Assembly: GCF_035621135.1 (NCBI RefSeq)
Contig: NZ_CP141728.1
Coordinates: forward strand, 2,542,001-2,606,000
DNA from: Sinanaerobacter sp. ZZT-01
GTDB taxonomy: Bacteria; Bacillota; Clostridia; Peptostreptococcales; Anaerovoracaceae
Direction: 5' to 3'
DNA length: 64,000 nt
Shown: in pieces, positions 1 through 64,000 of the stretch
Numbering within the stretch: position 1 is the first letter of the stretch
Layout of the letters: each line of letters starts with the position of its first letter
Made by a program: the position numbers and the translations under genes
The notes under the pieces: generated by a model
Told to the model about the DNA's origin: nothing
The model's input: only the letters and a program-made list of their open reading frames with translations
Database searches by the model: none

Positions 1-16
1 GAGTGATTTTAATCAT
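1..16 (-). CDS. Start of the gene downstream of the GntR regulator (partial)
   Basis: Only the first five codons (Met-Ile-Lys-Ile-Thr) are in the window. The ATG lies inside the last codons of the GntR gene in another frame, and an AAAAAGGAG ribosome binding site sits 9 nt upstream, inside the GntR coding region, so translation is probably coupled. YtrA-type GntR regulators usually precede an ABC transporter ATPase gene. That makes an ATPase the likely product, but this is inference from context only. Confidence 0.5.
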
Positions 17-395
17 GATAAAATACTCCTTTTTCAATGAATTGTTTTATAAGGCCAGTAATCTCATCTGGTTGAAGCCCTAGATACTGTAATTCCATAA
101 TGTCATTTTGAATGCGATGTTTTAGTTCTTCTAATTTCCATTTATCTGTGTTCCTGTCTTTCTTTTCAGCAACAAAGCAGCCGGAACCGCCTATTGTGTA
201 AACGTATCCGTCTTTTTCTAATTCCCGGTATGACTTTAGAATTGTATTTGGATTTACTGTTAAAGTCTTGGATAATTCACGCACAGATGGAAGCTTTTCG
301 TTGGGTGTCAGCACTTCTGTGAGAATTAATTCCTTTATTTTATCGACTATTTGTTCATAGATTGATTTTCTGGATTTCAAGTCCAATTGAAACAT
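9..395 (-). CDS. GntR-family transcriptional regulator, YtrA type
   Basis: A 128-residue repressor. The N-terminal two thirds is a winged helix-turn-helix of the GntR family: the stretch PSVRELSKTLTVNPNTILKS (about residues 36-55) is the recognition region, followed by a GYVYTIGGSGCFV wing. The short helical tail of about 45 residues, with no large ligand domain, is the mark of the YtrA subfamily, which regulates ABC transporter operons in Firmicutes. The gene overlaps the start of the next gene on the minus strand. A perfect palindrome 27 bp upstream of the start is the likely operator, suggesting autoregulation of the whole operon. The effector is unknown. Confidence 0.9.
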   Translation of the reverse strand: MFQLDLKSRKSIYEQIVDKIKELILTEVLTPNEKLPSVRELSKTLTVNPNTILKSYRELEKDGYVYTIGGSGCFVAEKKDRNTDKWKLEELKHRIQNDIMELQYLGLQPDEITGLIKQFIEKGVFYHD

Positions 396-421
396 AATAT
401 CCCCTCTTTTCGTACTTCTAA

Positions 422-444
422 CTGTACTATATGAAATAGTACAG
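422..444. promoter_or_regulatory. Palindromic operator of the GntR regulator
   Basis: A perfect 9-bp inverted repeat with a 5-bp spacer, CTGTACTAT-N5-ATAGTACAG, lies just upstream of the GntR gene. Its size, symmetry and place fit a YtrA-type operator. That the neighbouring GntR protein binds it is inferred. Confidence 0.75.
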
Positions 445-555
445 AGTCAATCATTTATTACATATTTAAATACCGGATTGAATAAAATTGGTAATTATCC
501 TATTAATCTGTAAATAGTATGCTAAATATACCATATTTTGAAAATTCAATTTAGT

Positions 556-584
556 TTGAAAATAATTCGAATGCGTGATAAAAT
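556..584 (+). promoter_or_regulatory. Candidate promoter of the hydrogenase operon
   Basis: TTGAAA and TAAAAT hexamers separated by 17 bp, about 115 nt upstream of the first hydrogenase-operon gene. The leader between promoter and gene shows no long hairpin. The rest of the 300-bp gap to the GntR gene holds the GntR operator and otherwise AT-rich sequence with nothing else recognisable. Confidence 0.5.
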
Positions 585-699
585 GATTGCCAAAGAAATA
601 ACAAAGGTAAAAAATTCAAAAAAATCACAGTAGAAGGAGTATTAAAGTAAGAAAAGAAACAGAGAATTCATTTTAATTAGTTAGGGAGGTTTGAACAGA

Positions 700-2550
700 A
701 TGAGCAGATTGGATATCAAAACTCGAGATCGTGCCCAAACAGTAGTGGAAGGCCTATACAAAGATCTAGAGCGAAGAATCATAGCAAGTCCACCGGGGTT
801 ATGTCCCGTTGATATGGCTTCTTCGTTTTTAAAACTTTGCCACGCACAGACCTGTGGCAAATGTGTGCCGTGTCGAGTAGGTCTGGGCCAATTGGAGCAT
901 TTACTGGATGATGTTTTGGATTTGAGCGAAGATACGGATTTGGAAATCATTTCATTGATTGAACGGACAGCTAAAACAATACGGGATTCGGCTGATTGTG
1001 CCATAGGAACTGAGGCTGCTAATATGGTGCTTCGGGGGTTGTACGGATTTCGTGAAGACTATATGGAGCATGTAACAAATAACAGATGTGTTTCTACGAT
1101 TCAGAATTTAAAACAACCGGTTCCTTGCGTCGCACTATGTCCGGCAGAAGTAGATATCCCAGGATATATTTCATTGGTTTTAGAGGATCGATGTGAGGAT
1201 GCGATACGCCTGATTCGAAAAGATAACCCGTTTCCAACCGTTTGTGCCTTGATTTGTGAACACCCGTGCGAAGCGAGATGCCGTCGTAATTTAATCGATG
1301 CCCCAATCAATATTCGAGGAATGAAACGGTATGCGGTTGACCATTGTGGGAAAGTTGAAGTTCCAAAGCGAATGGAAGATACAGAAAAAAAAGTAGCAAT
1401 CATCGGCGGCGGACCGAGCGGATTAAGTGCAGCTTATTTTCTATCGCTAATGGGTCACCAAGTAACTGTGTTCGAAAAAAGAACTCATTTGGGTGGTATG
1501 CTTCGTTATGGGATACCAAGTTATCGTTTACCTCGAGAAAGATTACAAGAGGATATTGATGCAATTTTATCCACTGGGGTAGAAATAAAGATCGATTCTG
1601 ATATTGGAAGCGAAGACTCTATTCAAAAATTAAGAGATGAATATGATGCTGTTTACATTTCAATCGGAGCACATACACACAAAACAATCGGCATTGAAGG
1701 TGAATATTCAAGGGGTGTCATTTCAGCTGTTGAAATCTTACGAAGCATGGGCGATGATACCATGCCTGATTTTAAAGACAAGCAGGTTGTCGTAATCGGC
1801 GGTGGAAATGTCGCCATGGATGTGGCGAGAACAGCAAAGCGTCTTGGAGCGAAAAAAGTTAGCATTGTGTATCGTAGAAGAAGACAGGATATGACTGCGC
1901 TTTCTGAGGAAATAGAAGGTGCGATTGCAGAGGGCTGTGAACTGCTGGATCTAAAAGCACCATCTCGAATTGAGTCCACTAAAGAAGGGGATGTAGAAAG
2001 TCTTTATGTAAAACCGCAGATTGCAGGAAAAGCGGATAAGGCAGGCCGCCCGAAGCCGATGGATGCACAAGCGAAGGAGGAATGCATTCCTTGTGAAATC
2101 ATTATCTCTGCTATTGGGCAGGCTACAGATTCTGAGCATTTCGAACAGTACGGTATTCCGATTAATCGAGGGAATATTGTGGCAGCGAGATCAAGCGGAA
2201 TTGAAAGTATTCCTGGTATTTTTGCAGGCGGAGATTGTGTAAGCGGCCCTTCAACAGTGATAAATGCCGTAGCCGCCGGGAAGGTTGCGGCAGCAAACAT
2301 TGACAGCTATTTGGGTTATCACCACATGATCGAATGTGATATAGAGATACCGGCTCCTCGCCACGGTGACCACCCGCCATGTGCACGTGTTGAAATGAAA
2401 GAACGGCTGCCGGGTGAACGAGGTGGTGACTTCAGCGAAATTGAAAAAGGAATGACGGAGGAAGAAGCAAAGTATGAAGCGTTACGCTGCCTAAGGTGCG
2501 ATCATTACGGGCTGGGTGTCTTTAAAGGAGGAAGAGTGAAAAAATGGTAA
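700..2550 (+). CDS. GltD-like NAD(P)-dependent flavoprotein with NuoF-type iron-sulfur domain, hydrogenase partner
   Basis: A 616-residue redox protein in three parts. Residues about 40-115 match the NuoF 4Fe-4S domain (CGKCxPCR then a fourth Cys in DCAIG). Residues about 140-205 are the cysteine-rich N-terminal domain of glutamate synthase small subunits (CVALCPAEVDIPGY, then CALICEHPCEARCRR). The rest is a two-dinucleotide-fold oxidoreductase with an FAD motif (GGGPSG, near 232) and an NAD(P) motif (GGGNVA near 364, followed by VYRRRR, which favours NADPH). It overlaps the hydrogenase gene by 7 bp, so the two products very likely form a complex moving electrons between NAD(P)H and H2. An upstream in-frame TTG at 691 touches the GGGAGG site; the ATG at 700 has proper 10-nt spacing. 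Similar pairs are known as glutamate-synthase-linked (group A2) hydrogenases; their physiology is unsettled. Confidence 0.88.
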   Translation: MSRLDIKTRDRAQTVVEGLYKDLERRIIASPPGLCPVDMASSFLKLCHAQTCGKCVPCRVGLGQLEHLLDDVLDLSEDTDLEIISLIERTAKTIRDSADCAIGTEAANMVLRGLYGFREDYMEHVTNNRCVSTIQNLKQPVPCVALCPAEVDIPGYISLVLEDRCEDAIRLIRKDNPFPTVCALICEHPCEARCRRNLIDAPINIRGMKRYAVDHCGKVEVPKRMEDTEKKVAIIGGGPSGLSAAYFLSLMGHQVTVFEKRTHLGGMLRYGIPSYRLPRERLQEDIDAILSTGVEIKIDSDIGSEDSIQKLRDEYDAVYISIGAHTHKTIGIEGEYSRGVISAVEILRSMGDDTMPDFKDKQVVVIGGGNVAMDVARTAKRLGAKKVSIVYRRRRQDMTALSEEIEGAIAEGCELLDLKAPSRIESTKEGDVESLYVKPQIAGKADKAGRPKPMDAQAKEECIPCEIIISAIGQATDSEHFEQYGIPINRGNIVAARSSGIESIPGIFAGGDCVSGPSTVINAVAAGKVAAANIDSYLGYHHMIECDIEIPAPRHGDHPPCARVEMKERLPGERGGDFSEIEKGMTEEEAKYEALRCLRCDHYGLGVFKGGRVKKW

Positions 2551-4271
2551 AATTGGTGATAGACGGAAAAAATGTAGCGGTTTCTGAAGGGACTACCATT
2601 TTGGATGCAGCCGAAAAAGCGGGAATCCATATTCCTCATCTATGTTACTTAAAAGACATTAATGAAATAGGTGCTTGCCGTGTCTGTATTGTTGAAAAAA
2701 AAGGAATGGAGAAACTCATCACTGCCTGCAGCAACGAAGTAGAAGAGGGAATGGAAATTTATACAAATAGTCCAAAGGTTCGTTCAACAAGAAAAGTAAA
2801 TGTAGAATTGATTCTGTCGGATCATGATTGCATGTGTGCAACCTGTGTAAGAAGCGGCAATTGCAGCCTTCAAAAAATAGCAAATGATTTAGGCATTGTA
2901 GAAATTCCGTATAAGAGGATTGCGGAAAAACATAGATGGGATAAAAATTTTCCTTTAATTCGAGATGCTTCTAAATGTATTAAATGTATGAGATGCATTC
3001 AAATCTGCGATAAGGTGCAGGATTTGCAAGTTTGGAATGTATCTGGCAGCGGATACCGCACAACTGTCGGTGTGATGCAGAATTTAAAAATTCAAGATGC
3101 AAATTGCTCCCTTTGCGGGCAGTGCATCACCCATTGTCCAGTCGGTGCACTGAGAGAAAGAGACGATGTGAGCCGGATGTTTGAGGCACTTGCAGACCCT
3201 GATAAGATTACAATCGTTCAGGTAGCACCGGCTGTTCGTACTGCTTGGGGAGAAGGAATTGGACTGTACAAAGAAGAAGCGACGATGGGAAGGCTGGTCA
3301 GTGCATTACGCAGCATGGGATTTGACTATATTTATGATACGACCTATGCAGCAGATTTGACGATTATGGAAGAGGGCAGTGAATTTTTAGAGAGATTTCA
3401 AAACCGTAAAGAATATAAATGGCCGATGTTTACTTCCTGTTGTCCGGGCTGGGTTCGTTTTGTAAAATCACAGTACCCGGATATGGCTGAAAATCTTTCC
3501 TCTGCTAAATCACCGCAGCAGATGTTCGGAGCGATTACAAAAACTTATATTGCAGATAAACTTGGAATTTCATCAGAAAAAATATTTGCAGTATCGCTTA
3601 TGCCCTGCGTTGCAAAAAAATATGAGTGTGATGTAGAAAGTTTGTCGGACGCTGGATTTGGTCAGGATGTCGATTTGGTATTGACTACAAGAGAACTTGA
3701 CCGCATGATTCGTGCAGATCATATCAAAGCGGATGATTTAAAGGAAGAAGCATTTGATGACATGTTTGGCGTTTCTACAGGGGCCGGCGTAATTTTCGGA
3801 GCGACCGGAGGTGTTATGGAAGCAGCACTCCGCAGTGCATATTTTCTATTGACGAAAAAGAACCCTAATCCGGAAAGCTTTCGACGTGTACGAGGATTGG
3901 ATGGTTGGAAGGAAGCCGTTTTTGAAATAGAAGGAAATGCGATTCGTGTTGCGGTGGCAAGCGGACTTGGAAATACTAGAAAATTGATTGAAGCCATTCG
4001 AAAAAATGAAGTGAATTATGATTTTGTAGAAATCATGGCATGTCCGGGAGGCTGTGCAGGAGGCGGGGGACAGCCAATTCATGACAACATGGAAATGGCA
4101 GAGGAAAGAGGAAAAATTCTTTATGGATTAGATCGGAATGCTAATTTGCGTTTTTCTCATGAAAATCCATCGATCCAAAAGACTTATGAAGAGTTCTTGG
4201 GAACTCCGCTGTCTGAAAAATCACATCACTTGCTGCATACGGATGTGACACAATGGGAGCCCAATAAATGA
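2544..4271 (+). CDS. [FeFe] hydrogenase catalytic subunit, monomeric type
   Basis: A 575-residue hydrogenase that interconverts protons and H2 in the cytoplasm. The N-terminus holds a 2Fe-2S ferredoxin domain (Cys34, 45, 48, 62), a His-ligated 4Fe-4S site (His94, Cys98, 101, 107) and two 4Fe-4S clusters (CIKCMRCIQIC and CSLCGQCITHC). The H-cluster domain has all three signatures: TSCCPGW near 296, MPCVAKKYE near 352 and MACPGGCAGGGGQP near 497, including the proton-relay cysteine of the first. It ends in a short small-subunit-like tail. It is co-transcribed with the GltD-like partner. The hydEFG maturation genes are not in the window. The partner and domain set suggest NAD(P)H coupling, possibly with ferredoxin; this is inference. 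Confidence 0.96.
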   Translation: MVKLVIDGKNVAVSEGTTILDAAEKAGIHIPHLCYLKDINEIGACRVCIVEKKGMEKLITACSNEVEEGMEIYTNSPKVRSTRKVNVELILSDHDCMCATCVRSGNCSLQKIANDLGIVEIPYKRIAEKHRWDKNFPLIRDASKCIKCMRCIQICDKVQDLQVWNVSGSGYRTTVGVMQNLKIQDANCSLCGQCITHCPVGALRERDDVSRMFEALADPDKITIVQVAPAVRTAWGEGIGLYKEEATMGRLVSALRSMGFDYIYDTTYAADLTIMEEGSEFLERFQNRKEYKWPMFTSCCPGWVRFVKSQYPDMAENLSSAKSPQQMFGAITKTYIADKLGISSEKIFAVSLMPCVAKKYECDVESLSDAGFGQDVDLVLTTRELDRMIRADHIKADDLKEEAFDDMFGVSTGAGVIFGATGGVMEAALRSAYFLLTKKNPNPESFRRVRGLDGWKEAVFEIEGNAIRVAVASGLGNTRKLIEAIRKNEVNYDFVEIMACPGGCAGGGGQPIHDNMEMAEERGKILYGLDRNANLRFSHENPSIQKTYEEFLGTPLSEKSHHLLHTDVTQWEPNK

Positions 4272-4310
4272 CTGTCATGTAAAGAGAGATAAATTCAAAA
4301 TATAAAAATA

Positions 4311-4347
4311 AAAAGACATTTTATCCCTTCTGATGAAATGTCTTTTT
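4311..4347 (+). terminator. Rho-independent terminator after the hydrogenase operon
   Basis: An 11-bp perfect stem, AAAAGACATTT pairing with AAATGTCTTTT, with a 14-nt loop and a T run, 40 bp after the hydrogenase stop codon. Confidence 0.8.
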
Positions 4348-4422
4348 ACATGGATGCAGAAACAATTAAAAGGGGCAGCTTATATGAAAATTATAATAGA
4401 CTGAAAAACGGTATTTTAGGTG

Positions 4423-4452
4423 TTTACAAAACCTTCTGAAAATTAATATAAT
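4423..4452 (+). promoter_or_regulatory. Promoter of the D-2-hydroxyacid dehydrogenase gene
   Basis: TTTACA and a consensus TATAAT separated by 18 bp, 30 nt upstream of the start codon. Confidence 0.6.
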
Positions 4453-4482
4453 GAAATAAGGACAAAAGAAAAGGAGCAACAA

Positions 4483-5445
4483 ATGAAGAAGATTGTAATT
4501 TTAGATGGTTATACCATTCATCCGATGACGGAAGAACTTCAATGGTTTAAAGAACTAGGTGCTGTCACAATCTATGAGTCTACACCAGATGAATCAGCGG
4601 CCGCACGGATTGGAGATGCAGAAATTGTTTTCACCGATAGCACCTATATTGGAAAAGAAGTATTCGATTGTTGCCCGAACCTAGAATGGATCGGCATCTT
4701 AGCCACGGGTACTAATTCTGTTGACTTAGAATATGCAAAATCAAAAGGAATCCCTGTTTGTAATGTACCTGCCTATGGGACAAATGCTGTTTCTCAATGT
4801 GCATTTGCCCTTTTACTCTATGCGTGCGGACATTTAAAGGAACACTTAGAGTATGCCAAAAATAGACTTTGGTGTACACAGCAGACCGTTCCTTATTGGA
4901 ACCATCCATCGTACGAGCTGGAAGGTAAGGTTATGGGAATGATTGGATTCGGCAGAATCGGAAAGCAGAGCGCGAAAACAGCATTAGCTTTTGGAATGAA
5001 GGTTCTTGTTTTTTCGAACTATCCAGATAAAGGGCTGGAAACCGAGAATTTAAAATTTGTTTCTAAGGATGAGCTGCTCGCAAATGCGGATGTACTTTTC
5101 CTGCATTGCCCGTTAACAGAAGAGAACGAAGGCCTGATTAACAAAGAAAGTATAGCTAAGATGAAAGATGGGGTAATATTGGTAAATACTGCACGCGGCA
5201 AATTGATTCATGAATTCGATTTGTTTGAAGCGCTTCAATCGAAAAAAATAGCTTTTGCATGTCTTGATGTATTGGCAGAAGAACCACCGAGTTGTAATAA
5301 TCCACTTTTTACCTTAGACAATTGTTTTATTACGCCGCACGTAGCATGGACATCAGAAGAAGCCCGTATTCGCATCTGCCAAATTGCTTCTGAAAATTTA
5401 CGAGTATTTTTAGATGGACAACTCTTAAACTGCGTTAATTTCTAA
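4483..5445 (+). CDS. D-2-hydroxyacid dehydrogenase (hydroxypyruvate/glycerate dehydrogenase-like)
   Basis: A 320-residue NAD-dependent dehydrogenase of the D-isomer-specific 2-hydroxyacid family. It carries the dinucleotide-binding motif GFGRIGKQSAK (about 149-159), the NTARGK segment with the catalytic arginine, the LDVLAEEPP segment with the catalytic glutamate, and TPHVAW with the catalytic histidine. The closest known subgroup seems to be glycerate/hydroxypyruvate reductases, but the substrate cannot be fixed from sequence alone. It has its own promoter and an AAAGGAG ribosome binding site, and stands alone between terminated units. Confidence 0.9.
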   Translation: MKKIVILDGYTIHPMTEELQWFKELGAVTIYESTPDESAAARIGDAEIVFTDSTYIGKEVFDCCPNLEWIGILATGTNSVDLEYAKSKGIPVCNVPAYGTNAVSQCAFALLLYACGHLKEHLEYAKNRLWCTQQTVPYWNHPSYELEGKVMGMIGFGRIGKQSAKTALAFGMKVLVFSNYPDKGLETENLKFVSKDELLANADVLFLHCPLTEENEGLINKESIAKMKDGVILVNTARGKLIHEFDLFEALQSKKIAFACLDVLAEEPPSCNNPLFTLDNCFITPHVAWTSEEARIRICQIASENLRVFLDGQLLNCVNF

Positions 5446-5592
5446 TGAGGAAAATAAGAAAAAATAATGAATGCTTTTGAAATTGGTACTGTTAAAAAGT
5501 GATAAATTGGCTCTTTTCAACATGACAATTACTTTCTATAATAGGAATATCTTTTATTGTAGAAATAGGAAAATACAGGAGGGAAGAGCTAT

Positions 5593-6003
5593 ATGGATAC
5601 TAAATATGTTATGATTATTCAATGTGAGTTTGCAAGGCAACGCTGTAGTGGTTTTGCATGTACAAATGGATTTTACAACCGGGAAGATGGATTTAAAGAT
5701 TATGAGGATAATGTTCGTTACATCGCGATGACATGCGGAGGTTGCTGCGGGACAAGTCTTGCCGCAAAGCTGGAGCATTTTTCAAAGAAGATTGCGAAAA
5801 ATACAGATGTAAAGAAGAAAGAGGTTGCAGTACATTTGTCTTCTTGTATGGTGACAGATAATTACCATCATGACCGATGTCCAAATGTGGATTATATAAA
5901 AGCACTGATCCAAAAAAAGGGATATCATAGAATTCTTGAAGGAACTTATATCAGTAAAACTGCTGAGAAAAAGCGTGAAAAAGGAGAATACAAACGCTAC
6001 TAA
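5593..6003 (+). CDS. CGGC domain-containing protein
   Basis: A 136-residue protein rich in cysteine and histidine. The MTCGGCCGTS segment near residues 45-54 is the signature of the CGGC (predicted metal-binding) domain; further cysteines sit near residues 11, 17, 22, 83 and 94 (SSCMVTDNYHHDRCP). The function of the family is not established; metal binding is predicted. An AGGAGGG ribosome binding site precedes the ATG by 9 nt. The MocR regulator gene begins 11 nt after its stop, so the two are probably one transcript. Confidence 0.85.
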   Translation: MDTKYVMIIQCEFARQRCSGFACTNGFYNREDGFKDYEDNVRYIAMTCGGCCGTSLAAKLEHFSKKIAKNTDVKKKEVAVHLSSCMVTDNYHHDRCPNVDYIKALIQKKGYHRILEGTYISKTAEKKREKGEYKRY

Positions 6004-6014
6004 GGAGTGACGAG

Positions 6015-7439
6015 GTGATCATAATCAAAGAAAAAGAGTATGAGCCGAAATACATCCAGATTTATCAATATTTTAAACATCAAATTACAACAGGCAAGCT
6101 GGTAGCAGCGAGCAGACTTCCTTCTACCAGAAGTTTAGCTGATTCTATGGGAGTGAGTAGAAATACGGTAGAAGCAGCTTATCAACAGCTTTGTACAGAA
6201 GGATACCTTACGAGCAAGGCAGGAAGTGGATACGTAGTACTTCCATTTGATGTATCTCTTTATAATGATTCTGCATTAGAAAAAGAAGAAATGGTTTTTG
6301 AAGAGGAAAACAGCAATACGGATGATGATAAACGAATCCAGTTTGACTTTATGTATGAGAATATGAATTTGGATGATTTTCCTATGCGTGCATGGAAAAA
6401 GGCATTGAATGAAATTCTTAATTCCAGTAATGTGGATTGTTTTAGCTCGTATAATGATCGAAACGGTGAGAGAGAATTTCGAGTGGAAATTATGAAGTAT
6501 TTATATTTTTCCAGAGGAGTTCGCTGTAAACCAGAGCAGATCGTACTTACTTCTGGTACGATATCTTCATTGAGTTTGCTCTGCCAGTTGTTCATGAGTG
6601 AATACGATTCTGTTGCAGTGGAAGAGCCTTGCTATAATAGTGCGAGAGCTGCATTTAAAAATCATAAAATGCAGATCAAGCCAATTCCGATTGAGGAGGA
6701 TGGTATCTGTGTTTCCCTCTTAAAAGAATCTAAGGCGAAACTGTTATATACGACACCGTCGCATCAATTCCCAACTGGAAAAGTGATGGGTGTCAATAAG
6801 CGGCTCCATTTGATTCAATGGGCAGAAGAAAAAGATGCTTACCTCATTGAAGATGATTATGACAGCGAATTGAGATATAATAGCAAACCGATACCATCCA
6901 TGCAGTCTTTGGACTACAAAGGGAGAGTCATCTATATCAATACATTTTCAAAAGCATTTGTTCCGAGCCTTAGGATGAGTTTTATGGTATTACCCCAATC
7001 TTTATTAAAAAGATATCATAAAAAATTTTCTAAATATAACTGCACCGTATCATGGATTGAGCAAAAGGCTATGCAGGCTTTCATGCAGAATGGAGATTGG
7101 AGCAGACACTTAAGGAAAATCTGTACAGCAAATAAAAAAAAGCACGATATGTTGCTAAATGTCATTCATCAATGTATGAAAGACAAAATAGTGATTCATG
7201 GGAGTCATGCCGGATTGCATATTTTGCTTGAAATTAAGAATGGAATGAAAGAAAAAGAATTGATAAGAAGTGCAGAAGCGGTTGGCGTACAAGTATATCC
7301 GGTATCGGTGCATTGGGCCAACCCACAGAATTATAATGATAATATGGTCTTAATTGGGTACAGTAGTCTGAGTGAGGAAGAAATTAAAGAAGGAATACAC
7401 TTATTGCGATCCGCTTGGTTTGACTTTAAGGTTGAGTAA
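6015..7439 (+). CDS. MocR-type PLP-dependent transcriptional regulator (GntR family)
   Basis: A 474-residue fusion of a GntR winged helix (LPSTRSLADSMGVSRNTVEA, residues 33-52) to a class I aminotransferase fold. The aminotransferase part keeps the EDDYDSELRY motif and NTFSKAF with the lysine that would hold pyridoxal phosphate. MocR regulators such as PdxR and GabR sense PLP or an amino compound bound to it. The start is GTG, 7 nt after a TAAGGAG site that overlaps the stop of the CGGC gene. Family members often control the adjacent gene, so the CGGC protein or a vitamin B6 function may be the target; neither is shown here. Confidence 0.93.
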   Translation: MIIIKEKEYEPKYIQIYQYFKHQITTGKLVAASRLPSTRSLADSMGVSRNTVEAAYQQLCTEGYLTSKAGSGYVVLPFDVSLYNDSALEKEEMVFEEENSNTDDDKRIQFDFMYENMNLDDFPMRAWKKALNEILNSSNVDCFSSYNDRNGEREFRVEIMKYLYFSRGVRCKPEQIVLTSGTISSLSLLCQLFMSEYDSVAVEEPCYNSARAAFKNHKMQIKPIPIEEDGICVSLLKESKAKLLYTTPSHQFPTGKVMGVNKRLHLIQWAEEKDAYLIEDDYDSELRYNSKPIPSMQSLDYKGRVIYINTFSKAFVPSLRMSFMVLPQSLLKRYHKKFSKYNCTVSWIEQKAMQAFMQNGDWSRHLRKICTANKKKHDMLLNVIHQCMKDKIVIHGSHAGLHILLEIKNGMKEKELIRSAEAVGVQVYPVSVHWANPQNYNDNMVLIGYSSLSEEEIKEGIHLLRSAWFDFKVE

Positions 7440-7519
7440 AAATATGAATAGGGGTTATATTAAAAAACTTACTTCCTAAGAATATACGGTTTCAATGGAA
7501 GTAAGATTTTTTGAATGTT

Positions 7520-8263
7520 TCAGACTCCATGATTTTTTTGCTGTGCGTATTCAAGAAGATTTTTTTGAACGGCCGTATAACGTTTTTTGCCGATTGGAAT
7601 TTTCATATGATTGGTTAAGGTAAGTTCATAACGTGTAATCTTAATGATGTGCTTTATATTGGCAAGGTAGCTCTTATGAACACGTACAAAATGCAGCATA
7701 GGCAATTTATTTTCCAGATTGTTCAGCGTGCCGGTAAAGGTTATTGTTTCATTGTTTGTTTTATGTAAAAGGATCGTTCGATTATAAATTTCAAAATATA
7801 GGATATCAGAAAGAGGGATATGAATGAAACCATTTGCTGTTTGCAATAAAAATTGTTTTGGAATATTTTTTTCAAGAGCAAGCAGTAAGGCAGATTCCAA
7901 TTTTGATTGTTCAATCGGTTTTATAAGATAGTGAATCGGATGAACATCGTAGCTGTCTACGGCATAATCCCGACTGGAAGTTATAAATATCAAATCAATC
8001 TGATTTCCATTTTCACGTAAATGACGTGCAAAATCAATTCCATTATCCTGACCGAGCAGAACATCTAAAAAAAGCAGGTGATATGTAATGCCTGTCTCTA
8101 AAGCTTCTGCTAAGCTCTGTAAATCTGTGAAGCTTTGAAAGTTAAAGTCTATATGTTTTTTTTCTAGAATTTTATTTATTTTATTTCGAAATTGCTTGTT
8201 GAAAGCAGTATCGTCGTCACATAGTGCAATGTTAAAAATAGTGGGTCTCCCCCCTTCTTGCAT
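7520..8263 (-). CDS. LytTR-family response regulator (AgrA/VirR-like)
   Basis: A 247-residue two-component regulator. The receiver domain has the acidic pair in IALCDDD, the phosphorylated aspartate in LLFLDVLLG, and the later TSS and KPI positions. Residues about 140-240 are a LytTR DNA-binding domain (FVRVHKSYLANIKHI is its hallmark). No histidine kinase gene is next to it, so it is an orphan here. The ATG at 8263 has no ribosome binding site in front; instead a GGGGGGAG run lies inside the first codons, 7 nt before an ATT codon at 8237-8239 that would give a normal-looking N-terminus (IFNIALCDDD). Confidence 0.9.
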   Translation of the reverse strand: MQEGGRPTIFNIALCDDDTAFNKQFRNKINKILEKKHIDFNFQSFTDLQSLAEALETGITYHLLFLDVLLGQDNGIDFARHLRENGNQIDLIFITSSRDYAVDSYDVHPIHYLIKPIEQSKLESALLLALEKNIPKQFLLQTANGFIHIPLSDILYFEIYNRTILLHKTNNETITFTGTLNNLENKLPMLHFVRVHKSYLANIKHIIKITRYELTLTNHMKIPIGKKRYTAVQKNLLEYAQQKNHGV

Positions 8264-8306
8264 ATAATTTTTTCAACATGATATCACAGTTTAATAAAAA
8301 ATCCAA

Positions 8307-8388
8307 AAGAAGCCACAGTTTACTCCATTCAGTGAATAGACTGCGACTTCTTATGTGAGAAGTATGCTTATTTTAGGCTTCTCTTTTT
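8307..8388. ncRNA. Structured intergenic element, possible bidirectional terminator or small RNA
   Basis: Several nested inverted repeats lie between the LytTR gene and a YaiI-family gene. AAGAAGCCACAGT pairs with ACTGCGACTTCTT at 8340-8352 (as minus-strand RNA, a 13-bp stem with two G-U pairs, then TTTTGGATTTTTT). On the plus strand AGAAGCC can instead pair with GGCTTCT at 8376-8382, directly before TTTTT, enclosing a CAGTTT/AGACTG hairpin and a CTTCTT/GAGAAG hairpin. It can work as a terminator on either strand or as a compact three-way RNA. I do not recognise an Rfam family. Confidence 0.4.
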
Positions 8389-8768
8389 ATTATGAAACCT
8401 TTCAAAGCAGGTTGGAAGCGAATGTATCATGTTGTTTCTAAATATATTTTCTATGTTTGGAAATATAATATTGCAAATTAAATCATTTATCCGATTGGTA
8501 CTTGCGCAGTCAAGTTATTTTCTAATTCTACAGGCTATTTTTTCTTTTTTAAATATATTTACGCAAATGGGTCTGTGTGCGCGTGAACGGGAATAATAAA
8601 GGGGATAGAATTTATTTATATAACAAAGTTATTTTTATTATATCTAAAATGATATATAATTTTTTTGAGAAAATTGGAAATACGATCATGATACTGCTGC
8701 GTCTGTGAAGAATCGGGCAATAATCTGGATTGAGTGGACCAAAACATAGGAAATAGGAAGGCGAAGCT
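8389..8768. other. AT-rich gap with one hydrophobic small open frame
   Basis: A 380-bp stretch with no gene of normal size. It holds a 55-codon frame at 8429-8596 (ATG to TAA), whose product would be a hydrophobic peptide with two probable membrane helices and a charged end (CARERE). No good ribosome binding site precedes it (the nearest, GGAAG, is over 10 nt away), so I do not call it a gene. The rest is AT-rich, with no clear promoter for the next gene. Confidence 0.4.
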
Positions 8769-9266
8769 ATGAAGATATTAATTGATGCGGATGGATGTCC
8801 GGTTGTTGATATAACCGTGCAGATGGCGAAGAAATATCAAATAGAATGTATCCTTTTATGCGATACATCCCATTTTTTTGAGAGAGACGGAGCTGAGGCG
8901 ATTATTGTTGCAAAAGGGCCTGACAGTGTTGATTTTGCACTGGTGAACTTAGTGAATAAGGGTGACGTAGTGATCACGCAGGATTACGGTCTGGCTGCAA
9001 TGTGCCTGGCGAAAGGGGCACTTCCAATCAGTCAAAATGGAATGATTTACAGTAAAGATAATATGGACGCATTATTAATGCAGAGGCATAATTTAAGAAA
9101 AATACGCATGGCCGGAGGCCGACATAAAGGAATGACGAAAAGATCAAAAGAGCAGAATCAAGAGTTTGAGGCGGTTTTGAAAAGTGTACTGGAAGGCAAA
9201 CGAAAGAAGGAAGAAAACAATGATCGTTTCACAGGGAAAGAATTTTATAGAAAAACTACAAGGTAA
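8769..9266 (+). CDS. YaiI/YqxD family protein (DUF188)
   Basis: A 165-residue protein starting MKILIDADGCPVVD, the signature of the YaiI/YqxD family, whose fold resembles PIN-like nucleases; the conserved aspartates (DADGCP, then TQDYGLAAMCLAKGA) would form the metal site. Also typical is the KGMTKRSKEQ segment. No cellular role is established. The start has an AGGAAG-type site 8 nt upstream. The last codons form half of a 7-bp hairpin (CAAGGTA/TACCTTG), possibly a weak terminator. Confidence 0.88.
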   Translation: MKILIDADGCPVVDITVQMAKKYQIECILLCDTSHFFERDGAEAIIVAKGPDSVDFALVNLVNKGDVVITQDYGLAAMCLAKGALPISQNGMIYSKDNMDALLMQRHNLRKIRMAGGRHKGMTKRSKEQNQEFEAVLKSVLEGKRKKEENNDRFTGKEFYRKTTR

Positions 9267-9317
9267 GACTGACGAATAAATACCTTGAGAAATACTATTT
9301 GTTTATGATTTATTAAT

Positions 9318-9346
9318 TTGACAATACTGTGAAAAGAGTGGAGAAT
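9318..9346 (+). promoter_or_regulatory. Candidate promoter of sppA
   Basis: A consensus TTGACA followed 17 bp later by GAGAAT, a weak -10 hexamer, 30 bp before the sppA start codon. Confidence 0.4.
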
Positions 9347-9376
9347 AAAGATACAATATCGAAAAAGGAGATTATT

Positions 9377-10426
9377 ATGGAAACAAATATGGGAAGTAGT
9401 GAGAATAGTGTACAAAGAACGATGGTATTGCCAGAAAAGCCACGAAAGAGAAGAATAGGATTGTGGATTTTTCTTGGCATTTTGGCGTTATTTTTCTTGA
9501 TTGTACTGATTGCATTTTTTTTCAGAGATGATTCGGATTATTCGTATGCTATTAATGAACCCTACATTGCTACCGTTTATGTTGAAGGAACGATTGCTTC
9601 CTCGAATGTAGATTCTTTAGGTCTCGCGACCGGTTATCAGCATAGTTGGACGTTGGATCAATTAGATTACCTGATGGCGGATGAAAACAATAAGGGCTTG
9701 GTAGTATTTGTCGATTCACCGGGAGGCGGCGTTTATGAAAGTGATGAATTATATTTAAAAATAAAAGAATACCAACAAAATACAAAAAATCCAGTTTATG
9801 CGATGATGGGGAATATGGCAGCATCAGGCGGATATTATATTTCGGCACCTGCTGATAAAATTTATGCGAATCGCAATACTTGGACGGGTTCTATCGGTGT
9901 AACAATGGGGTCACTTTTCGATGTTTCTGAGCTTTTAGAGAAATATGGAATAAAAGTAAATACACTTACTTCAGGCGCAAATAAAGCAATGGGAAGCCCT
10001 GTAGAACCAATGACAGAAGAGCAGCGCGCTATTTTTCAGTCGTTAATAGATGAAGCATATGAGCAGTTTACAGGTATCGTTTCAGAGGAACGTGATATCC
10101 CGATGGCGGATACTAAAAAGCTTGCAGATGGAAGAATTTACACAGCAAAGCAGGCATTAAAACTAAATCTTGTAGATGCGATTGGCACATATGATCAGGC
10201 ATTAACGGATATGCGCACTACTTATGATTTGATGAATTGCAAGCAGGTTGATGTGGTTTATAAAAATAACTCTTTATTTGGAAGTCTGCTGGCTGAAAGC
10301 GGTGTGTCTAATCTATTGTCATCAATGATAAAGTTAAAAGGACAGAGCGACGTGACCGAGGTATTAAGCTTGGTGAATGACCATAAGGAGCTTCCGGTCA
10401 GCTATTTATGCGATTACTTAAAATAG
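9377..10426 (+). CDS. sppA: Signal peptide peptidase SppA
   Basis: A 349-residue membrane-bound serine protease of family S49 that degrades leftover signal peptides. It has a basic N-terminus (KPRKRR), one transmembrane segment (about residues 31-51), and an extracellular protease domain. The nucleophile lies in MAASGGYYIS; the general-base lysine is probably in SGANKAMGSP. GSIGVTMG is also conserved. The start was set at ATG 9377, 6 nt after AAGGAG; a GTG at 9329 would add 16 residues but overlaps the promoter. The decarboxylase gene begins 10 nt after its stop. Confidence 0.94.
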   Translation: METNMGSSENSVQRTMVLPEKPRKRRIGLWIFLGILALFFLIVLIAFFFRDDSDYSYAINEPYIATVYVEGTIASSNVDSLGLATGYQHSWTLDQLDYLMADENNKGLVVFVDSPGGGVYESDELYLKIKEYQQNTKNPVYAMMGNMAASGGYYISAPADKIYANRNTWTGSIGVTMGSLFDVSELLEKYGIKVNTLTSGANKAMGSPVEPMTEEQRAIFQSLIDEAYEQFTGIVSEERDIPMADTKKLADGRIYTAKQALKLNLVDAIGTYDQALTDMRTTYDLMNCKQVDVVYKNNSLFGSLLAESGVSNLLSSMIKLKGQSDVTEVLSLVNDHKELPVSYLCDYLK

Positions 10427-10436
10427 AGGTTTGTGC

Positions 10437-11915
10437 ATGAATGAAAAAATAATAACGCAAAAAAAGATGCCCTTGCTGGATGCAATTGAGAAATATAATA
10501 AGAAAAAACCAGCCTATTTTTGCACTCCGGGACATCGCTATGAAAAAGGAGTTAATCTGCGTTTTCGAAAGCTTGTGGGAGATGCAGTCTTTTCTTTTGA
10601 TTTGACAGAAACTCCTTATACGGATGACCTTCATAATGCGATGGGAGCAATTTGGGAGGCAGAGGAATTAGCGAGAAAAAGTTTTGGAGCCGATGATACA
10701 CATTTTCTCATCAACGGTACAACTTGCGGCAACCAGGCAATGATTTTGTCGGCTGCATTTGAGGGTGAGAAGATCGCAATACCGAGAAATGCCCATAAAT
10801 CAGTCCTGATGGGATTAATTTTAAGCGGGGCAGAACCAATCTACCTGATGCCTGAAATTTCTCAGGACACAGGACTTTTGGGAGGGATTACAACCGAAAG
10901 TGTAGAAGAAATGTTTGCAGAAAATCCGGATTGTAAAGGTGTATTGGTCGTCAGCCCAACTTATTATGGTATATGCAGTGATTTAAGCAGCATTGCTGCA
11001 ATCTGCCATAAAAGGGATGCTGTGCTTTTAGTAGATGAAGCACACGGAGCACATTGTTACTTTTCTGATTTGCTTCCAAAAGGAGCATTAGAGCAGGGGG
11101 CAGATATGTGTGCACAAAGTATTCATAAAGTGGCAGGGGCGTTGACACAGAGCTCGATGCTTCATGTAAAATCCAAATTAATTGATCAGCAGCGTGTAGA
11201 TGCAAATCTGCACTTAGTGCAGAGCACAAGTCCTTCGTATTTACTCATGGCTTCATTGGACGCGGCTAGATACGATCTGGAAAATAAGGGGAAAGCTTTG
11301 ATTTCTAAAGCAGTAGAGCTTGCAGAATACGTAAGAGCTGCGTTAAAACCCATTAGAGGGATTCGGTGTATTGGCCGAGAAATTGTTGGCACAGCCGGTA
11401 TTAACGATCTGGATATTACCCGTTTAACAATCAGCGCATTTGAGCTGGGGCTGAGCGGGTATTGCTTAAAAGATATCTTATTTGAAGAATATAATTGTGA
11501 TGTCGAACTTGCAGATGACAAAAACATTTTGGCAATTATCACTTTTGCAAATACAAAAGAGGATATGGATCAGCTTTTAAATGCTTTATCCTGCATCGCC
11601 GCTATGCATCAAGATGGAGAACCTGTTATACGCCATGAGATATTTCCGGCAAGTCCCGAACAGGTGCTTTCACCCAGAAAGGCATATTTTTCTCGAAAAG
11701 AGGATGTTGAATGGAAAGATGCAGTTGGAAGAATTGCAGGAGAATTAATTGCGCCGTATCCACCGGGGATTCCGGTTATTTATCCTGGTGAACGCATGAG
11801 TCAAGAAATCTGGGATTTTATTGAAGAATATCGAATTCATAAAAGACATTTTCATGGACCGGCGGATAGTAAATTAAGATACTTTAAGGTGATTAAGGAT
11901 GAATCAGATGATTAA
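10437..11915 (+). CDS. Orn/Lys/Arg decarboxylase (aminotransferase-fold, SpeA/YaaO type)
   Basis: A 492-residue PLP-dependent basic amino acid decarboxylase. The N-terminal major domain contains GTTCGNQA, the DEAHGAH segment whose aspartate binds the PLP ring nitrogen, and SIHKVAGALTQSSML with the PLP lysine near residue 230; the C-terminal domain ends with the PPGIPVIYPGE segment typical of the family. The product would be a polyamine or its precursor (agmatine, cadaverine or putrescine); which substrate is used cannot be read from the sequence. Start ATG 10437 is 6 nt after AGAGGT; an in-frame TTG lies 6 nt earlier without spacing. It is probably co-transcribed with sppA. Confidence 0.92.
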   Translation: MNEKIITQKKMPLLDAIEKYNKKKPAYFCTPGHRYEKGVNLRFRKLVGDAVFSFDLTETPYTDDLHNAMGAIWEAEELARKSFGADDTHFLINGTTCGNQAMILSAAFEGEKIAIPRNAHKSVLMGLILSGAEPIYLMPEISQDTGLLGGITTESVEEMFAENPDCKGVLVVSPTYYGICSDLSSIAAICHKRDAVLLVDEAHGAHCYFSDLLPKGALEQGADMCAQSIHKVAGALTQSSMLHVKSKLIDQQRVDANLHLVQSTSPSYLLMASLDAARYDLENKGKALISKAVELAEYVRAALKPIRGIRCIGREIVGTAGINDLDITRLTISAFELGLSGYCLKDILFEEYNCDVELADDKNILAIITFANTKEDMDQLLNALSCIAAMHQDGEPVIRHEIFPASPEQVLSPRKAYFSRKEDVEWKDAVGRIAGELIAPYPPGIPVIYPGERMSQEIWDFIEEYRIHKRHFHGPADSKLRYFKVIKDESDD

Positions 11916-11974
11916 ATTGATTTAAAGGATTAGTCTAAAAATGTAATGTAACGAATGCCTGTAAATCAATAGAG

Positions 11975-12009
11975 AAAGGGTGTTAAGTTTATTACTTGAC
12001 ATCCTTTTT
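11975..12009 (+). terminator. Terminator whose 3' arm contains the ylxM-ffh promoter -35 box
   Basis: AAAGGGTGTTAAGT pairs with ACTTGACATCCTTT (two G-U pairs) around a 5-nt loop, ending in TTTTT. It closes the decarboxylase transcript. The right arm contains the TTGACA of the next promoter. Confidence 0.75.
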
Positions 12010-12024
12010 GTTTTATGCTATGCT
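11996..12024 (+). promoter_or_regulatory. Promoter of the ylxM-ffh-rpsP operon
   Basis: TTGACA and TATGCT at exactly 17 bp spacing, 30 nt before the ylxM start codon. A strong housekeeping sigma-factor promoter. Confidence 0.8.
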
Positions 12025-12054
12025 TTACCATGTTGTATCAAAGGAGGACAGAAT

Positions 12055-12411
12055 ATGTTTGATAAGATCATAGAAGTCAGCATGCTATATGATTTTTACG
12101 GGCAATTGCTTTCTGAAAAACAGAGAACCTATTTTGAGCTTTATCACGAAGACAATTATTCTTTATCAGAGATCGGGCAAGAATATAATATAAGCCGACA
12201 AGGCGTATATGATGTTGTTAAAAAAGCAGAAAAGGCACTTTATAATTTTGAAAAGAAGTTAGGACTGGTTCAAAAATTTCTTGATACACAAAATGCCTTA
12301 CATCAAATTGACCAAGTAATTGAGGCATTAATTTTTGAAAATAGTAAAAATACAAAGTTAGTGTGCAATCTGACACAGATTCGCAGCACGATAGGTAAAT
12401 TAAACGATTAA
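12055..12411 (+). CDS. ylxM: YlxM family helix-turn-helix protein
   Basis: A 118-residue protein with a sigma-70 region-4-like helix-turn-helix (YSLSEIGQEYNISRQGVYDV, about residues 37-56) and a helical tail. YlxM is almost always next to ffh and has been linked to the signal recognition particle. The start ATG 12055 is 7 nt after AAGGAGG; longer in-frame starts would run through the promoter. ffh follows after 42 bp. Confidence 0.9.
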   Translation: MFDKIIEVSMLYDFYGQLLSEKQRTYFELYHEDNYSLSEIGQEYNISRQGVYDVVKKAEKALYNFEKKLGLVQKFLDTQNALHQIDQVIEALIFENSKNTKLVCNLTQIRSTIGKLND

Positions 12412-12453
12412 AATAAAACAGGAGCATTCAATACAAGATACAGGAGTAATACA

Positions 12454-13785
12454 ATGGCATTTGAAGGTCTTTCGGAAAAATTACAAGGCGTATTTAAAAA
12501 GCTTAAGGGAAAAGGCGTTTTGTCGGAATCGGACATTAATGAAGCAATGCGGGAAGTAAAACTGGCTTTGCTTGAAGCTGATGTAAACTTTAAGGTCGTA
12601 AAAGATTTTGTTTCCAAAGTTAAGGAAAAAGCATTGGGACAGGATGTCTTGGAGAGTTTGACACCTGCACAGCAAGTGATTAAAATTGTTAACGATGAAT
12701 TGATTGAATTGCTTGGCGGTACCAATAGCAAGCTGACATTTTCCCCACGTGGATTTACCGTTATTTTAATGGCAGGTTTGCAGGGTACTGGTAAAACGAC
12801 GACCTGCGGTAAGCTTGCCAGTTATTTAAAGAAAAACGGAAAAAAACCGATGCTTGCAGCCTGTGATATTTACCGTCCTGCGGCGATTGATCAATTAGAA
12901 ATAGTCGGAAAAACAGTAGATGTGCCGGTTTTTACAATGAGAGAGTGCAGCGATGCGGTGCTCATTGCAGAAAAAGCCGTGAAAGAAGCGGAATACAAAG
13001 GGCACGACGTTCTTATTTTGGACACAGCGGGGCGTTTGCACATTGATGAAACCTTGATGGATGAATTGGTTTCTATTAAGAAAAAAACAAGACCGCATGA
13101 AATTTTGCTGGTTGTGGATGCTATGACCGGACAAGATGCGGTAAATGCGGCAAAAGCCTTTAATGAAGCATTGGGAATTGACGGAATTGTCATGACAAAG
13201 CTGGATGGTGACACACGAGGTGGTGCGGCACTTTCTGCAAAGTCCGTTACTGGAAAACCGATCAAATTCATGGGTATGGGTGAAAAACTAGATGCTTTAG
13301 AACCTTTCCACCCGGAGCGTATGGCATCACGAATTCTTGGCATGGGCGATATGATGAGCCTGATTGAAAAAGCACAAGAAAGCTTTGACGAGAAAAAGGC
13401 TGAAGAATTAGAAAAGAAAATGAAGAAAAACGAATTTACCCTGGAGGATTTTTTAGAGCAGTTTGGGCAAGTTCGTAAAATGGGCGGTTTGGCTAAAATT
13501 ATGGATATGATGCCCGGCATGGGCGGTAAAGTAAACGATTCGGATATTGATCAAGGCGAGAAGGAATTAATGTATATGGAGGCGATCATTCAATCCATGA
13601 CAAAGGAAGAGAGAAAAAATCCTTCTATTCTGAATGCCAGCCGAAGAAAACGCATTGCTGCTGGAGCCGGTGTTACGGTAAATCGTATTAATAACTTGAT
13701 TAAGAAATATCAGGACACCAAGAAACTGATGAAACAGTTTGCAGGACCTAAATTTAAGAGAAACCGTATGTTTAAAGGGTTTTAA
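12454..13785 (+). CDS. ffh: Signal recognition particle protein Ffh
   Basis: A 443-residue SRP54 homologue that binds 4.5S/6S-type SRP RNA and signal sequences and targets ribosomes to FtsY. It has an N domain (about 1-85), a GTPase G domain with GLQGTGKTTT (P-loop), DTAGRLHID and TKLDGDTRGG, and a methionine-rich M domain from about residue 300. Length is normal for the family. It belongs to the ylxM operon. Confidence 0.97.
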   Translation: MAFEGLSEKLQGVFKKLKGKGVLSESDINEAMREVKLALLEADVNFKVVKDFVSKVKEKALGQDVLESLTPAQQVIKIVNDELIELLGGTNSKLTFSPRGFTVILMAGLQGTGKTTTCGKLASYLKKNGKKPMLAACDIYRPAAIDQLEIVGKTVDVPVFTMRECSDAVLIAEKAVKEAEYKGHDVLILDTAGRLHIDETLMDELVSIKKKTRPHEILLVVDAMTGQDAVNAAKAFNEALGIDGIVMTKLDGDTRGGAALSAKSVTGKPIKFMGMGEKLDALEPFHPERMASRILGMGDMMSLIEKAQESFDEKKAEELEKKMKKNEFTLEDFLEQFGQVRKMGGLAKIMDMMPGMGGKVNDSDIDQGEKELMYMEAIIQSMTKEERKNPSILNASRRKRIAAGAGVTVNRINNLIKKYQDTKKLMKQFAGPKFKRNRMFKGF

Positions 13786-13808
13786 TGAAAAATATGAAGG
13801 CCATAATG

Positions 13809-13825
13809 CTTGCAATTTTTGCAAG
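13809..13825 (+). other. Small hairpin between ffh and rpsP
   Basis: A perfect 7-bp stem, CTTGCAA/TTGCAAG, with a 3-nt loop, in the 76-bp gap between the two genes. There is no T run, so it is more likely an RNA processing or stability element than a terminator. Confidence 0.5.
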
Positions 13826-13861
13826 ATGGTAGATACAATTTAACACAAGGAGGTGGAATAA

Positions 13862-14107
13862 ATGGCAGTTAAAATTAGATTAAAGAGAATGGGTGCAAAC
13901 AAGAAGCCTTTCTACAGAGTAGTGGTTGCAGACTCTCGTTCACCAAGAGATGGAAAATTCATTGAAGAAATTGGTTACTACAATCCGCTTGTAGATCCTG
14001 CTGATATTAAGATTGATGCAGAGAAAGCTAAGAAATGGATTGGAACTGGAGCACAGCCTACAGAAACCGTAAGAAGTCTTTTCAAGAAGTCTGGTATTAT
14101 TGAATAA
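13862..14107 (+). CDS. rpsP: 30S ribosomal protein S16
   Basis: An 81-residue S16 with the typical start [19 protein letters not shown] and the [11 protein letters not shown] motif. An AGGAGGTG ribosome binding site precedes the ATG. It lies in the ffh-rpsP-khpA-rimM-trmD order that is widespread in Firmicutes. Confidence 0.98.
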
Positions 14108-14124
14108 GAAAGCGGTGAATTGTT

Positions 14125-14355
14125 ATGGTGGAACTAGTAGAAGCGATTGCAAAAGCACTCGTTGATGATCCGGAAGCAGTAGAAGTCAAGGAAGTTCAAG
14201 GACGTCAGGCAATCGTAATCGAACTGAAGGTTGCTCCGGATGACATGGGTAAGGTTATCGGTAAGCAGGGAAGGATCGCAAAGGCGCTTCGTACTGTTGT
14301 AAAAGCCGCAGCAACCAAATCAAATAAAAAAGTAATTGTAGAAATTATGCAATAA
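14125..14355 (+). CDS. khpA: KH domain RNA-binding protein KhpA
   Basis: A 76-residue single KH domain (YlqC family). The RNA-binding GxxG loop is GKQG in MGKVIGKQGRIAKALRT. KhpA pairs with KhpB (Jag/EloR) in other Firmicutes and affects cell elongation and RNA binding. It starts 17 bp after rpsP. Confidence 0.95.
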   Translation: MVELVEAIAKALVDDPEAVEVKEVQGRQAIVIELKVAPDDMGKVIGKQGRIAKALRTVVKAAATKSNKKVIVEIMQ

Positions 14356-14387
14356 AAAGTATATTGATTCTAGAGTACTGCAGAAAC

Positions 14388-14442
14388 GGGGCTGTCTGAA
14401 AAACGAAATGACAAACATGTCGATTGGTTTTAAGGCGGCTCC
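14388..14442 (+). other. Stem-loop in the khpA-rimM gap
   Basis: GGGGCTGTC can pair with GGCGGCTCC (9 bp including three G-U pairs) around an inner hairpin GACA/TGTC. It sits in an unusually long (124 bp) gap inside the operon and lacks a T run. It may be an attenuator or processing site; no known family was recognised. Confidence 0.4.
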
Positions 14443-14479
14443 TTATTGTATACAAGTAAAAAAATGAGAGGACTTAAGC

Positions 14480-14980
14480 ATGAAGGACAGAATTACCTTG
14501 GGTCAAATCACAAGTGCAGTTGGCATTAAAGGGGAAGTGCGGGTATTTCCTTATACGGATTCGATGGAACGTTTTTCACAAATTAAAACATTACAGATTG
14601 AAGAACAAGAATATACAATTGAGCGGGTCAGCTATCGAAAAAACATGGTTGTTTTGAAATTGGAGGGAATTACAGACCGCAATCTTGCAGAGCAGCAAAA
14701 AGGGAAAAAATTATATTTAAATAAGGAAGATATGTGGGAAATACCAGAGGATACCTATTTTGTTTCTGATCTTTTGGGGATGACTGTTTTCAATGAAAAG
14801 GGCGAAACGATTGGAATGTTGGTTGATGTGATACAAAATAGTGCGCAGGGTCTGTATCAAGTTGAGATGCAGAGTGGATATAGATTTTTAATCCCCGCTG
14901 TCAAAGAATTTATTCTGTCTGTATGCATAGAAGAAAAAACAATGATGGTGCGATTAATCGAAGGCTTGGTGGAACTATGA
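14480..14980 (+). CDS. rimM: Ribosome maturation factor RimM
   Basis: A 166-residue 16S rRNA processing protein. The N-terminal RimM domain begins ITLGQITSAVGIKGEVRVFP; the C-terminal PRC-barrel is recognised by TYFVSDLLGMTVFNEKGE and YRFLIPAVKEFI. It binds S19 during 30S assembly. Its stop overlaps the trmD start (ATGA), indicating coupled translation. Confidence 0.96.
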   Translation: MKDRITLGQITSAVGIKGEVRVFPYTDSMERFSQIKTLQIEEQEYTIERVSYRKNMVVLKLEGITDRNLAEQQKGKKLYLNKEDMWEIPEDTYFVSDLLGMTVFNEKGETIGMLVDVIQNSAQGLYQVEMQSGYRFLIPAVKEFILSVCIEEKTMMVRLIEGLVEL

Positions 14981-15723
14981 AAATTGATGTGCTGACATTA
15001 TTTCCAGAAATGTTCTTACCGGTTACCGAGCATAGTATTTTAGGTAGAGCAAAGGAAAATCAGATTCTGGATATTCGATTGACAAATATCCGAGATTATA
15101 GCTTGGACAAGCATAAAAAAACTGACGACTACCCTTTTGGAGGAGGTGCTGGCATGGTTATGTCGGCCGATCCTGTTTTTCGATCATTAGAAGCCATTCA
15201 AGCAAAAGGAAAGCGGATGATATACATGTCTCCACGTGGGCGGATTCTTGATCATACATTGATTCAAGAACTCTCACAGGAGCCGGAGCTCATCTTGTTA
15301 TGCGGACATTATGAAGGAATTGATCAGAGGATTTTAGATTATTGGAATATGGAGGAAGTTTCCGTAGGAGACTATATTTTAACCGGAGGGGAATTGCCGG
15401 CAATGATTTTAATTGATGCGGTGGCCCGATTTATTCCAGAAGTTCTTGGCAGCAGTGATGCAAATGTGGAAGAATCCATTTACAGCGGTTTATTGGAATA
15501 TCCGCAATATACAAAACCGAGAAACTATATGGGACTGGAAGTCCCGAGTGTTTTGGTATCTGGAAACCATAAGAAAATTCATTTGTGGAAGCTTCAAAAA
15601 TCCCTGGAAATAACAAAAGAGAGAAGACCGGATTTATGGGATTCTTTTATGGAAAAAAGTGGTGCACTGACAAAAGAAGAAAAGGTGATTTTACAGCAGC
15701 TTTTAGAGTCGGAAGACTTGTAG
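14977..15723 (+). CDS. trmD: tRNA (guanine-37-N1)-methyltransferase TrmD
   Basis: A 248-residue SPOUT methyltransferase that makes m1G37 and so prevents frameshifting. The deep trefoil knot is marked by LLCGHYEGIDQR and SVGDYILTGGELPAMILID. The start at ATG 14977, overlapping the rimM stop, gives the normal MKIDVLTLFPEMF N-terminus. rplS, which normally follows, is not here. Confidence 0.97.
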   Translation: MKIDVLTLFPEMFLPVTEHSILGRAKENQILDIRLTNIRDYSLDKHKKTDDYPFGGGAGMVMSADPVFRSLEAIQAKGKRMIYMSPRGRILDHTLIQELSQEPELILLCGHYEGIDQRILDYWNMEEVSVGDYILTGGELPAMILIDAVARFIPEVLGSSDANVEESIYSGLLEYPQYTKPRNYMGLEVPSVLVSGNHKKIHLWKLQKSLEITKERRPDLWDSFMEKSGALTKEEKVILQQLLESEDL

Positions 15724-15779
15724 AAGCAAATGTTTTATTATATAATAAATAAAAAACATAAGTATTGAGGAAGAAGACT

Positions 15780-16772
15780 ATGGCAAAGAAAAAAAACAAC
15801 AGGAAAAGCCGTTTGATTTTGTTATTTTTCATTGCAGTCTTTGTTTTATTTGTCATCATATATATACTCCCCTCCGTGTCGGATGTCTTTAGAAGGACTT
15901 ATGTTGCAGAATATGGTGGCATACAGGTAAGCGACAAAGTGACTTGCTATATTGTAAGAGAAGAGACCGTATATTTTGCAAATCGTTCCGGCACCATTCA
16001 ATATTATTTAGGCGAAGGAACTAAAGTTAGAAAAAATACGAAGGTACTAGATATTTCAGCAGGAAGCGCAGAATATGAAGAGACAAAATATACGAAGATT
16101 TTGGATCGTATTCAAGGACAAGGCGTCACACCGGAACAATATGTGAGCAGCAATAATGGCTTGGTAAGCTATTATTTAGATGGATATGAAGCTTTGTTTC
16201 AACCGGATACCATGAAAGATTTAAGAAAAAAGCAACTCAAAGGATTGGAAATGGGTCTTGAAAATGTGACAAGAACTACGACATTAGCGAATGAACCCTT
16301 ATTTAAAATTGTCAATAATAATGTCTGGTATGCAATTTGCTGGGTGGATGAAAAAAATATTGTCAAATATAAAGAAGGAAGAACGGTTACATTGCAGTTG
16401 CCTTTGGATGATGTAAATGGGCAGACGTTAGATATTATTGATGATGATGGCAGTTATATGGTTATTTTAAAATTTAATCGGTATTACGAAGATTTACCGC
16501 GAATCCGTAAAATAGAGGCGAATGTGATTACCGAGGATTATAAAGGATTGATTATTCCAAACCGCTGTATTACATCAGAAGATGGCAAGCCGGGAGTATA
16601 TATTAAGGGTGTAGGAGGAGACAGTATTTTCCGACCAATCAAGGCAATAAGCAGTGACGGAGAGTATTCCCTTGTAGAAAATTCTTATTTTTACGAGGAA
16701 ACGGAAGAGGGATCTGTTCGAGTTAAGACAATTGATGTGTATGACGAAATATTAACAAGCGGAAAACCGTAA
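15780..16772 (+). CDS. HlyD-like membrane protein
   Basis: A 330-residue protein with a very basic N-terminus (KKKNNRKSR), one membrane helix (about residues 12-33), and an extracytoplasmic region that looks like the biotinyl-lipoyl/barrel-sandwich part of HlyD-type adaptors (GTIQYYLGEGTKVRKNTKVLDI near 80). There is no partner transporter; instead it sits between trmD and the division genes yggS-sepF, 24 bp before yggS. Similar HlyD-family proteins occur at this position in other Clostridia. A role in envelope or division is inferred from context only. The start was set at ATG 15780, 6 nt after GAGGAAG; an in-frame TTG is at 15765. Confidence 0.75.
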   Translation: MAKKKNNRKSRLILLFFIAVFVLFVIIYILPSVSDVFRRTYVAEYGGIQVSDKVTCYIVREETVYFANRSGTIQYYLGEGTKVRKNTKVLDISAGSAEYEETKYTKILDRIQGQGVTPEQYVSSNNGLVSYYLDGYEALFQPDTMKDLRKKQLKGLEMGLENVTRTTTLANEPLFKIVNNNVWYAICWVDEKNIVKYKEGRTVTLQLPLDDVNGQTLDIIDDDGSYMVILKFNRYYEDLPRIRKIEANVITEDYKGLIIPNRCITSEDGKPGVYIKGVGGDSIFRPIKAISSDGEYSLVENSYFYEETEEGSVRVKTIDVYDEILTSGKP

Positions 16773-16796
16773 AAACCATTGGGGGAGGTCTTACAA

Positions 16797-17501
16797 ATGA
16801 GTTATATTAAAGAAAATATTGACCGCATCAATGCGCAGAAAAATGAAATTGCAAAATCAGTTGGCAAAAAAGAGAATGAGGTGCTGCTGGTTGCTGTAAC
16901 AAAGACCAGAACAGCAGAAGAAATTAATGAAGCCATCGATGCTGGTATTACAGATATTGGCGAAAATAAGGTTCAGGAGATTATGGACAAGTTTGATCTC
17001 GTGAAACCGGTGCGTTGGCATTTAATTGGCCATTTACAGACAAATAAGGTAAAATATATTATTGATAAAGTCAATATGATTCATTCAGTGGATTCTTTAA
17101 AATTAGCAGAAGAAATTAATAAGCGTGCTGTTCAGCATAATTTGACTATGAACATTTTAATTCAGGTCAACTCTGCGCAGGAAGAAAGCAAATTTGGTAT
17201 TACTACCGATGAAACTGGAAAAATGATTCAGACAATTTTAGAGAAGTGCTCAAATATCCGAATATGCGGTTTAATGTGCATTGCACCGTTTGATGAGAAT
17301 TCGGATAATGTTCGCATCTATTTCCGTCAGGTAAAAGAGCTTTATGACCGATATGGCAGACAAGAGCATGAACGTTTGGATTTTCAATATTTATCTATGG
17401 GTATGTCTCACGATTTTGGAGTGGCGATTGAAGAAGGGGCGAATCTAATTCGTGTCGGCACCTCAATTTTCGGGGAGAGAGATTACAGCAAAAAAAAATA
17501 A
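16797..17501 (+). CDS. YggS family pyridoxal phosphate-binding protein
   Basis: A 234-residue PLP homeostasis protein (YggS/YlmE/PLPBP), a single alanine-racemase-like TIM barrel. The PLP lysine lies in LLVAVTKTR; IGENKVQE, WHLIGHLQTNK and LSMGMSHDF are conserved. It keeps free PLP low and has no known catalytic activity. A GGGGGAGG site lies 8 nt before ATG 16797. It lies in the sepF/divIVA division cluster as in Bacillus (ylmE). Confidence 0.95.
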   Translation: MSYIKENIDRINAQKNEIAKSVGKKENEVLLVAVTKTRTAEEINEAIDAGITDIGENKVQEIMDKFDLVKPVRWHLIGHLQTNKVKYIIDKVNMIHSVDSLKLAEEINKRAVQHNLTMNILIQVNSAQEESKFGITTDETGKMIQTILEKCSNIRICGLMCIAPFDENSDNVRIYFRQVKELYDRYGRQEHERLDFQYLSMGMSHDFGVAIEEGANLIRVGTSIFGERDYSKKK

Positions 17502-17517
17502 TGCGGAGGATAAGACA

Positions 17518-18012
17518 ATGGGAGACGGAATTTTCAACAAGCTGAAGATGCTGGTGGGAATTGAAGAAGTTGATGAGGAAGATGAAGATGAAGAAGAAGA
17601 GACCATGGACTGGAAGCCAAGGGAGGTTCGCTCTTCTTATAATCAACAAAAAAATGAGAATAAAGAACTAAAGGAAAACAGGGTGGTGGCTATGCAAAAC
17701 GTTACGAATCCCAGAACGACAAATCAATTTAAAATGGTGGTTATCGAACCAAAATCCTTTGATGAGAGCCCGAAACTTGTAGATAATTTAAAAGCGAAAA
17801 AACCAGTTATTATCAATTTGGAAAAATTGGAATCAGACACGGCACGAAAAATATTTGATTTTTTGAGCGGCGCTACCTATGCATTGAACGGAAATGTTGA
17901 AAAAATTGCAAATAATATTTTTGTCTTCGCTCCAGAAAATGTTGATGTTGCATCTTCTATAGATCAGAAAAATTTAAATTATTCCGATAATATAAAGAAC
18001 CCATGGAGATAA
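17518..18012 (+). CDS. sepF: Cell division protein SepF
   Basis: A 164-residue FtsZ-binding membrane anchor. The N-terminus (GIFNKLKMLVGI) is the amphipathic membrane-binding helix, followed by an acidic linker (EEVDEEDEDEEEE), and the SepF core domain from about residue 75 (KPVIINLEKLESDTARKIFD, then FLSGATYALNG). ATG 17518 is 7 nt after GCGGAGGA. Confidence 0.95.
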   Translation: MGDGIFNKLKMLVGIEEVDEEDEDEEEETMDWKPREVRSSYNQQKNENKELKENRVVAMQNVTNPRTTNQFKMVVIEPKSFDESPKLVDNLKAKKPVIINLEKLESDTARKIFDFLSGATYALNGNVEKIANNIFVFAPENVDVASSIDQKNLNYSDNIKNPWR

Positions 18013-18027
18013 TAGGAGGGGGAATGG

Positions 18028-18306
18028 ATGACATATATATTAGCTAGAGCGATCAGCTATTTTATTGAAATTGTAGTTACTCTTATTTTTATAGAAGCTT
18101 TGATGAGCTGGTTTGTAAGACCGGGGAGTAGTTTCTACCGATATTATTGCATGTTACATGCTTTAACGGAACCGATCGTTAATCCTTTTCGGCAGTTGAC
18201 TTCCAGTATTGCCTATCGGACAGGAATTGATTTTGCACCATTGGTTGCAATTTTTGCGCTACAATTACTTGGAAGCGTTTTGGCTAAATTGCTGCTATTA
18301 TTTTAA
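18028..18306 (+). CDS. YggT family membrane protein (YlmG)
   Basis: A 92-residue protein with two hydrophobic helices and the family motif LTEPIVNPFRQL between them. YlmG/YggT proteins accompany division genes; the exact role is unknown. AGGAGGGGG precedes the start. ylmH, which usually follows in Bacillus, is missing. Confidence 0.9.
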   Translation: MTYILARAISYFIEIVVTLIFIEALMSWFVRPGSSFYRYYCMLHALTEPIVNPFRQLTSSIAYRTGIDFAPLVAIFALQLLGSVLAKLLLLF

Positions 18307-18321
18307 CCGAGGAGGTTTATT

Positions 18322-18888
18322 ATGATTACTCCGCTTGATATTCAAAACAAAGTATTTAGCAAGGGTGTACGTGGTTATAAAGAAGAGGAAGTGGATGGAT
18401 TTTTAGATCTACTTACTTTAGATTTTGAAAATTTAATAGATCAAAATGAAAAATTAAAAGATCAAATAAAAAATTTAACAGCAGATTTAGAGACATATAA
18501 AAAATCGGAGAGTGCTGTATTAGAGACATTAGAGGCTGCGAAATCTCTAATGAGAGATATTTCTGCCAGTGCAGAAAAAAGAGCACAGATTCTTGTGAAA
18601 AATGCAGAATTGGATGCAGAGTTGATTTTGAGAGAAGCAAAAGAGTCGGTTGAAAGATTGACAGAAGAATCTCAGTCCTTGAAAAGCCGGCTTGGTATTT
18701 TCCGCACACGATATAAAACTCTTTTGGAATCAGAGTTGCAAAAATTTGATATTTTAAGCACTGAAATTTTTGCAGACGAGAATATGGAGGAACTTCAGGA
18801 AATTACAAAAGGTGAGATTTTTCAAGATGAAGATGGTGCAGGGAATTTCAAAACGATTACGAATCTAAGAATAGGAGATAAACGCTAG
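18322..18888 (+). CDS. divIVA: DivIVA domain protein
   Basis: A 188-residue coiled-coil protein that marks cell poles and division sites. It begins ITPLDIQNKVFSKGVRGYKE, the DivIVA membrane-binding domain, followed by a long coiled coil from about residue 30 to 150. Its stop codon touches the TTG start of lspA. Confidence 0.93.
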   Translation: MITPLDIQNKVFSKGVRGYKEEEVDGFLDLLTLDFENLIDQNEKLKDQIKNLTADLETYKKSESAVLETLEAAKSLMRDISASAEKRAQILVKNAELDAELILREAKESVERLTEESQSLKSRLGIFRTRYKTLLESELQKFDILSTEIFADENMEELQEITKGEIFQDEDGAGNFKTITNLRIGDKR

Positions 18889-19368
18889 TTGTATTATGTT
18901 GTTATAATTGCAGCTGTAGTTGCATTGGATCAGGTTACAAAGTATTTGGTACAGGTGAATATGGATTTAAATCATACCATCCCGATTCTTGATGGTATTT
19001 TTCACTTTACGTACATTCATAATTACGGGGCAGCTTTTCGAATTCTAGAAAATCATCAGATTTTTTTATTATCAGTAACCGGTTTGGTTATCATTGGAAT
19101 GTTTTTGTATCTGCTATGGAAAAGGAAAACAGGACATATCCTGTTTTTAATCAGTGTAGCACTCATTATCGGGGGCGGAATCGGGAATTTTATCGACCGT
19201 GCACTTCAAGGCTATGTTGTTGATTTTTTTGATTTTCGAATCTGGCCGATTTTTAATATTGCAGATATTGCAGTTGTCTGCGGTTGCATTTTGTTTAGCT
19301 TTTTCATTTTGTATTGGGAGCCACGTTTGCATAAGAAGGCACAAATTCAGTGTGGTGAGGAAGAGTGA
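18889..19368 (+). CDS. lspA: Lipoprotein signal peptidase
   Basis: A 159-residue integral membrane aspartyl protease (signal peptidase II) that cleaves prolipoprotein signal peptides. The catalytic aspartates are in GGGIGNFIDR and in FNIADIA; NYGAAFRIL and DQVTKYLV are also conserved; four membrane helices. The start is TTG, directly after the divIVA stop and 10 nt after AGGAGA. Confidence 0.95.
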   Translation: MYYVVIIAAVVALDQVTKYLVQVNMDLNHTIPILDGIFHFTYIHNYGAAFRILENHQIFLLSVTGLVIIGMFLYLLWKRKTGHILFLISVALIIGGGIGNFIDRALQGYVVDFFDFRIWPIFNIADIAVVCGCILFSFFILYWEPRLHKKAQIQCGEEE

Positions 19369-20303
19369 TGACAGAGGAACAAAATACAATTCATAGTTTT
19401 GAAATAGATGAATCAAATGCTGGCAAGCGTATAGATGCAGCTTTACCTGGTCTGATATCTGACGTTTCAAGAAATCATATTCAAAAATTAATTGAAGAAG
19501 GACAAGTAAAGGTAAATGGTAAGGTACAGTCTTCCAAAAAATATAAAGTGGGTCAAGGAGATTTTATTTCAGTTACTTTGCCGAAGCCGCAGAAACTAAA
19601 AGTAGAAGCACAAGACATCGATTTGAAAATTGTTTATGAGGATAAAGACCTTTTGGTGGTAAATAAGCCGAAGGGTATGGTTGTGCATCCTGCTGCGGGG
19701 AATACAGAAGGTACTTTAGTAAATGCGCTGTTGTATCACTGTACGAATTTGTCCGGGATTAACGGCGTGATCCGGCCGGGGATCGTGCATCGGATTGATA
19801 AGGATACCAGTGGTCTTCTTATGATAGCAAAAAATGATACGGCACACCGCTCTTTGACAAAGCAACTTTCCGAACATACAATAACGCGTGCTTACCGTGC
19901 AATCGTCTATCATAACTTCTCGGAAGACACAGGGAGAATTGATGCACCAATTGGAAGAGATCCGAAAAATCGATTGAGGATGGCAGTTACAACACAGAAT
20001 GGCAAGCATGCTGTAACACATTACACTGTATTGGAACGGTTTGGCGATTTTACTTATATTGAAGCAAAGTTAGAAACGGGTCGCACCCATCAAATTCGAG
20101 TGCATATGGCGTACAAAAAACATCCACTTTTGGGAGATGAGGTGTATGGACCTAAAAAGGGAATATTTGGAGTCAAATCGCAGATGCTGCATGCGAAGGT
20201 TTTAGGATTTATTCATCCTGTAAGTGGAGACTATATGGAATTTGAAAGTGATTTACCAGAGGAATTTGAAGCTGTTTTAGAAAAGTTAAGAAAGCGGAAA
20301 TAG
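19368..20303 (+). CDS. RluA/RluD family pseudouridine synthase
   Basis: A 311-residue enzyme with an N-terminal S4 RNA-binding domain (about residues 14-75) and a pseudouridine synthase domain whose catalytic aspartate lies in HRIDKDTSGLLM; ETGRTHQIRVHMAY is a second conserved block. Position after lspA matches Bacillus ylyB. The RNA target is probably 23S rRNA, by homology. ATG 19368 overlaps the lspA stop (TGATG); a GTG one codon earlier is possible. Confidence 0.95.
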   Translation: MTEEQNTIHSFEIDESNAGKRIDAALPGLISDVSRNHIQKLIEEGQVKVNGKVQSSKKYKVGQGDFISVTLPKPQKLKVEAQDIDLKIVYEDKDLLVVNKPKGMVVHPAAGNTEGTLVNALLYHCTNLSGINGVIRPGIVHRIDKDTSGLLMIAKNDTAHRSLTKQLSEHTITRAYRAIVYHNFSEDTGRIDAPIGRDPKNRLRMAVTTQNGKHAVTHYTVLERFGDFTYIEAKLETGRTHQIRVHMAYKKHPLLGDEVYGPKKGIFGVKSQMLHAKVLGFIHPVSGDYMEFESDLPEEFEAVLEKLRKRK

Positions 20304-20312
20304 GTATAATAT

Positions 20313-20933
20313 ATGGGCAAGGTGTTATTTAAGCCCGGAACGATGCTAAACCCTGTACCGGTGGTTTTGGTATCGTGTGGGGCTTCTCTTGAAAAAAGAA
20401 ATTTAATTACTGTAGCATGGACTGGGATTGTAAATTCAGAACCTCCTATGGCGTATATTTCAGTGAGGAAATCAAGGTATTCTCATGCAATTATTTATAG
20501 GGAGAGAGAATTTGTAATCAATTTGACAACGGAGAAGCTCGTGAAGCAGACAGATTATTGCGGGGTGAAATCTGGTCGGGATGTAGATAAATTTAAAGAA
20601 ATGGAATTGACTCCCTTTCAAGGTGAGATTGTGAAGTGTCCTATGATACAGGAGTCGCCTGTCAATTTAGAATGTAAAGTTAAAGAGATATTAAGTTTTC
20701 CGTCACACGATATGTTTTTAGCAGAGATTGTTGCGGTTCATGCAGATGATACTCTGATTAATGAAAAAGGACGGTTTCAGTTAGAAAAAGCAGGGCTGAT
20801 TTGTTACAGCCATGGAGAATACTTTGGACTTGGGAGAAAACCATTAGGCAGTTTTGGCTATTCGATCATGAAAAAGAAAACAAAAAAACGAAGAATACTT
20901 GAAAGGACTGCTTCTAAATATCAGAAGAGATAA
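20313..20933 (+). CDS. Flavin reductase family protein (FMN-binding split barrel)
   Basis: A 206-residue protein of the flavoredoxin/flavin reductase family: the N-terminal block NPVPVVLVSCG, NLITVAWTGIVNSEPP and YISVRKSRYSHAII, then FVINLTTE, form the FMN-binding split barrel. Members bind FMN tightly and pass electrons in anaerobes; the partner is unknown. The end is strongly basic (KKKTKKRR). It lies 9 bp after the pseudouridine synthase gene with only a weak ribosome binding site. Confidence 0.88.
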   Translation: MGKVLFKPGTMLNPVPVVLVSCGASLEKRNLITVAWTGIVNSEPPMAYISVRKSRYSHAIIYREREFVINLTTEKLVKQTDYCGVKSGRDVDKFKEMELTPFQGEIVKCPMIQESPVNLECKVKEILSFPSHDMFLAEIVAVHADDTLINEKGRFQLEKAGLICYSHGEYFGLGRKPLGSFGYSIMKKKTKKRRILERTASKYQKR

Positions 20934-20997
20934 GGATAGAACGTAGGTCTGATTTACCAAATAGGGGCGTACTTCTATCAGATAAAATGGAGAAAAT

Positions 20998-21669
20998 ATG
21001 TACCGTATTTTAATTGTTGAAGACGAACTTGTGATTGCGGAGGCATTGAAAGAACACTTGTCAAAGTGGGGATATGATGTGACGTATATTACGGATTTTA
21101 AAGAAATAATGGCACAATTTATTCGCTTTAATCCACAGATGGTATTGATGGATATCTCTTTACCTTTTTTGAATGGATACCATTGGTGTACGGAAATTCG
21201 AAAAATTTCCAGTGTGCCGATTGTTTTTTTATCTTCCGCTGCGGACAATTTAAATGTTGTAATGGCGATAAACATGGGAGCGGATGACTTTATTGCAAAA
21301 CCGTTTGATTTAAGTGTATTGACTGCGAAAATACAAGCTCTGATGCGAAGAAGCTATTCTTTGTCTGGACAAGTGAATGTCATGGAGCATAAAGGTGTGA
21401 TCTTAAATATATCAAGTGCAACCTTAGCCTACGAAAATGAAAAAATTGAATTGACCAAAAATGATTTTAAATTGATGCAGATTTTATTCGAAAAAGCAGG
21501 AACGGTCGTTTCAAGAGATAGTATCATGACGAGGCTTTGGGAAGATGATAATTTTGTTGATGATAATACATTGACTGTAAATATTGCAAGGATTCGAAAA
21601 AAACTTGAAGATATTGGGCTTACTGACTTCATAAAGACGAAGAAAGGCATTGGGTACTTTATCGAATGA
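20998..21669 (+). CDS. OmpR-family response regulator (BceR-like)
   Basis: A 223-residue regulator: receiver domain with the acidic pair in VEDE, the phosphorylated aspartate in VLMDISLPF, and the KPF lysine; C-terminal winged helix with LTKNDFKLMQILFEKAG and VNIARIRKKLEDIG. Its stop overlaps the start of the sensor kinase by 4 bp. With the following kinase and ABC transporter this is the BceRS-AB layout that detects and removes peptide antibiotics. Confidence 0.93.
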   Translation: MYRILIVEDELVIAEALKEHLSKWGYDVTYITDFKEIMAQFIRFNPQMVLMDISLPFLNGYHWCTEIRKISSVPIVFLSSAADNLNVVMAINMGADDFIAKPFDLSVLTAKIQALMRRSYSLSGQVNVMEHKGVILNISSATLAYENEKIELTKNDFKLMQILFEKAGTVVSRDSIMTRLWEDDNFVDDNTLTVNIARIRKKLEDIGLTDFIKTKKGIGYFIE

Positions 21670-22682
21670 AAAAAGAAGAGCAGAGTTTATATTTTATCAT
21701 TTCCTATTTTAAGGAACATATAAAGCATATATTTTTGTATGGAATGTTTTGTCTTATTTTCACATCTGTATTTTTCTTATATGATCTTCCCATTGAAGCC
21801 GTTGGTTATGCAGCATTTCTCTGTGCAATTTTGGGATGTTTTTTTATAGCTTACGATATTCTAATTCAATATAAAAAACATAAGTCCCTGCTAGAAATAA
21901 AAAATGGAATAGCGGTTGATTTAAAACAACTTCCTGAAGCTAAAACGAATATAGAAAAGGATTATCAAATTCTTTTAAAAGAACTTTTTTTAAAAAAACA
22001 GATTATGGAATCCACTTATTCTATATCGAGAAAGGATATGATGGACTATTATACGTTGTGGGTGCATCAGATTAAGACACCGATTACAGCTATGAGTCTA
22101 CTTTTGCAATCCGATGATTCAAAAAAAAGTATGTCTTTACGGCAAGAGTTGTTTCGAATTGAGCAGTATGCTGAAATGGTATTACAGTACCTTCGGATTG
22201 AGAACATGTCTTCGGATTTAATGTTGGAAAAATACGATATTGAAAAAATTGTGAGACAAGCCGTAAAAAAATATGCGTCTGTTTTTATTTATAAACACAT
22301 TCGTTTTACATTAAAGCCGTTAAATGCGAACGTGCTGACGGATGAAAAATGGCTTTGTTTTGTCATTGAGCAGCTGTTATCGAATGCTTTAAAATATACA
22401 AATGAAGGAGATATTTGTATTTATATGAAGCCTGATGCTGAAAAGCAGCTTGTTATAGAAGATACTGGAATTGGCATCAGCCAAGAAGATCTGCCACGTG
22501 TCTTTGAACAGGGATTTACAGGATATAATGGGAGGATGCATAAAAAAGCAAGCGGGCTCGGATTGTATTTATGCCTTCAGATTTTGAAAAAGCTTTCGCA
22601 TAAAATTTTTATTGAATCAGAACCAAATTGCGGAACAAAAGTAATTTTAGATTTATCTTCCAAAGAAGTTGAAATTGAATAA
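21666..22682 (+). CDS. Intramembrane-sensing histidine kinase (BceS-like)
   Basis: A 338-residue kinase with two membrane helices (about 16-37 and 42-62) joined by almost no extracellular loop, which is the hallmark of Bce-type sensors that read the state of their transporter. The phosphorylated histidine is in LWVHQIKTPITAM; the ATPase part has NALKYTNEG, EDTGIGI and SGLGLYL. It is cotranscribed with the response regulator and followed by a terminator. Confidence 0.93.
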   Translation: MKKEEQSLYFIISYFKEHIKHIFLYGMFCLIFTSVFFLYDLPIEAVGYAAFLCAILGCFFIAYDILIQYKKHKSLLEIKNGIAVDLKQLPEAKTNIEKDYQILLKELFLKKQIMESTYSISRKDMMDYYTLWVHQIKTPITAMSLLLQSDDSKKSMSLRQELFRIEQYAEMVLQYLRIENMSSDLMLEKYDIEKIVRQAVKKYASVFIYKHIRFTLKPLNANVLTDEKWLCFVIEQLLSNALKYTNEGDICIYMKPDAEKQLVIEDTGIGISQEDLPRVFEQGFTGYNGRMHKKASGLGLYLCLQILKKLSHKIFIESEPNCGTKVILDLSSKEVEIE

Positions 22683-22704
22683 ACCTTACAAAATTGAAAG
22701 CTTG

Positions 22705-22753
22705 AAAGATAAAATGTAAGCCAAATGCATGGCAGAGATTTTATCTTTTTTTT
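22705..22753 (+). terminator. Terminator after the two-component genes
   Basis: AAAGATAAAAT pairs perfectly with ATTTTATCTTT, with an inner GCC/GGC pair, followed by a run of T. It separates the kinase gene from the transporter genes. Confidence 0.8.
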
Positions 22754-22761
22754 ATACTATA

Positions 22762-22786
22762 TCTATCAAAAGGTATTTTAGATAGA
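22762..22786 (+). promoter_or_regulatory. Inverted repeat upstream of the Bce-type transporter
   Basis: TCTATC-N13-GATAGA lies just before the transporter ribosome binding site and just after a TATACT hexamer at 22753. It could be an operator or an RNA hairpin. Binding by the neighbouring response regulator is a guess. Confidence 0.35.
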
Positions 22787-22800
22787 AGATGGAGGGAAAT

Positions 22801-23568
22801 ATGTCGTTGTTAGAAGTAAAGAATTTAAAAAAGGTTTATACAACACGCTTTGGTGCAAATCAGGTTCAGGCACTCAGCAATGTGAACTTTTCTGTTGAAG
22901 AAGGAGAATATGTCGCAATCATGGGGGAATCAGGGTCAGGAAAAACGACTTTGTTGAATATTGTGGCATCTTTAGATAAGCCAACTTCAGGAGATGTAGT
23001 ATTAAATGGAAAAAATACAGTTTTAATAAAGGAAAGTGAAATTTCTGCTTACCGTAGAAAAAATCTTGGCTTTGTATTTCAAGATTTTAATTTACTGGAT
23101 ACTTTTTCTCTAGAGGATAATATTTTTCTTCCTTTAGTACTGGCCGGGAAAAGTTATGGAGTGATGAAAGAAGCACTTCTTCCAATCGCAAAAAAGCTTG
23201 ATATACTGCCACTTTTAAAAAAGTTTCCATACGAAGTATCTGGCGGACAAAAACAGAGGGCAGCTATAGCGAGAGCTTTGATTACAAAGCCTCAGATGGT
23301 ACTTGCAGATGAGCCGACCGGGGCATTGGATTCCAAAGCAAGCGATCATTTGCTCAAGCTCTTTTCACAGATTAATGAAGAAGGGCAGACTATTTTGATG
23401 GTAACGCACAGTACAAAGGCGGCAAGCCACGCAAAACGTGTGATTTTTATTAAAGACGGAGAAGTATTTCACCAAATTTACAAAGCATCCATGTCAAATG
23501 AGCAAATGTATGAAAAAATATCAAATACACTAATCTTAATTGCGACAGGGGGGAATGAGGTTGAATAA
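22801..23568 (+). CDS. ABC transporter ATP-binding protein (BceA-like)
   Basis: A 255-residue ATPase of the MacB/BceA class: GESGSGKTT (Walker A), VSGGQKQRAAIARAL (signature) and VLADEPTGALD (Walker B). ATG 22801 follows GGAGGG by 4 nt; an earlier in-frame ATG would overlap the binding site. It overlaps the permease start by 8 bp. With the permease it probably removes cell-wall-active peptides from their lipid targets. Confidence 0.94.
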   Translation: MSLLEVKNLKKVYTTRFGANQVQALSNVNFSVEEGEYVAIMGESGSGKTTLLNIVASLDKPTSGDVVLNGKNTVLIKESEISAYRRKNLGFVFQDFNLLDTFSLEDNIFLPLVLAGKSYGVMKEALLPIAKKLDILPLLKKFPYEVSGGQKQRAAIARALITKPQMVLADEPTGALDSKASDHLLKLFSQINEEGQTILMVTHSTKAASHAKRVIFIKDGEVFHQIYKASMSNEQMYEKISNTLILIATGGNEVE

Positions 23569-25525
23569 AGTATTTTACCCAAAGCTGGCTCTGTCAAATA
23601 TGAAGAAAAACTCCAAGCTGTATGTTCCTTTTATGATGGCCGTGATTGGAACGATTATGATGTTTTATATTTTATGCTCTATTTATCAGAATCAAGGAGT
23701 CGATACCATTTACGCTGGTGCACAGCTAAAAGTCATTTTAAGACTAGGGATTTATATCATTGGCTTTTTCTCGATAATTTTTTTGTTTTATACCAATCAA
23801 TTTCTCATGAAACAAAGAAAGAGAGAGCTTGGTCTGTATAATATTTTAGGTATGGGGAAAAAACACATTGGGAAAATATTATTTTATGAGACAATAGGAT
23901 TGTATTTATTCTGCTTGGTATGCGGACTCCTTAGTGGAATGATAATAAGCAAGCTGATGTTTTTAATTCTACTTAAACTATTAAATTTTTCGAATGCCGT
24001 TCAATTTACGGTAGAAGTAAAAGCAATTTATACAACTGTAAGCTTATTTGGCGGAGTTTTTGTGTTGGTGCTCCTTTTTAATTTAGGACAAATTTATCGA
24101 TCCAAGCCGATTTCTCTATTGCGGAGCGCTCAAGTAGGAGAACGCGAACCAAAGACCAGGTGGATTATTGCTCTGATTGGATTTCTTACACTAGGAACCG
24201 GATACGGTATGGCTCTTTCTATTCAGTCACCACTTGAAGCTTTAAACTGGTTTTTTATAGCGGTTTTGCTCGTCATCATTGGAACGTATGCTCTATTCAT
24301 TGCAGGCAGCATAGCACTTTTAAAAGCAGCGAGAAAAAATAAAAAATATTACTATCAGACAAAACATTTTATAGGCGTTTCCTCAATGATTTATCGTATG
24401 AAGCAAAATGCAGTGGGACTTTCAAATATTTGCATTTTATCGACGATGGTTTTGATTATGCTCTCAACGACCGTATGTCTTTATGCTGGGAAGCAAGATA
24501 CTTTATTGGACCAGTACCCACAAGAAATACAACTGAGAGAAAGCAGTAAGGAAAATGGAAATGCAGAAAAAATTGTTGAAATGTTAGAAAAAAACGATCA
24601 GACATTTGATTTAAATATAAAAAATCTAATCGGCTTAGATTACCTTATATATTCTGCACAGCAAAAAGGAACGGAATTTGTTGGAAGTGATTATCAGAGT
24701 TCAAACCGAAGCTTGTACTTTATCTCCTTAGAGGATTATAACCGTCTCTCTGGTGAGAATATCATTTTAAAAGAAAATGAAGTTTTAATCAACGCAAATA
24801 GTACTTCTTATGAATCAAAGGAATGTACTATATTTGGTAATACGTATCAGGTGATGCAGACAGGTTCTAAATTGCCGCATCTCGGGTTATCTATGGCAGG
24901 CATATCGAGAGATGATTATATTATTGCACTGGTAGAATCAGATTTTCATTCTATTTTAGAGGAAATATCGAATGAAGTTTCTAGTAAGAGAGTAATAAAC
25001 AGTTATGTTTCTTTTGATTTTACAGGCGATAAAGAGGAACGGGGTCAATTTATAGAAAAAATCAATCAGGCTTTAAAAGATAATGAAAGTGAAGCTTCTG
25101 TCTTTACTCGATGGGATGCTGATACGGATTATCTCTTTATCTATGGAGGGCTTTTGTTCATAGGATGCTTCTTATCTGTACTCTTTTTAATGGCTACGGT
25201 TTTGATTATTTACTATAAACAGATTTCAGAAGGATATGAAGACCAAAACCGGTTTCGAATTATGCAGCAGGTGGGAATGAGTAAGAAAGAGGTACGTGCT
25301 TCAATTAAGAGCCAGATCATGATTGTATTTTTTCTCCCGCTCGCCACAGCAGTAATCCATGTCATGTTTGCATTTCCTATGATTTCGAAATTACTCGCAT
25401 TATTTCACTTAACCAATGTATCCTTATTTGTCATTTGTACAATCATTACAATATTGATTTTTTCAGTTATTTATGGAATTGTGTACAGTATTACGGCAAA
25501 AGAGTATTATAAAATAGTAAATTAA
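23561..25525 (+). CDS. ABC transporter permease (BceB-like, FtsX domain)
   Basis: A 654-residue permease with about ten membrane helices and one large extracellular domain (about residues 310-520), as in BceB. Two FtsX-type helical blocks frame the domain. The N-terminus NKVFYPKLALSNMKKN is typical. I place the start at TTG 23561, about 6 nt after a GGGGGG run; the ATG at 23555 is only 1 nt from that run. It completes the sensing and detoxification module with the upstream kinase and regulator. Confidence 0.92.
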   Translation: MNKVFYPKLALSNMKKNSKLYVPFMMAVIGTIMMFYILCSIYQNQGVDTIYAGAQLKVILRLGIYIIGFFSIIFLFYTNQFLMKQRKRELGLYNILGMGKKHIGKILFYETIGLYLFCLVCGLLSGMIISKLMFLILLKLLNFSNAVQFTVEVKAIYTTVSLFGGVFVLVLLFNLGQIYRSKPISLLRSAQVGEREPKTRWIIALIGFLTLGTGYGMALSIQSPLEALNWFFIAVLLVIIGTYALFIAGSIALLKAARKNKKYYYQTKHFIGVSSMIYRMKQNAVGLSNICILSTMVLIMLSTTVCLYAGKQDTLLDQYPQEIQLRESSKENGNAEKIVEMLEKNDQTFDLNIKNLIGLDYLIYSAQQKGTEFVGSDYQSSNRSLYFISLEDYNRLSGENIILKENEVLINANSTSYESKECTIFGNTYQVMQTGSKLPHLGLSMAGISRDDYIIALVESDFHSILEEISNEVSSKRVINSYVSFDFTGDKEERGQFIEKINQALKDNESEASVFTRWDADTDYLFIYGGLLFIGCFLSVLFLMATVLIIYYKQISEGYEDQNRFRIMQQVGMSKKEVRASIKSQIMIVFFLPLATAVIHVMFAFPMISKLLALFHLTNVSLFVICTIITILIFSVIYGIVYSITAKEYYKIVN

Positions 25526-25533
25526 TAAAAAAC

Positions 25534-25586
25534 AAAGAAAAGTGAAGCAGAACTGCTACAAAAGCAGGAAGCTTCACTTTTCTTTT
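25534..25586 (+). terminator. Terminator after the Bce-type transporter
   Basis: A 15-bp perfect stem, AAAGAAAAGTGAAGC with GCTTCACTTTTCTTT, with a 22-nt loop and a short T run. Confidence 0.85.
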
Positions 25587-25762
25587 ATACAACACTTCAA
25601 AATGCAGTTTAGAAGAAGATCGTGGTTGTTCTAAACATAATTAATAATAAATAATGGTATAAGGAAAGAGGAATTTAGTCAAAAACGAAGAAAAAAGAAA
25701 TAAGGTGAAAATTGTAGAAAAATGTTAAAAAATCCTTATGGGATGCGGAGGAAAGAATAAAG

Positions 25763-26560
25763 ATGAAATTATTTATTAGTGCAGATATGGAAGGCGTAGC
25801 TGGAGTAACTAATTGGTGTGAGACTCAATATGGAGGGCAGGGATATGAAGAAGCATGCCATCAAATGACTTCAGAAGTTGCAGCTGCATGCAGAGCTGCG
25901 ATAGAGCTTGGGTATGAAGTGGTTATCAAAGACGGACATGAAAATGCTTTAAATATTAAGCAGACGATGCTGCCAAAGGGAGTACAGTTGATTAGAGGCT
26001 GGATGTCATCACCTGCATCCATGATGGCGGGACTAGATGATAGTTTTGATGCAGTTGCTTATATAGGCTATCATTCTCCGCAGGGAAGCGATACGAGTCC
26101 TTTGGCTCACACGATCCGGCACGATTTATTTCACTGGATTAAAATTAACGGAGAGTTGACTTCAGAGTTTTCGTTAAATGCCCTTTGGGCAGCCGCGAAT
26201 AAAGTACCGTCTGTATTTCTTTCAGGAGATAACGGAATGTGTGAGATTGCGAAAAAAAATTACCCTGGTATTGTTACAGTAGCAACCAAAACAGGGATTG
26301 GAAATGCTACTTGGAATATTCATCCAGAAGAAGCGGTTGAAAGAATTGAAGAGGGTGTGCAGGCCGGATTAAAAGCGGGGGTCGCGTTGATCCCGATAAA
26401 AGATGAATATAAGATGGAAATTCATTTTAAGGATCATCAACATGCAAGGAGTGCATCTTGGTATCCGGGAGCCTTTCAAATGGATTGCAATACCGTGATA
26501 TATACAGCGAAAACCCCAGAAGAATTAATGATTGCACGCATCTTCATGACAGGAATTTAG
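25763..26560 (+). CDS. M55 family D-aminopeptidase (DppA-like)
   Basis: A 265-residue zinc aminopeptidase of family M55. Conserved blocks: MKLFISADMEGVAG (metal ligands), KDGHENALNI, GYHSPQGSDTSPLAHT, and FLSGDNGMCEIAKK. Bacillus DppA releases D-alanine from D-Ala peptides and is thought to help recycle cell-wall peptides. The gene stands alone with a CGGAGGAAAG ribosome binding site. Substrate not tested. Confidence 0.92.
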   Translation: MKLFISADMEGVAGVTNWCETQYGGQGYEEACHQMTSEVAAACRAAIELGYEVVIKDGHENALNIKQTMLPKGVQLIRGWMSSPASMMAGLDDSFDAVAYIGYHSPQGSDTSPLAHTIRHDLFHWIKINGELTSEFSLNALWAAANKVPSVFLSGDNGMCEIAKKNYPGIVTVATKTGIGNATWNIHPEEAVERIEEGVQAGLKAGVALIPIKDEYKMEIHFKDHQHARSASWYPGAFQMDCNTVIYTAKTPEELMIARIFMTGI

Positions 26561-26711
26561 ATAATGAAATTTATAAAAATATGATAATCCTATAATAGAA
26601 GAAGTTCAGCCGAATAATTTTGGTAAACTCTATAACTTTATTGGTTTCATATCGTGTCAAAAATGTTAAAAAACGAAGTACTGCCAATAATGACAGTGTG
26701 AAGAAAATGGG

Positions 26712-26750
26712 AGAGTGCAGTGTCCCTATATAATCAGTTAGCTGCACTCT
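26712..26750. terminator. Hairpin, probable terminator for the minus-strand small gene
   Basis: A 9-bp stem, AGAGTGCAG/CTGCACTCT, with a 21-nt loop. In the minus direction it lies 58 bp after the zinc-ribbon gene and is followed by CCCATTTTC, a weak U tract. The remaining gap from 26561 shows no other feature. Confidence 0.45.
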
Positions 26751-26807
26751 ACTATGACCGCTTCCAAAAAATAAATCGGTTGGGGAACCAAATACGAGAA
26801 GTTTCGG

Positions 26808-26957
26808 TCAAAAATTAGCTTTAACGAATTCTAGACAACGGAAGCAAATTTTGTGCCCTTTAAATTGAGCATCGGTAGTTTCACTGCCGCATAAGGTGCA
26901 AGTTTTTTGTTTTGATACATGCTTGACACGATGTGTTAAACTTTTTTCATTTTGCAT
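26808..26957 (-). CDS. Small zinc-ribbon protein, 49 residues, unknown function
   Basis: A short reading frame with two CxxC pairs 15 residues apart (CTLCG and ICFRCLEF), which is the pattern of a zinc ribbon, after a basic N-terminal segment (HRVKHVSKQK). An AAAGG ribosome binding site lies 10 nt before the ATG, and a hairpin follows the stop. It is too small for usual gene callers. The complete four-cysteine pattern, with the hydrophobic spacing expected for a knuckle, makes a chance frame unlikely. Role unknown; such proteins bind nucleic acids or partner proteins. Confidence 0.7.
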   Translation of the reverse strand: MQNEKSLTHRVKHVSKQKTCTLCGSETTDAQFKGHKICFRCLEFVKANF

Positions 26958-27101
26958 TTCTATAAACCTTTCTGTGACTCCAATTAGTATTTTTTATTTT
27001 TTGGAAGCTATCTTTATAATAAGTTCATAAAAATCAAAAATCAACAATTTTTTACATTTATGTAATAATTAATCATTTTAGTGTTATGAAGTAACAAGAT
27101 A

Positions 27102-27130
27102 TTGACACTGACAGAAAAAATCAATAAGAT
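27102..27130 (+). promoter_or_regulatory. Promoter of the LtaS-like gene
   Basis: TTGACA and TAAGAT at 17-bp spacing, 48 bp before the GTG start. Confidence 0.6.
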
Positions 27131-27177
27131 ATATATGTATCAATATGATATAAAACCGTAAAATCGGAGGAAAATAA

Positions 27178-28995
27178 GTGAAAGATAACGAAAATCAAAA
27201 CATAACATGGGAGAAATTTCGTAAATCAAGATATGTAAAAGTTATTTTATCGATTATCCTGATTACAATTTTAATAAGCTCTTCATCTTTCAGCACAGTA
27301 AGTAAATCGATTACAAACCAAGAGTTCTTTTCTTATCATGTGAAAGATATCATCAATTATTTTTTTGGAGGCACGGATGTTGTTTTAGCAAATAGTCAAA
27401 ATTTTGCTTATGAGAAATCAATTGACGATGGGCCGCTCTATGGTGTGGCAAAAGGCAGGAATTTGATTGTGATTCAGGTGGAATCTTTTCAAAATTTTTT
27501 AATTGGAAGAGAATACAACGGAGTTGAGGTCACACCTAATCTGAATAAGCTGATTGAAAACGACAGCATTTATTTTGACAATTATTATATGCAGGTCGCT
27601 ATGGGGAATACTTCGGATGCAGAATTTGCAACGAATAATTCCTTGTATGGAGCGATAGAATATTGCACATACGCCCTTTATGATAACAATCACTATCGCG
27701 GTCTGCCGATTCTATTGGATGAGAAAGGGTATGACGTAGCAGCTTTTCATGGATATAAAAAAGAATTTTGGAACCGTTGCGGAGCTTATTCTGCTTTGGG
27801 GTTTAAGAAGTTTTATAGTGAAAAAGACTATGATTATGATGATGTGGTTGGCTTTGGAATTCGTGACGACGACTTTTTCCGCCAGTCGATTGCTTACATG
27901 CAAAAAATGAGGCAGCCATTTTATTCTTTTTTGATTACTTTGAGCAACCATCATCCATTTCCGCTCCCGGATGGAGAAGAGCCGATTCCTGCTAAAAAGG
28001 GGGATGAGGGGACACTTGTATATAATTATTTAAACAGTGCGCGTTTTACGGACAAATGTATTGGAGAATTTATTGAAGGACTGAAAGAGAGTGGTCTTTA
28101 CGATGACTCGGTCATTGCGATTTACGGAGATCATTTTGGATTAACGGCAAGTGATCCGGATATTCAAAAATCTATGAAAAAATTGCTGGGTAAAAAATAT
28201 GATGTGGATGAAATGGCAAGGATTCCGCTTATCATCCATATTCCGGGTGAAGATGTGACGCAGACAATCAGCATTTCAGGAGGGCAGCTAGATTTTCTTC
28301 CAACGATTGCTTATTTAATGGGATTTGAGTCCTTAGATACCTTATACTTAGGGCAGAATCTTATGACTGCGAAAAGCGGATTTGTTACAGAGGGTATTTA
28401 TTTTCCGAAAGGTTCCTTTGTAAAGGATGATGTTTTTTATGTTATGTCTAAGGACGGTGTTTTTGAGAATGGACGTGCATGGAATATAAAAACGGGAAAT
28501 AAAGTGGATATAGAGGATTTCCGAATTGATTCTCTTAGAGCGGAACAATTGATTGTGCGTTCTCAATCCTATTTGAAAAATGATACGATAGGCCAAATGC
28601 TAGGAAAACTGAAAAAACCTTCTTCTGTGAATGACCCAAGCTCGATCAATAAGCCGACAGAAGGAGTGAATGTCACAGATCCACCGGAAAAAGCAACGAC
28701 TATGCCTGAGCAAGTAGAACCGATTATGCCTGACCAGACGGAAGAGGAAGAGGAAGAAGAAAATGAAATAGAAGAGCCTTCTGATCAGGAGGGGATGATT
28801 GATGAAGAAGGGGACGATTCTGAGGAAATTATTATTGGGCCGAATGGTTTGCCGGAAGGGTTAGATCCATCGTTGGAGTTTCAGGATAAAAACTCTCAAG
28901 ACAACGGAGCTGAGCCAATTGTTCCGAGTTCTTCCAATGAGCAGACAGATGATTCATTACACGAAGATGTGAGCGACCCAATAGAAACTGAATAA
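27178..28995 (+). CDS. LTA synthase-like sulfatase-fold enzyme with single membrane anchor and acidic tail
   Basis: A 605-residue protein of the LtaS/alkaline phosphatase superfamily. The catalytic residues of lipoteichoic acid synthases are all visible: the metal glutamate in VIQVESFQ (near 102), the nucleophile threonine in GNTSDAEF (near 144), and the DH pair in YGDHFG (near 318), with spacing close to that of S. aureus LtaS. It probably transfers or cleaves a phosphoglycerol-type group outside the cell. Unlike LtaS, which has five membrane helices, it has only one (about residues 22-40). The last 150 residues are a low-complexity Pro/Glu/Asp tail. The start is GTG, 7 nt after CGGAGG, and the upstream frame is closed by stops, so the short N-terminus is not a start-calling artefact. 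Confidence 0.88.
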   Translation: MKDNENQNITWEKFRKSRYVKVILSIILITILISSSSFSTVSKSITNQEFFSYHVKDIINYFFGGTDVVLANSQNFAYEKSIDDGPLYGVAKGRNLIVIQVESFQNFLIGREYNGVEVTPNLNKLIENDSIYFDNYYMQVAMGNTSDAEFATNNSLYGAIEYCTYALYDNNHYRGLPILLDEKGYDVAAFHGYKKEFWNRCGAYSALGFKKFYSEKDYDYDDVVGFGIRDDDFFRQSIAYMQKMRQPFYSFLITLSNHHPFPLPDGEEPIPAKKGDEGTLVYNYLNSARFTDKCIGEFIEGLKESGLYDDSVIAIYGDHFGLTASDPDIQKSMKKLLGKKYDVDEMARIPLIIHIPGEDVTQTISISGGQLDFLPTIAYLMGFESLDTLYLGQNLMTAKSGFVTEGIYFPKGSFVKDDVFYVMSKDGVFENGRAWNIKTGNKVDIEDFRIDSLRAEQLIVRSQSYLKNDTIGQMLGKLKKPSSVNDPSSINKPTEGVNVTDPPEKATTMPEQVEPIMPDQTEEEEEEENEIEEPSDQEGMIDEEGDDSEEIIIGPNGLPEGLDPSLEFQDKNSQDNGAEPIVPSSSNEQTDDSLHEDVSDPIETE

Positions 28996-29034
28996 AAAAA
29001 CAATGGATTCTCGATCGAGGGTCCATTGTTTTTT
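28996..29034. terminator. Bidirectional terminator between the LtaS-like gene and rqcH
   Basis: AAAAACAATGGA pairs with TCCATTGTTTTT; A and T runs on the two sides allow it to act on both converging genes. Confidence 0.85.
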
Positions 29035-29043
29035 ATTTACATT

Positions 29044-30768
29044 TTAAGAATTTAGATCTTTAGGGGTTACATAAATTGTATGATTATCTGTAAAAATTAC
29101 CATACCGGGCTTTGCGCCGGATGGTTTCTTTACAAATTTTATTTTCGTATAGTCAACCGGCACATTTTCTGATTGTCTAGCTTTACTGTAATAGGCAGCG
29201 AGAGCGGAGGCTTCTAGTATAGCTGTTTCTGTAATTTCTTTTCCTTCTGTAAACACAATAACGTGCGAGCCTGGAATGTCTTTGGTATGAAACCAATAAT
29301 CTTTGCGATCCGCTAATTTTAAGGTCAGATAATCATTTTCTTTATTATTTCTGCCGACTGATATGCGAAATCCATCGCTTGAAATATAGGAATATGGCAT
29401 TGGTTTTTTCTTTTTTTCTCTTTCGTTCTTTTTCCTCTTTTTTAAATAATTTCCTTCTATTAATTCTTGTAAAATTTCTTCAATTTCTTCAAAAGAAATT
29501 GCATTCCGTATATAGGTCAGAACGGATTCCAAATACTGAATATCTGTATCTGTTTCTTCAAGCTGTATGTTTTTTTCACGAATGGCTGTCTTGGCTTTAC
29601 CGTATTTTTTATAATAGCGCTGTGCATTCTTTGAAATGGTAAAACGAGGATCAAGTGGAATGCTTAGCGATTGATTATCATAGTAATTAAGAACTGTGGC
29701 TTTTTCAGCGCCATTTTCAATGGCGTGTAGATTTGCAGTCAATAATTCACCATACAAACGATAAATATCGGCATTCTCTGCTTTTAAGATATCATCGCAA
29801 AGCCGCTGTTTTTTTAGATAAAGCTTGTCGAGCTGAGTGTTAACGGTTCGTTCAAGATCAGAAGATTTTTGACGAACACGATTAGAAGAAGCTTTATGTG
29901 AATAGTAATAAGATATTGCCTGACTAACATCTTCAAAAGACTTACTTTCCATTGTTTCTTGTAATGCTGAGATCGGAAAAATGTGAAAGTCTTGTACTCC
30001 GTCCTGATTGAAATATACAACTGGCGTAATCTTTCCGCTCTCTTGCATTTTGCTTAAGGATTGAAATACAGGAGCCAGATCTTTTACTGTAAGGTTTTCA
30101 GCTGTTATATCATCTGAGGCGCCGGCACGATAACAGATTTCTTCAGAAAGTGCTGGACTGATACCTTGAATATGATTCATTAAATGTTTTGGCATTTTCG
30201 TACTGCGGTGCTGCAAAATAGCAGATAATTCTGACTCTGTAAGCGTGTAGGCACATATTTTATCTTGGGAAGGTGGATATACATATAATTGTCCCGGGAG
30301 AATTTGACGATAACGGCTCACATCAATGGATACACGTTTGATACTGTCGATAATCCGATTGGAATTTAGATTTAGGAGAATGATATTACTATGCTTCCCC
30401 ATAATTTCGATAATCAGTTTTTTATTTACAGAAAAACCTAGCTCATCTAAGGTATCCACGGATATTTCAATAATACGTTCAGAATCTTTTTGTTTTATCG
30501 ATGCAATGCGTCCTCCTTGCAGGTGCTTGCGCAGAAGCATGCAAAAACCAGAAGGAGTCGTCGGGTTATTGGAGGAGTCATCTATAAAGTGGATTCGGGG
30601 GTGACTGCTGTTTGAGGACAGATATAATTTATATTTGTTCTTTCTAGAATGAATATGAAATAATAACTCATCCGCTTCCGGTTGATAAATTTTTTCGATT
30701 TTTGCACCATTTAAGGTCTGATCCAATTGGCGAGCGACTGCGCCCGTAACGAAACCATCAAAGCTCAT
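29044..30768 (-). CDS. rqcH: Ribosome quality control protein RqcH (NFACT family)
   Basis: A 574-residue NFACT protein that binds obstructed 50S subunits and adds C-terminal alanine tails. The N-terminal NFACT-N domain starts MSFDGFVTGAVARQL; a coiled coil lies in the middle (about 285-430), and the C-terminal NFACT-R domain (DUF814) is marked by YWFHTKDIPGSHVIV. Length fits RqcH. An AAGGAG ribosome binding site precedes it. It converges with the LtaS-like gene and diverges from the yicC operon. Confidence 0.94.
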   Translation of the reverse strand: MSFDGFVTGAVARQLDQTLNGAKIEKIYQPEADELLFHIHSRKNKYKLYLSSNSSHPRIHFIDDSSNNPTTPSGFCMLLRKHLQGGRIASIKQKDSERIIEISVDTLDELGFSVNKKLIIEIMGKHSNIILLNLNSNRIIDSIKRVSIDVSRYRQILPGQLYVYPPSQDKICAYTLTESELSAILQHRSTKMPKHLMNHIQGISPALSEEICYRAGASDDITAENLTVKDLAPVFQSLSKMQESGKITPVVYFNQDGVQDFHIFPISALQETMESKSFEDVSQAISYYYSHKASSNRVRQKSSDLERTVNTQLDKLYLKKQRLCDDILKAENADIYRLYGELLTANLHAIENGAEKATVLNYYDNQSLSIPLDPRFTISKNAQRYYKKYGKAKTAIREKNIQLEETDTDIQYLESVLTYIRNAISFEEIEEILQELIEGNYLKKRKKNEREKKKKPMPYSYISSDGFRISVGRNNKENDYLTLKLADRKDYWFHTKDIPGSHVIVFTEGKEITETAILEASALAAYYSKARQSENVPVDYTKIKFVKKPSGAKPGMVIFTDNHTIYVTPKDLNS

Positions 30769-30907
30769 ATAATAAACTCCTTATAGATTATTTTTATAGT
30801 AAGTAGTATAATATACAATGATAACATGAATTTTAAGAAAACGGTAGTTGAATTACGTGGAGTTTTAAAGCAGAATACAGAAGATTATGTAAGAAGGGTA
30901 GGCTTTT

Positions 30908-31792
30908 ATGATAAAAAGTATGACAGGCTTTGGAAGAAGTGAATACACGGACGGAAAAAGGAACATAATTGTAGAGATAAAGTCAGTAAATCATCGTTAT
31001 TGTGATGTGACAATAAAAATGCCGCGTCGTTATTCTTTTGTAGAAGAACGATTGAAGGCAATTGTAAAAAACATAGCAAGACGTGGTAAGATTGATGTTT
31101 CCATTATGGTGGAAAATATAACTGAAAATGATACAACTGTAAAGTTGAATGCTTTGATGGCAAAGCAGTATTATGATAATTTGAATGAATTAAAAAATGA
31201 TTTTAAAGTGGCAGGTGAGATCACACTGCAATTTTTGGCAACCTTGCCGGATGTTATGAAGACAGTTCCTCATTTAGAAGATGAAGAGGAGCTTTTAAAA
31301 AGCTTATCCATTCCCGTGGAAGAAGCAGCAAAGCGATTGAATGAAATGCGGGTTATCGAAGGGAAGAAGCTTTCGGAAGATATTGAAAAAAGAGGTGATT
31401 CCATCCGAGAAATGGTAAAAGGTATAGAAGTGCGTTCACCGGAGGTAACCGTAGCCTACACGGAAAAATTAAGAGACAGAATTAAGGAATTGGTAGGAAA
31501 TAATGTGACGATTCCAGAGGACCGTATTTTGCTGGAAGCAGCGATCTTTGCCGATAAATGCAGTGTGACGGAAGAAGTGGTTCGTCTAGACAGCCATATA
31601 CAGCAGCTAAAAAGTATTTTATCAAAAAGTAATCAGCCAGATGGAAAAAAGTTAGATTTCTTAGTGCAAGAGATGAATAGAGAAGCGAATACAATCGGTT
31701 CTAAGGCAAATGATATTCAGATAACTAATGTGGTACTGGATATAAAGAGTGAAATCGAAAAAATTCGTGAACAAGTGCAAAATATTGAATGA
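30908..31792 (+). CDS. YicC/YloC family endoribonuclease
   Basis: A 294-residue protein with the YicC N-terminal domain (MIKSMTGFGRSEY, IEIKSVNHRYCD) and the DUF1732 C-terminal domain (FLVQEMNREANTIGSKAND). Family members are endoribonucleases. Position before gmk and rpoZ is as in Bacillus yloC; remA, often between, is not present. Confidence 0.94.
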   Translation: MIKSMTGFGRSEYTDGKRNIIVEIKSVNHRYCDVTIKMPRRYSFVEERLKAIVKNIARRGKIDVSIMVENITENDTTVKLNALMAKQYYDNLNELKNDFKVAGEITLQFLATLPDVMKTVPHLEDEEELLKSLSIPVEEAAKRLNEMRVIEGKKLSEDIEKRGDSIREMVKGIEVRSPEVTVAYTEKLRDRIKELVGNNVTIPEDRILLEAAIFADKCSVTEEVVRLDSHIQQLKSILSKSNQPDGKKLDFLVQEMNREANTIGSKANDIQITNVVLDIKSEIEKIREQVQNIE

Positions 31793-31882
31793 TTTTAGAT
31801 GTTTTACTTGCAAAAAGAAAAAAAATGGAGTATTCTATAGATTCATATGAAATAGTAGTGAATTGAATAGAGAGGAAAATCC

Positions 31883-32491
31883 ATGGGTAAAGGTTTGTTG
31901 TTTGTTGTTTCCGGTCCTTCCGGTGCGGGAAAAGGGACGATTTGCAAAAGTTTATTAGATGAAATTGATATAGATTTATCCGTATCAATGACCACAAGAA
32001 ATCCACGTCCCGGTGAGATTGAGGGCGTCAATTATTATTTTGTTTCTCAAAAGGAATTTGATAACATAAAAAAAGAAGATGGCTTGCTGGAATATGCATA
32101 TGTTTATGGCAATTATTATGGAACACCGAAAAAGATGGTGATGGATAAATTAGAACAGGGAAGGGATGTTATTTTAGAAATTGATATTCAGGGAGCCCTC
32201 AAAATCCGAGACACGTATCCAAAAGGTATTTTTGTATTTATTTTACCGCCATCTATGAAAGAGCTCCGAAAAAGGATAACGGGAAGAGGCTCTGAAACGG
32301 AAGCTTCCATTAATATGCGATTAGGAGAGGCTTTAAAGGAAGTGTCTTACATTGACAAGTATGATTATTGCGTAATTAATAATGAAGTTGCGGAAGCAGT
32401 AGAACGTGTTGCATGTATTATGAAAGCAGAGCATTCTCGTGTTTCTCAAGACATTTATCAGATAATTGAACGATATAAGGAGGAAATTTAA
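31883..32491 (+). CDS. gmk: Guanylate kinase
   Basis: A 202-residue enzyme phosphorylating GMP to GDP. P-loop SGPSGAGKGT near residue 9; GMP-binding block SVSMTTRNPRPGE and VNYYFVS; EIDIQGAL is conserved. The rpoZ ATG follows immediately after the stop codon. Confidence 0.97.
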   Translation: MGKGLLFVVSGPSGAGKGTICKSLLDEIDIDLSVSMTTRNPRPGEIEGVNYYFVSQKEFDNIKKEDGLLEYAYVYGNYYGTPKKMVMDKLEQGRDVILEIDIQGALKIRDTYPKGIFVFILPPSMKELRKRITGRGSETEASINMRLGEALKEVSYIDKYDYCVINNEVAEAVERVACIMKAEHSRVSQDIYQIIERYKEEI

Positions 32492-32686
32492 ATGCTTTAT
32501 CCATCAATTAATGAAATTAAGAAAAAGGCGGATAGCCGTTATACTTTGGTAGTCATGGCCGCAAAGCGTGCGCGTGATCTGATTGACGGAAAACCAAAGT
32601 TGACCCAGATCGAAGTAGAAAAGCCGGTATCAATTGCTGCAAATGAAATAGCAGAGGATTTGATTACCTATAACAGAGATAAATAG
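32492..32686 (+). CDS. rpoZ: DNA-directed RNA polymerase subunit omega
   Basis: A 64-residue omega subunit with the conserved block SRYTLVVMAAKRARDL. It follows gmk directly, as in most Firmicutes, with AAGGAGG inside the gmk end. Confidence 0.95.
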   Translation: MLYPSINEIKKKADSRYTLVVMAAKRARDLIDGKPKLTQIEVEKPVSIAANEIAEDLITYNRDK

Positions 32687-32697
32687 GCAAGATTTAG

Positions 32698-32732
32698 AAG
32701 GCATTTTAATTTTAGGTTAAAGTGTCTTTTTT
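32698..32732 (+). terminator. Terminator after rpoZ
   Basis: AAGGCATTTTAA pairs with TTAAAGTGTCTT (two G-U pairs) followed by T residues. Confidence 0.7.
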
Positions 32733-32795
32733 AGTATTAAAAAACCTTTCTTTTCTGTTTACTTAAAATCTATAAAAAATAAATCAATTCATCGC

Positions 32796-32824
32796 TTTAC
32801 AATTTTAGCGTGATAAAGTATAAT
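32796..32824 (+). promoter_or_regulatory. Promoter of the amino acid ABC transporter operon
   Basis: TTTACA and consensus TATAAT at 17-bp spacing, 56 bp before the first gene. Confidence 0.7.
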
Positions 32825-32879
32825 GAATATATGAATTCAAGAAAATGAAATTTATAATGATTTAGGAGGAAAAGATAAA

Positions 32880-33731
32880 ATGAAAAGATGGAGTTGGATA
32901 TTGGTATTAGTGTTGCTTATTGGTGTGTTTGCAACTGGATGTGGTAAGAAAGGAAATTCCAATGAAGTAACGGTTGATGATACATCTTTGACAGATGTTC
33001 AAGCAAAAGGAACTTTGGTAATTGGATGTGATGATGAATTTCCACCGATGGGCTTTCGTAATGAAAGTGGCGAAGTAACTGGATTTGATATTGAATTAGC
33101 CAAACTTGTAGCCGAAAAATTGGATGTAGAAGCAGTTGTACAACCGATCGACTGGAAGACAAAGGAAATGTCATTGGAATCAAATAAAATTGATGTGATT
33201 TGGAATGGGTATACTATTGACAAGGAGCGGAATGGTAAAGTAGAGTATACTAAGCCGTACTTAAATAATCAGCAGGTGATTGTTGTAAAAGCAGATTCTA
33301 AAATCAATACAAAAGCAGATTTAGCTGATAAAATCGTGGGCGTTCAAGCAAACAGTTCTGGATTAAAGGCGATTAAAAAAGATAAAGAATTCGAAAGTAC
33401 TTTAGCAGAATTAAAAGAGTATGATACTTATCCGCAGGCACTTTTGGACTTAACAGGAAGAACGGACGCCGTTGTAATTGATAAGATTTTAATCGGTTAT
33501 GTCATGACGCAGGAACCAGATACTTACCGTATTTTAGATGAAACAATGGGTGATGAATACTATGGAATTGGATGCCGTAAGAGCGGTGTTGCTTTACGTG
33601 TAGCAATTGATGATGCACTGGATGAATTGATGAATGACGGAAGCATTGAAGCCCTTTCCACTAAATGGTTTGGATCAAACATTGTAATTCGTGACGTTGA
33701 GAAGTTAACAGATGAAGATTTAGTAGAATAA
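32880..33731 (+). CDS. Amino acid ABC transporter substrate-binding lipoprotein
   Basis: A 283-residue solute-binding protein of the polar amino acid (SBP family 3) type. It begins with a lipoprotein signal peptide ending in the lipobox FATGC, so Cys21 is lipidated. Typical blocks: LVIGCDDEFPPMGFRNESGE, GFDIELAKLVAEKL, and DVIWNGYTI. The ligand is probably a polar or sulfur amino acid; it cannot be told apart here. It heads an operon with a permease and an ATPase. Confidence 0.93.
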   Translation: MKRWSWILVLVLLIGVFATGCGKKGNSNEVTVDDTSLTDVQAKGTLVIGCDDEFPPMGFRNESGEVTGFDIELAKLVAEKLDVEAVVQPIDWKTKEMSLESNKIDVIWNGYTIDKERNGKVEYTKPYLNNQQVIVVKADSKINTKADLADKIVGVQANSSGLKAIKKDKEFESTLAELKEYDTYPQALLDLTGRTDAVVIDKILIGYVMTQEPDTYRILDETMGDEYYGIGCRKSGVALRVAIDDALDELMNDGSIEALSTKWFGSNIVIRDVEKLTDEDLVE

Positions 33732-33749
33732 TATTTTGGAGAAGAATGC

Positions 33750-33784
33750 CAACTCGGGCTTTTTTAGAAGAGAAGCCTGAGTTG
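33750..33784 (+). other. Intercistronic stem-loop after the binding-protein gene
   Basis: CAACTCGGGCTT pairs with AAGCCTGAGTTG (one G-U pair) around an 11-nt loop. There is no T run. Such stems between binding-protein and permease genes usually stabilise the upstream message so more binding protein is made. Confidence 0.7.
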
Positions 33785-33808
33785 CGTTTGATTGTAGGAG
33801 GGTCTAGT

Positions 33809-34456
33809 TTGAGTACAGAAGTATTGTATCAGGTCGGAGGATTTATTTTAAGCGGAGCAGTAGTGGCAATTAAAGTTTACATAGCTACGATTCTTTTTTC
33901 TATTCCATTAGGGGTGCTTTGTGCGATGGGCAAGTTATCGAACTGTAAGCCGCTACTTTGGATTTTAGAAGGATATACATGGTTGTTTCGTGGAACACCT
34001 CTTCTTTTACAATTATTTTTTGTATATTTTGGTCTGCCGTATTATGGAATTGTTTTTTCGCCTTTCGTAGCCGCTTGTGTAACTTTCATAATAAACTATG
34101 CAGCATATTTTACAGAAATATTTCGTGCAGGCATTCAATCGATTGATTATGGTCAATATGAAGCGGCAAAAGCATTGGGAATGAATTATAATCAAACAAT
34201 GCGCAGGATTATTTTGCCTCAGGCATTAAAGCGGGTCGTGCCTCCAATGGGGAATGAAGCAGTTACCTTAATCAAGGATACAGCTCTTTGTTCAGCAATT
34301 ACCCTTCCTGAAATTTTAAAAAATACAAATTCTATGGTTACTACTTATTTTGAGATACGATGGTACTTCTTTGCAGCAGTTATTTATCTGTTCATTACAT
34401 TGGGAATCATACAACTGTTCAAGTATCTTGAAAAAAAGTTTTCTTATTATCGTTAG
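33809..34456 (+). CDS. Amino acid ABC transporter permease
   Basis: A 215-residue His/Glu/Gln/Arg-type permease with about five membrane helices and the EAA loop YEAAKALGMNYNQTMRRIILP. Start set at TTG 33809, 7 nt after GTAGGAGGG. An in-frame ATG at 33746 would place an extra 21 residues across the stem-loop and has no ribosome binding site. Confidence 0.92.
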   Translation: MSTEVLYQVGGFILSGAVVAIKVYIATILFSIPLGVLCAMGKLSNCKPLLWILEGYTWLFRGTPLLLQLFFVYFGLPYYGIVFSPFVAACVTFIINYAAYFTEIFRAGIQSIDYGQYEAAKALGMNYNQTMRRIILPQALKRVVPPMGNEAVTLIKDTALCSAITLPEILKNTNSMVTTYFEIRWYFFAAVIYLFITLGIIQLFKYLEKKFSYYR

Positions 34457-34465
34457 GAGGTAGTC

Positions 34466-35227
34466 ATGGAAGTCATTTCTGTACAAAATTTATATAAAAA
34501 ATTTAAAAACCTTGAGGTATTACAGGGGATTAATTTTTCGGTTAAAGAAGGAGAAATTGTATCCATCATCGGACCGTCCGGCTCTGGAAAAAGCACATTG
34601 TTGAGATGCCTAAATCATTTGGAAACGGCTGACCGTGGCAGCATAAGCTTTCATGGTACGTACATCGCAAAGGAAAATCCGAATACAAAAAAAGCAACTT
34701 ATATCAGCAATAAGGAAATTTTATCTGTGTGCAATAAATTAGGAATGGTGTTTCAGAATTTTAATCTCTTCCCTCACAAATCGGTGATTGAAAATCTGAT
34801 AGAAGCACCAATGATTGTAAACAACAAAAGCAGGGCAGAAGCAGAGGCAATTGCAGATAATTTACTGAAAAAGGTAGGTCTTTTACAAAAAAGAGAGTCT
34901 TATCCATTTGAACTCTCCGGCGGACAGAAACAGCGTGTTGCGATTGCGAGGGCACTGGCGATGGAACCTGAAATTATGTTGTTCGACGAACCAACTTCAG
35001 CTCTGGACCCTGAGCTGATCGGGGAGGTTCTGCAAGTCATTAAACAGCTTGCACGTGAGCGTATGACAATGGTTATTGTGACACATGAAATGAATTTTGC
35101 TCGTGAAATCTCAGATCGTGTTATTTTTATGGATTGCGGTAAGGTTGTTGCAGAAGGCACACCAGAGCAGGTTTTAGTGAATCCGGAACATGCGAGAATT
35201 AAAGCTTTTTTAAATTTAATAAAATAA
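34466..35227 (+). CDS. Amino acid ABC transporter ATP-binding protein
   Basis: A 253-residue ATPase (GlnQ type): GPSGSGKST (Walker A), [15 protein letters not shown] (signature), [14 protein letters not shown] (Walker B). AGGAGG lies 6 nt upstream of the ATG. Last gene of the transporter operon, before a terminator. Confidence 0.95.
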
Positions 35228-35240
35228 GAATTTTTAATGG

Positions 35241-35286
35241 TCTCTCTCCCGTTTATGCTGATAGCATGCGGCAGAGAGATTTTTTA
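35241..35286 (+). terminator. Terminator after the amino acid transporter operon
   Basis: A hairpin with outer TCTCTC/GAGAGA and inner CCG...CGG and ATGCT/AGCAT pairs, followed by TTTTTT. Confidence 0.8.
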
Positions 35287-35342
35287 TCGTGCAATTTTTG
35301 TAATTTTTTTTGCGTCTATACATATGAAGGGGGCGAAAACGT

Positions 35343-35684
35343 ATGGAGGGACAGACGAGAGGAATTATGGTAAAGAAACGCAATATTATTTATAAAGTCG
35401 ATTTGCATGATGTACTCTATATTAGTAAAAATTTAAGATTATCCTGTATAATTACGATATCAGGGGAACAGCATACCTTTTATGCGAAGTTCGAAGAAAT
35501 TCAGCCGTTTTTAAATGAAAGTTTTTTACAATGCCATAAAAGCTATATTGTAAACTTGGACAGGGTAATTGCATTACAGGCAGCTTGGTTTTGGTTAGAA
35601 AATGGAGAAAATCTCCCGATTAGTCAAAAACGCAGGAAGAAAAGCCGAGAATATTATCAGAATTATTTGCGGGGAAACTTGTGA
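35343..35684 (+). CDS. LytTR DNA-binding domain protein without receiver
   Basis: A 113-residue protein that is almost wholly a LytTR domain: DVLYISKNLRLSCIIT, FYAKFEEIQPFL and QCHKSYIVNLDRVIAL. It has no receiver domain, so it cannot be controlled by phosphorylation in the usual way; no membrane partner gene (LytTR regulatory membrane protein) is adjacent. It sits alone between the transporter terminator and the rpsB promoter. Targets unknown. Confidence 0.85.
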   Translation: MEGQTRGIMVKKRNIIYKVDLHDVLYISKNLRLSCIITISGEQHTFYAKFEEIQPFLNESFLQCHKSYIVNLDRVIALQAAWFWLENGENLPISQKRRKKSREYYQNYLRGNL

Positions 35685-35690
35685 TTTTTA

Positions 35691-35719
35691 TTGATTTTTA
35701 AACAGAATTAGTGTATAGT
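35691..35719 (+). promoter_or_regulatory. Promoter of rpsB-tsf
   Basis: TTGATT and TATAGT at 17-bp spacing, giving a leader of about 125 nt before rpsB. The leader contains short inverted repeats (CTGG/CCAG around the ribosome binding site) that might serve autogenous control, but I recognise no known rpsB leader. Confidence 0.55.
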
Positions 35720-35848
35720 GTTTAAGGATGTCTAAAAAACATCAAAAAATAATTAAAACACACACATGCAGTTACTTGAATACTGGTGCCTGAAAAGGTT
35801 GTTTTTTCAAGGATTAGCTGGGTGGAGGAAAAACCAGGAGGTAAAATT

Positions 35849-36595
35849 ATGGCAGTTATTTCAATGAAACAGTTATTAGAGGCAGGTGTACATTTTGGAC
35901 ACCAGACAAGAAGATGGAACCCTAAAATGGCTCCTTACATCTTTACAGAGAGAAATGGTATTTATATCATTGACTTACAGAAGACAGTAAAGAAGATTGA
36001 TGAAGCATATGCATTTGTAAAAGAAGTGGCTGAATCCGGAAAGTCTGTATTGTTTGTAGGAACAAAGAAACAGGCACAAGCTGCGATTGCAGATGAAGCA
36101 ACAAAATGCGGTATGTTTTATGTAAATGAAAGATGGCTGGGCGGTATGCTCACAAACTATAAAACCATCTCTATGAGAATTAAGAGATTGAATGAAATCA
36201 AAGCGATGGAAACAGATGGTACCTTCGCTGCTTTAACAAAGAAAGAAGTAACGAAGCTGAGAGGCGAATTAGAAAAGCTTGAAAAATATTTAGGCGGCAT
36301 TAAAGAAATGAAAAATATGCCGGGAGCAATGTTTGTTGTTGACCCTAAGAAAGAAAAAATTGCGATTAAGGAAGCGAGAATTTTGGGTATTCCGATCGTA
36401 GGTATTTGCGATACAAACTGTGATCCAGATGATGTTGATTACATTATTCCGGCAAATGATGATGCGATTCGAGCAGTAAAATTGATTTCTTCTAAGATGG
36501 CTGATGCTGTTATTGAAGGAATGCAGGGAGAATCCATGGACGATGGCGAAGCAGTAGCAGAGCCGACTGTAGAAGAAGCTCCTGTAGAAGCATAA
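35849..36595 (+). CDS. rpsB: 30S ribosomal protein S2
   Basis: A 248-residue S2 with [20 protein letters not shown] at the start and [24 protein letters not shown] and [20 protein letters not shown] further on. ATG 35849 is 7 nt after AGGAGG; an open frame further upstream lacks a binding site. tsf follows. Confidence 0.98.
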
Positions 36596-36645
36596 TTCTA
36601 TTATGCTTTGGAATAGATTGAAATAGTACAAAGGAGAGAAACGAT

Positions 36646-37560
36646 ATGGCAATTAGTGCAAGTATGGTGAAAGAGCTGCGCGAAATGACTGGCGCAGGCA
36701 TGATGGACTGTAAAAAAGTTTTGGTTGAAGCTGACGGTGATATGGAAAAAGCAGTGGAACTGTTAAGAGAAAAAGGATTGGCTTCTGCTGCAAAAAAAGC
36801 TGGAAGAATCGCTTCAGAAGGCTTGGTAAAGCTGGCTTTTTCTGCGGATGGGAAAAAGGCTGCTGCTGTTGAGGTAAACTCCGAAACTGATTTTGTAGCT
36901 AAAAACGATGAATTTGTTGAATTTGTTGAGGCACTTTCTGAGATTGCTTTGGAAAATGAGTTTGATAATGTGGATAGTCTTATGGATGCAGATTATCACG
37001 GAGAAGGGGCTGTTTCTGACGTTTTAAAGACAAAGATTGCTAAGATCGGAGAGAACATGAATGTACGCCGTATTGCAATATGCAATACACCTGGTACTGT
37101 CTATGTTGGATACATTCATGGAGCTGGAAAGATTGGCGTTATTGTTGGATTGGAAACAGAGGCTACTGCAGAAGAAGTTTCTACAGTCGGTAGAGATGTA
37201 GCAATGCAGGTTGCATCCATGAATCCTCAATTTGTTGATGAAAGCGGCGTTGATCCGAATTTTATCGAGCATGAAAAGAAAATCTTGATTCAGCAAGCAA
37301 TTAATGAAGGAAAACCGGCAGACATCGTAGAAAAAATGGTAGTTGGCCGTCTAAAGAAGGAACTAAAGGAAACTTGTCTCGTAGAGCAGAAATTCGTAAA
37401 AAATGGCGAAATGAGCGTAAAACAATATGTTGATTCTGTAGCAAAGGAAATCGGGAAATCTATTCGTGTCGCTGAAATGGTTCGTTTTGAAGTTGGTGAT
37501 GGTTTGGAAAAGAAAGAAGAAAACTTTGCGGAAGAAGTTGCAAAGCAGATGGGTAACTAA
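36646..37560 (+). CDS. tsf: Elongation factor Ts
   Basis: A 304-residue nucleotide exchange factor for EF-Tu. The UBA-like N-terminus has KELREMTGAGMMDCKKVL; EVNSETDFVAKNDEF is the EF-Tu contact. Transcribed with rpsB. Confidence 0.98.
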   Translation: MAISASMVKELREMTGAGMMDCKKVLVEADGDMEKAVELLREKGLASAAKKAGRIASEGLVKLAFSADGKKAAAVEVNSETDFVAKNDEFVEFVEALSEIALENEFDNVDSLMDADYHGEGAVSDVLKTKIAKIGENMNVRRIAICNTPGTVYVGYIHGAGKIGVIVGLETEATAEEVSTVGRDVAMQVASMNPQFVDESGVDPNFIEHEKKILIQQAINEGKPADIVEKMVVGRLKKELKETCLVEQKFVKNGEMSVKQYVDSVAKEIGKSIRVAEMVRFEVGDGLEKKEENFAEEVAKQMGN

Positions 37561-37591
37561 TTAAATTTTAATTTTATAAATACAATAAATG

Positions 37592-37640
37592 AAACGCAAG
37601 TTCTATAACTGGATGCATGGTTATATTGCTTGCGTTTTTT
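37592..37640 (+). terminator. Terminator after tsf
   Basis: AAACGCAAG/CTTGCGTTT with a long AT-rich loop and TTTTTT at the end. The following 100 bp to the minus-strand gene shows nothing else. Confidence 0.75.
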
Positions 37641-37737
37641 ATATATAGATTTGATTAATAGAGCGTATCTAAGGATTGGATATGATCCAAATTCAATAAA
37701 AATATTATCTTAAATCACTTTTTAAATCAATCTTTAT

Positions 37738-38346
37738 CTAAATGTTCTTTAAATTAGAAGAAATAATCCCTCTTGCCATATAGCTTGCCATTAAGAAAAC
37801 GATATCTTCAATAGAATTATAAAGCTTAATTTCTTCCTCATAATTGTCATTTATGATCGCATTGATTTCTTCGATTTTTAATTTTATGTATTGATACAAT
37901 AAGTACTTCCACTGGTTTTCATCCCAATAGATGTTGGTTCTAGCTAAGAAAGAAGATAAATCATCGGCAATTTTATACCATTCTATTGTTCTTGAATCGG
38001 CTAACAATGAATCTCCGTACTTTAATGATTCGACCACTTTCATTCCAGATTTAATAAATTCTGACATAAGATCCATTATCCTTTGTGCCGGAATTGTACC
38101 ATAAAAAATACTGAAAGTATCGTAAAACTCGGATGGCAAGGTTAGTAAATAATTTTTAACAGACTGCAAATTTTTAGTATCGTAGATTTCTGCTTTGATA
38201 TAGGAACGCATCCAGCTTGCCAGGTCCAGCCACAATTTCTGAAAAGCAATGATAATATTCACTTGATCATAGGTAAGGTAATTTTCATTTTGTGTTGTTT
38301 GATTCATGTCCTCTGTTTGATTGATCCAGCCTATCTGATTGATCAT
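37738..38346 (-). CDS. Unknown helical protein, 202 residues
   Basis: A mostly alpha-helical soluble protein with no signal peptide. Motifs WLDLASWMRSYI, FYGTIPAQRIMDL, EWYKIADDLSSFLARTNIYW and MASYMARGIIS recall, from memory, a Bacillus/Clostridium family of about 180 residues that is often misannotated as acetylglutamate kinase; no kinase motif is present. AGGAGG precedes the ATG. It is a single-gene unit on the opposite strand to its neighbours. Function unknown. Confidence 0.8.
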   Translation of the reverse strand: MINQIGWINQTEDMNQTTQNENYLTYDQVNIIIAFQKLWLDLASWMRSYIKAEIYDTKNLQSVKNYLLTLPSEFYDTFSIFYGTIPAQRIMDLMSEFIKSGMKVVESLKYGDSLLADSRTIEWYKIADDLSSFLARTNIYWDENQWKYLLYQYIKLKIEEINAIINDNYEEEIKLYNSIEDIVFLMASYMARGIISSNLKNI

Positions 38347-38493
38347 TTTCGATTCCTCCTGTTATATCTTAGTATTTCAGTATATGTTTTTCGTGTAAAG
38401 AATGAAACAAAGATTAAGAAAATCTTATTAAAATATCACCGATGTATCATGCGATTGATGACATAGTAAAATGACAAATTTTCACATTAAGTA

Positions 38494-38521
38494 TTGCAAT
38501 TTTTTCGTTTTCCGTTATAAT
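38494..38521 (+). promoter_or_regulatory. Promoter of tRNA-Gly
   Basis: TTGCAA and consensus TATAAT at 16-bp spacing, ending 14 nt before the first base of the tRNA. Confidence 0.65.
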
Positions 38522-38535
38522 AGTAAGAGTGATTT

Positions 38536-38610
38536 GCGGAAGTGGCTCAGGGGTAGAGCATCGCCTTGCCAAGGCGAGGGTCGCGAGTTCGAATCTCGTC
38601 TTCCGCTCCA
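38536..38610 (+). tRNA. tRNA-Gly(GCC)
   Basis: Complete cloverleaf: acceptor GCGGAAG/CTTCCGC, D arm with GGCTCAGGGGTAGAGC, anticodon stem CGCCT/AGGCG with loop TGCCA giving anticodon GCC, T arm with GTTCGAATC, and an encoded CCA end. It is a single-gene unit with its own promoter and terminator. Confidence 0.98.
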
Positions 38611-38611
38611 G

Positions 38612-38654
38612 AAAAAGATATGGTTTTCCGCCAAGGGAAACTGTGTCTTTTTTT
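38612..38654 (+). terminator. Terminator after tRNA-Gly
   Basis: An 18-bp stem, left arm starting AAAAAGATA and right arm ending GTGTCTTTTT, where every mismatch is a G-U pair, with a 5-nt loop and eight T residues. Confidence 0.9.
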
Positions 38655-38758
38655 ATGTGGTTAAATATAGTATGATGGATAATAAAACAAACTTGATGTT
38701 GACCCCGGCAGGTTACCTAAAGTTGAACGAACCCCCATCATAAACTGACATAAACGAT

Positions 38759-38905
38759 ATGCAATCGCTAGAAATAGAAAGAATGTATGTAGCAAAGGAA
38801 TTTCAAGGCGAAGGATTAGGCAGTGTTCTTATGGACAAGGCTATTGATATAGCGAACACGGGAAAAAAATTATATTGTTTTTTAACAAAGAAGCGAGGTT
38901 TTTAA
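38759..38905 (+). pseudogene. GNAT acetyltransferase remnant
   Basis: A 48-codon frame holding the acetyl-CoA-binding core of a GNAT enzyme (IERMYVAKEFQGEGLGSVLM, with the QGEGLG pyrophosphate loop), then a stop soon after. The N-terminal two strands and the C-terminal half of the fold are missing, and no good ribosome binding site precedes it. It is the relic of a full acetyltransferase gene of about 150 codons. Confidence 0.75.
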
Positions 38906-38930
38906 AAGCACATGTGAGGGAGAAGTAAGA

Positions 38931-39356
38931 ATGAGCCAGACGCACATTTTTTCAATTCAAAAACCAGAGTTCCATATGCACGATTGTTATGTAACCAATG
39001 TGTTATTATCCGAACAATCTTTGATTTTTGAATTAGAGCACGGAATGTATATTTTAAAGAATAAAGATTATATCCAAACAGGGCCTGCAAAATTGGTTTT
39101 TACCAAGTTTTCCAATCCAGAATGCGAAATTCAATACCTTCGAGATAATCATAGGGAATGCATCAACATGGAAACATTGCAAAAAGATTTGGAAAGCGGA
39201 TATATTGACATGATTCATGAAATGTATAATGAATCCGTTGCTCATTTTGAGGGGATTTTGATTCAAGGTTCAGAGTGGAAAACCATTGAAATGAATGTTT
39301 TCTTCCGTGGGCTAACAATTTATTATGAGGAAGGGGTATTAAGCGAAAATGGATAA
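38931..39356 (+). CDS. Unknown protein, 141 residues
   Basis: An intact frame with a GAGGGAG ribosome binding site. The product is soluble and acidic, with beta-strand-like segments (CYVTNVLLSEQSLIFELEHG, MNVFFRGLTIYYEEG) and no recognisable motif. Its neighbours on both sides are gene fragments, so it may be a recently acquired or isolated gene; it could also be on its way out. No function proposed. Confidence 0.65.
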   Translation: MSQTHIFSIQKPEFHMHDCYVTNVLLSEQSLIFELEHGMYILKNKDYIQTGPAKLVFTKFSNPECEIQYLRDNHRECINMETLQKDLESGYIDMIHEMYNESVAHFEGILIQGSEWKTIEMNVFFRGLTIYYEEGVLSENG

Positions 39357-39417
39357 GCAAATGCTAAAAAAGCGTTCGCAAGCTCTATCTTAGAACCGAA
39401 GATGCTTCGGAATATTG

Positions 39418-39561
39418 GCTAAGCTTTCAACCTTATTAGCGGACAACGGAATTGGAATTTTTGCCATATCAACCTATAATACGGACTATATACTTACAAA
39501 ATCTGAAAATTACACGAAGGCATTAGAGGTCTTAAAACAAGCCGATTATCAAATTGATTAA
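39418..39561 (+). pseudogene. ACT-domain protein remnant (C-terminal part)
   Basis: Translation gives AKLSTLLADNGIGIFAISTY then NTDYILTKSENYTKALEVL and a stop. This is the end of a small ACT-domain protein (the family with IFAISTYNTDYILV near its C-terminus, usually about 130 residues). No start codon or upstream domain precedes it in frame; the preceding bases include stops. Confidence 0.75.
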
Positions 39562-40045
39562 AGAGTAGGATAGGATTTTAAATATCAGCATTATAGATAT
39601 GCATAAATGATTTTGATGAATGGGATACGATATAAACGCCATGCATCTTCTTTTTGTGGGGGTTTTGAATGGGAAAATTCAGAATCCTCGTTTTTCATAT
39701 GTGAAGAAGAATCAAGTATCTATTTGAAGCTTCCAAAAAGTATCTATGATCCGGGGACAGTTTGAAATGAACGTCTTGTCAGGTAATGATAAATAATGTC
39801 CAATCTCTTTCTTTGCAGAAAAAGATTAGAATGAATATATCTTCCAAGCAAAATGATTGTGGGATATTCTCAGTTCCTTTTGGTTTGGCAGCATGGTATA
39901 CTTTAAAAGTAATAAAAGTATGAAGATCATGGTCTTTCTGTTAAAAAAATATGGGATTACGGGTATAGACAGTAAAAGAAATCAAAATAAGATTCTTGAT
40001 CTTATAGGAAATCAATAATAGCAGGGAAGGTTAGAAAGGAGAAAC
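39562..40045. other. Gap with short broken frames, no functional gene seen
   Basis: About 480 bp between the ACT remnant and the chemoreceptor gene. Short plus-strand frames occur at 39607-39765 (52 codons), 39831-39923 (30) and 39920-40018 (32), none with a convincing ribosome binding site or recognised motif. They look like decay products of former genes. Confidence 0.5.
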
Positions 40046-41869
40046 ATGAGAAGCTTAAAAGTAAAAATAATTACAGTAATTTTGTTAATAGCGGTCGTAT
40101 CCTCTTTAGCAACTGTGAGCATCGGATTAGTAAAAAGCTATCAGCTGACTGAAAATGTAATTGGGACACAATTTGAAGACAAGTTAACCGGCGGGAATAA
40201 TGTTTTGAAAATGTATTTGGAGGATCAATTCGGTGTTTTGCATCTTTCTAATACAGAGAAGTTAGTAGATGCATCCGGTAAAGCGATCGAAGGTAGGTAT
40301 GAGAATATAGATGCAGTATCCGATAAAATGAGTTTGGTTGCCACTGTTTTCTCCAAAACAGGAGATGATTTCACAAGAATTTTGACTACAATTAAAGATG
40401 AAAAAGGGCAAAGAGTTGTTGGTACGGTTTTAGACCCGTTAGGAGATGCATATGAAGCAGTTTCTAAGGGAGCTGTTTTTTCTGGTGAGACAGATATCCT
40501 TGGAGAAAAATACATAGCAAAATATGAACCAATGTTTGACGAAAATCAAGAGGTTATAGGAGTCTACTTTGTAGGAGTTCCAATGACAAAGGTACATTTA
40601 ATCGTAGATGAAGGAATGAAGAGTACGTTAAAATCCGTAATTTTATTGATTTTAGTATTTTTGATTTTTGTCTGTTTTATCAGCTATTTTGTTGCATCTT
40701 CCATTGCGAAGCCGATTCACAAGGTTACAGTTGCTGCAAAACAAATTGCGAGCGGGAATTTTGATGTAGAACTGGATGTGAAGTCGCAAGATGAGGTTGG
40801 GCAGCTTGCGGATGCATTTCATCTTACCATACAGCAGCTTCTGAACTACCAAGGATACATAGATGAAATTTCTGATACACTTCAAAACATTTCAGACGGT
40901 AATTTGGAAGTAAAGCTGCAGAGAGATTATGCAGGGCAATTTAAAAAAATAAAGGATAATATGGAAGTCCTTCTGCTAAAATTAAATACAACTTTCTTGC
41001 AGATGAATCAATCAGCCGATCAAGTGGCAAGCGGCTCCGATCAGGTTGCAAACGGTGCACAGGCTCTTTCGCAGGGAGCGACCGAGCAGGCAAGCTCCAT
41101 TGAAGAATTATCTGCATCCATCTCGGAAATTGCGGATCAGATCAAGCAAAATGCAGAAAATGCAATGCTTGCAAGTGGAAAAGCGGAAACCGCAGGAAGG
41201 GAGCTCTTCGAAAGCAATAGAGAAATGACAGATTTGTTAGAAGCGATGGACAATATTACGTTAAAGTCTTCTGAAATTTCTAAGATTATCCAAATGATTG
41301 AAGAGATTGCTTTTCAGACAAATATTCTTGCTTTAAATGCAGCGGTAGAGGCGGCACGCGCCGGAGCGGCGGGTAAAGGATTTGCTGTCGTTGCAGATGA
41401 AGTCCGTAACCTCGCAGGAAAATCTGCGGAAGCAGCGAAAGGTACCACTTTGCTAATCGAAGAAACCGTAGATGCAGTACGTAGTGGGTCGGTGATTGCG
41501 GAGAAGACCGCAAAATCTTTAGCTGCAGGTTCAGAAATAACAAAAGAGACTGTGCAATTGATTGAAAAAATTGCGGAGGCATCCAATCAGCAAGCCGTAT
41601 CGGTCGATCAGGTCAATCTTGGGGTTGAGCAGATTTCTGCCGTAGTTCAGACAAATGCAGCAACGGCTGAGGAAAGTGCGGCTGCTAGTGAAGAGCTATC
41701 GGGACAGTCCAATGTCTTAAAAGGATTGATTCAAAAATTCAAGAGGAAGAATGAAAAGGATTCTGACTCTTTCATCGGAGAGATGTCTTATTTTGCAGGC
41801 CAAAGTGACGAGTTAAGAAGCGCGGAGAGAACGGATTCGTATGTATCTGATGACGGGGGCAAGTATTAA
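40046..41869 (+). CDS. Methyl-accepting chemotaxis protein
   Basis: A 607-residue transmembrane receptor. Helix 1 at about 5-27, an extracellular single-Cache domain (about 35-190, with GVYFVGVPM), helix 2 at about 197-220, a HAMP domain, and a signalling domain whose hairpin tip is [20 protein letters not shown] (about 419-438). It would pass an extracellular signal to CheA/CheW and is thus a sign of motility. The ligand is unknown; no che genes are near. GAAAGGAG precedes the ATG. Confidence 0.95.
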
Positions 41870-41938
41870 AAGGGTATATGATTTTGCTTCATTTATGATA
41901 TAATTAATATAACGATTTAAGGAAATGAGGAAAATAGA

Positions 41939-42364
41939 GTGGAAGATCGAAAGAAAAAAGCGGTGGAGTTGCACCATAAAGGTTATAATTGTACGCAGGC
42001 GGTCGTTTGTTCTTATTGTGATTTATTTGGCATGGATGAAGCAGAGGCTTTTCGTATCTCAGAAGGTTTTGGAGGAGGTATGGGCGGAATGCACGATGGT
42101 ACCTGTGGTGCAGTAACGGGAGCCTATATGTTGGCTGGATTGAAAAAAAGCAGCGGAGATGTACAAAAAGCAGTCACTAAAAAAGACACGTATCGCATGG
42201 TAAGAGAAATTTCAGCGGCATTTAAAGAAAAAAATACCTCCACAATCTGTGCGGATTTGCTTGGAGCAAAGGGGCAGCCGAAGCTTCGTTCTTGTGATGG
42301 ATGCATTGAAGATGCCTGCGAGATCGCTGAAAAAATTGTTTTAGAAAATCTTTTAGAGGATTAA
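41939..42364 (+). CDS. C-GCAxxG-C-C family redox protein
   Basis: A 141-residue protein with the family pattern: Cys in KGYNCTQAV, then GTCGAVTGAYM, and two or more late cysteines (ICADLL, RSCDGCIEDAC). Predicted redox or metal-binding; function not established. The start is GTG after AAGGAAATGAGG. It has its own unit closed by a strong hairpin. Confidence 0.9.
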   Translation: MEDRKKKAVELHHKGYNCTQAVVCSYCDLFGMDEAEAFRISEGFGGGMGGMHDGTCGAVTGAYMLAGLKKSSGDVQKAVTKKDTYRMVREISAAFKEKNTSTICADLLGAKGQPKLRSCDGCIEDACEIAEKIVLENLLED

Positions 42365-42397
42365 AAAATACCTTGCAGATAGACTGCAAGGTATTTT
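42365..42397. terminator. Bidirectional terminator between the redox protein and deoD
   Basis: A perfect 14-bp stem, AAAATACCTTGCAG/CTGCAAGGTATTTT, with a 5-nt loop; A and T runs flank it. Confidence 0.85.
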
Positions 42398-42412
42398 AAA
42401 CAGCAAGTTTTT

Positions 42413-43111
42413 TTAAAGATCCAAAGCGATTTCCATCATTTGATTAAAATTCTTTTGGCGGTCTTCGACAGAGGCCTTCTCACCCGTAATAAAGTTGTCA
42501 CTGATGGTTACCATAGCTAAGGCTTTTGCGCCAAGCTTAGCTGCGTTCATATAGAGAGCAGCCGCTTCCATTTCAACTGCAAGTGTACCGAGAGCTGCCC
42601 ATTTTTTCCACCATTGCGGATTAGCTTCATAAAATACATCACAAGAAACAATGTTTCCCGCATGGACAGGAATGTTTAGTGCATCAGCAGCAGCTTTTGC
42701 TTTTAATAATAAATCAAAGTCAGCGCAAGGTGCGAAAGACCCTGGTAATTCATAAGTGTGCGCCCAATTAGAGTCTGTGGAAGCACTTAGTCCAAGAACG
42801 ATGTCTTTTGTTTTAATCTGTTCCTGAAATGAACCTGCTGTACCAATTCGTATTAGATTTTTCACCTCAAAATGTGTAATCAACTCATAAGAATAAATGC
42901 CCATGGAAGGCATTCCCATACCGGAGCCTTGTACAGAAATTCGTTTTCCCTTATATATACCTGTGAATCCCAGCATACCGCGTATTTCATTATAGCAGGT
43001 AACATCCTTTAAATACGTATCCGCAATGAATTTTGCCCGAAGCGGGTCGCCTGGAAGCAAAATGGTCTCTGCGATATCTCCTTTCGAACCGTTAATATGT
43101 AATGTACCCAT
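42413..43111 (-). CDS. deoD: Purine nucleoside phosphorylase, DeoD type
   Basis: A 232-residue enzyme splitting purine nucleosides with phosphate. Begins MGTLHINGSKGDIAETILLP then the phosphate-binding GDP; RIGTAGSFQ, VEMEAAALYM and ISDNFITGE match the hexameric DeoD family. ATG 43111 follows AAGGAGAGG; a longer frame adds 22 residues without a binding site. Single gene with a palindrome near its promoter. Confidence 0.96.
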   Translation of the reverse strand: MGTLHINGSKGDIAETILLPGDPLRAKFIADTYLKDVTCYNEIRGMLGFTGIYKGKRISVQGSGMGMPSMGIYSYELITHFEVKNLIRIGTAGSFQEQIKTKDIVLGLSASTDSNWAHTYELPGSFAPCADFDLLLKAKAAADALNIPVHAGNIVSCDVFYEANPQWWKKWAALGTLAVEMEAAALYMNAAKLGAKALAMVTISDNFITGEKASVEDRQKNFNQMMEIALDL

Positions 43112-43168
43112 GAAACCTCTCCTTTTTTCTTCAAGATTGCATAAAATGATTGGAAATAATTTTAATAA

Positions 43169-43187
43169 TTGATTCATAAAGAATCAA
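43169..43187 (-). promoter_or_regulatory. Palindrome at the deoD promoter, candidate operator
   Basis: TTGATTC-ATAAA-GAATCAA, a perfect 7-bp inverted repeat, starts 4 bp downstream of a minus-strand TATAAT (43192-43197). Location just after the -10 box fits a repressor site. The regulator is not known. Confidence 0.5.
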
Positions 43188-43269
43188 AAATATTATATCA
43201 TAAATCAAAGAAAATAGATAATTTTATGTTGTATAAAATCCAAGGAGTGGAATAATAACGGGTGATATC

Positions 43270-43298
43270 TTTACTTGTGCGGCAATTTAGAGTATGAT
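43270..43298 (+). promoter_or_regulatory. Candidate promoter of the acyl-CoA synthetase gene
   Basis: TTTACT and TATGAT at 17-bp spacing, 41 bp before the start codon. Confidence 0.45.
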
Positions 43299-43339
43299 TA
43301 ATATATGTGATGCAGATGCAGACAAAGGAGACAAACAAT

Positions 43340-45082
43340 ATGACGATGCAATTTAATGGACCTAGTCAAGATCTTCGTCCCATTTCTACATTGAAAGAAA
43401 TGCTGGACACGAGCGCAGAGATGTATGCAAAAAACCCTGCGTTTCTTATAAAAAAGAAAAAAGGCGGTGCCTACGAGGAAATCAATTATACATTGCTAAA
43501 GCATGATGTAGATTCTTTGGGAACAAGGTTAATCGATTTGGGATTAGAAGGTGAAAAAATCGCTGTAATTGGAGAAAATTGCTATGAATGGATCGTATCC
43601 TATTTGGCAGTTACAAATGGTACCGGCATTGTAGTACCATTAGATAAAGAATTAAGCCAGGAAGAAATATATCAGCTTTTGGACATTTCAGGCTGCAAGG
43701 GAATTTTCTTTACAGCAGCATATGAAGAATATTTTAAGAAATATGATATTCCGGTTAAAATAAGGATGAAACTTTTTGGGGATCGTACTGATATCAAAGA
43801 AGAGCTCTCAACAATTGAACCAAAACATGGGATTTATGAATGGGAAAGCTTGGTAAAAGAAGGAGAAAACTTGCTTTTGCAAGAGAACCGAAGCTTTATA
43901 GATGCAAAGGTAGACCCGGATGAGATGCGTATCCTTCTCTTTACTTCGGGAACGACGGAAACAGCAAAAGGTGTGATGCTGAGTCAAAAAAATATTGCCA
44001 GCAATATCATGGATACCTGCCGGATTGCGCATGTGTTCCCTGAGGACCGTACACTTTCTATTTTGCCGATTCATCATACATTTGAGTGTACGATGGGACA
44101 GCTTTTGGTCTTATACCGTGGAGCTTCTACAGCCTATTATGAAGGACTAAAACATATTATAAAAAATTTAGCAGAAGCAAAAACTACGGTTCTAATTGGA
44201 GTGCCTTTAATTTTTGAATCAATCTATGAGAAAATTTGGAAGAAAGCAGAAAAGTCCGGCAAAGCCGGAATCCTTCGAAAAGGGATTAAATTCAATCGTA
44301 CAATGAAAGCGATGGGAATTGATCTCTCGAAAAAAATATTTAAAAGTGTGCATGACGGATTTGGCGGAGAGCTTCGCCTTATCATTACAGGAGCAGCCGG
44401 AATGGATCCGAAAGTTTGTCGAGGTTTTGAAGATTTTGGATTCCGAGTATTGCAGGGCTACGGTTTGACGGAGTGTGCGCCGTTGGTTTCAGGGCCGCCC
44501 GATTATATGAACACTTATAAAAAAGCTGGATCGGTTGGACCGTCTGTGGCAAGCGGAGAGATTCGCATAGTTGATAAGGATGAGAACGGAATTGGAGAAA
44601 TCATATTTAAAGGTCCCAATGTTATGCTGGGTTACTACAATGATCCAAAAAAGACCGAAGAAGTGATAAAAGATGGCTGGTTTTATACAGGGGATTTGGG
44701 ATTTTTAGATAAAGACGGCTGGCTTTATATTACAGGAAGAAAGAAAAATGTCATAGTTACAAAGACCGGAAAAAATATTTACCCGGAAGAAGTGGAGCTA
44801 TACATTAACCGTAATAAATACATCCAAGAATCTTTGGTACATGGAGTGGAATATGAGGAAGATACATTGGTAAGTGCTCAGATCCGTCCGGCTTATGATG
44901 TGATTTATGAAGAATTTGGAAAAGATTACAGAGAAGATGATATTCAGAGCTTGATTAAAAAAGAAATTAAAAAAGTGAATGAAGGTCTTCCGATTTATAA
45001 ACGCATACGTGATTTTTCCATTCGTACAGATGAATTTGTTAAGACGACGACAAAGAAAATAAAACGTTACAAGAACGTTTAG
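43340..45082 (+). CDS. AMP-binding long-chain acyl-CoA synthetase
   Basis: A 580-residue adenylate-forming enzyme (fatty acid:CoA ligase). P-loop LLFTSGTTETAKGVMLS, GYGLTECAPLVSG, YTGDLGFLDKDGWLYITGR and the C-terminal KTTTKKIKRYKNV with the catalytic lysine. ATG 43340 is 9 nt after AAAGGAG. Which fatty acid is used cannot be told. It stands alone with its own terminator. Confidence 0.93.
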   Translation: MTMQFNGPSQDLRPISTLKEMLDTSAEMYAKNPAFLIKKKKGGAYEEINYTLLKHDVDSLGTRLIDLGLEGEKIAVIGENCYEWIVSYLAVTNGTGIVVPLDKELSQEEIYQLLDISGCKGIFFTAAYEEYFKKYDIPVKIRMKLFGDRTDIKEELSTIEPKHGIYEWESLVKEGENLLLQENRSFIDAKVDPDEMRILLFTSGTTETAKGVMLSQKNIASNIMDTCRIAHVFPEDRTLSILPIHHTFECTMGQLLVLYRGASTAYYEGLKHIIKNLAEAKTTVLIGVPLIFESIYEKIWKKAEKSGKAGILRKGIKFNRTMKAMGIDLSKKIFKSVHDGFGGELRLIITGAAGMDPKVCRGFEDFGFRVLQGYGLTECAPLVSGPPDYMNTYKKAGSVGPSVASGEIRIVDKDENGIGEIIFKGPNVMLGYYNDPKKTEEVIKDGWFYTGDLGFLDKDGWLYITGRKKNVIVTKTGKNIYPEEVELYINRNKYIQESLVHGVEYEEDTLVSAQIRPAYDVIYEEFGKDYREDDIQSLIKKEIKKVNEGLPIYKRIRDFSIRTDEFVKTTTKKIKRYKNV

Positions 45083-45106
45083 ATCAATTTACATTAGAAT
45101 TTTACT

Positions 45107-45141
45107 GAGAAAAAGGAATGAACCCCTTTTTCTCTTTTTTT
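45107..45141 (+). terminator. Terminator after the acyl-CoA synthetase gene
   Basis: GAGAAAAAGG/CCTTTTTCTC, 10 bp, 8-nt loop, then seven T. Confidence 0.85.
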
Positions 45142-45302
45142 ATTTAATGAGACGTCTCGTATTTGATCCGACAAAAGAGAAATGCAAGAAAGTATTCCAC
45201 GCAATAAAGGAGCGTATCATGCGAACAAACACAAAGGAAAAAAGTACTTTCGTTCTAAAGCGATTCCGATGAATCATAGAATGAAAAAACGGGAGGTGGA
45301 GT

Positions 45303-46517
45303 ATGGAAAAAAAGATAGAAAAACAAATTAAAGAAGCATCCTTATTGGCGGTGGAACTTTATAAAGAGCTGCACCAATGGCCAGAACTGGGAAATGAAGA
45401 ATATGAAACTGCAAAGAAAATTAAAGAAGAGCTGGAAAGAATAGGAATACCATATCAAACGATGCTGGATACGGGTGTTGTAGGAATATTAAACGAAGAA
45501 AAAGCGCATAAGGGTACCGTAGCAATTCGAGCAGACATGGATGCATTACCAATTACTGAGAATACGGGAAGTGTTTACGCTTCAAAAAAACCGGGACTTA
45601 TGCACGCATGCGGACATGATGTTCATATAGCTATACTCCTTGGAACCGCAAAAATATTAGCAGAGATGAAAGAGAAAATTAATGGATGTGTCAAATTCCT
45701 TTTCCAGCCTGCGGAAGAAAATGTGGGCGGTGCAGAACGTATGATGGAAGAGGGATGCCTTGAAAATCCAAAGGTCGATTGCATACTGGGGCTTCACGTA
45801 AAACCAGAACTGGAAGCAGGGAAAATAGAAATTCCGTATGGTACAGTTCATGCATCTTCAGATTCTTTTCAAATGATTGTGAACGGAAAGAAAAGTCACG
45901 GCGCAGAGCCAAATAGAGGGATTGATGCGATTTTGGTTTCTGCTAACATAATAAGCAATTTACAGGGTATCGTAAGCCGCATTATCAGCCCAATGGAGAA
46001 TGCGATCATTACAGTTGGAACGATTGAAGGGGGAACAGCTGAAAATGTAATTGCAGACGAGGTCAAGATGAAGGGTACAATACGTACCTTTTCAAAAGAG
46101 ACAAGGCAAAAGATTTTTACTTCTCTTTCTCGTTTTGCTGTACAAACGGCTAAATGCTATGGAGCCTCGGCGAGAGTGATCTATCAGCCGGGTTACGCTG
46201 CGTTAGTTAATGAGGATGGAATAACAAGTAAACTTGAAAAAATCGCAAAAAATGAATTAGGAGAAGAAAAGGTATCTGTTCTACGGGAGGCAACCTTAGG
46301 AGTGGATGATTTTTCCGCATTTTTAAAAGATACACCAGGTGCTTTTTTCTTTTTAGGATGTGGTTTTCCCGGAAAAGAAAATTGTGGGATTCATTCGGAA
46401 GCCTTCCTTGTGAATGAAGCTTGCATTTATACGGGGATTGAAATTGAAACCAGTATGGTCCTTCAGCTTTTACAGCCTAAAAAGATAAATGAAATCAGAA
46501 AGGGGAGAGAATCGTAA
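45303..46517 (+). CDS. M20 family amidohydrolase
   Basis: A 404-residue zinc hydrolase of the M20D group (N-acyl amino acid or hippurate hydrolase type): IRADMDALPITENTGS, MHACGHDVHIAIL and FQPAEENVGGAERM carry the metal ligands and catalytic residues; a dimerisation domain lies in the middle (about 185-300). Natural substrate unknown. GGGAGG precedes the ATG. Confidence 0.93.
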   Translation: MEKKIEKQIKEASLLAVELYKELHQWPELGNEEYETAKKIKEELERIGIPYQTMLDTGVVGILNEEKAHKGTVAIRADMDALPITENTGSVYASKKPGLMHACGHDVHIAILLGTAKILAEMKEKINGCVKFLFQPAEENVGGAERMMEEGCLENPKVDCILGLHVKPELEAGKIEIPYGTVHASSDSFQMIVNGKKSHGAEPNRGIDAILVSANIISNLQGIVSRIISPMENAIITVGTIEGGTAENVIADEVKMKGTIRTFSKETRQKIFTSLSRFAVQTAKCYGASARVIYQPGYAALVNEDGITSKLEKIAKNELGEEKVSVLREATLGVDDFSAFLKDTPGAFFFLGCGFPGKENCGIHSEAFLVNEACIYTGIEIETSMVLQLLQPKKINEIRKGRES

Positions 46518-46584
46518 ACAAAAATATAAATTATATTATTTCATCTCCATTTCCGTAAATTATCGCGAAAGGTTGGTTAGCTAA

Positions 46585-46617
46585 AAAAGCCGTGGGGTTT
46601 TAGACCCTATGGCTTTT
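46585..46617. terminator. Terminator after the M20 gene
   Basis: AAAAGCCGTGGGG pairs with CCCTATGGCTTTT (G-U pairs and one mismatch). It can serve both the M20 gene and the broken minus-strand frame that follows. Confidence 0.75.
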
Positions 46618-46634
46618 CTCTTACTACTTTTTTG

Positions 46635-46772
46635 TTAGTTTTCAAGGTTCCGTACAAGCTGTTCTTTATCTTCAAACTCACAAAGTACTTCGCTGTCTTC
46701 ACCTTGGGTAAACCACCACAAGCTTTCACTGTTTGTAATGGAGCATGAAGCTTTTTCAGCATATTCTTTCAT
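46635..46772 (-). pseudogene. Small acidic protein remnant
   Basis: A 45-codon frame (MKEYAEKASCSITNSESLWW, ending VLCEFEDKEQLVRNLEN). No ribosome binding site precedes this ATG. Upstream the same frame continues as KCFCVDSHI to a stop, and an ATG with a different frame (MKRTWEM...) would join it if two short A runs each had one more base. It looks like a small protein gene damaged by two single-base deletions. No family recognised. Confidence 0.45.
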
Positions 46773-46814
46773 GATGTGACTGTCAACGCAGAAACATTTC
46801 CCAAGTCCTTTTCA

Positions 46815-46843
46815 TTGTATTTACCAATATTATGCACTATAAT
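46815..46843 (+). promoter_or_regulatory. Promoter of the 137-residue unknown gene
   Basis: TTGTAT and consensus TATAAT at 17-bp spacing, 71 bp before the start codon. Confidence 0.55.
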
Positions 46844-46914
46844 CATAGTAAACCAAGGTGTTTTCATCAAACTACATTTATTGTTAATAAATATTTTAAT
46901 AAGGAGATTTACGA

Positions 46915-47328
46915 ATGGATGAACTTGAACTAGAAAAGGAAAGATTGCATGCTATTGGAGAGTCACTGCACTTTAGTGAATTACAATTTCAGCGGATAAA
47001 GTCAACAATTAATAAGACAACGATATGGAGCAATGAAGTAGAAGAAGCGATTGTTGATTTTATGCAAGAATTTGACGATCATGAAGAAATGAAAGAAGAG
47101 CTGGAATTTAGATATGAAGCCGCCAGATTGGCTGCGACTTCTACGAAGGAGTTACGGAATCAATTAAACAAGTGCGCAGAAAGGGAACTGCCAAAAGAAG
47201 AGCTGCTTATGATTTTAAATGGATTTTTGGACTATTATAAGGTGGTTTCAAACCAGTTTAATAACGAGGAGGATACACAAGCCCTTGCTCATTTAAGAAA
47301 AATTTTAAATGAAATATTGGAACTGTAG
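46915..47328 (+). CDS. Unknown helical protein, 137 residues
   Basis: A very acidic, nearly all-helical soluble protein, with predicted coiled coils at about residues 1-35 and 50-85 and no cysteine-rich or catalytic motif. AAGGAG lies before the ATG and a promoter upstream, so it is probably a real gene. I do not recognise the family. Confidence 0.65.
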   Translation: MDELELEKERLHAIGESLHFSELQFQRIKSTINKTTIWSNEVEEAIVDFMQEFDDHEEMKEELEFRYEAARLAATSTKELRNQLNKCAERELPKEELLMILNGFLDYYKVVSNQFNNEEDTQALAHLRKILNEILEL

Positions 47329-47491
47329 GTGAGTGAGGACGTTTCTAATGCAGGAGTGCAGTTCAGCATTTTGTACGAGGATTTTGCGTGGACTGACGAC
47401 GCTGTAGATCATCCGAAAGCGTATTAATATTTTTGGAGGGAACACAGGGGAAAGAAGATTAGGAACTGAAAATAGAAAAATAAGAAATAAA

Positions 47492-47519
47492 AAAAACCAG
47501 GGAGACACTCCTGGTTTTT
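47492..47519. terminator. Terminator shared by rpsT and the unknown gene
   Basis: AAAAACCAGG/CCTGGTTTTT with an 8-nt loop, with A and T runs outside; best placed to end the minus-strand rpsT message. Confidence 0.8.
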
Positions 47520-47562
47520 GTGTATGCGCATTTAACTTATGCACAGGTGGGGACGGGTGAGA

Positions 47563-47832
47563 TTATTCTGCCTTTGCTTTGTTCAAAGCTTTAGTCAATC
47601 TAGATACTTTTCTGAAAGCAGCTTTTTTATGAATGGTTCCTTTTGAAGCCGCCTGCATCAATCTTTTTTCAGCTAAAGCTAATTTTTCAGCTGCAACATC
47701 GAAGCTCTTTTCAACAATTGCCTTATCAAAATTTTTGATAATGGTTTTCAGATGAGATTTTACTCTTCTGTTTGCTGCTGTCTTCTTGCTGATTACGCTG
47801 ATTCTTTTTTTCGCAGATTTAATGTTTGCCAT
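47563..47832 (-). CDS. rpsT: 30S ribosomal protein S20
   Basis: An 89-residue S20: MANIKSAKKRISVISKKTAA and KGTIHKKAAFRKVSRLTKAL are typical. It is divergent from gpr, a gene order common in Clostridia and Bacillus. Confidence 0.97.
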   Translation of the reverse strand: MANIKSAKKRISVISKKTAANRRVKSHLKTIIKNFDKAIVEKSFDVAAEKLALAEKRLMQAASKGTIHKKAAFRKVSRLTKALNKAKAE

Positions 47833-47879
47833 ATTATTTCACCCCACTTTCGTAAAATATCGCAACTTGTAGTATATAC

Positions 47880-47909
47880 GAATAGAAAGGAAATTGCAAG
47901 GTCAAAATA
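47880..47909 (+). promoter_or_regulatory. Possible forespore (sigma-G type) promoter of gpr
   Basis: GAATA-N18-CAAAATA partly matches the sigma-G pattern (GYATA, about 17-18 bp, CATNNTA). gpr is a sigma-F/sigma-G gene in Bacillus. The match is imperfect. Confidence 0.3.
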
Positions 47910-47935
47910 ATAAAAGAAAGTGAGGTGCACAAAAA

Positions 47936-48823
47936 ATGATTCGAACAGACTTAGCAATTGAAAATAAAGAAATGTATGATGCAAAAAATAATGGACAAAA
48001 AATTGAAATTCCGGGAGTCGAAGTGGATACGGATAGCTACGAGGAAGGAATCAATGTTACCAGAATTAAAATCGCAGATGAAAACGGCAGCGCAGTCATG
48101 CAGAAACCGATGGGAAGTTATATCACAATTGAATTGCCAAAAGCTGCAAATGGCGCAGAAGATTTAAAAAAAGTAGCCGCAAAGGCAGTAGGGAATGAAT
48201 TGAAAAAATTGGTTCCGTTTCATTATCATCTAAAGGTTCTTGTAATTGGACTTGGGAATGAAAAGGTTACGCCAGACGCTTTGGGACCGCATACGGTATC
48301 TAAAATTCGAGTGACGAGACATTTGTTCCTTTTGTATAACGTAGATGGGGACGAAGAACAGGGGTGCGTCAGTGCATTATGCCCTGGAGTTATGGCTTCG
48401 ACCGGGATGGAATCGGCAGAATTGATTCAGGGCGCGGCACAAATTGCACAGCCTGAAGTGGTGCTTGCGATCGATGCACTGGCAGCACGGAATGTAGAAC
48501 GCATCGGAACAACGATACAAATTACAGATACCGGAATCTCACCGGGTGCAGGTACCGGTAATATGCGTAAGAATTTAACCGAAGAAAGTATTGGGAGAAA
48601 AGTAATTGCAATCGGTGTTCCTACGGTCATTGATGCAGGAACTATGGTTTTGGATTCCTTATCCGGATATTTAAGCGATGCGGCAGAAGCGGAAAAATAT
48701 TTAGATGATACCGGGCTGGAAATGATTGTTACGACATCCGATATCGATCAATCCATTCATGATTTTTCTGAGATAATTGCAGATGCTATAAATATTGCGC
48801 TTCATCCCGGCATATACTCTTAA
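47936..48823 (+). CDS. gpr: Germination protease GPR
   Basis: A 295-residue protease that degrades small acid-soluble spore proteins at germination. It starts with a short propeptide (TDLAIENKEMY...) expected to be removed by autoprocessing. Conserved blocks: LVIGLGNEKVTPDALGPHTV, CPGVMASTGMES, AIDALAARNVERIG, ISPGAGTGN and IGVPTVIDAGTM. Its presence shows that the organism forms endospores. spoIIP follows. Confidence 0.97.
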   Translation: MIRTDLAIENKEMYDAKNNGQKIEIPGVEVDTDSYEEGINVTRIKIADENGSAVMQKPMGSYITIELPKAANGAEDLKKVAAKAVGNELKKLVPFHYHLKVLVIGLGNEKVTPDALGPHTVSKIRVTRHLFLLYNVDGDEEQGCVSALCPGVMASTGMESAELIQGAAQIAQPEVVLAIDALAARNVERIGTTIQITDTGISPGAGTGNMRKNLTEESIGRKVIAIGVPTVIDAGTMVLDSLSGYLSDAAEAEKYLDDTGLEMIVTTSDIDQSIHDFSEIIADAINIALHPGIYS

Positions 48824-48879
48824 GAGAAAAGAAACTCTAAGAAGTTTTAGAGAGGGAAACATCGGGGGAGAAGAGATAT

Positions 48880-49908
48880 ATGAGGAGAAGACGGTATGCA
48901 AGCAGAGCTGTGAGCAAGGGCGGAATTGTGGTAGTTGCTTTTCTTTGCTTTTTCTTAGCAGCTGCCACAGAACTATATTTCATGGACAAAGACGCTGGAA
49001 GATCTGAACAGGTAAGTGAAACGTTTCATGTTCAAGATCTGTTTTCTTCTGTCAATCGGGGAAGTAAAGGAAGACGGACTTCTGGAGACAATGTCAATCG
49101 TTCTTTAAAGGGTGTCTTACAGTTGTCCTTTCCGTCTCTTTCCAAAGAGGATGGAGATAACAAGGACGATAAGCTAGTGGCACAAAATGAAAATATTAAA
49201 GAGGATACGGATGATTCTGAGGATCAAGCAGTAAATCAGGAAGAAATAACGGAACCAGCCAAAGAAGAACCGGAGGCAGTCGCAGTATTAGATACGGAAG
49301 AAAGTAAGAATCCAGTTGTCTTGATTGTTCATACGCATGCAACAGAATCCTACCAGCCGATGAGTGAGGGTAATTTTCACCGCCTTGAGGAAGCGGGGAC
49401 GGTTCGTGAAGTTGGAAATATTTTAACGAAAGAACTGGAACAAAAAGGGATTCCGGTCATTCATGATAAGACATTACACGACTCACCTTCATATAACCAG
49501 TCCTACGCGCGTTCTCTTCAAACACTGCAATCGTATTTGGCAAAAAATCCATCGATTAAAATCGTGATCGATTTGCATCGAGATGCAGCCGCATATGCCG
49601 GAAATGTCGGAAAGACAATGCAGGTTCAAGGCAGTACAATTGCAAAATACAGCTTAGTAATCGGTAAAGGAAATGCCAATTATGACCAGCTGAAAGGGTT
49701 TGCGAATCAAATAAATGCAAAAGCAGATCAATTATATCCCGGATTTTCCGGTAGAATTATAGAAAAAGAGTATCGTTTTAACGAATATGTGAGCGATCAT
49801 TATTTACTGCTTGAAGTAGGAAATAATGAAAATACAATCGATCAAGCAAAGCTGACAGGAAAATATTTTGCAGATGTGCTGGCTTCTTACATACAAGAAA
49901 TGGAGTAA
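48880..49908 (+). CDS. spoIIP: Stage II sporulation protein P
   Basis: A 342-residue membrane-anchored amidase and endopeptidase that thins septal peptidoglycan during engulfment, together with SpoIID and SpoIIM. One membrane helix (about 13-32), an acidic linker (about 85-140), then the catalytic domain with LIVHTHATESYQP (zinc histidine), VIDLHRDAA and LLEVGNNENT. Follows gpr as in Bacillus. Confidence 0.96.
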   Translation: MRRRRYASRAVSKGGIVVVAFLCFFLAAATELYFMDKDAGRSEQVSETFHVQDLFSSVNRGSKGRRTSGDNVNRSLKGVLQLSFPSLSKEDGDNKDDKLVAQNENIKEDTDDSEDQAVNQEEITEPAKEEPEAVAVLDTEESKNPVVLIVHTHATESYQPMSEGNFHRLEEAGTVREVGNILTKELEQKGIPVIHDKTLHDSPSYNQSYARSLQTLQSYLAKNPSIKIVIDLHRDAAAYAGNVGKTMQVQGSTIAKYSLVIGKGNANYDQLKGFANQINAKADQLYPGFSGRIIEKEYRFNEYVSDHYLLLEVGNNENTIDQAKLTGKYFADVLASYIQEME

Positions 49909-49928
49909 ATGGAGTAAGGAGTAGAATA

Positions 49929-50315
49929 ATGTATACGAAAGAAAAAAAAGACCAAAGAGGACGCTCTTTTGTTCTTGCTATGCTCATCATTTTGGCTGTT
50001 TGTGCTCTGATACAGGTAGATACGGCATATGAAGATATGATGATGAAAGAAGGAAAACTCAGTTTGCAGATAAGGCGAGTGGATGAAGAGCATTTAATGT
50101 TCGGTTTCTTAGGCAATGAATGGACTGTGAACTCAAAAGAATTCTTTATGAAAGTAGAAACATTTCAAGAAGAAGGGAAAAAGGTTTTACAAGCATTTGC
50201 TGAAAAGACACAGGAATTTTTGGCAAACAGTGGAATGAACTCTTTAAAAAAAGGGGAAGAAAGCGAGGATGGAGAGGGAGAGATTCCGGTGGATTTTCCT
50301 ACACAAATCTTGTAA
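49929..50315 (+). CDS. Unknown single-pass membrane protein downstream of spoIIP
   Basis: A 128-residue protein with a basic N-terminus (KEKKDQRGR), one membrane helix at about 13-29 (FVLAMLIILAVCALIQV), and an extracytoplasmic helical part ending in an acidic tail. AAGGAG lies just before the ATG. It starts 20 bp after spoIIP, so it is probably in the same operon and may act in sporulation; this is context only. No family recognised. Confidence 0.7.
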   Translation: MYTKEKKDQRGRSFVLAMLIILAVCALIQVDTAYEDMMMKEGKLSLQIRRVDEEHLMFGFLGNEWTVNSKEFFMKVETFQEEGKKVLQAFAEKTQEFLANSGMNSLKKGEESEDGEGEIPVDFPTQIL

Positions 50316-50339
50316 TTTTAATGCCCATTATGGTATAAT
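50310..50339 (+). promoter_or_regulatory. Candidate promoter of lepA
   Basis: TTGTAA and consensus TATAAT at 18-bp spacing, 62 bp before the lepA start. Confidence 0.5.
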
Positions 50340-50401
50340 TTTAGAGCAGAAGAGTCATAATTGATTTTTTCATCGCTCTAACTTTATTTTTTGGAGGAAA
50401 T

Positions 50402-52213
50402 ATGGACGCTTATCAGCAGTACATTCGAAATTTTAGCATTATTGCTCACATAGACCATGGTAAATCAACACTGGCAGATCGTATGCTGGAACAGACCGGC
50501 GTTGTGTCCCATCGTGAGATGAAGGAGCAATTTTTAGATAATATGGATCTGGAACGGGAAAGAGGAATTACCATTAAATTGCAGACAACCCGTTTGGTCT
50601 ATCAAGCAAAGGACGGACATGAATATATTTTCAATTTAATAGACACACCCGGACACGTCGATTTTACTTATGAAGTATCTCGAAGCTTGGCCGCATGCGA
50701 AGGTGCGGTTCTTGTTGTGGATGCGACGCAGGGGGTGGAAGCGCAGACGCTTGCGAATGTGTACTTGGCATTGAATGAAAACTTGGAAATACTGCCTGTC
50801 ATCAATAAAATAGATTTGCCGAGTGCAAGCCCTGACGCGGTCAAGGAAGAGATCGAAGATGTGATTGGCATTGAAGCACAAGATGCCCCTTTGATCTCAG
50901 CGAAGGAAGGCTTAAACATTGGGGATGTTTTGGAGGCGGTTGTTGCAAAGATTCCAGCACCCAAGGGAAATCCGGATGAAAAGCTGAAAGCTTTGATCTT
51001 TGATTCCTATTATGACAATTATAAGGGTGTGGTCATCTATACGCGCGTTTTTGACGGACGGATAAAAAAAGGCGACATGATCCGCTTGATGAATACGAAG
51101 AAAAAATATGAGGTGACAGAAGTTGGTGTTTATGCGCCGGGACCGGTTGCGGTAAAAGAATTGAATGCTGGATCGGTTGGCTATGTGTGTGCAAGCATTA
51201 AGCAGGTTGCAGATGCACGTGTAGGTGATACGATTACCTTGGATGAGAATCCGACAGAGTCACCTCTGCCCGGCTATAAAAAAGTGCAGCCGATGGTATA
51301 TTGCGGAATCTATCCTGCAGAAGGTGAAAAATATGAAAACGTCAGAGACGCTTTGGAAAAGCTCCAAGTAAATGATGCAGCATTTTTATTTGAGCCGGAA
51401 ACTTCGACGGCTTTAGGTTTTGGATTTCGTTGCGGATTTTTAGGTTTACTGCATATGGAAATTATCGTAGAACGATTAGAACGCGAATTCAATCTGGGAA
51501 TCATTACCACTTCTCCGAGTGTTATCTATAAAGTCATTATGGAAAATGGTGATGTAGAGATGATTCAAAACCCTTCGAATTTACCAAACTCGATTGAAAT
51601 TGACCACATAGAAGAACCCATCGTTAAAGCAGATATTATGATTCCGAAGGATTATGTCGGTGCAATTATGGAAATCTGCCAAGAACGAAGAGGAAAGATG
51701 ATTCATATGGAGTATATCACGGAAATGCGGGTAGTGCTTCACTATGAAATGCCTTTGAATGAAGTAATTTATGATTTCTTTGATGCATTGAAGTCAAAGA
51801 CACGTGGTTATGGATCTTTGGATTATGAATTTGTGCGCTATGAAAAATCCAACGTTGTAAAGATGGACATCTTGTTAAATAAAGACCTTGTGGATGCATT
51901 TTCCATGATTGTACATGAATCTAAAGCATATGCAAGAGGGCGATTTGTCTGTGAGAAGTTAAAGGAAATTATTCCGATGCATCAATTTGAAGTACCGATT
52001 CAGGCTTCGATCGGGCAGAAGGTTATTGCCCGGGAAACGGTGCGTGCTTTGCGTAAAGACGTATTGGCAAAATGCTACGGTGGAGACATTTCAAGAAAGA
52101 GAAAGCTCCTTGAAAAGCAAAAAGAGGGGAAGAAAAGGATGCGGCAGTTTGGAACAGTGGAGGTTCCGCAGGAGGCGTTTACTGCTGTGTTGAAATACGA
52201 TGATAACAAGTAG
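50402..52213 (+). CDS. lepA: Elongation factor 4 (LepA)
   Basis: A 603-residue translational GTPase. GTPase motifs [17 protein letters not shown] and NKIDLPSA; domains II, III and V as in EF-G, with the LepA-specific C-terminal domain ([20 protein letters not shown]). It aids ribosome assembly and translation under stress. Positioned after spoIIP and before hemW as in many Firmicutes. Confidence 0.98.
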
Positions 52214-52232
52214 TTAAATGATTTTGAGCAAG

Positions 52233-52268
52233 AAAAAAGGATGTTTTATTGAAAAAGCATCCTTTTTT
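52233..52268 (+). terminator. Terminator after lepA
   Basis: AAAAAAGGATG/CATCCTTTTTT, 11 bp, AT-rich loop of 14 nt. Confidence 0.85.
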
Positions 52269-52347
52269 ATAGATGGGAAATATCATTAAAGACCGATACT
52301 TCCGCATATTTCAAAGAAAATATATTTTTTATTTAAAGGGGATAAAA

Positions 52348-53481
52348 ATGCGCAGAGGAAAACAGAAATTAGGATTGTATGTTCACATACCATTTTGTTT
52401 AAAAAAGTGCAATTACTGTGACTTCCTTTCGTTCAGCGGATATGATTTGAAAGAGCAGGAGCAATATATTCAGGCACTACAAAAAGAAATGGAAGCATAT
52501 AATCTCAAAGAGAGTGATTATACAGTAGATACTATTTTTATCGGCGGAGGAACACCTTCTCTGCTTACAGAATCGTTAACAGAGACCATTCTGAAAAAGA
52601 TATATGATTGTTTTTGTATCGATAAGAATGTGGAGGTTACGATCGAATGCAACCCGGGAACTTTAACAAAACAAAAATTGGAATCCTATTGGCGTATGGG
52701 AATCAATCGGCTGAGCATTGGATGCCAGTCATTAAATGATGCTGTTTTGGAATTCATGGGGAGAATACATACTCGAGATGATTTTTTTAAAACGTACGAT
52801 ACAGCCTGCTGCTGTGGGTTTGAAAATATTAATGCTGATTTAATCTTTGGCGTACCGGGTCAATCGGTTCAAATGTTTCAACAGGATGTAAAAGAGGTAT
52901 TAAACTTGCAGCCAAAGCATGTATCTTTTTACAGCTTGCAGATTGAAGAGGGAACACCGTTTTATGAACAATATAAGGCAGGAAAGTTCAATCAAGTTTC
53001 GGATAATGATGACCGAAAGATGTACCATCAGACAATTGAGGAACTAGATAAAAATGGATACATCCATTATGAAATATCAAATGCTGCAAAACGGGGTTAT
53101 GAATGCCGTCATAATTTAAAATACTGGTCTATGGCGGACTATTTAGGCATGGGTTTGGGGGCACACTCTTATATAAAAGGTGTTCGATTCAGTAATACCA
53201 GAAGTATGAGGGATTATCTGGAAGGAAATTATGTGGAGACTACTCATAAAAATACGAGAAAAGATTCTATATCGGATTATCTATTTACAGGGCTTCGTAA
53301 AATAGAAGGAATCGATTTGACGGAATTTGAAAAGAGTTTTGGTGAACCGATTGAAAATCTTTTCGGAGAAGTACTTCGCTCCTTTCAGGAACGAGGTCTT
53401 CTTGAACAGGGGAAATCATATCTTCGGTTTACAAAAAAAGGATTGGACTTAAGTAATACTGTACTGAGAGAACTGGTTTAG
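52348..53481 (+). CDS. hemW: Radical SAM heme chaperone HemW
   Basis: A 377-residue radical SAM protein formerly called HemN-like oxygen-independent coproporphyrinogen oxidase. The cluster motif is [12 protein letters not shown] (CxxxCxxC); GGGTPSLL and [12 protein letters not shown] follow, and a C-terminal HemN domain. HemW members bind heme and lack the extra cysteine of true HemN after the CxxxCxxC motif. ATG 52348 follows AAGGGGA; an upstream in-frame ATG runs back to the lepA terminator. Confidence 0.93.
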
Positions 53482-53492
53482 GAGGGGAGACT

Positions 53493-55001
53493 ATGAATCA
53501 TAAGACAGGAAAATACATTATGGCTTTCGATCAGGGAACTACAAGCTCACGCTGCATTCTATTTAATCGGCAGGGTGAAATGGTTACTTTGGCGCAGAAG
53601 GAATTTCGTCAGCATTATCCAAAACAGGGATGGGTTGAGCATGATGCGATGGAAATCTGGTCGACACAAATTGGAGTGGCACAAGAAGCGATGTATAAAG
53701 TGCAGGCAACGTACAAAGATATCGCAGCAATCGGCATTACAAATCAAAGAGAAACAACGGTGGTGTGGGACAAAATATCGGGATTGCCGATTCATCCGGC
53801 TTTGGTTTGGCAGTGCAGAAGAACAGCACCGTATTGTGATACTTTAAAAGAACAAGGTCTAACTGATTTTTTTCACAAGAAAACAGGGTTGCTGATTGAT
53901 GCATATTTTTCTGCGACAAAATTAAAATGGATATTAGACCATGTAGAGGGAGCACGGGAGCGGGCAGAAAAAGGAGAGCTGCTTTTTGGAACGATAGATA
54001 CCTGGCTTATATGGAATTTATCAAAAGGAAAGATTCACGCAACTGATTATTCCAATGCAGCAAGAACGATGCTTTTTAATATTCAGACACTGAAATGGGA
54101 TGAAGAGATTTTATCTTTCTTTTCGATCCCTAAAAAAATGCTTCCTGAGGTGAAGCCTTCCAGCGGTATTTACGGGAACACGGATCCTTCTGTATTTGGG
54201 AGTGAAATTCCAATTTCCGGTGCTGCAGGAGACCAGCAGGCTGCCTTGTTTGGGCAAACCTGCTTTACGGAAGGAATGGCAAAAAATACTTATGGAACAG
54301 GTTGTTTTCTGCTGATGCACACAGGAAGCCAGCCCGTGTATTCTGAAAATGGTCTTTTGACAACGATTGCCTGGGGAATAGACGGAAAAGTAGAGTACGC
54401 TTTGGAAGGCTCTATTTTTATCGGCGGAGCGGCAATTCAATGGCTGCGTGATGAATGCAAACTGTTAGCATCCTCCGCAGAGTCAGAGGAGCTGGCAGGT
54501 AAAGTGGAAGATTCGAATGGAGTATACTTGGTTCCTGCATTTGTCGGGCTTGGTGCACCTTACTGGAATCCGTATGCAAGAGGAATGCTAGTTGGCTTGA
54601 CCAGAGGTGCAAACCGGGAACATATTATACGGGCTACCTTAGAATCGATAGCGTATCAGACGCAAGAGGTACTGCAACTGATGGAGCAAGATTCCGGTGT
54701 GAGCTTAACAACTTTAAAGGTTGATGGAGGTGCCTGTGCAAACAATTTGTTGATGCAGTTTCAGGCGGACATCATACATTGCCCCGTGGAAAGACCGATT
54801 TGCACTGAAACGACAGCACTGGGAGCCGCTTACTTGGCTGGTCTGGCTGTTGGATATTGGAAAGATAAAAATGAAATCAGAGAAAATTGGAGGATGGAAA
54901 GACGTTTTGAAGCCTCTATGAAAGAAGAGACACGAAAGCAGCTCTTAAAAGGCTGGAGGCGTGCTGTCTCCGCAGCCTTGGCTTGGGCAGAAGCAGAATA
55001 A
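53493..55001 (+). CDS. glpK: Glycerol kinase
   Basis: A 502-residue FGGY kinase making glycerol 3-phosphate. [14 protein letters not shown] at the start (phosphate 1), [25 protein letters not shown] and [16 protein letters not shown] follow. No glpF or glpD is next to it; it sits between hemW and a cyclic-nucleotide-binding-fold protein, breaking the usual hemW-hrcA order. AGGAGGGG precedes the ATG. Confidence 0.96.
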
Positions 55002-55063
55002 ATTTTTGATAAAACTACGACTACGTACCGTCCCTTATTAAAGGGGGGCAAAGGAGAATGAAA

Positions 55064-55477
55064 ATGAAGCAGTATTTAGAATTATTGAAAACAACACCTT
55101 TATTCTATGGAATCAAGGAATCAAAAGATTTGGAATGGCTATTTAAGTGCGTTGACGGAAATGTGAAGACATATCGAGCAGGGGAGACCATCGCAGAGGA
55201 AGGTGAAGCACTGTATTTTACGGGAATGGTTGTTTCCGGAATCGCACAGAGCATTTATAAAGATAAGAGTATACTCACTGACGCAGGAGAATTATTTGAT
55301 TTTTGCTTTGATGAGGGAAAATCCATTCAATCAGAAGCAAAAATCATTGCAAAAACAGATTGCAGTGTCTTATGGATGCGATGGATTCGGCTGAAAAAGG
55401 TATGCAACTTTGAGTGTGAATTTCATAAAAAGGTCATTGATAATTTAGAAAAATTAACGAAATGTTCGAATCAATAA
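55064..55477 (+). CDS. Cyclic-nucleotide-binding-fold protein lacking a DNA-binding domain
   Basis: A 137-residue protein that matches only the N-terminal half of Crp/Fnr regulators: TTPLFYGIKESKDLEWLFKC, then the YRAGETIAEEGE turn and a barrel strand FTGMVVSGIAQSIY. The C-terminal winged helix is absent; the frame ends soon after the dimer helix (VIDNLEKLTKCSNQ), and no helix-turn-helix appears in other frames downstream. The cysteine-rich composition (six Cys) is unusual. Either a truncated regulator or a stand-alone sensor domain. ATG 55064 has correct spacing from AAGGAG; ATG 55058 does not. Confidence 0.78.
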   Translation: MKQYLELLKTTPLFYGIKESKDLEWLFKCVDGNVKTYRAGETIAEEGEALYFTGMVVSGIAQSIYKDKSILTDAGELFDFCFDEGKSIQSEAKIIAKTDCSVLWMRWIRLKKVCNFECEFHKKVIDNLEKLTKCSNQ

Positions 55478-55542
55478 GAAGAAATATAAAATAGAGGAGG
55501 ACTTCTTAGGTGCAATCATAAAAAAGGGAAAGGGGTATTTTT

Positions 55543-56457
55543 ATGGATTCGAACGAGGATAGAATCAGGTTCGAGCAAAAAGCCTTAAGAGTTTCGATGT
55601 GGGGAGCGATTCTCTTTGTTCTTTTGGAGTTTTATATGGCTTTGAGGACACACTCGCAGGCCGTATTAATGGATTCAGCATATGATGCAGCAGAACTGGT
55701 GACCATTGTAATTTCTTTAAGACTGGTACCGTTATTATATAAGCCAATGACTGAAAAAAGACCATTTGGTTATGCACAAGTTGAGACGTGGCTTCTTGTG
55801 ATTAAAGGTTTCATGCTTCTTGCGGTTACTGTCGGACTGGTTGTAAATAATATACAGATTATTTTACAGGGGGGCAGTCACGTCAATTTTACACTGGTCG
55901 CATATTTTGAATTGTTTGCTGCGATTTTAGGAATTTTAATTGTAATTTGGCTGAAGCGGATGAATTGTGGGTTACAGTCGCCGATGGTGGATGTGGAAAT
56001 CAGCGGATGGTGGATTGACACCATTGCGAGTATGGGAATGGCATGTGCGTTTTTTATTCCTGCAATTTTCCATACGGAGGCAGTAAAAACGCTCACACCG
56101 TACTTGGACTCCGCTGCTGCAATCGTTTTAACTTTTTTCATTTTGCCAACACCGATTCGCCTGGTTTTAAATGGGATGAACGATTTGTTTTTAATGGCTC
56201 CGGAACAAGAAGTAGTAAGTCAAATCAAACAAATTTCTGATGAAGTGCTGCAAAAACACACATTTGGAGAAAAAATATCTATGGTAACGTATGATATTAT
56301 GCGGATGGGGCGGAGATTTTGGGTCTCGATTTATGTAACTTCGAACAAAGATACCATAAGTATTTCTGAGTGGGCTTCCGTACAGAGAGAAATAGAGCTG
56401 GCATTGATGGAAGAATTTCACGATGTATATGTAGAGTTATTACCCGAGATTGAATAG
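55543..56457 (+). CDS. Cation diffusion facilitator family transporter
   Basis: A 304-residue membrane protein with about six helices and a C-terminal cytoplasmic domain. The metal site in helix 2 is DSAYDAAELV (DxxxD), and helix 5 has ISGWWIDTIASMG (D in place). Probably exports a divalent metal (Zn, Fe or Mn) in exchange for protons. No regulator gene is evident nearby. AAAGGGG precedes the ATG. Confidence 0.88.
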   Translation: MDSNEDRIRFEQKALRVSMWGAILFVLLEFYMALRTHSQAVLMDSAYDAAELVTIVISLRLVPLLYKPMTEKRPFGYAQVETWLLVIKGFMLLAVTVGLVVNNIQIILQGGSHVNFTLVAYFELFAAILGILIVIWLKRMNCGLQSPMVDVEISGWWIDTIASMGMACAFFIPAIFHTEAVKTLTPYLDSAAAIVLTFFILPTPIRLVLNGMNDLFLMAPEQEVVSQIKQISDEVLQKHTFGEKISMVTYDIMRMGRRFWVSIYVTSNKDTISISEWASVQREIELALMEEFHDVYVELLPEIE

Positions 56458-56575
56458 GGGAATGGATCAAGATGGGAACTGAAAGCATAATGCATCCCAA
56501 TTTGATTATGGTGATTGACGAAGAGGCCTTGAGCTGGTAGCAAGGCTAAAGAAGCAGGAGAGAAAATGGAAACTA

Positions 56576-56607
56576 AAAGAGGTAGAGCTTTAAAACTTTA
56601 CCTCTTT
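56576..56607. terminator. Terminator between the CDF transporter and the cytidylate-kinase-like gene
   Basis: AAAGAGGTA/TACCTCTTT, 9 bp, 14-nt loop; serves both converging genes. The bases just before hold a 22-codon frame (56472-56540) that I read as non-coding. Confidence 0.65.
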
Positions 56608-56612
56608 GTATT

Positions 56613-57236
56613 TTAAGCGTTTATCTGTTTTACAAATTTTAAGAGTAGGTCGACCGTAGATTGGATACCAAGGGTGCTGCTATTGATGGATAGGTCATAA
56701 CGGTTTATTTGACCCCACTTTTCACCCACATAATAGTCATAATAAGTAGCCCTCCGCCGATCTGTTTTTTTCATAAATTCTTGCGCACCTTCTTCAGGGA
56801 TTCCGTAGGAATGGATGACGCGGTTTAGTTTATCCTCCCGATCTGCATGAATGAAGAAACGAATGATATTTTCTTCTTTTTCCAGTATATAGTCAGCGCA
56901 TCTGCCGACAATCACACAGGAGCCTTCCTCGGCGATTTTTCGTATCGTCTTTGATTGCAGTAAGAACAAGCGGTCATTCATAGGCAAGTCATTTATGGTA
57001 GGAATGTGACTTCCAAAGGTACCGATATTAAACGCTAAAGAGGTCCAAAACGGATTTGAGGGTTTTTCATCCGCATTTTCAAAAAGATCCGGATCAATAC
57101 CGCTTTCTTCCGCTGTTCGGGTAATCAATTCTTTATCGTAGAAGGGAATCTTTAACTGTTCCGCTAATTGCTTACCGATTTCTCGGCCGCCGCTGCCATA
57201 TTCGCGGGCAATGGTGATGATAATTTTATGATCCAT
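56613..57236 (-). CDS. Cytidylate kinase-like family protein
   Basis: A 207-residue P-loop protein: IIITIAREYGSGGREIGKQL with the nucleotide-binding loop, GSCVIVGRCADYIL and RVIHSYGIPEEGAQEFMKKT. This is the cytidylate-kinase-like family, related to but distinct from Cmk; the substrate is not established. AGGAGATG precedes the ATG. Single gene on the minus strand. Confidence 0.9.
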   Translation of the reverse strand: MDHKIIITIAREYGSGGREIGKQLAEQLKIPFYDKELITRTAEESGIDPDLFENADEKPSNPFWTSLAFNIGTFGSHIPTINDLPMNDRLFLLQSKTIRKIAEEGSCVIVGRCADYILEKEENIIRFFIHADREDKLNRVIHSYGIPEEGAQEFMKKTDRRRATYYDYYVGEKWGQINRYDLSINSSTLGIQSTVDLLLKFVKQINA

Positions 57237-57330
57237 GTTTACGCATCTCCTATCTGTCTAATAAAGTTATAAAATCCAAAGAATAAATGAATACTATTAC
57301 TATATGGTTTGCTTCATAACGAATCAATAA

Positions 57331-57389
57331 ATACATTTCAGATAAAATGCGTTGATCTTGTTACTTGAGACGTATTTATTCTATGATAA
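57331..57389. repeat. Degenerate 59-bp repeat, copy 1
   Basis: Starts ATACATTTCAGATAAAAT and ends TATTTATTCTATGATAA. Ungapped comparison with copy 2 gives 43 identical bases of 59 by my count. Confidence 0.5.
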
Positions 57390-57429
57390 GTGCAAATCGC
57401 TTTCTGTTTACTTCAATTGGATATAATCG

Positions 57430-57488
57430 ATACATCCGAAATAAAATCGATTGATTTTGTTCCAAATGACCTATTTATTATATCATAA
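57430..57488. repeat. Degenerate 59-bp repeat, copy 2
   Basis: Starts ATACATCCGAAATAAAAT and ends TATTTATTATATCATAA, 99 bp after copy 1. Both lie in the noncoding gap between the cytidylate-kinase-like gene and the hrcA promoter; no other feature is visible from 57237 to 57540. Confidence 0.5.
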
Positions 57489-57543
57489 ACTTTATTTGCT
57501 CAAAGAAAAGAATAAAAAAATTAAAAAATATTTTGGAAATCTA

Positions 57544-57572
57544 TTGACAATATAATATGTCAATGGTAAATT
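57544..57572 (+). promoter_or_regulatory. Promoter of the hrcA-grpE-dnaK operon
   Basis: Consensus TTGACA and TAAATT at 17-bp spacing, directly before the CIRCE operator. Confidence 0.65.
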
Positions 57573-57581
57573 TAGATTATA

Positions 57582-57610
57582 GTTAGCACTCACCCAAATA
57601 GAGTGCTAAC
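57582..57610 (+). promoter_or_regulatory. CIRCE element, HrcA operator
   Basis: GTTAGCACTC-N9-GAGTGCTAAC, a perfect copy of the CIRCE consensus. HrcA bound here represses the heat-shock operon until GroEL is titrated by unfolded protein. Confidence 0.97.
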
Positions 57611-57644
57611 AAATTAAAAATATATTTGAAATGCGGTGAGTCGA

Positions 57645-58694
57645 ATGGATTTAAATGAAAGAAAATTAAAAATATTGCAGGCTATCGTTGGAGATTTTAT
57701 TTGTTCCGCAGAACCGATAGGCTCCCGCACCCTTTCCAAAAAATATAACATGGGAATCAGTCCTGCAACGATACGCAATGAGATGTCTGATTTAGAGGAA
57801 ATGGGTTATTTAACGCATCCGCATACTTCCGCTGGACGTGTTCCGTCGGCAAAAGCATATCGATTATATGTAAATCAGCTCATGAAGGATTATGAGCTTC
57901 CGGAAGACGAAAAGAGAGCAATCTCACAAAAATTGACATCGAATATCACTGAGCTGGATCGGACAATTGAACATGCAGCAGCTCTATTGTCAGAATTGAC
58001 AAATTTGACATCCTTTGCGATCAGTCCGAAACAGGATGAAAATCGGTTAAAATATATTAATCTTTTACCGGTGGATGAGTCGACAGTCGTTCTTATGATT
58101 GTAGCGGAAAATGGTAAAGTCTCCAATACAGCTTTAAAAATAAAAGTGCCTTATACGGAAGAAAATCTCGTCTTACTGTCGAAGGTCATGACGCATAATT
58201 ATAAAGGAAGAGCTTTGAGTGATATTCTTACACTGGATATTATAAAATCGTTTGAAAAAGATTTGAAGGCACTTTCAAAATTAGCAGAAAGTATTATGCC
58301 GGATTTTTTAGCAACGTTAGAAAATATGTTAAATGTAGATTTGTATTTGGAAGGGCTTACCAATATTTTTTCAATACCGGAGTATAACAATATAGAAAAA
58401 GCAAAGGTGTTTTTACAAATGCTCCATCAAAGACAGCACTTTACCGATGTACTTGTAAATCGCGACAATGGGATCGTCATTACGATCGGCGATGAAAACA
58501 GCGATGAGATTTTAAATGATTGCAGTTTAATCACAGCAGACTATCGAATAAATGGAAAGCTGATTGGTAAGTTAGGCGTGATTGGACCTACGAGAATGAA
58601 GTATGATGAAGTTACATCTGTTATAAAATACATGACAGACAATATAAGCCAAGCATTTCAATTAGAGGGAGGAAAAGATGAGGATGAAAAATAA
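57645..58694 (+). CDS. hrcA: Heat-inducible transcription repressor HrcA
   Basis: A 349-residue repressor: winged helix with GSRTLSKKYNMGISPATIRN and EMSDLEEMGYLTHPHTSAGR, then the dimerisation/GAF-like domain. It acts on the CIRCE site just upstream. ATG 57645 is 4 nt after GGTGAG; a GTG at 57636 would add three residues. Its end overlaps grpE by 17 bp. Confidence 0.97.
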   Translation: MDLNERKLKILQAIVGDFICSAEPIGSRTLSKKYNMGISPATIRNEMSDLEEMGYLTHPHTSAGRVPSAKAYRLYVNQLMKDYELPEDEKRAISQKLTSNITELDRTIEHAAALLSELTNLTSFAISPKQDENRLKYINLLPVDESTVVLMIVAENGKVSNTALKIKVPYTEENLVLLSKVMTHNYKGRALSDILTLDIIKSFEKDLKALSKLAESIMPDFLATLENMLNVDLYLEGLTNIFSIPEYNNIEKAKVFLQMLHQRQHFTDVLVNRDNGIVITIGDENSDEILNDCSLITADYRINGKLIGKLGVIGPTRMKYDEVTSVIKYMTDNISQAFQLEGGKDEDEK

Positions 58695-59274
58695 TCAGGA
58701 AGAAGCGCAGGTGAAGGATTCCACAGTAGAAGAAGGGGTTAAGAATGCGGAAGCTAAGCATGAAGCTACAGAAGAAGCTGCTGTAGATGAAACAGACACG
58801 GAAAAAGTGAAGAATGGAGAAGAAGCTGCCCAAAAAGAGAAAGAGGTAACGAAAGAAGAAGAGGATATTCAGACTCGTTATCTTCGTTTAGCAGCAGATT
58901 TTCAGAATTATAAACGAAGAGTTGAAAAAGAGAAAAGTGACATTTATGCATATGCCAACGAGAAAATCGTGACAGAATTGCTTGATGTAATAGATAATTT
59001 TGAAAGAGCCATTGCACACGGTGAGGATTGCAAAGATCCAAAGATGTTAGAGGGCATGGCAATGATTTTCAAACAATTTAAGGGGGTACTTGAAAAAAGT
59101 AATGTTGAAGAGATTAAGGCAGAAGGGGAAGCGTTTGATCCCAATTATCACCATGCGGTGATGACTGAGAATTCCGTTGAATACGAAAGCGGCAAAGTAA
59201 CAGCCGTTTTACAAAAGGGGTATCTGCTGAATGGAAAGGTGATTAGGCCTTCCATGGTTAAAGTAGCAGAATAA
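58678..59274 (+). CDS. grpE: Nucleotide exchange factor GrpE
   Basis: A 198-residue GrpE with a long acidic N-terminal tail (about 60 residues), then YLRLAADFQNYKRRVEKEK in the dimer helix and the C-terminal beta domain (VLQKGYLLNGKVIRPSMVKV). It releases ADP from DnaK. GGGAGG lies within the end of hrcA, 5 nt before the ATG. Confidence 0.97.
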   Translation: MRMKNNQEEAQVKDSTVEEGVKNAEAKHEATEEAAVDETDTEKVKNGEEAAQKEKEVTKEEEDIQTRYLRLAADFQNYKRRVEKEKSDIYAYANEKIVTELLDVIDNFERAIAHGEDCKDPKMLEGMAMIFKQFKGVLEKSNVEEIKAEGEAFDPNYHHAVMTENSVEYESGKVTAVLQKGYLLNGKVIRPSMVKVAE

Positions 59275-59349
59275 AAATCAGTAAAAAATGCAAAAAATAG
59301 TAAGACAAATAAGTATAACAATGAAAATGTGAAAAAGGAGATGTATATT

Positions 59350-61224
59350 ATGGGTAAAGTAATCGGTATAGACTTAGGTACAACAAATTCATGTGTATCA
59401 GTATTGGAAGGTGGCGAACCTACCGTCATTACAAATGCAGAAGGAAATAGAACAACACCATCTGTAGTTGGCTTTGCAAAAAGTGGAGAACGTTTGGTTG
59501 GTGAGACAGCGAAAAGACAAGCAATCACAAATCCGGATCGAACCATCGCATCCATAAAACGACACATGGGTACGGAACATAAGGTAGATATTGATGGAAA
59601 ATCCTATACGCCGCAGGATATTTCCGCTATGATTTTATCTAAATTAAAAGCGGATGCTGAAAGCTATTTAGGCGAAAAGATCACAGAAGCAGTTATCACA
59701 GTTCCGGCGTATTTTACAGACGGCCAGAAGCAGGCAACAAAGGATGCCGGAAAAATTGCAGGGCTAGATGTAAAAAGAATTATTAACGAACCAACTGCAG
59801 CAGCTCTTGCTTATGGATTGGATAAGGATACGGAACATCATAAGGTGTTAGTATATGACTTAGGAGGCGGTACCTTCGACGTTTCCATTTTGGAACTTGG
59901 TGATGGTGTATTTGAAGTACTGGCAACCAATGGAGATACGAAGCTGGGCGGTGATGATTTTGATAATGCAGTTATGAATTTCATTGCAGACAGCTTTGCA
60001 AAGGAAAATGGTATTGATCTTAGAAAAGATAAGATGGCACTGCAAAGATTGAAGGAAGCAGCAGAAAAAGCGAAGAAAGAATTATCCTCTTCACAGACGA
60101 CAAACGTCAATCTGCCATTTATTACAGTCAATGCCGACGGCCCGTTACATTTGAACATGGATATTACCAGAGCAAAATTCGATCAGCTTACAGCGGATCT
60201 TGTAAATAGAACCATTGAGCCAATGCAGAAGGCAATGAAGGATGCCGGCGTAACGATGTCTGACTTAGAGAGAGTCATTTTGGTAGGTGGGTCTACAAGA
60301 ATTCCGGCAGTACAGGATGCCGTTAAAAAGGTTACTGGAAAAGATCCATTTAAGGGTATTAATCCGGATGAATGTGTAGCAATCGGTGCTTCCGTACAGG
60401 CAGGCGTTTTGACCGGAGAAGTGAAAGACGTATTGCTTCTGGATGTTACCCCGCTTTCTTTGTCAATTGAAACATTAGGCGGTGTGGCTACTAAGCTCAT
60501 TGAAAGAAATACTACGATTCCGACGAAGAAGAGCCAGGTATTTTCAACGGCTGCGGATAATCAGACGGCAGTTGATATTCACGTATTACAGGGTGAAAGA
60601 GAAATGGCAAGTGATAATATCACTTTAGGACGTTTCCAGCTTTCCGGAATTCCATCTGCACCTCGTGGTGTGCCTCAGATTGAAGTTACTTTTGACATTG
60701 ATGCCAATGGTATTGTAAATGTAAGTGCAAAGGATATGGGAACCGGTAAGGAACAGAGAATCACCATCTCTTCTTCCAGCAAGCTTTCCGACGATGAAAT
60801 CAAGCAGAAGGTTAAGGAAGCTGAGCAGTATGCGGAAGAAGACAAAAAGAAGAAAGAAGAAATTGAATCAAGAAATCGTGCAGAGACATTGATTTATGAG
60901 ACAGAGAAGAGCGTAAACGAATTAGGAGATAAGTTATCTGCTGATGAAAAAGCAAAGATAGACGAGGCAAAAGAAGCCTTAAGTAAGGCTTTAGAGGGAA
61001 ACAACATTGAGGAAATCAAGGCGAAAACAGAGACACTGACAAATGAATTCCATGCTGTTTCAACTAAACTATATCAGCAGGCACAGGCAGCAGGAGCTGA
61101 TCCGAATGCAGCAGGTGCAGCAGGCGGTTTTGATCCAAATGCGGCTGCTGGCGGTCAGCAGGAAGGCCCGAGCGGAGATAATGTTGTCGATGCAGATTAT
61201 GAAGTCGTAGATGACAATAAATAA
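59350..61224 (+). CDS. dnaK: Chaperone DnaK (Hsp70)
   Basis: A 624-residue Hsp70. ATPase domain starts [34 protein letters not shown] and [13 protein letters not shown] follow; the substrate domain and helical lid end in a Gly/Ala-rich tail and [14 protein letters not shown] 59350 is 9 nt after AAAGGAG; ATG 59341 touches that site. Confidence 0.98.
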
Positions 61225-61244
61225 GTTTTATAGGGAAATTAGAG

Positions 61245-61270
61245 GCACTTCTCTTGACGAGAAGTGCTTT
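61245..61270 (+). terminator. Hairpin between dnaK and dnaJ, partial terminator
   Basis: A perfect 9-bp stem GCACTTCTC/GAGAAGTGC with a 5-nt loop and only three T. It probably attenuates or processes the message so dnaK exceeds dnaJ. Confidence 0.6.
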
Positions 61271-61319
61271 ACCCTTTAAACTAAGTAAGTTATAACTAAT
61301 AGATGGGGGATATGATATA

Positions 61320-62462
61320 ATGGCAGACAAAAGAGACTACTACGAAGTCCTTGGAATAAAAAAAGGGGCTACGGAAGCAGAAATTAAATCTGCTTTTCGT
61401 AAAAAAGCTATGGAATTTCACCCAGATCGAAATCCAGGAGATAAAATAGCAGAAGAAAAATTTAAAGAAGTAAACGAAGCATACGGGATACTTTCCGACC
61501 CTCAAAAGAAGGATAAATACGATCGGTTTGGGTTTGCCGGAGTGGATCCGAATGCCGGATTTGGCGGCGGTGGTTCTGGCGGCTTCTCTGGATTTGGCGG
61601 TTTTGAAGATATATTCGGCGATTTGTTCGGCGGTGCTTTTGGCGGCGGATTCTCTCAGTCAAGAAGAAATGGACCGAGAAAGGGACAGGATCTTCAAAAG
61701 CAAATGAATATTACTTTTGAAGAAGCTGCGTTTGGTACAAAAAAACAGGTACAGCTGAATAAGTATGTAGCTTGTGAAGAATGCGGCGGAAGCGGAGCGG
61801 AAAAGGGTACATCTAAAGTAACGTGCCCGAATTGCAATGGTTCCGGTCAAGTTCGTACCGTACAGAATACTCCGTTTGGACAATTTGCAAGTTCGCATAC
61901 CTGTGATCGCTGTGGCGGCAGTGGACAAATTACTGAAAAGCCTTGCCATTCTTGTAATGGAAGCGGGAAGATTCGAAAGACGGTTACCATCTCAGTTGAT
62001 ATTCCTGCTGGAGTGGATAATGACAGCGTCATTCCGATTCGAGGACAGGGAGAACCTGGTACAAATGGAGGGCCAAATGGCGATTTGTATTTAGTCATTG
62101 CGGTTTCTCCTCATAAGCTCTTTAAACGAAAGGGCAATGATTTGTGGCTGGATATGCCAATCACCTTTACACAGGCAGCTTTGGGTGCGGAGATTACAGT
62201 TCCGACTCTTTCGGATAAGGTAGCTTATAAGATACCTGCAGGAACACAGCCTGATACGGTATTTCGTTTAAAAGGAAAAGGTGTCAAGAGCCTTCGTTCC
62301 GGGAAATACGGTGATTTATATGTGAAGGTCATTCTTGAGGTTCCAACGAAACTAAGTGGAAAGCAGAAAAAGATGATTGAAGAATTCGGAGAATCCTTAA
62401 ATCATGATGGATATGCAAAAAGAAAAAGTTTTTCAGAGACAATGAAAGAGTTATTCAAATAA
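61320..62462 (+). CDS. dnaJ: Chaperone DnaJ (Hsp40)
   Basis: A 380-residue type I J-protein: J domain with FHPDRNPG (HPD motif), a Gly/Phe-rich linker (about 75-115), four zinc-finger repeats ([32 protein letters not shown]) and the C-terminal substrate domain. Stimulates DnaK ATPase. Confidence 0.98.
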
Positions 62463-62469
62463 AAGGCTT

Positions 62470-62527
62470 AAAAAGCAGCATTTCTTGTCCGTCTGTAGAG
62501 CTACAGAGCCGGAGAAATGCTGCTTTT
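62470..62527 (+). terminator. Terminator after dnaJ
   Basis: AAAAAGCAGCATTTCT pairs with AGAAATGCTGCTTTTT, with an inner CTGTAG/CTACAG hairpin, then a T run. Confidence 0.9.
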
Positions 62528-62657
62528 TTATCTGATAGGAAATATCGCAGAAGAATTGATATTTTTGTAGCTTTCAAAGAAATCGCTTTTCTGTAATAGG
62601 GAAACGTTACAATTGCAATCATACATAAAACGGAAAGCAACCGGAAAGGAGTCTGAA

Positions 62658-63620
62658 GTGAGGTATTTTGAAATAAGGCTGTATACAAATCAAATCGGAC
62701 TGGAAATGGCAAGCGGCATGTTGTTATCTATGGGGATTACCGATTTTGTTACGGAAAACCCAGACGATTTAAGGGATTTTTTAGACAAGAAAAACTCCTA
62801 TGAATGGGACTATGTCGATGAAAGTGTATTGAATTTGTCAAATGTGGAACCCAATCTTACTTTTTATTTAGAGTGTTCCGAAGAAGGACAGAAGACGATG
62901 CAATGCTTTCGACACGCATTAGAGACTGTAAAAAGAGATGCAGAAGAAGCCGGAACGGACTATGGAAGGCTGGAGCTTTCTGTAACGGAGGTTTGTGATG
63001 AAGACTGGCGTGATAAATGGAAAGAATATTTTAAACCGACGCACATTACAGATCGTTTTGTTGTAAAACCGTCTTGGGAAGATTACGAAAAAAAAGAAAA
63101 TTCGGAGCTTGTAATTGAGATTGATCCGGGCATGGCTTTTGGAACGGGAACGCATCCGACAACTACGCTCTGCATTCGTATGCTGGAGAAATATATTGCT
63201 TCTTCCGATGAAATTGTTTTGGACGTCGGCTGTGGTTCCGGCATTTTATCGATTGCTGCGGCTCTTCTGGGAGTCAAGACGGTAAAAGGTGTTGAAATTG
63301 ACCCGATTGCTGTGGATGTGGCAAAAGAAAACGTACAGATGAACTGTTTAGAGTCTCAGATTGAAGTGTTTCAAGGAGATTTGACGAAGGGTCTTGCAGT
63401 TCAGGCGGATATTGTGGTGGCAAATCTCATGGCTGATTTAGTTATGCTTTTATCAAAGGATGTATCCAAGCATTTGAAGGGGAGAGGGATATATATTTCT
63501 TCGGGAATTTTAGTTGAGAAAAAAAATCAGGTTTCTCATTCCATTCAAAATTGCGGATTTGAAATCTTAGAGATCGCAGAAGAGGGAGAATGGTGTGCCA
63601 TTGTAGCACAAAAACGTTAG
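62658..63620 (+). CDS. prmA: Ribosomal protein L11 methyltransferase
   Basis: A 320-residue SAM-dependent enzyme that trimethylates L11. N-terminal recognition domain (about 1-130), then DPGMAFGTGTHPTT and VLDVGCGSGILSIAA (SAM motif). Start set at GTG 62658, 6 nt after AAAGGAG; an in-frame ATG 15 codons earlier lies before that site. Follows dnaJ as in most Firmicutes. Confidence 0.95.
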   Translation: MRYFEIRLYTNQIGLEMASGMLLSMGITDFVTENPDDLRDFLDKKNSYEWDYVDESVLNLSNVEPNLTFYLECSEEGQKTMQCFRHALETVKRDAEEAGTDYGRLELSVTEVCDEDWRDKWKEYFKPTHITDRFVVKPSWEDYEKKENSELVIEIDPGMAFGTGTHPTTTLCIRMLEKYIASSDEIVLDVGCGSGILSIAAALLGVKTVKGVEIDPIAVDVAKENVQMNCLESQIEVFQGDLTKGLAVQADIVVANLMADLVMLLSKDVSKHLKGRGIYISSGILVEKKNQVSHSIQNCGFEILEIAEEGEWCAIVAQKR

Positions 63621-63654
63621 ATAGAAAGTTTTATCTGGGAAAAAGGAGAACGGG

Positions 63655-64000
63655 ATGAGTCGATTTTTTGTAGAGAAGAGTGCCGTAAAAGAGAATTTCA
63701 TTGAGATTACGGATCAAAGCGATATCAGGCATATTATGAAAGTACTTCGGCTGAAAGCAGGTGATTTTATTGAGGTATCTGACTCTGAACAATATGAGTA
63801 TCAAGTTGAATTAAATGAAATCAGCAGTGAACAGATTTTAGGAAAGATTCATGATAAACAAAACTTCAGCAGGGAACCGGAAATTCAGGTAAGCTTATAT
63901 CAAGGCATTCCAAAACAAGGGAAAATGGAGACGATCATCCAAAAAGCGGTAGAACTCGGTATTTGGCGTATCATTCCGGTCTTTATGCAGCGGACTGTGG
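63655..64000 (+). CDS. rsmE: 16S rRNA (uracil-1498-N3)-methyltransferase RsmE, partial
   Basis: The first 115 codons of a SPOUT methyltransferase, cut by the window end. It begins MSRFFVEKSA, has DIRHIMKVLRLKAGD (PUA-like part) and the start of the knot domain (LYQGIPKQGKMETIIQKAVE, then LGI). It follows prmA by 34 bp, the usual order. AAAAGGAG precedes the ATG. Confidence 0.94.
   Translation, partial: MSRFFVEKSAVKENFIEITDQSDIRHIMKVLRLKAGDFIEVSDSEQYEYQVELNEISSEQILGKIHDKQNFSREPEIQVSLYQGIPKQGKMETIIQKAVELGIWRIIPVFMQRTV

Follow-up and report, generated by a model that had tools for sequence, protein, structure and literature searches.

A single-helix LtaS-type protein of Sinanaerobacter sp. ZZT-01 as the possible catalytic chain of a naturally split phosphoglycerol transferase

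The window analyzed here, a 64,000-nucleotide stretch of the Sinanaerobacter sp. ZZT-01 genome, encodes a 605-aa LtaS-type single-span enzyme (positions 27178 to 28995, forward strand, GTG start). We propose, with confidence that is about evenly balanced, that this protein forms the catalytic chain in an LtaS-type phosphoglycerol transferase that is split by nature, and that it pairs with a module of the first four transmembrane helices (TM1-4) encoded by a separate gene. The proposal starts from the anatomy of the two proteins, their separate genes, their conservation and the selection acting on them, and would extend from these to a pairing in trans, a chemistry and an acceptor. LtaS-type enzymes have been described with one shared five-helix architecture, and full-length LtaS is reported to require its membrane domain, the role of which is regarded as open (PMC4192460). 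When the membrane and extracellular halves of Staphylococcus aureus LtaS were supplied from two plasmids, activity was not reconstituted, as stated in the section of PMC10865820 that cites Wormann 2011. Given this shared architecture, the open role of the membrane domain and an artificial split that did not work, a split in the TM4-TM5 loop that evolution has kept makes it testable whether TM1-4 can act in trans when an anchor stays with the catalytic domain, and also poses the question of what TM1-4 contributes. The artificial cut was reportedly placed after TM5; a natural cut between TM4 and TM5 lets the catalytic chain retain an anchor, a difference that may explain why the split is tolerated here, unlike the artificial one. 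Our literature search, which covered titles and the beginnings of abstracts and had most subscription journals outside its reach, returned no report of natural split or single-helix LtaS chains.

The window gene is preceded by a ribosome-binding site, GGAGG, identified by eye (27166 to 27170), and by a promoter-like TTGACA-17-TAAGAT sequence (10/12; 27102 to 27130) of a kind no commoner around the gene than in shuffled sequence (12 such sites in the region versus a shuffled mean of 10.1). A terminator-like hairpin follows at 28995 to 29034 (2 in the region versus a mean of 1.4 in shuffles); all of these features lie on the forward strand. The gene is flanked by a 617-base gap on one side and a convergent gene on the other, and the gap upstream contains a possible 49-aa zinc-ribbon protein on the reverse strand (26808 to 26957; CTLCGSETTDAQFKGHKICFRCL).

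A simple hydrophobicity scan, as distinct from a trained predictor, found a single hydrophobic segment in the protein, at residues 22 to 40 (27241 to 27297), in agreement with the original prediction of one membrane helix instead of five. This helix aligns with TM5 of five-helix relatives, and the accompanying idea that a five-helix domain had been replaced by one helix is right as to the one helix and in need of refinement as to the replacement, with a TM1-4 module occurring as a separate gene. The alignment places a membrane-proximal motif, NQEFFSYHVKD, at residues 47 to 57 (27316 to 27348), in which His54 and Asp57 are invariant in 46/46 aligned rows, and the LtaS-type catalytic domain spans about residues 74 to 475 (27397 to 28602), as delimited by Pfam, a solved-structure match and a predicted model. 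We note by eye a possible signal-peptidase site ahead of this domain, VLA-NS (VLA-SS in the orthologue of Anaerovorax sp. IOR16), at residues 69 to 73 (27382 to 27396); sites of this type are absent from nine other comparable rows, and a tenth, L106, shows a different stretch.

The LtaS-like character of the catalytic domain, also part of the original prediction, is borne out by a Pfam Sulfatase match (1.4e-39) and by the closest solved structure by sequence, which is LtaS (2w5q, 2.5e-71), with LtaP (4uop) at 7.2e-64. The NCBIfam LtaS profile NF053595 matches at 9.5e-94 and 315 bits, only over profile positions 209 to 579 of 626 and below the equivalog cut-off of 970 bits, and four five-helix relatives that we scanned also fall below this cut-off (297 to 329 bits). 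The predicted model, derived from 46 related sequences, has high confidence in the catalytic domain, where 328 residues reach a pLDDT of at least 90, and its top structural matches are LtaP 4uop and, close behind, LtaS (TM-scores by target length of 0.87 and 0.83), such that sequence favors LtaS and fold comparison slightly favors LtaP. The protein ends in an acidic, proline-rich tail, residues 476 to 605 (28603 to 28992), with 31% Asp plus Glu, 11.5% Pro and a net charge of -34. The acidic Pro/Glu/Asp composition is as first described, the length is about 130 residues rather than 150, and structure prediction indicates that the tail is mostly disordered, with pLDDT below 50 over most of residues 482 to 605.

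Alignment identifies Thr145 (27610 to 27612) as the nucleophile and Glu102 (27481 to 27483), Asp318 and His319 (28129 to 28134) as the presumed metal ligands, roles that we carry over from the S. aureus LtaS structure. These four residues, together with His191, Trp198, Arg200 and His258, which we take to be the substrate (active-site glycerol-phosphate) residues, are invariant in 46/46 aligned relatives; Tyr193 stands at the position of Asp349 (S. aureus numbering). Polymerization by LtaS is thought to need the membrane domain, a second glycerol-phosphate site (Ser486 and His489), and Lys306 and Tyr483 (PMC4192460). In the window chain, Asn144, Phe320 and Thr323 stand at Lys306, Tyr483 and Ser486 (Listeria monocytogenes numbering), and Asp326 stands at the His489 position, an assignment made less sure by a nearby alignment gap. 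The primase LtaP likewise has an Asn, Asn278, at the position occupied by Lys306 in polymerizing LtaS (PMC4192460). Asn is found at this position in 45/46 aligned relatives, five-helix ones among them, and Asp, Glu or Asn takes the place of His489, part of the second glycerol-phosphate site, in 43/46. As the polymerization residues are missing in five-helix relatives too, the window chain is not singled out by their absence; across the group, transfer of glycerol phosphate may thus follow a modified scheme, use another acceptor or proceed unit by unit. With the Lys/Tyr/Ser/His set absent, the window enzyme may make something other than canonical LTA, and the earlier suggestion of a different polymer is possible to that extent.

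The genome consists of one contig of 3.37 Mb and contains three ORFs with a Sulfatase domain, namely the window gene, a second single-helix LtaS chain of 727 aa (C1, 3,090,289 to 3,092,472, reverse strand), and a distant 677-aa protein (27% identity over 241 residues) with several hydrophobic stretches recognized by eye; another full-length LtaS is not among them. Upstream of the 727-aa chain, and overlapping it by four bases, is a 212-aa ORF with four hydrophobic helices, which is the only match in the genome to a TM1-4 profile at E values up to 10. These two ORFs occupy the place where relatives keep a full five-helix LtaS, in the order TM1-4 ORF, short chain, FeoB-like, RmuC-like and metallophosphoesterase-like genes (most names by eye). 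On NF053595 the 212-aa ORF matches positions 6 to 139 (43 to 137 for its 175-aa IOR16 orthologue) and the window protein 209 to 579, making the two complementary pieces of the LtaS profile. The 212-aa ORF is a maintained gene and not debris, as purifying selection acts on it (pN 0.18 and pS 0.77 over 175 codons shared with the IOR16 orthologue) and conserved positions have been kept: both orthologues retain 15/15 positions conserved at 85% or more in 16 fused TM1-4 regions and 6/6 positions invariant in them, and in a leave-one-out control 5/16 fused regions keep all such positions. Tree evidence that the window gene and the 212-aa ORF are halves of one gene was sought and not obtained; the TM1-4 ORF is too short for placement and can go with three sets of enzymes.

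Within the genus, the window gene was compared with that of one other species, Anaerovorax sp. IOR16 (NZ_JADQTL01; G001 in our numbering, the present genome being G000). The IOR16 orthologue has 606 aa, is 76% identical over 599 residues and shares the downstream NFACT-like, YicC-like and guanylate-kinase-like genes (names by eye). An NFACT-like gene is present in 15/16 other genomes checked, and by contig and position an LtaS gene adjoins it only in IOR16. The window gene therefore probably reached its present place on the branch to its genus. Between the two orthologues dN/dS is 0.03 in the catalytic part and 0.28 in the tail, with synonymous sites near saturation.

Single-helix chains recur beyond this pair. 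From the matches in the family and order we took a subset, 60 surrounding regions in all, and scored the ORFs in each. In most regions a single "long" chain runs from TM1-4 through a charged linker, variable in length, to TM5 and the catalytic domain (the tree rows comprised 51 long and 4 outgroup chains), and 17 also carry a "short" chain consisting of TM5 and the catalytic domain. All 17 tandem short chains have a TM1-4-bearing ORF directly upstream, with an overlap of 1 to 59 nt when counted from the first start codon. This upstream ORF is a complete long enzyme in 14/17 regions and lacks a catalytic domain in the other three, where it measures 212 aa (this genome), 175 aa (IOR16) and 358 aa (G200). 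The G200 locus (L115, 1607 to 4770), in which a 358-aa TM1-5 protein with a long acidic linker has a four-base overlap with a single-helix LtaS chain, provides a further and separate example of a membrane module that has no catalytic domain. Both tandem partners carry TM1-4 in 7/51 named records (L165, L166, L168, L169, L171, L177 and L179), which belong to Clostridium sp. Cult1-3, C. ultunense and Tissierellia MAGs. The tandem series suggests that a membrane module is able to act in trans for a partner, a step that we infer from these arrangements.

We looked for further free-standing modules among the family genomes, 59 of which have a TM1-4 match and 54 of these in an open frame of at least 600 aa. 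The remaining five are this genome, IOR16 and G200 (own stop, overlap with the short chain), G008 (a broken gene) and G095 (243 aa, its match lying some 240 bases from the end of a contig). A sample of 393 order genomes added four more frames below 600 aa, two of which are long enough for a whole enzyme (G486, 594 aa; G397, 580 aa) and two of which lie near a contig end (G480, 270 aa; G454, 440 aa). A Tissierellia MAG has a 154-aa TM ORF and a 659-aa catalytic ORF with an overlap of about 60 nt (L174, 4519 to 6902), which may be a frameshift.

Sequence comparison places the window gene in another lineage than the tandem short chains. An insertion of 4 to 6 residues is present in 17/17 short chains and absent from the window gene, its IOR16 orthologue, the 4 outgroup rows and 49/51 long rows, with the two remaining long rows showing a three-residue insertion. 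The short chains also extend at the C-terminus by at least 185 residues, again in 17/17; the window gene has its acidic tail instead. A recent copy of a same-genus short chain was rejected as the source of the window gene, both by the lack of insertion and extension and by a tree test, in which uniting the window pair with the short chains of its own genus was rejected at a p-AU of 0.009. A clade of the window pair with all short chains gave p 0.436 with 74 rows, one faulty row being untrimmed, and p 0.038 with 65 rows and the faulty row trimmed, a value that is weak given several tests. At the 17 columns distinguishing short rows from long ones (insertion included), the window gene agrees with the long rows at 8 and with the short rows at 5, a lean toward the long enzymes that does not settle the lineage.

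The window gene most likely descends from a five-helix enzyme, judging from these alignments and trees, and several source enzymes are compatible with them. It can be grouped with the long enzymes of G036 and G205 (p 0.659 and 0.158 in two tests of this joint clade) and with the long enzymes beside a WecC-like gene (L093, L095, L106 and L109; p-AU 0.715); an early impression that both halves group with G036 and G205 weakened after the G205 row (L114) had its frameshifted contig end removed. A grouping with five full-length LtaS of the nearest genera (G343, G094, G088, G087 and G086) was rejected for the catalytic part (p 7.9e-5), and one free tree placed the window pair beside a larger clade holding those five with support of 32. 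The free trees disagree on the window pair, which takes three different positions in them at support values no higher than 92.

Under the split-enzyme reading, we hypothesize that the ancestor was a five-helix enzyme from which the window chain lost TM1-4 and kept TM5 and the catalytic domain, while the TM1-4 module would survive in the same genome as the separate 212-aa membrane protein. The window chain would be inserted N-in/C-out by its own helix, and its Thr would take glycerol phosphate from phosphatidylglycerol, by analogy with LtaS, which is known to load this group onto its own Thr (PMC3089822). It would then assemble in the membrane with the 212-aa module, which would supply the acceptor handling that five-helix LtaS would perform within one chain. 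The adjoining 727-aa chain would probably use the same module. That one four-helix subunit serves two separately encoded anchored catalytic chains with different C-termini, a folded extension in one and an acidic tail in the other, is a tentative and somewhat doubtful extension; if true, chemistry and acceptor handling would be spread over exchangeable subunits of a modular LTA-synthase-type system. Counting against the pairing are the 0.52 Mb that separate the window gene from the 212-aa ORF, the two-plasmid result in S. aureus, and trees that do not trace the two to one gene.

One alternative is that the window protein is an autonomous single-span phosphoglycerol transferase with no TM1-4 partner, which would transfer single glycerol phosphates in a primase-like or glycan-decorating role without polymerizing and would leave the 212-aa module to serve only its co-encoded 727-aa chain. 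We consider this a serious rival, though rather less likely than not. It is consistent with the absence of a TM1-4 gene near the window gene, with Asn144 at the position shared by Lys306 and LtaP Asn278, with the substitutions at the His489 position, with LtaP as the best structural match ahead of LtaS, and with the in vitro cleavage of phosphatidylglycerol, the first step of the reaction, by isolated catalytic domains (PMC3089822). However, five-helix relatives miss the same polymerization residues, LtaS and not LtaP is the nearest solved structure by sequence, and the tandem single-helix chains stay beside a TM1-4 module in 17/17 cases. A surface hydrolase, released or tethered near the wall by the acidic tail and cleaving phosphatidylglycerol or glycerol-phosphate polymers, is improbable: the strongly acidic, disordered tail and the possible signal-peptidase site in both species would suit such an enzyme, but the scan found no Pfam wall-binding domain and inspection by eye no sorting signal, the phosphodiesterase model PF01663 scored under its cut-off, and His54 and Asp57, kept in 46/46 rows, would be needless for a released enzyme. 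Motif reading thus gave no evidence of a free hydrolase or of attachment to the wall through the tail, both of which the original prediction had suggested.

The single helix could also be the product of a sequencing, assembly or frameshift error or of a decaying gene, as the original prediction had itself cautioned, and relatives do provide such cases, with the G008 gene broken into ORFs of 246 and 350 aa. A tblastn search with three TM1-4 sequences against positions 26001 to 27400 gave a best E of 0.67, yielding no upstream TM remnant, and the assembly of a second species of the genus has the same gene architecture beside the same downstream genes, which argues against an assembly error; a frameshift or assembly error hiding TM1-4 was rejected on these grounds. 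Together with the low catalytic dN/dS, this makes an artifact or pseudogene highly improbable.

For the split enzyme, a secondary cell-wall polymer is one possible acceptor, offered here as a lead only, on the basis that the genome has no match at E 0.001 to DltD (D-alanylation) or TagB/F-type enzymes and carries a WecG/TagA homologue beside a CsaB-like gene. This homologue (L213, 6504 to 8412; G000 C1, 3315503 to 3317411) adjoins a CsaB-like pyruvyl transferase (by eye) and transketolase-like halves; the WecG-transketolase order is common to G000 and G276, and LtaS and WecG occur together in G276. Elsewhere, a five-helix LtaS adjoins a WecC-like UDP-sugar dehydrogenase in 4/4 records (L093, L095, L106 and L109; also L156 and L157; names by eye), with a WecG/TagA-like glycosyltransferase nearby in 3/4, where the ORF table shows it (by eye), and the L093 WecG shows 61% to the Pfam-confirmed WecG of G000. 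These neighbors suggest placement of glycerol phosphate on a ManNAc-type glycopolymer. We also note the C-terminal extension of about 200 residues in many full-length and 17/17 short LtaS chains (L139, 6390 to 6959; L148, 6501 to 7133; and similar), which matches Pfam GDPD in 4/13 cases scanned (best 1.6e-13) and gave nothing significant in a PDB profile search (best E 0.21). The extension may be a pseudo-phosphodiesterase fused to LtaS, as the catalytic His seem lost where read by eye.

Among known systems, the window chain resembles LtaS of S. aureus, Bacillus subtilis and L. monocytogenes in its catalytic fold, nucleophilic Thr, metal ligands and His/Trp/Arg/His substrate residues, but differs in having one helix rather than five, with TM1-4 in a separate gene, in lacking equivalents of Lys306, Tyr483, Ser486 and His489, and in carrying an acidic tail. 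It shares with the L. monocytogenes primase LtaP the Asn at the Lys306 position, the lack of a second glycerol-phosphate site and the structural match to 4uop, whereas LtaP has five helices in one chain (PMC4192460) and a sequence score below that of LtaS; the B. subtilis protein YvgJ has been called a primase as well (PMC3089822). With the tandem short chains it has in common TM5, the catalytic domain and a chain without TM1-4, but the insertion, the C-terminal extension and the upstream TM1-4-bearing ORF of those chains are absent from it. The five-helix LtaS beside a WecC-like gene are similar in having no long C-terminal extension, and 3/4 of them carry Pro- or acid-rich tails of 32 to 75 residues, a kind of tail also present in another long enzyme, L098; unlike the window chain, they keep TM1-4 in the chain and occupy another genomic place.
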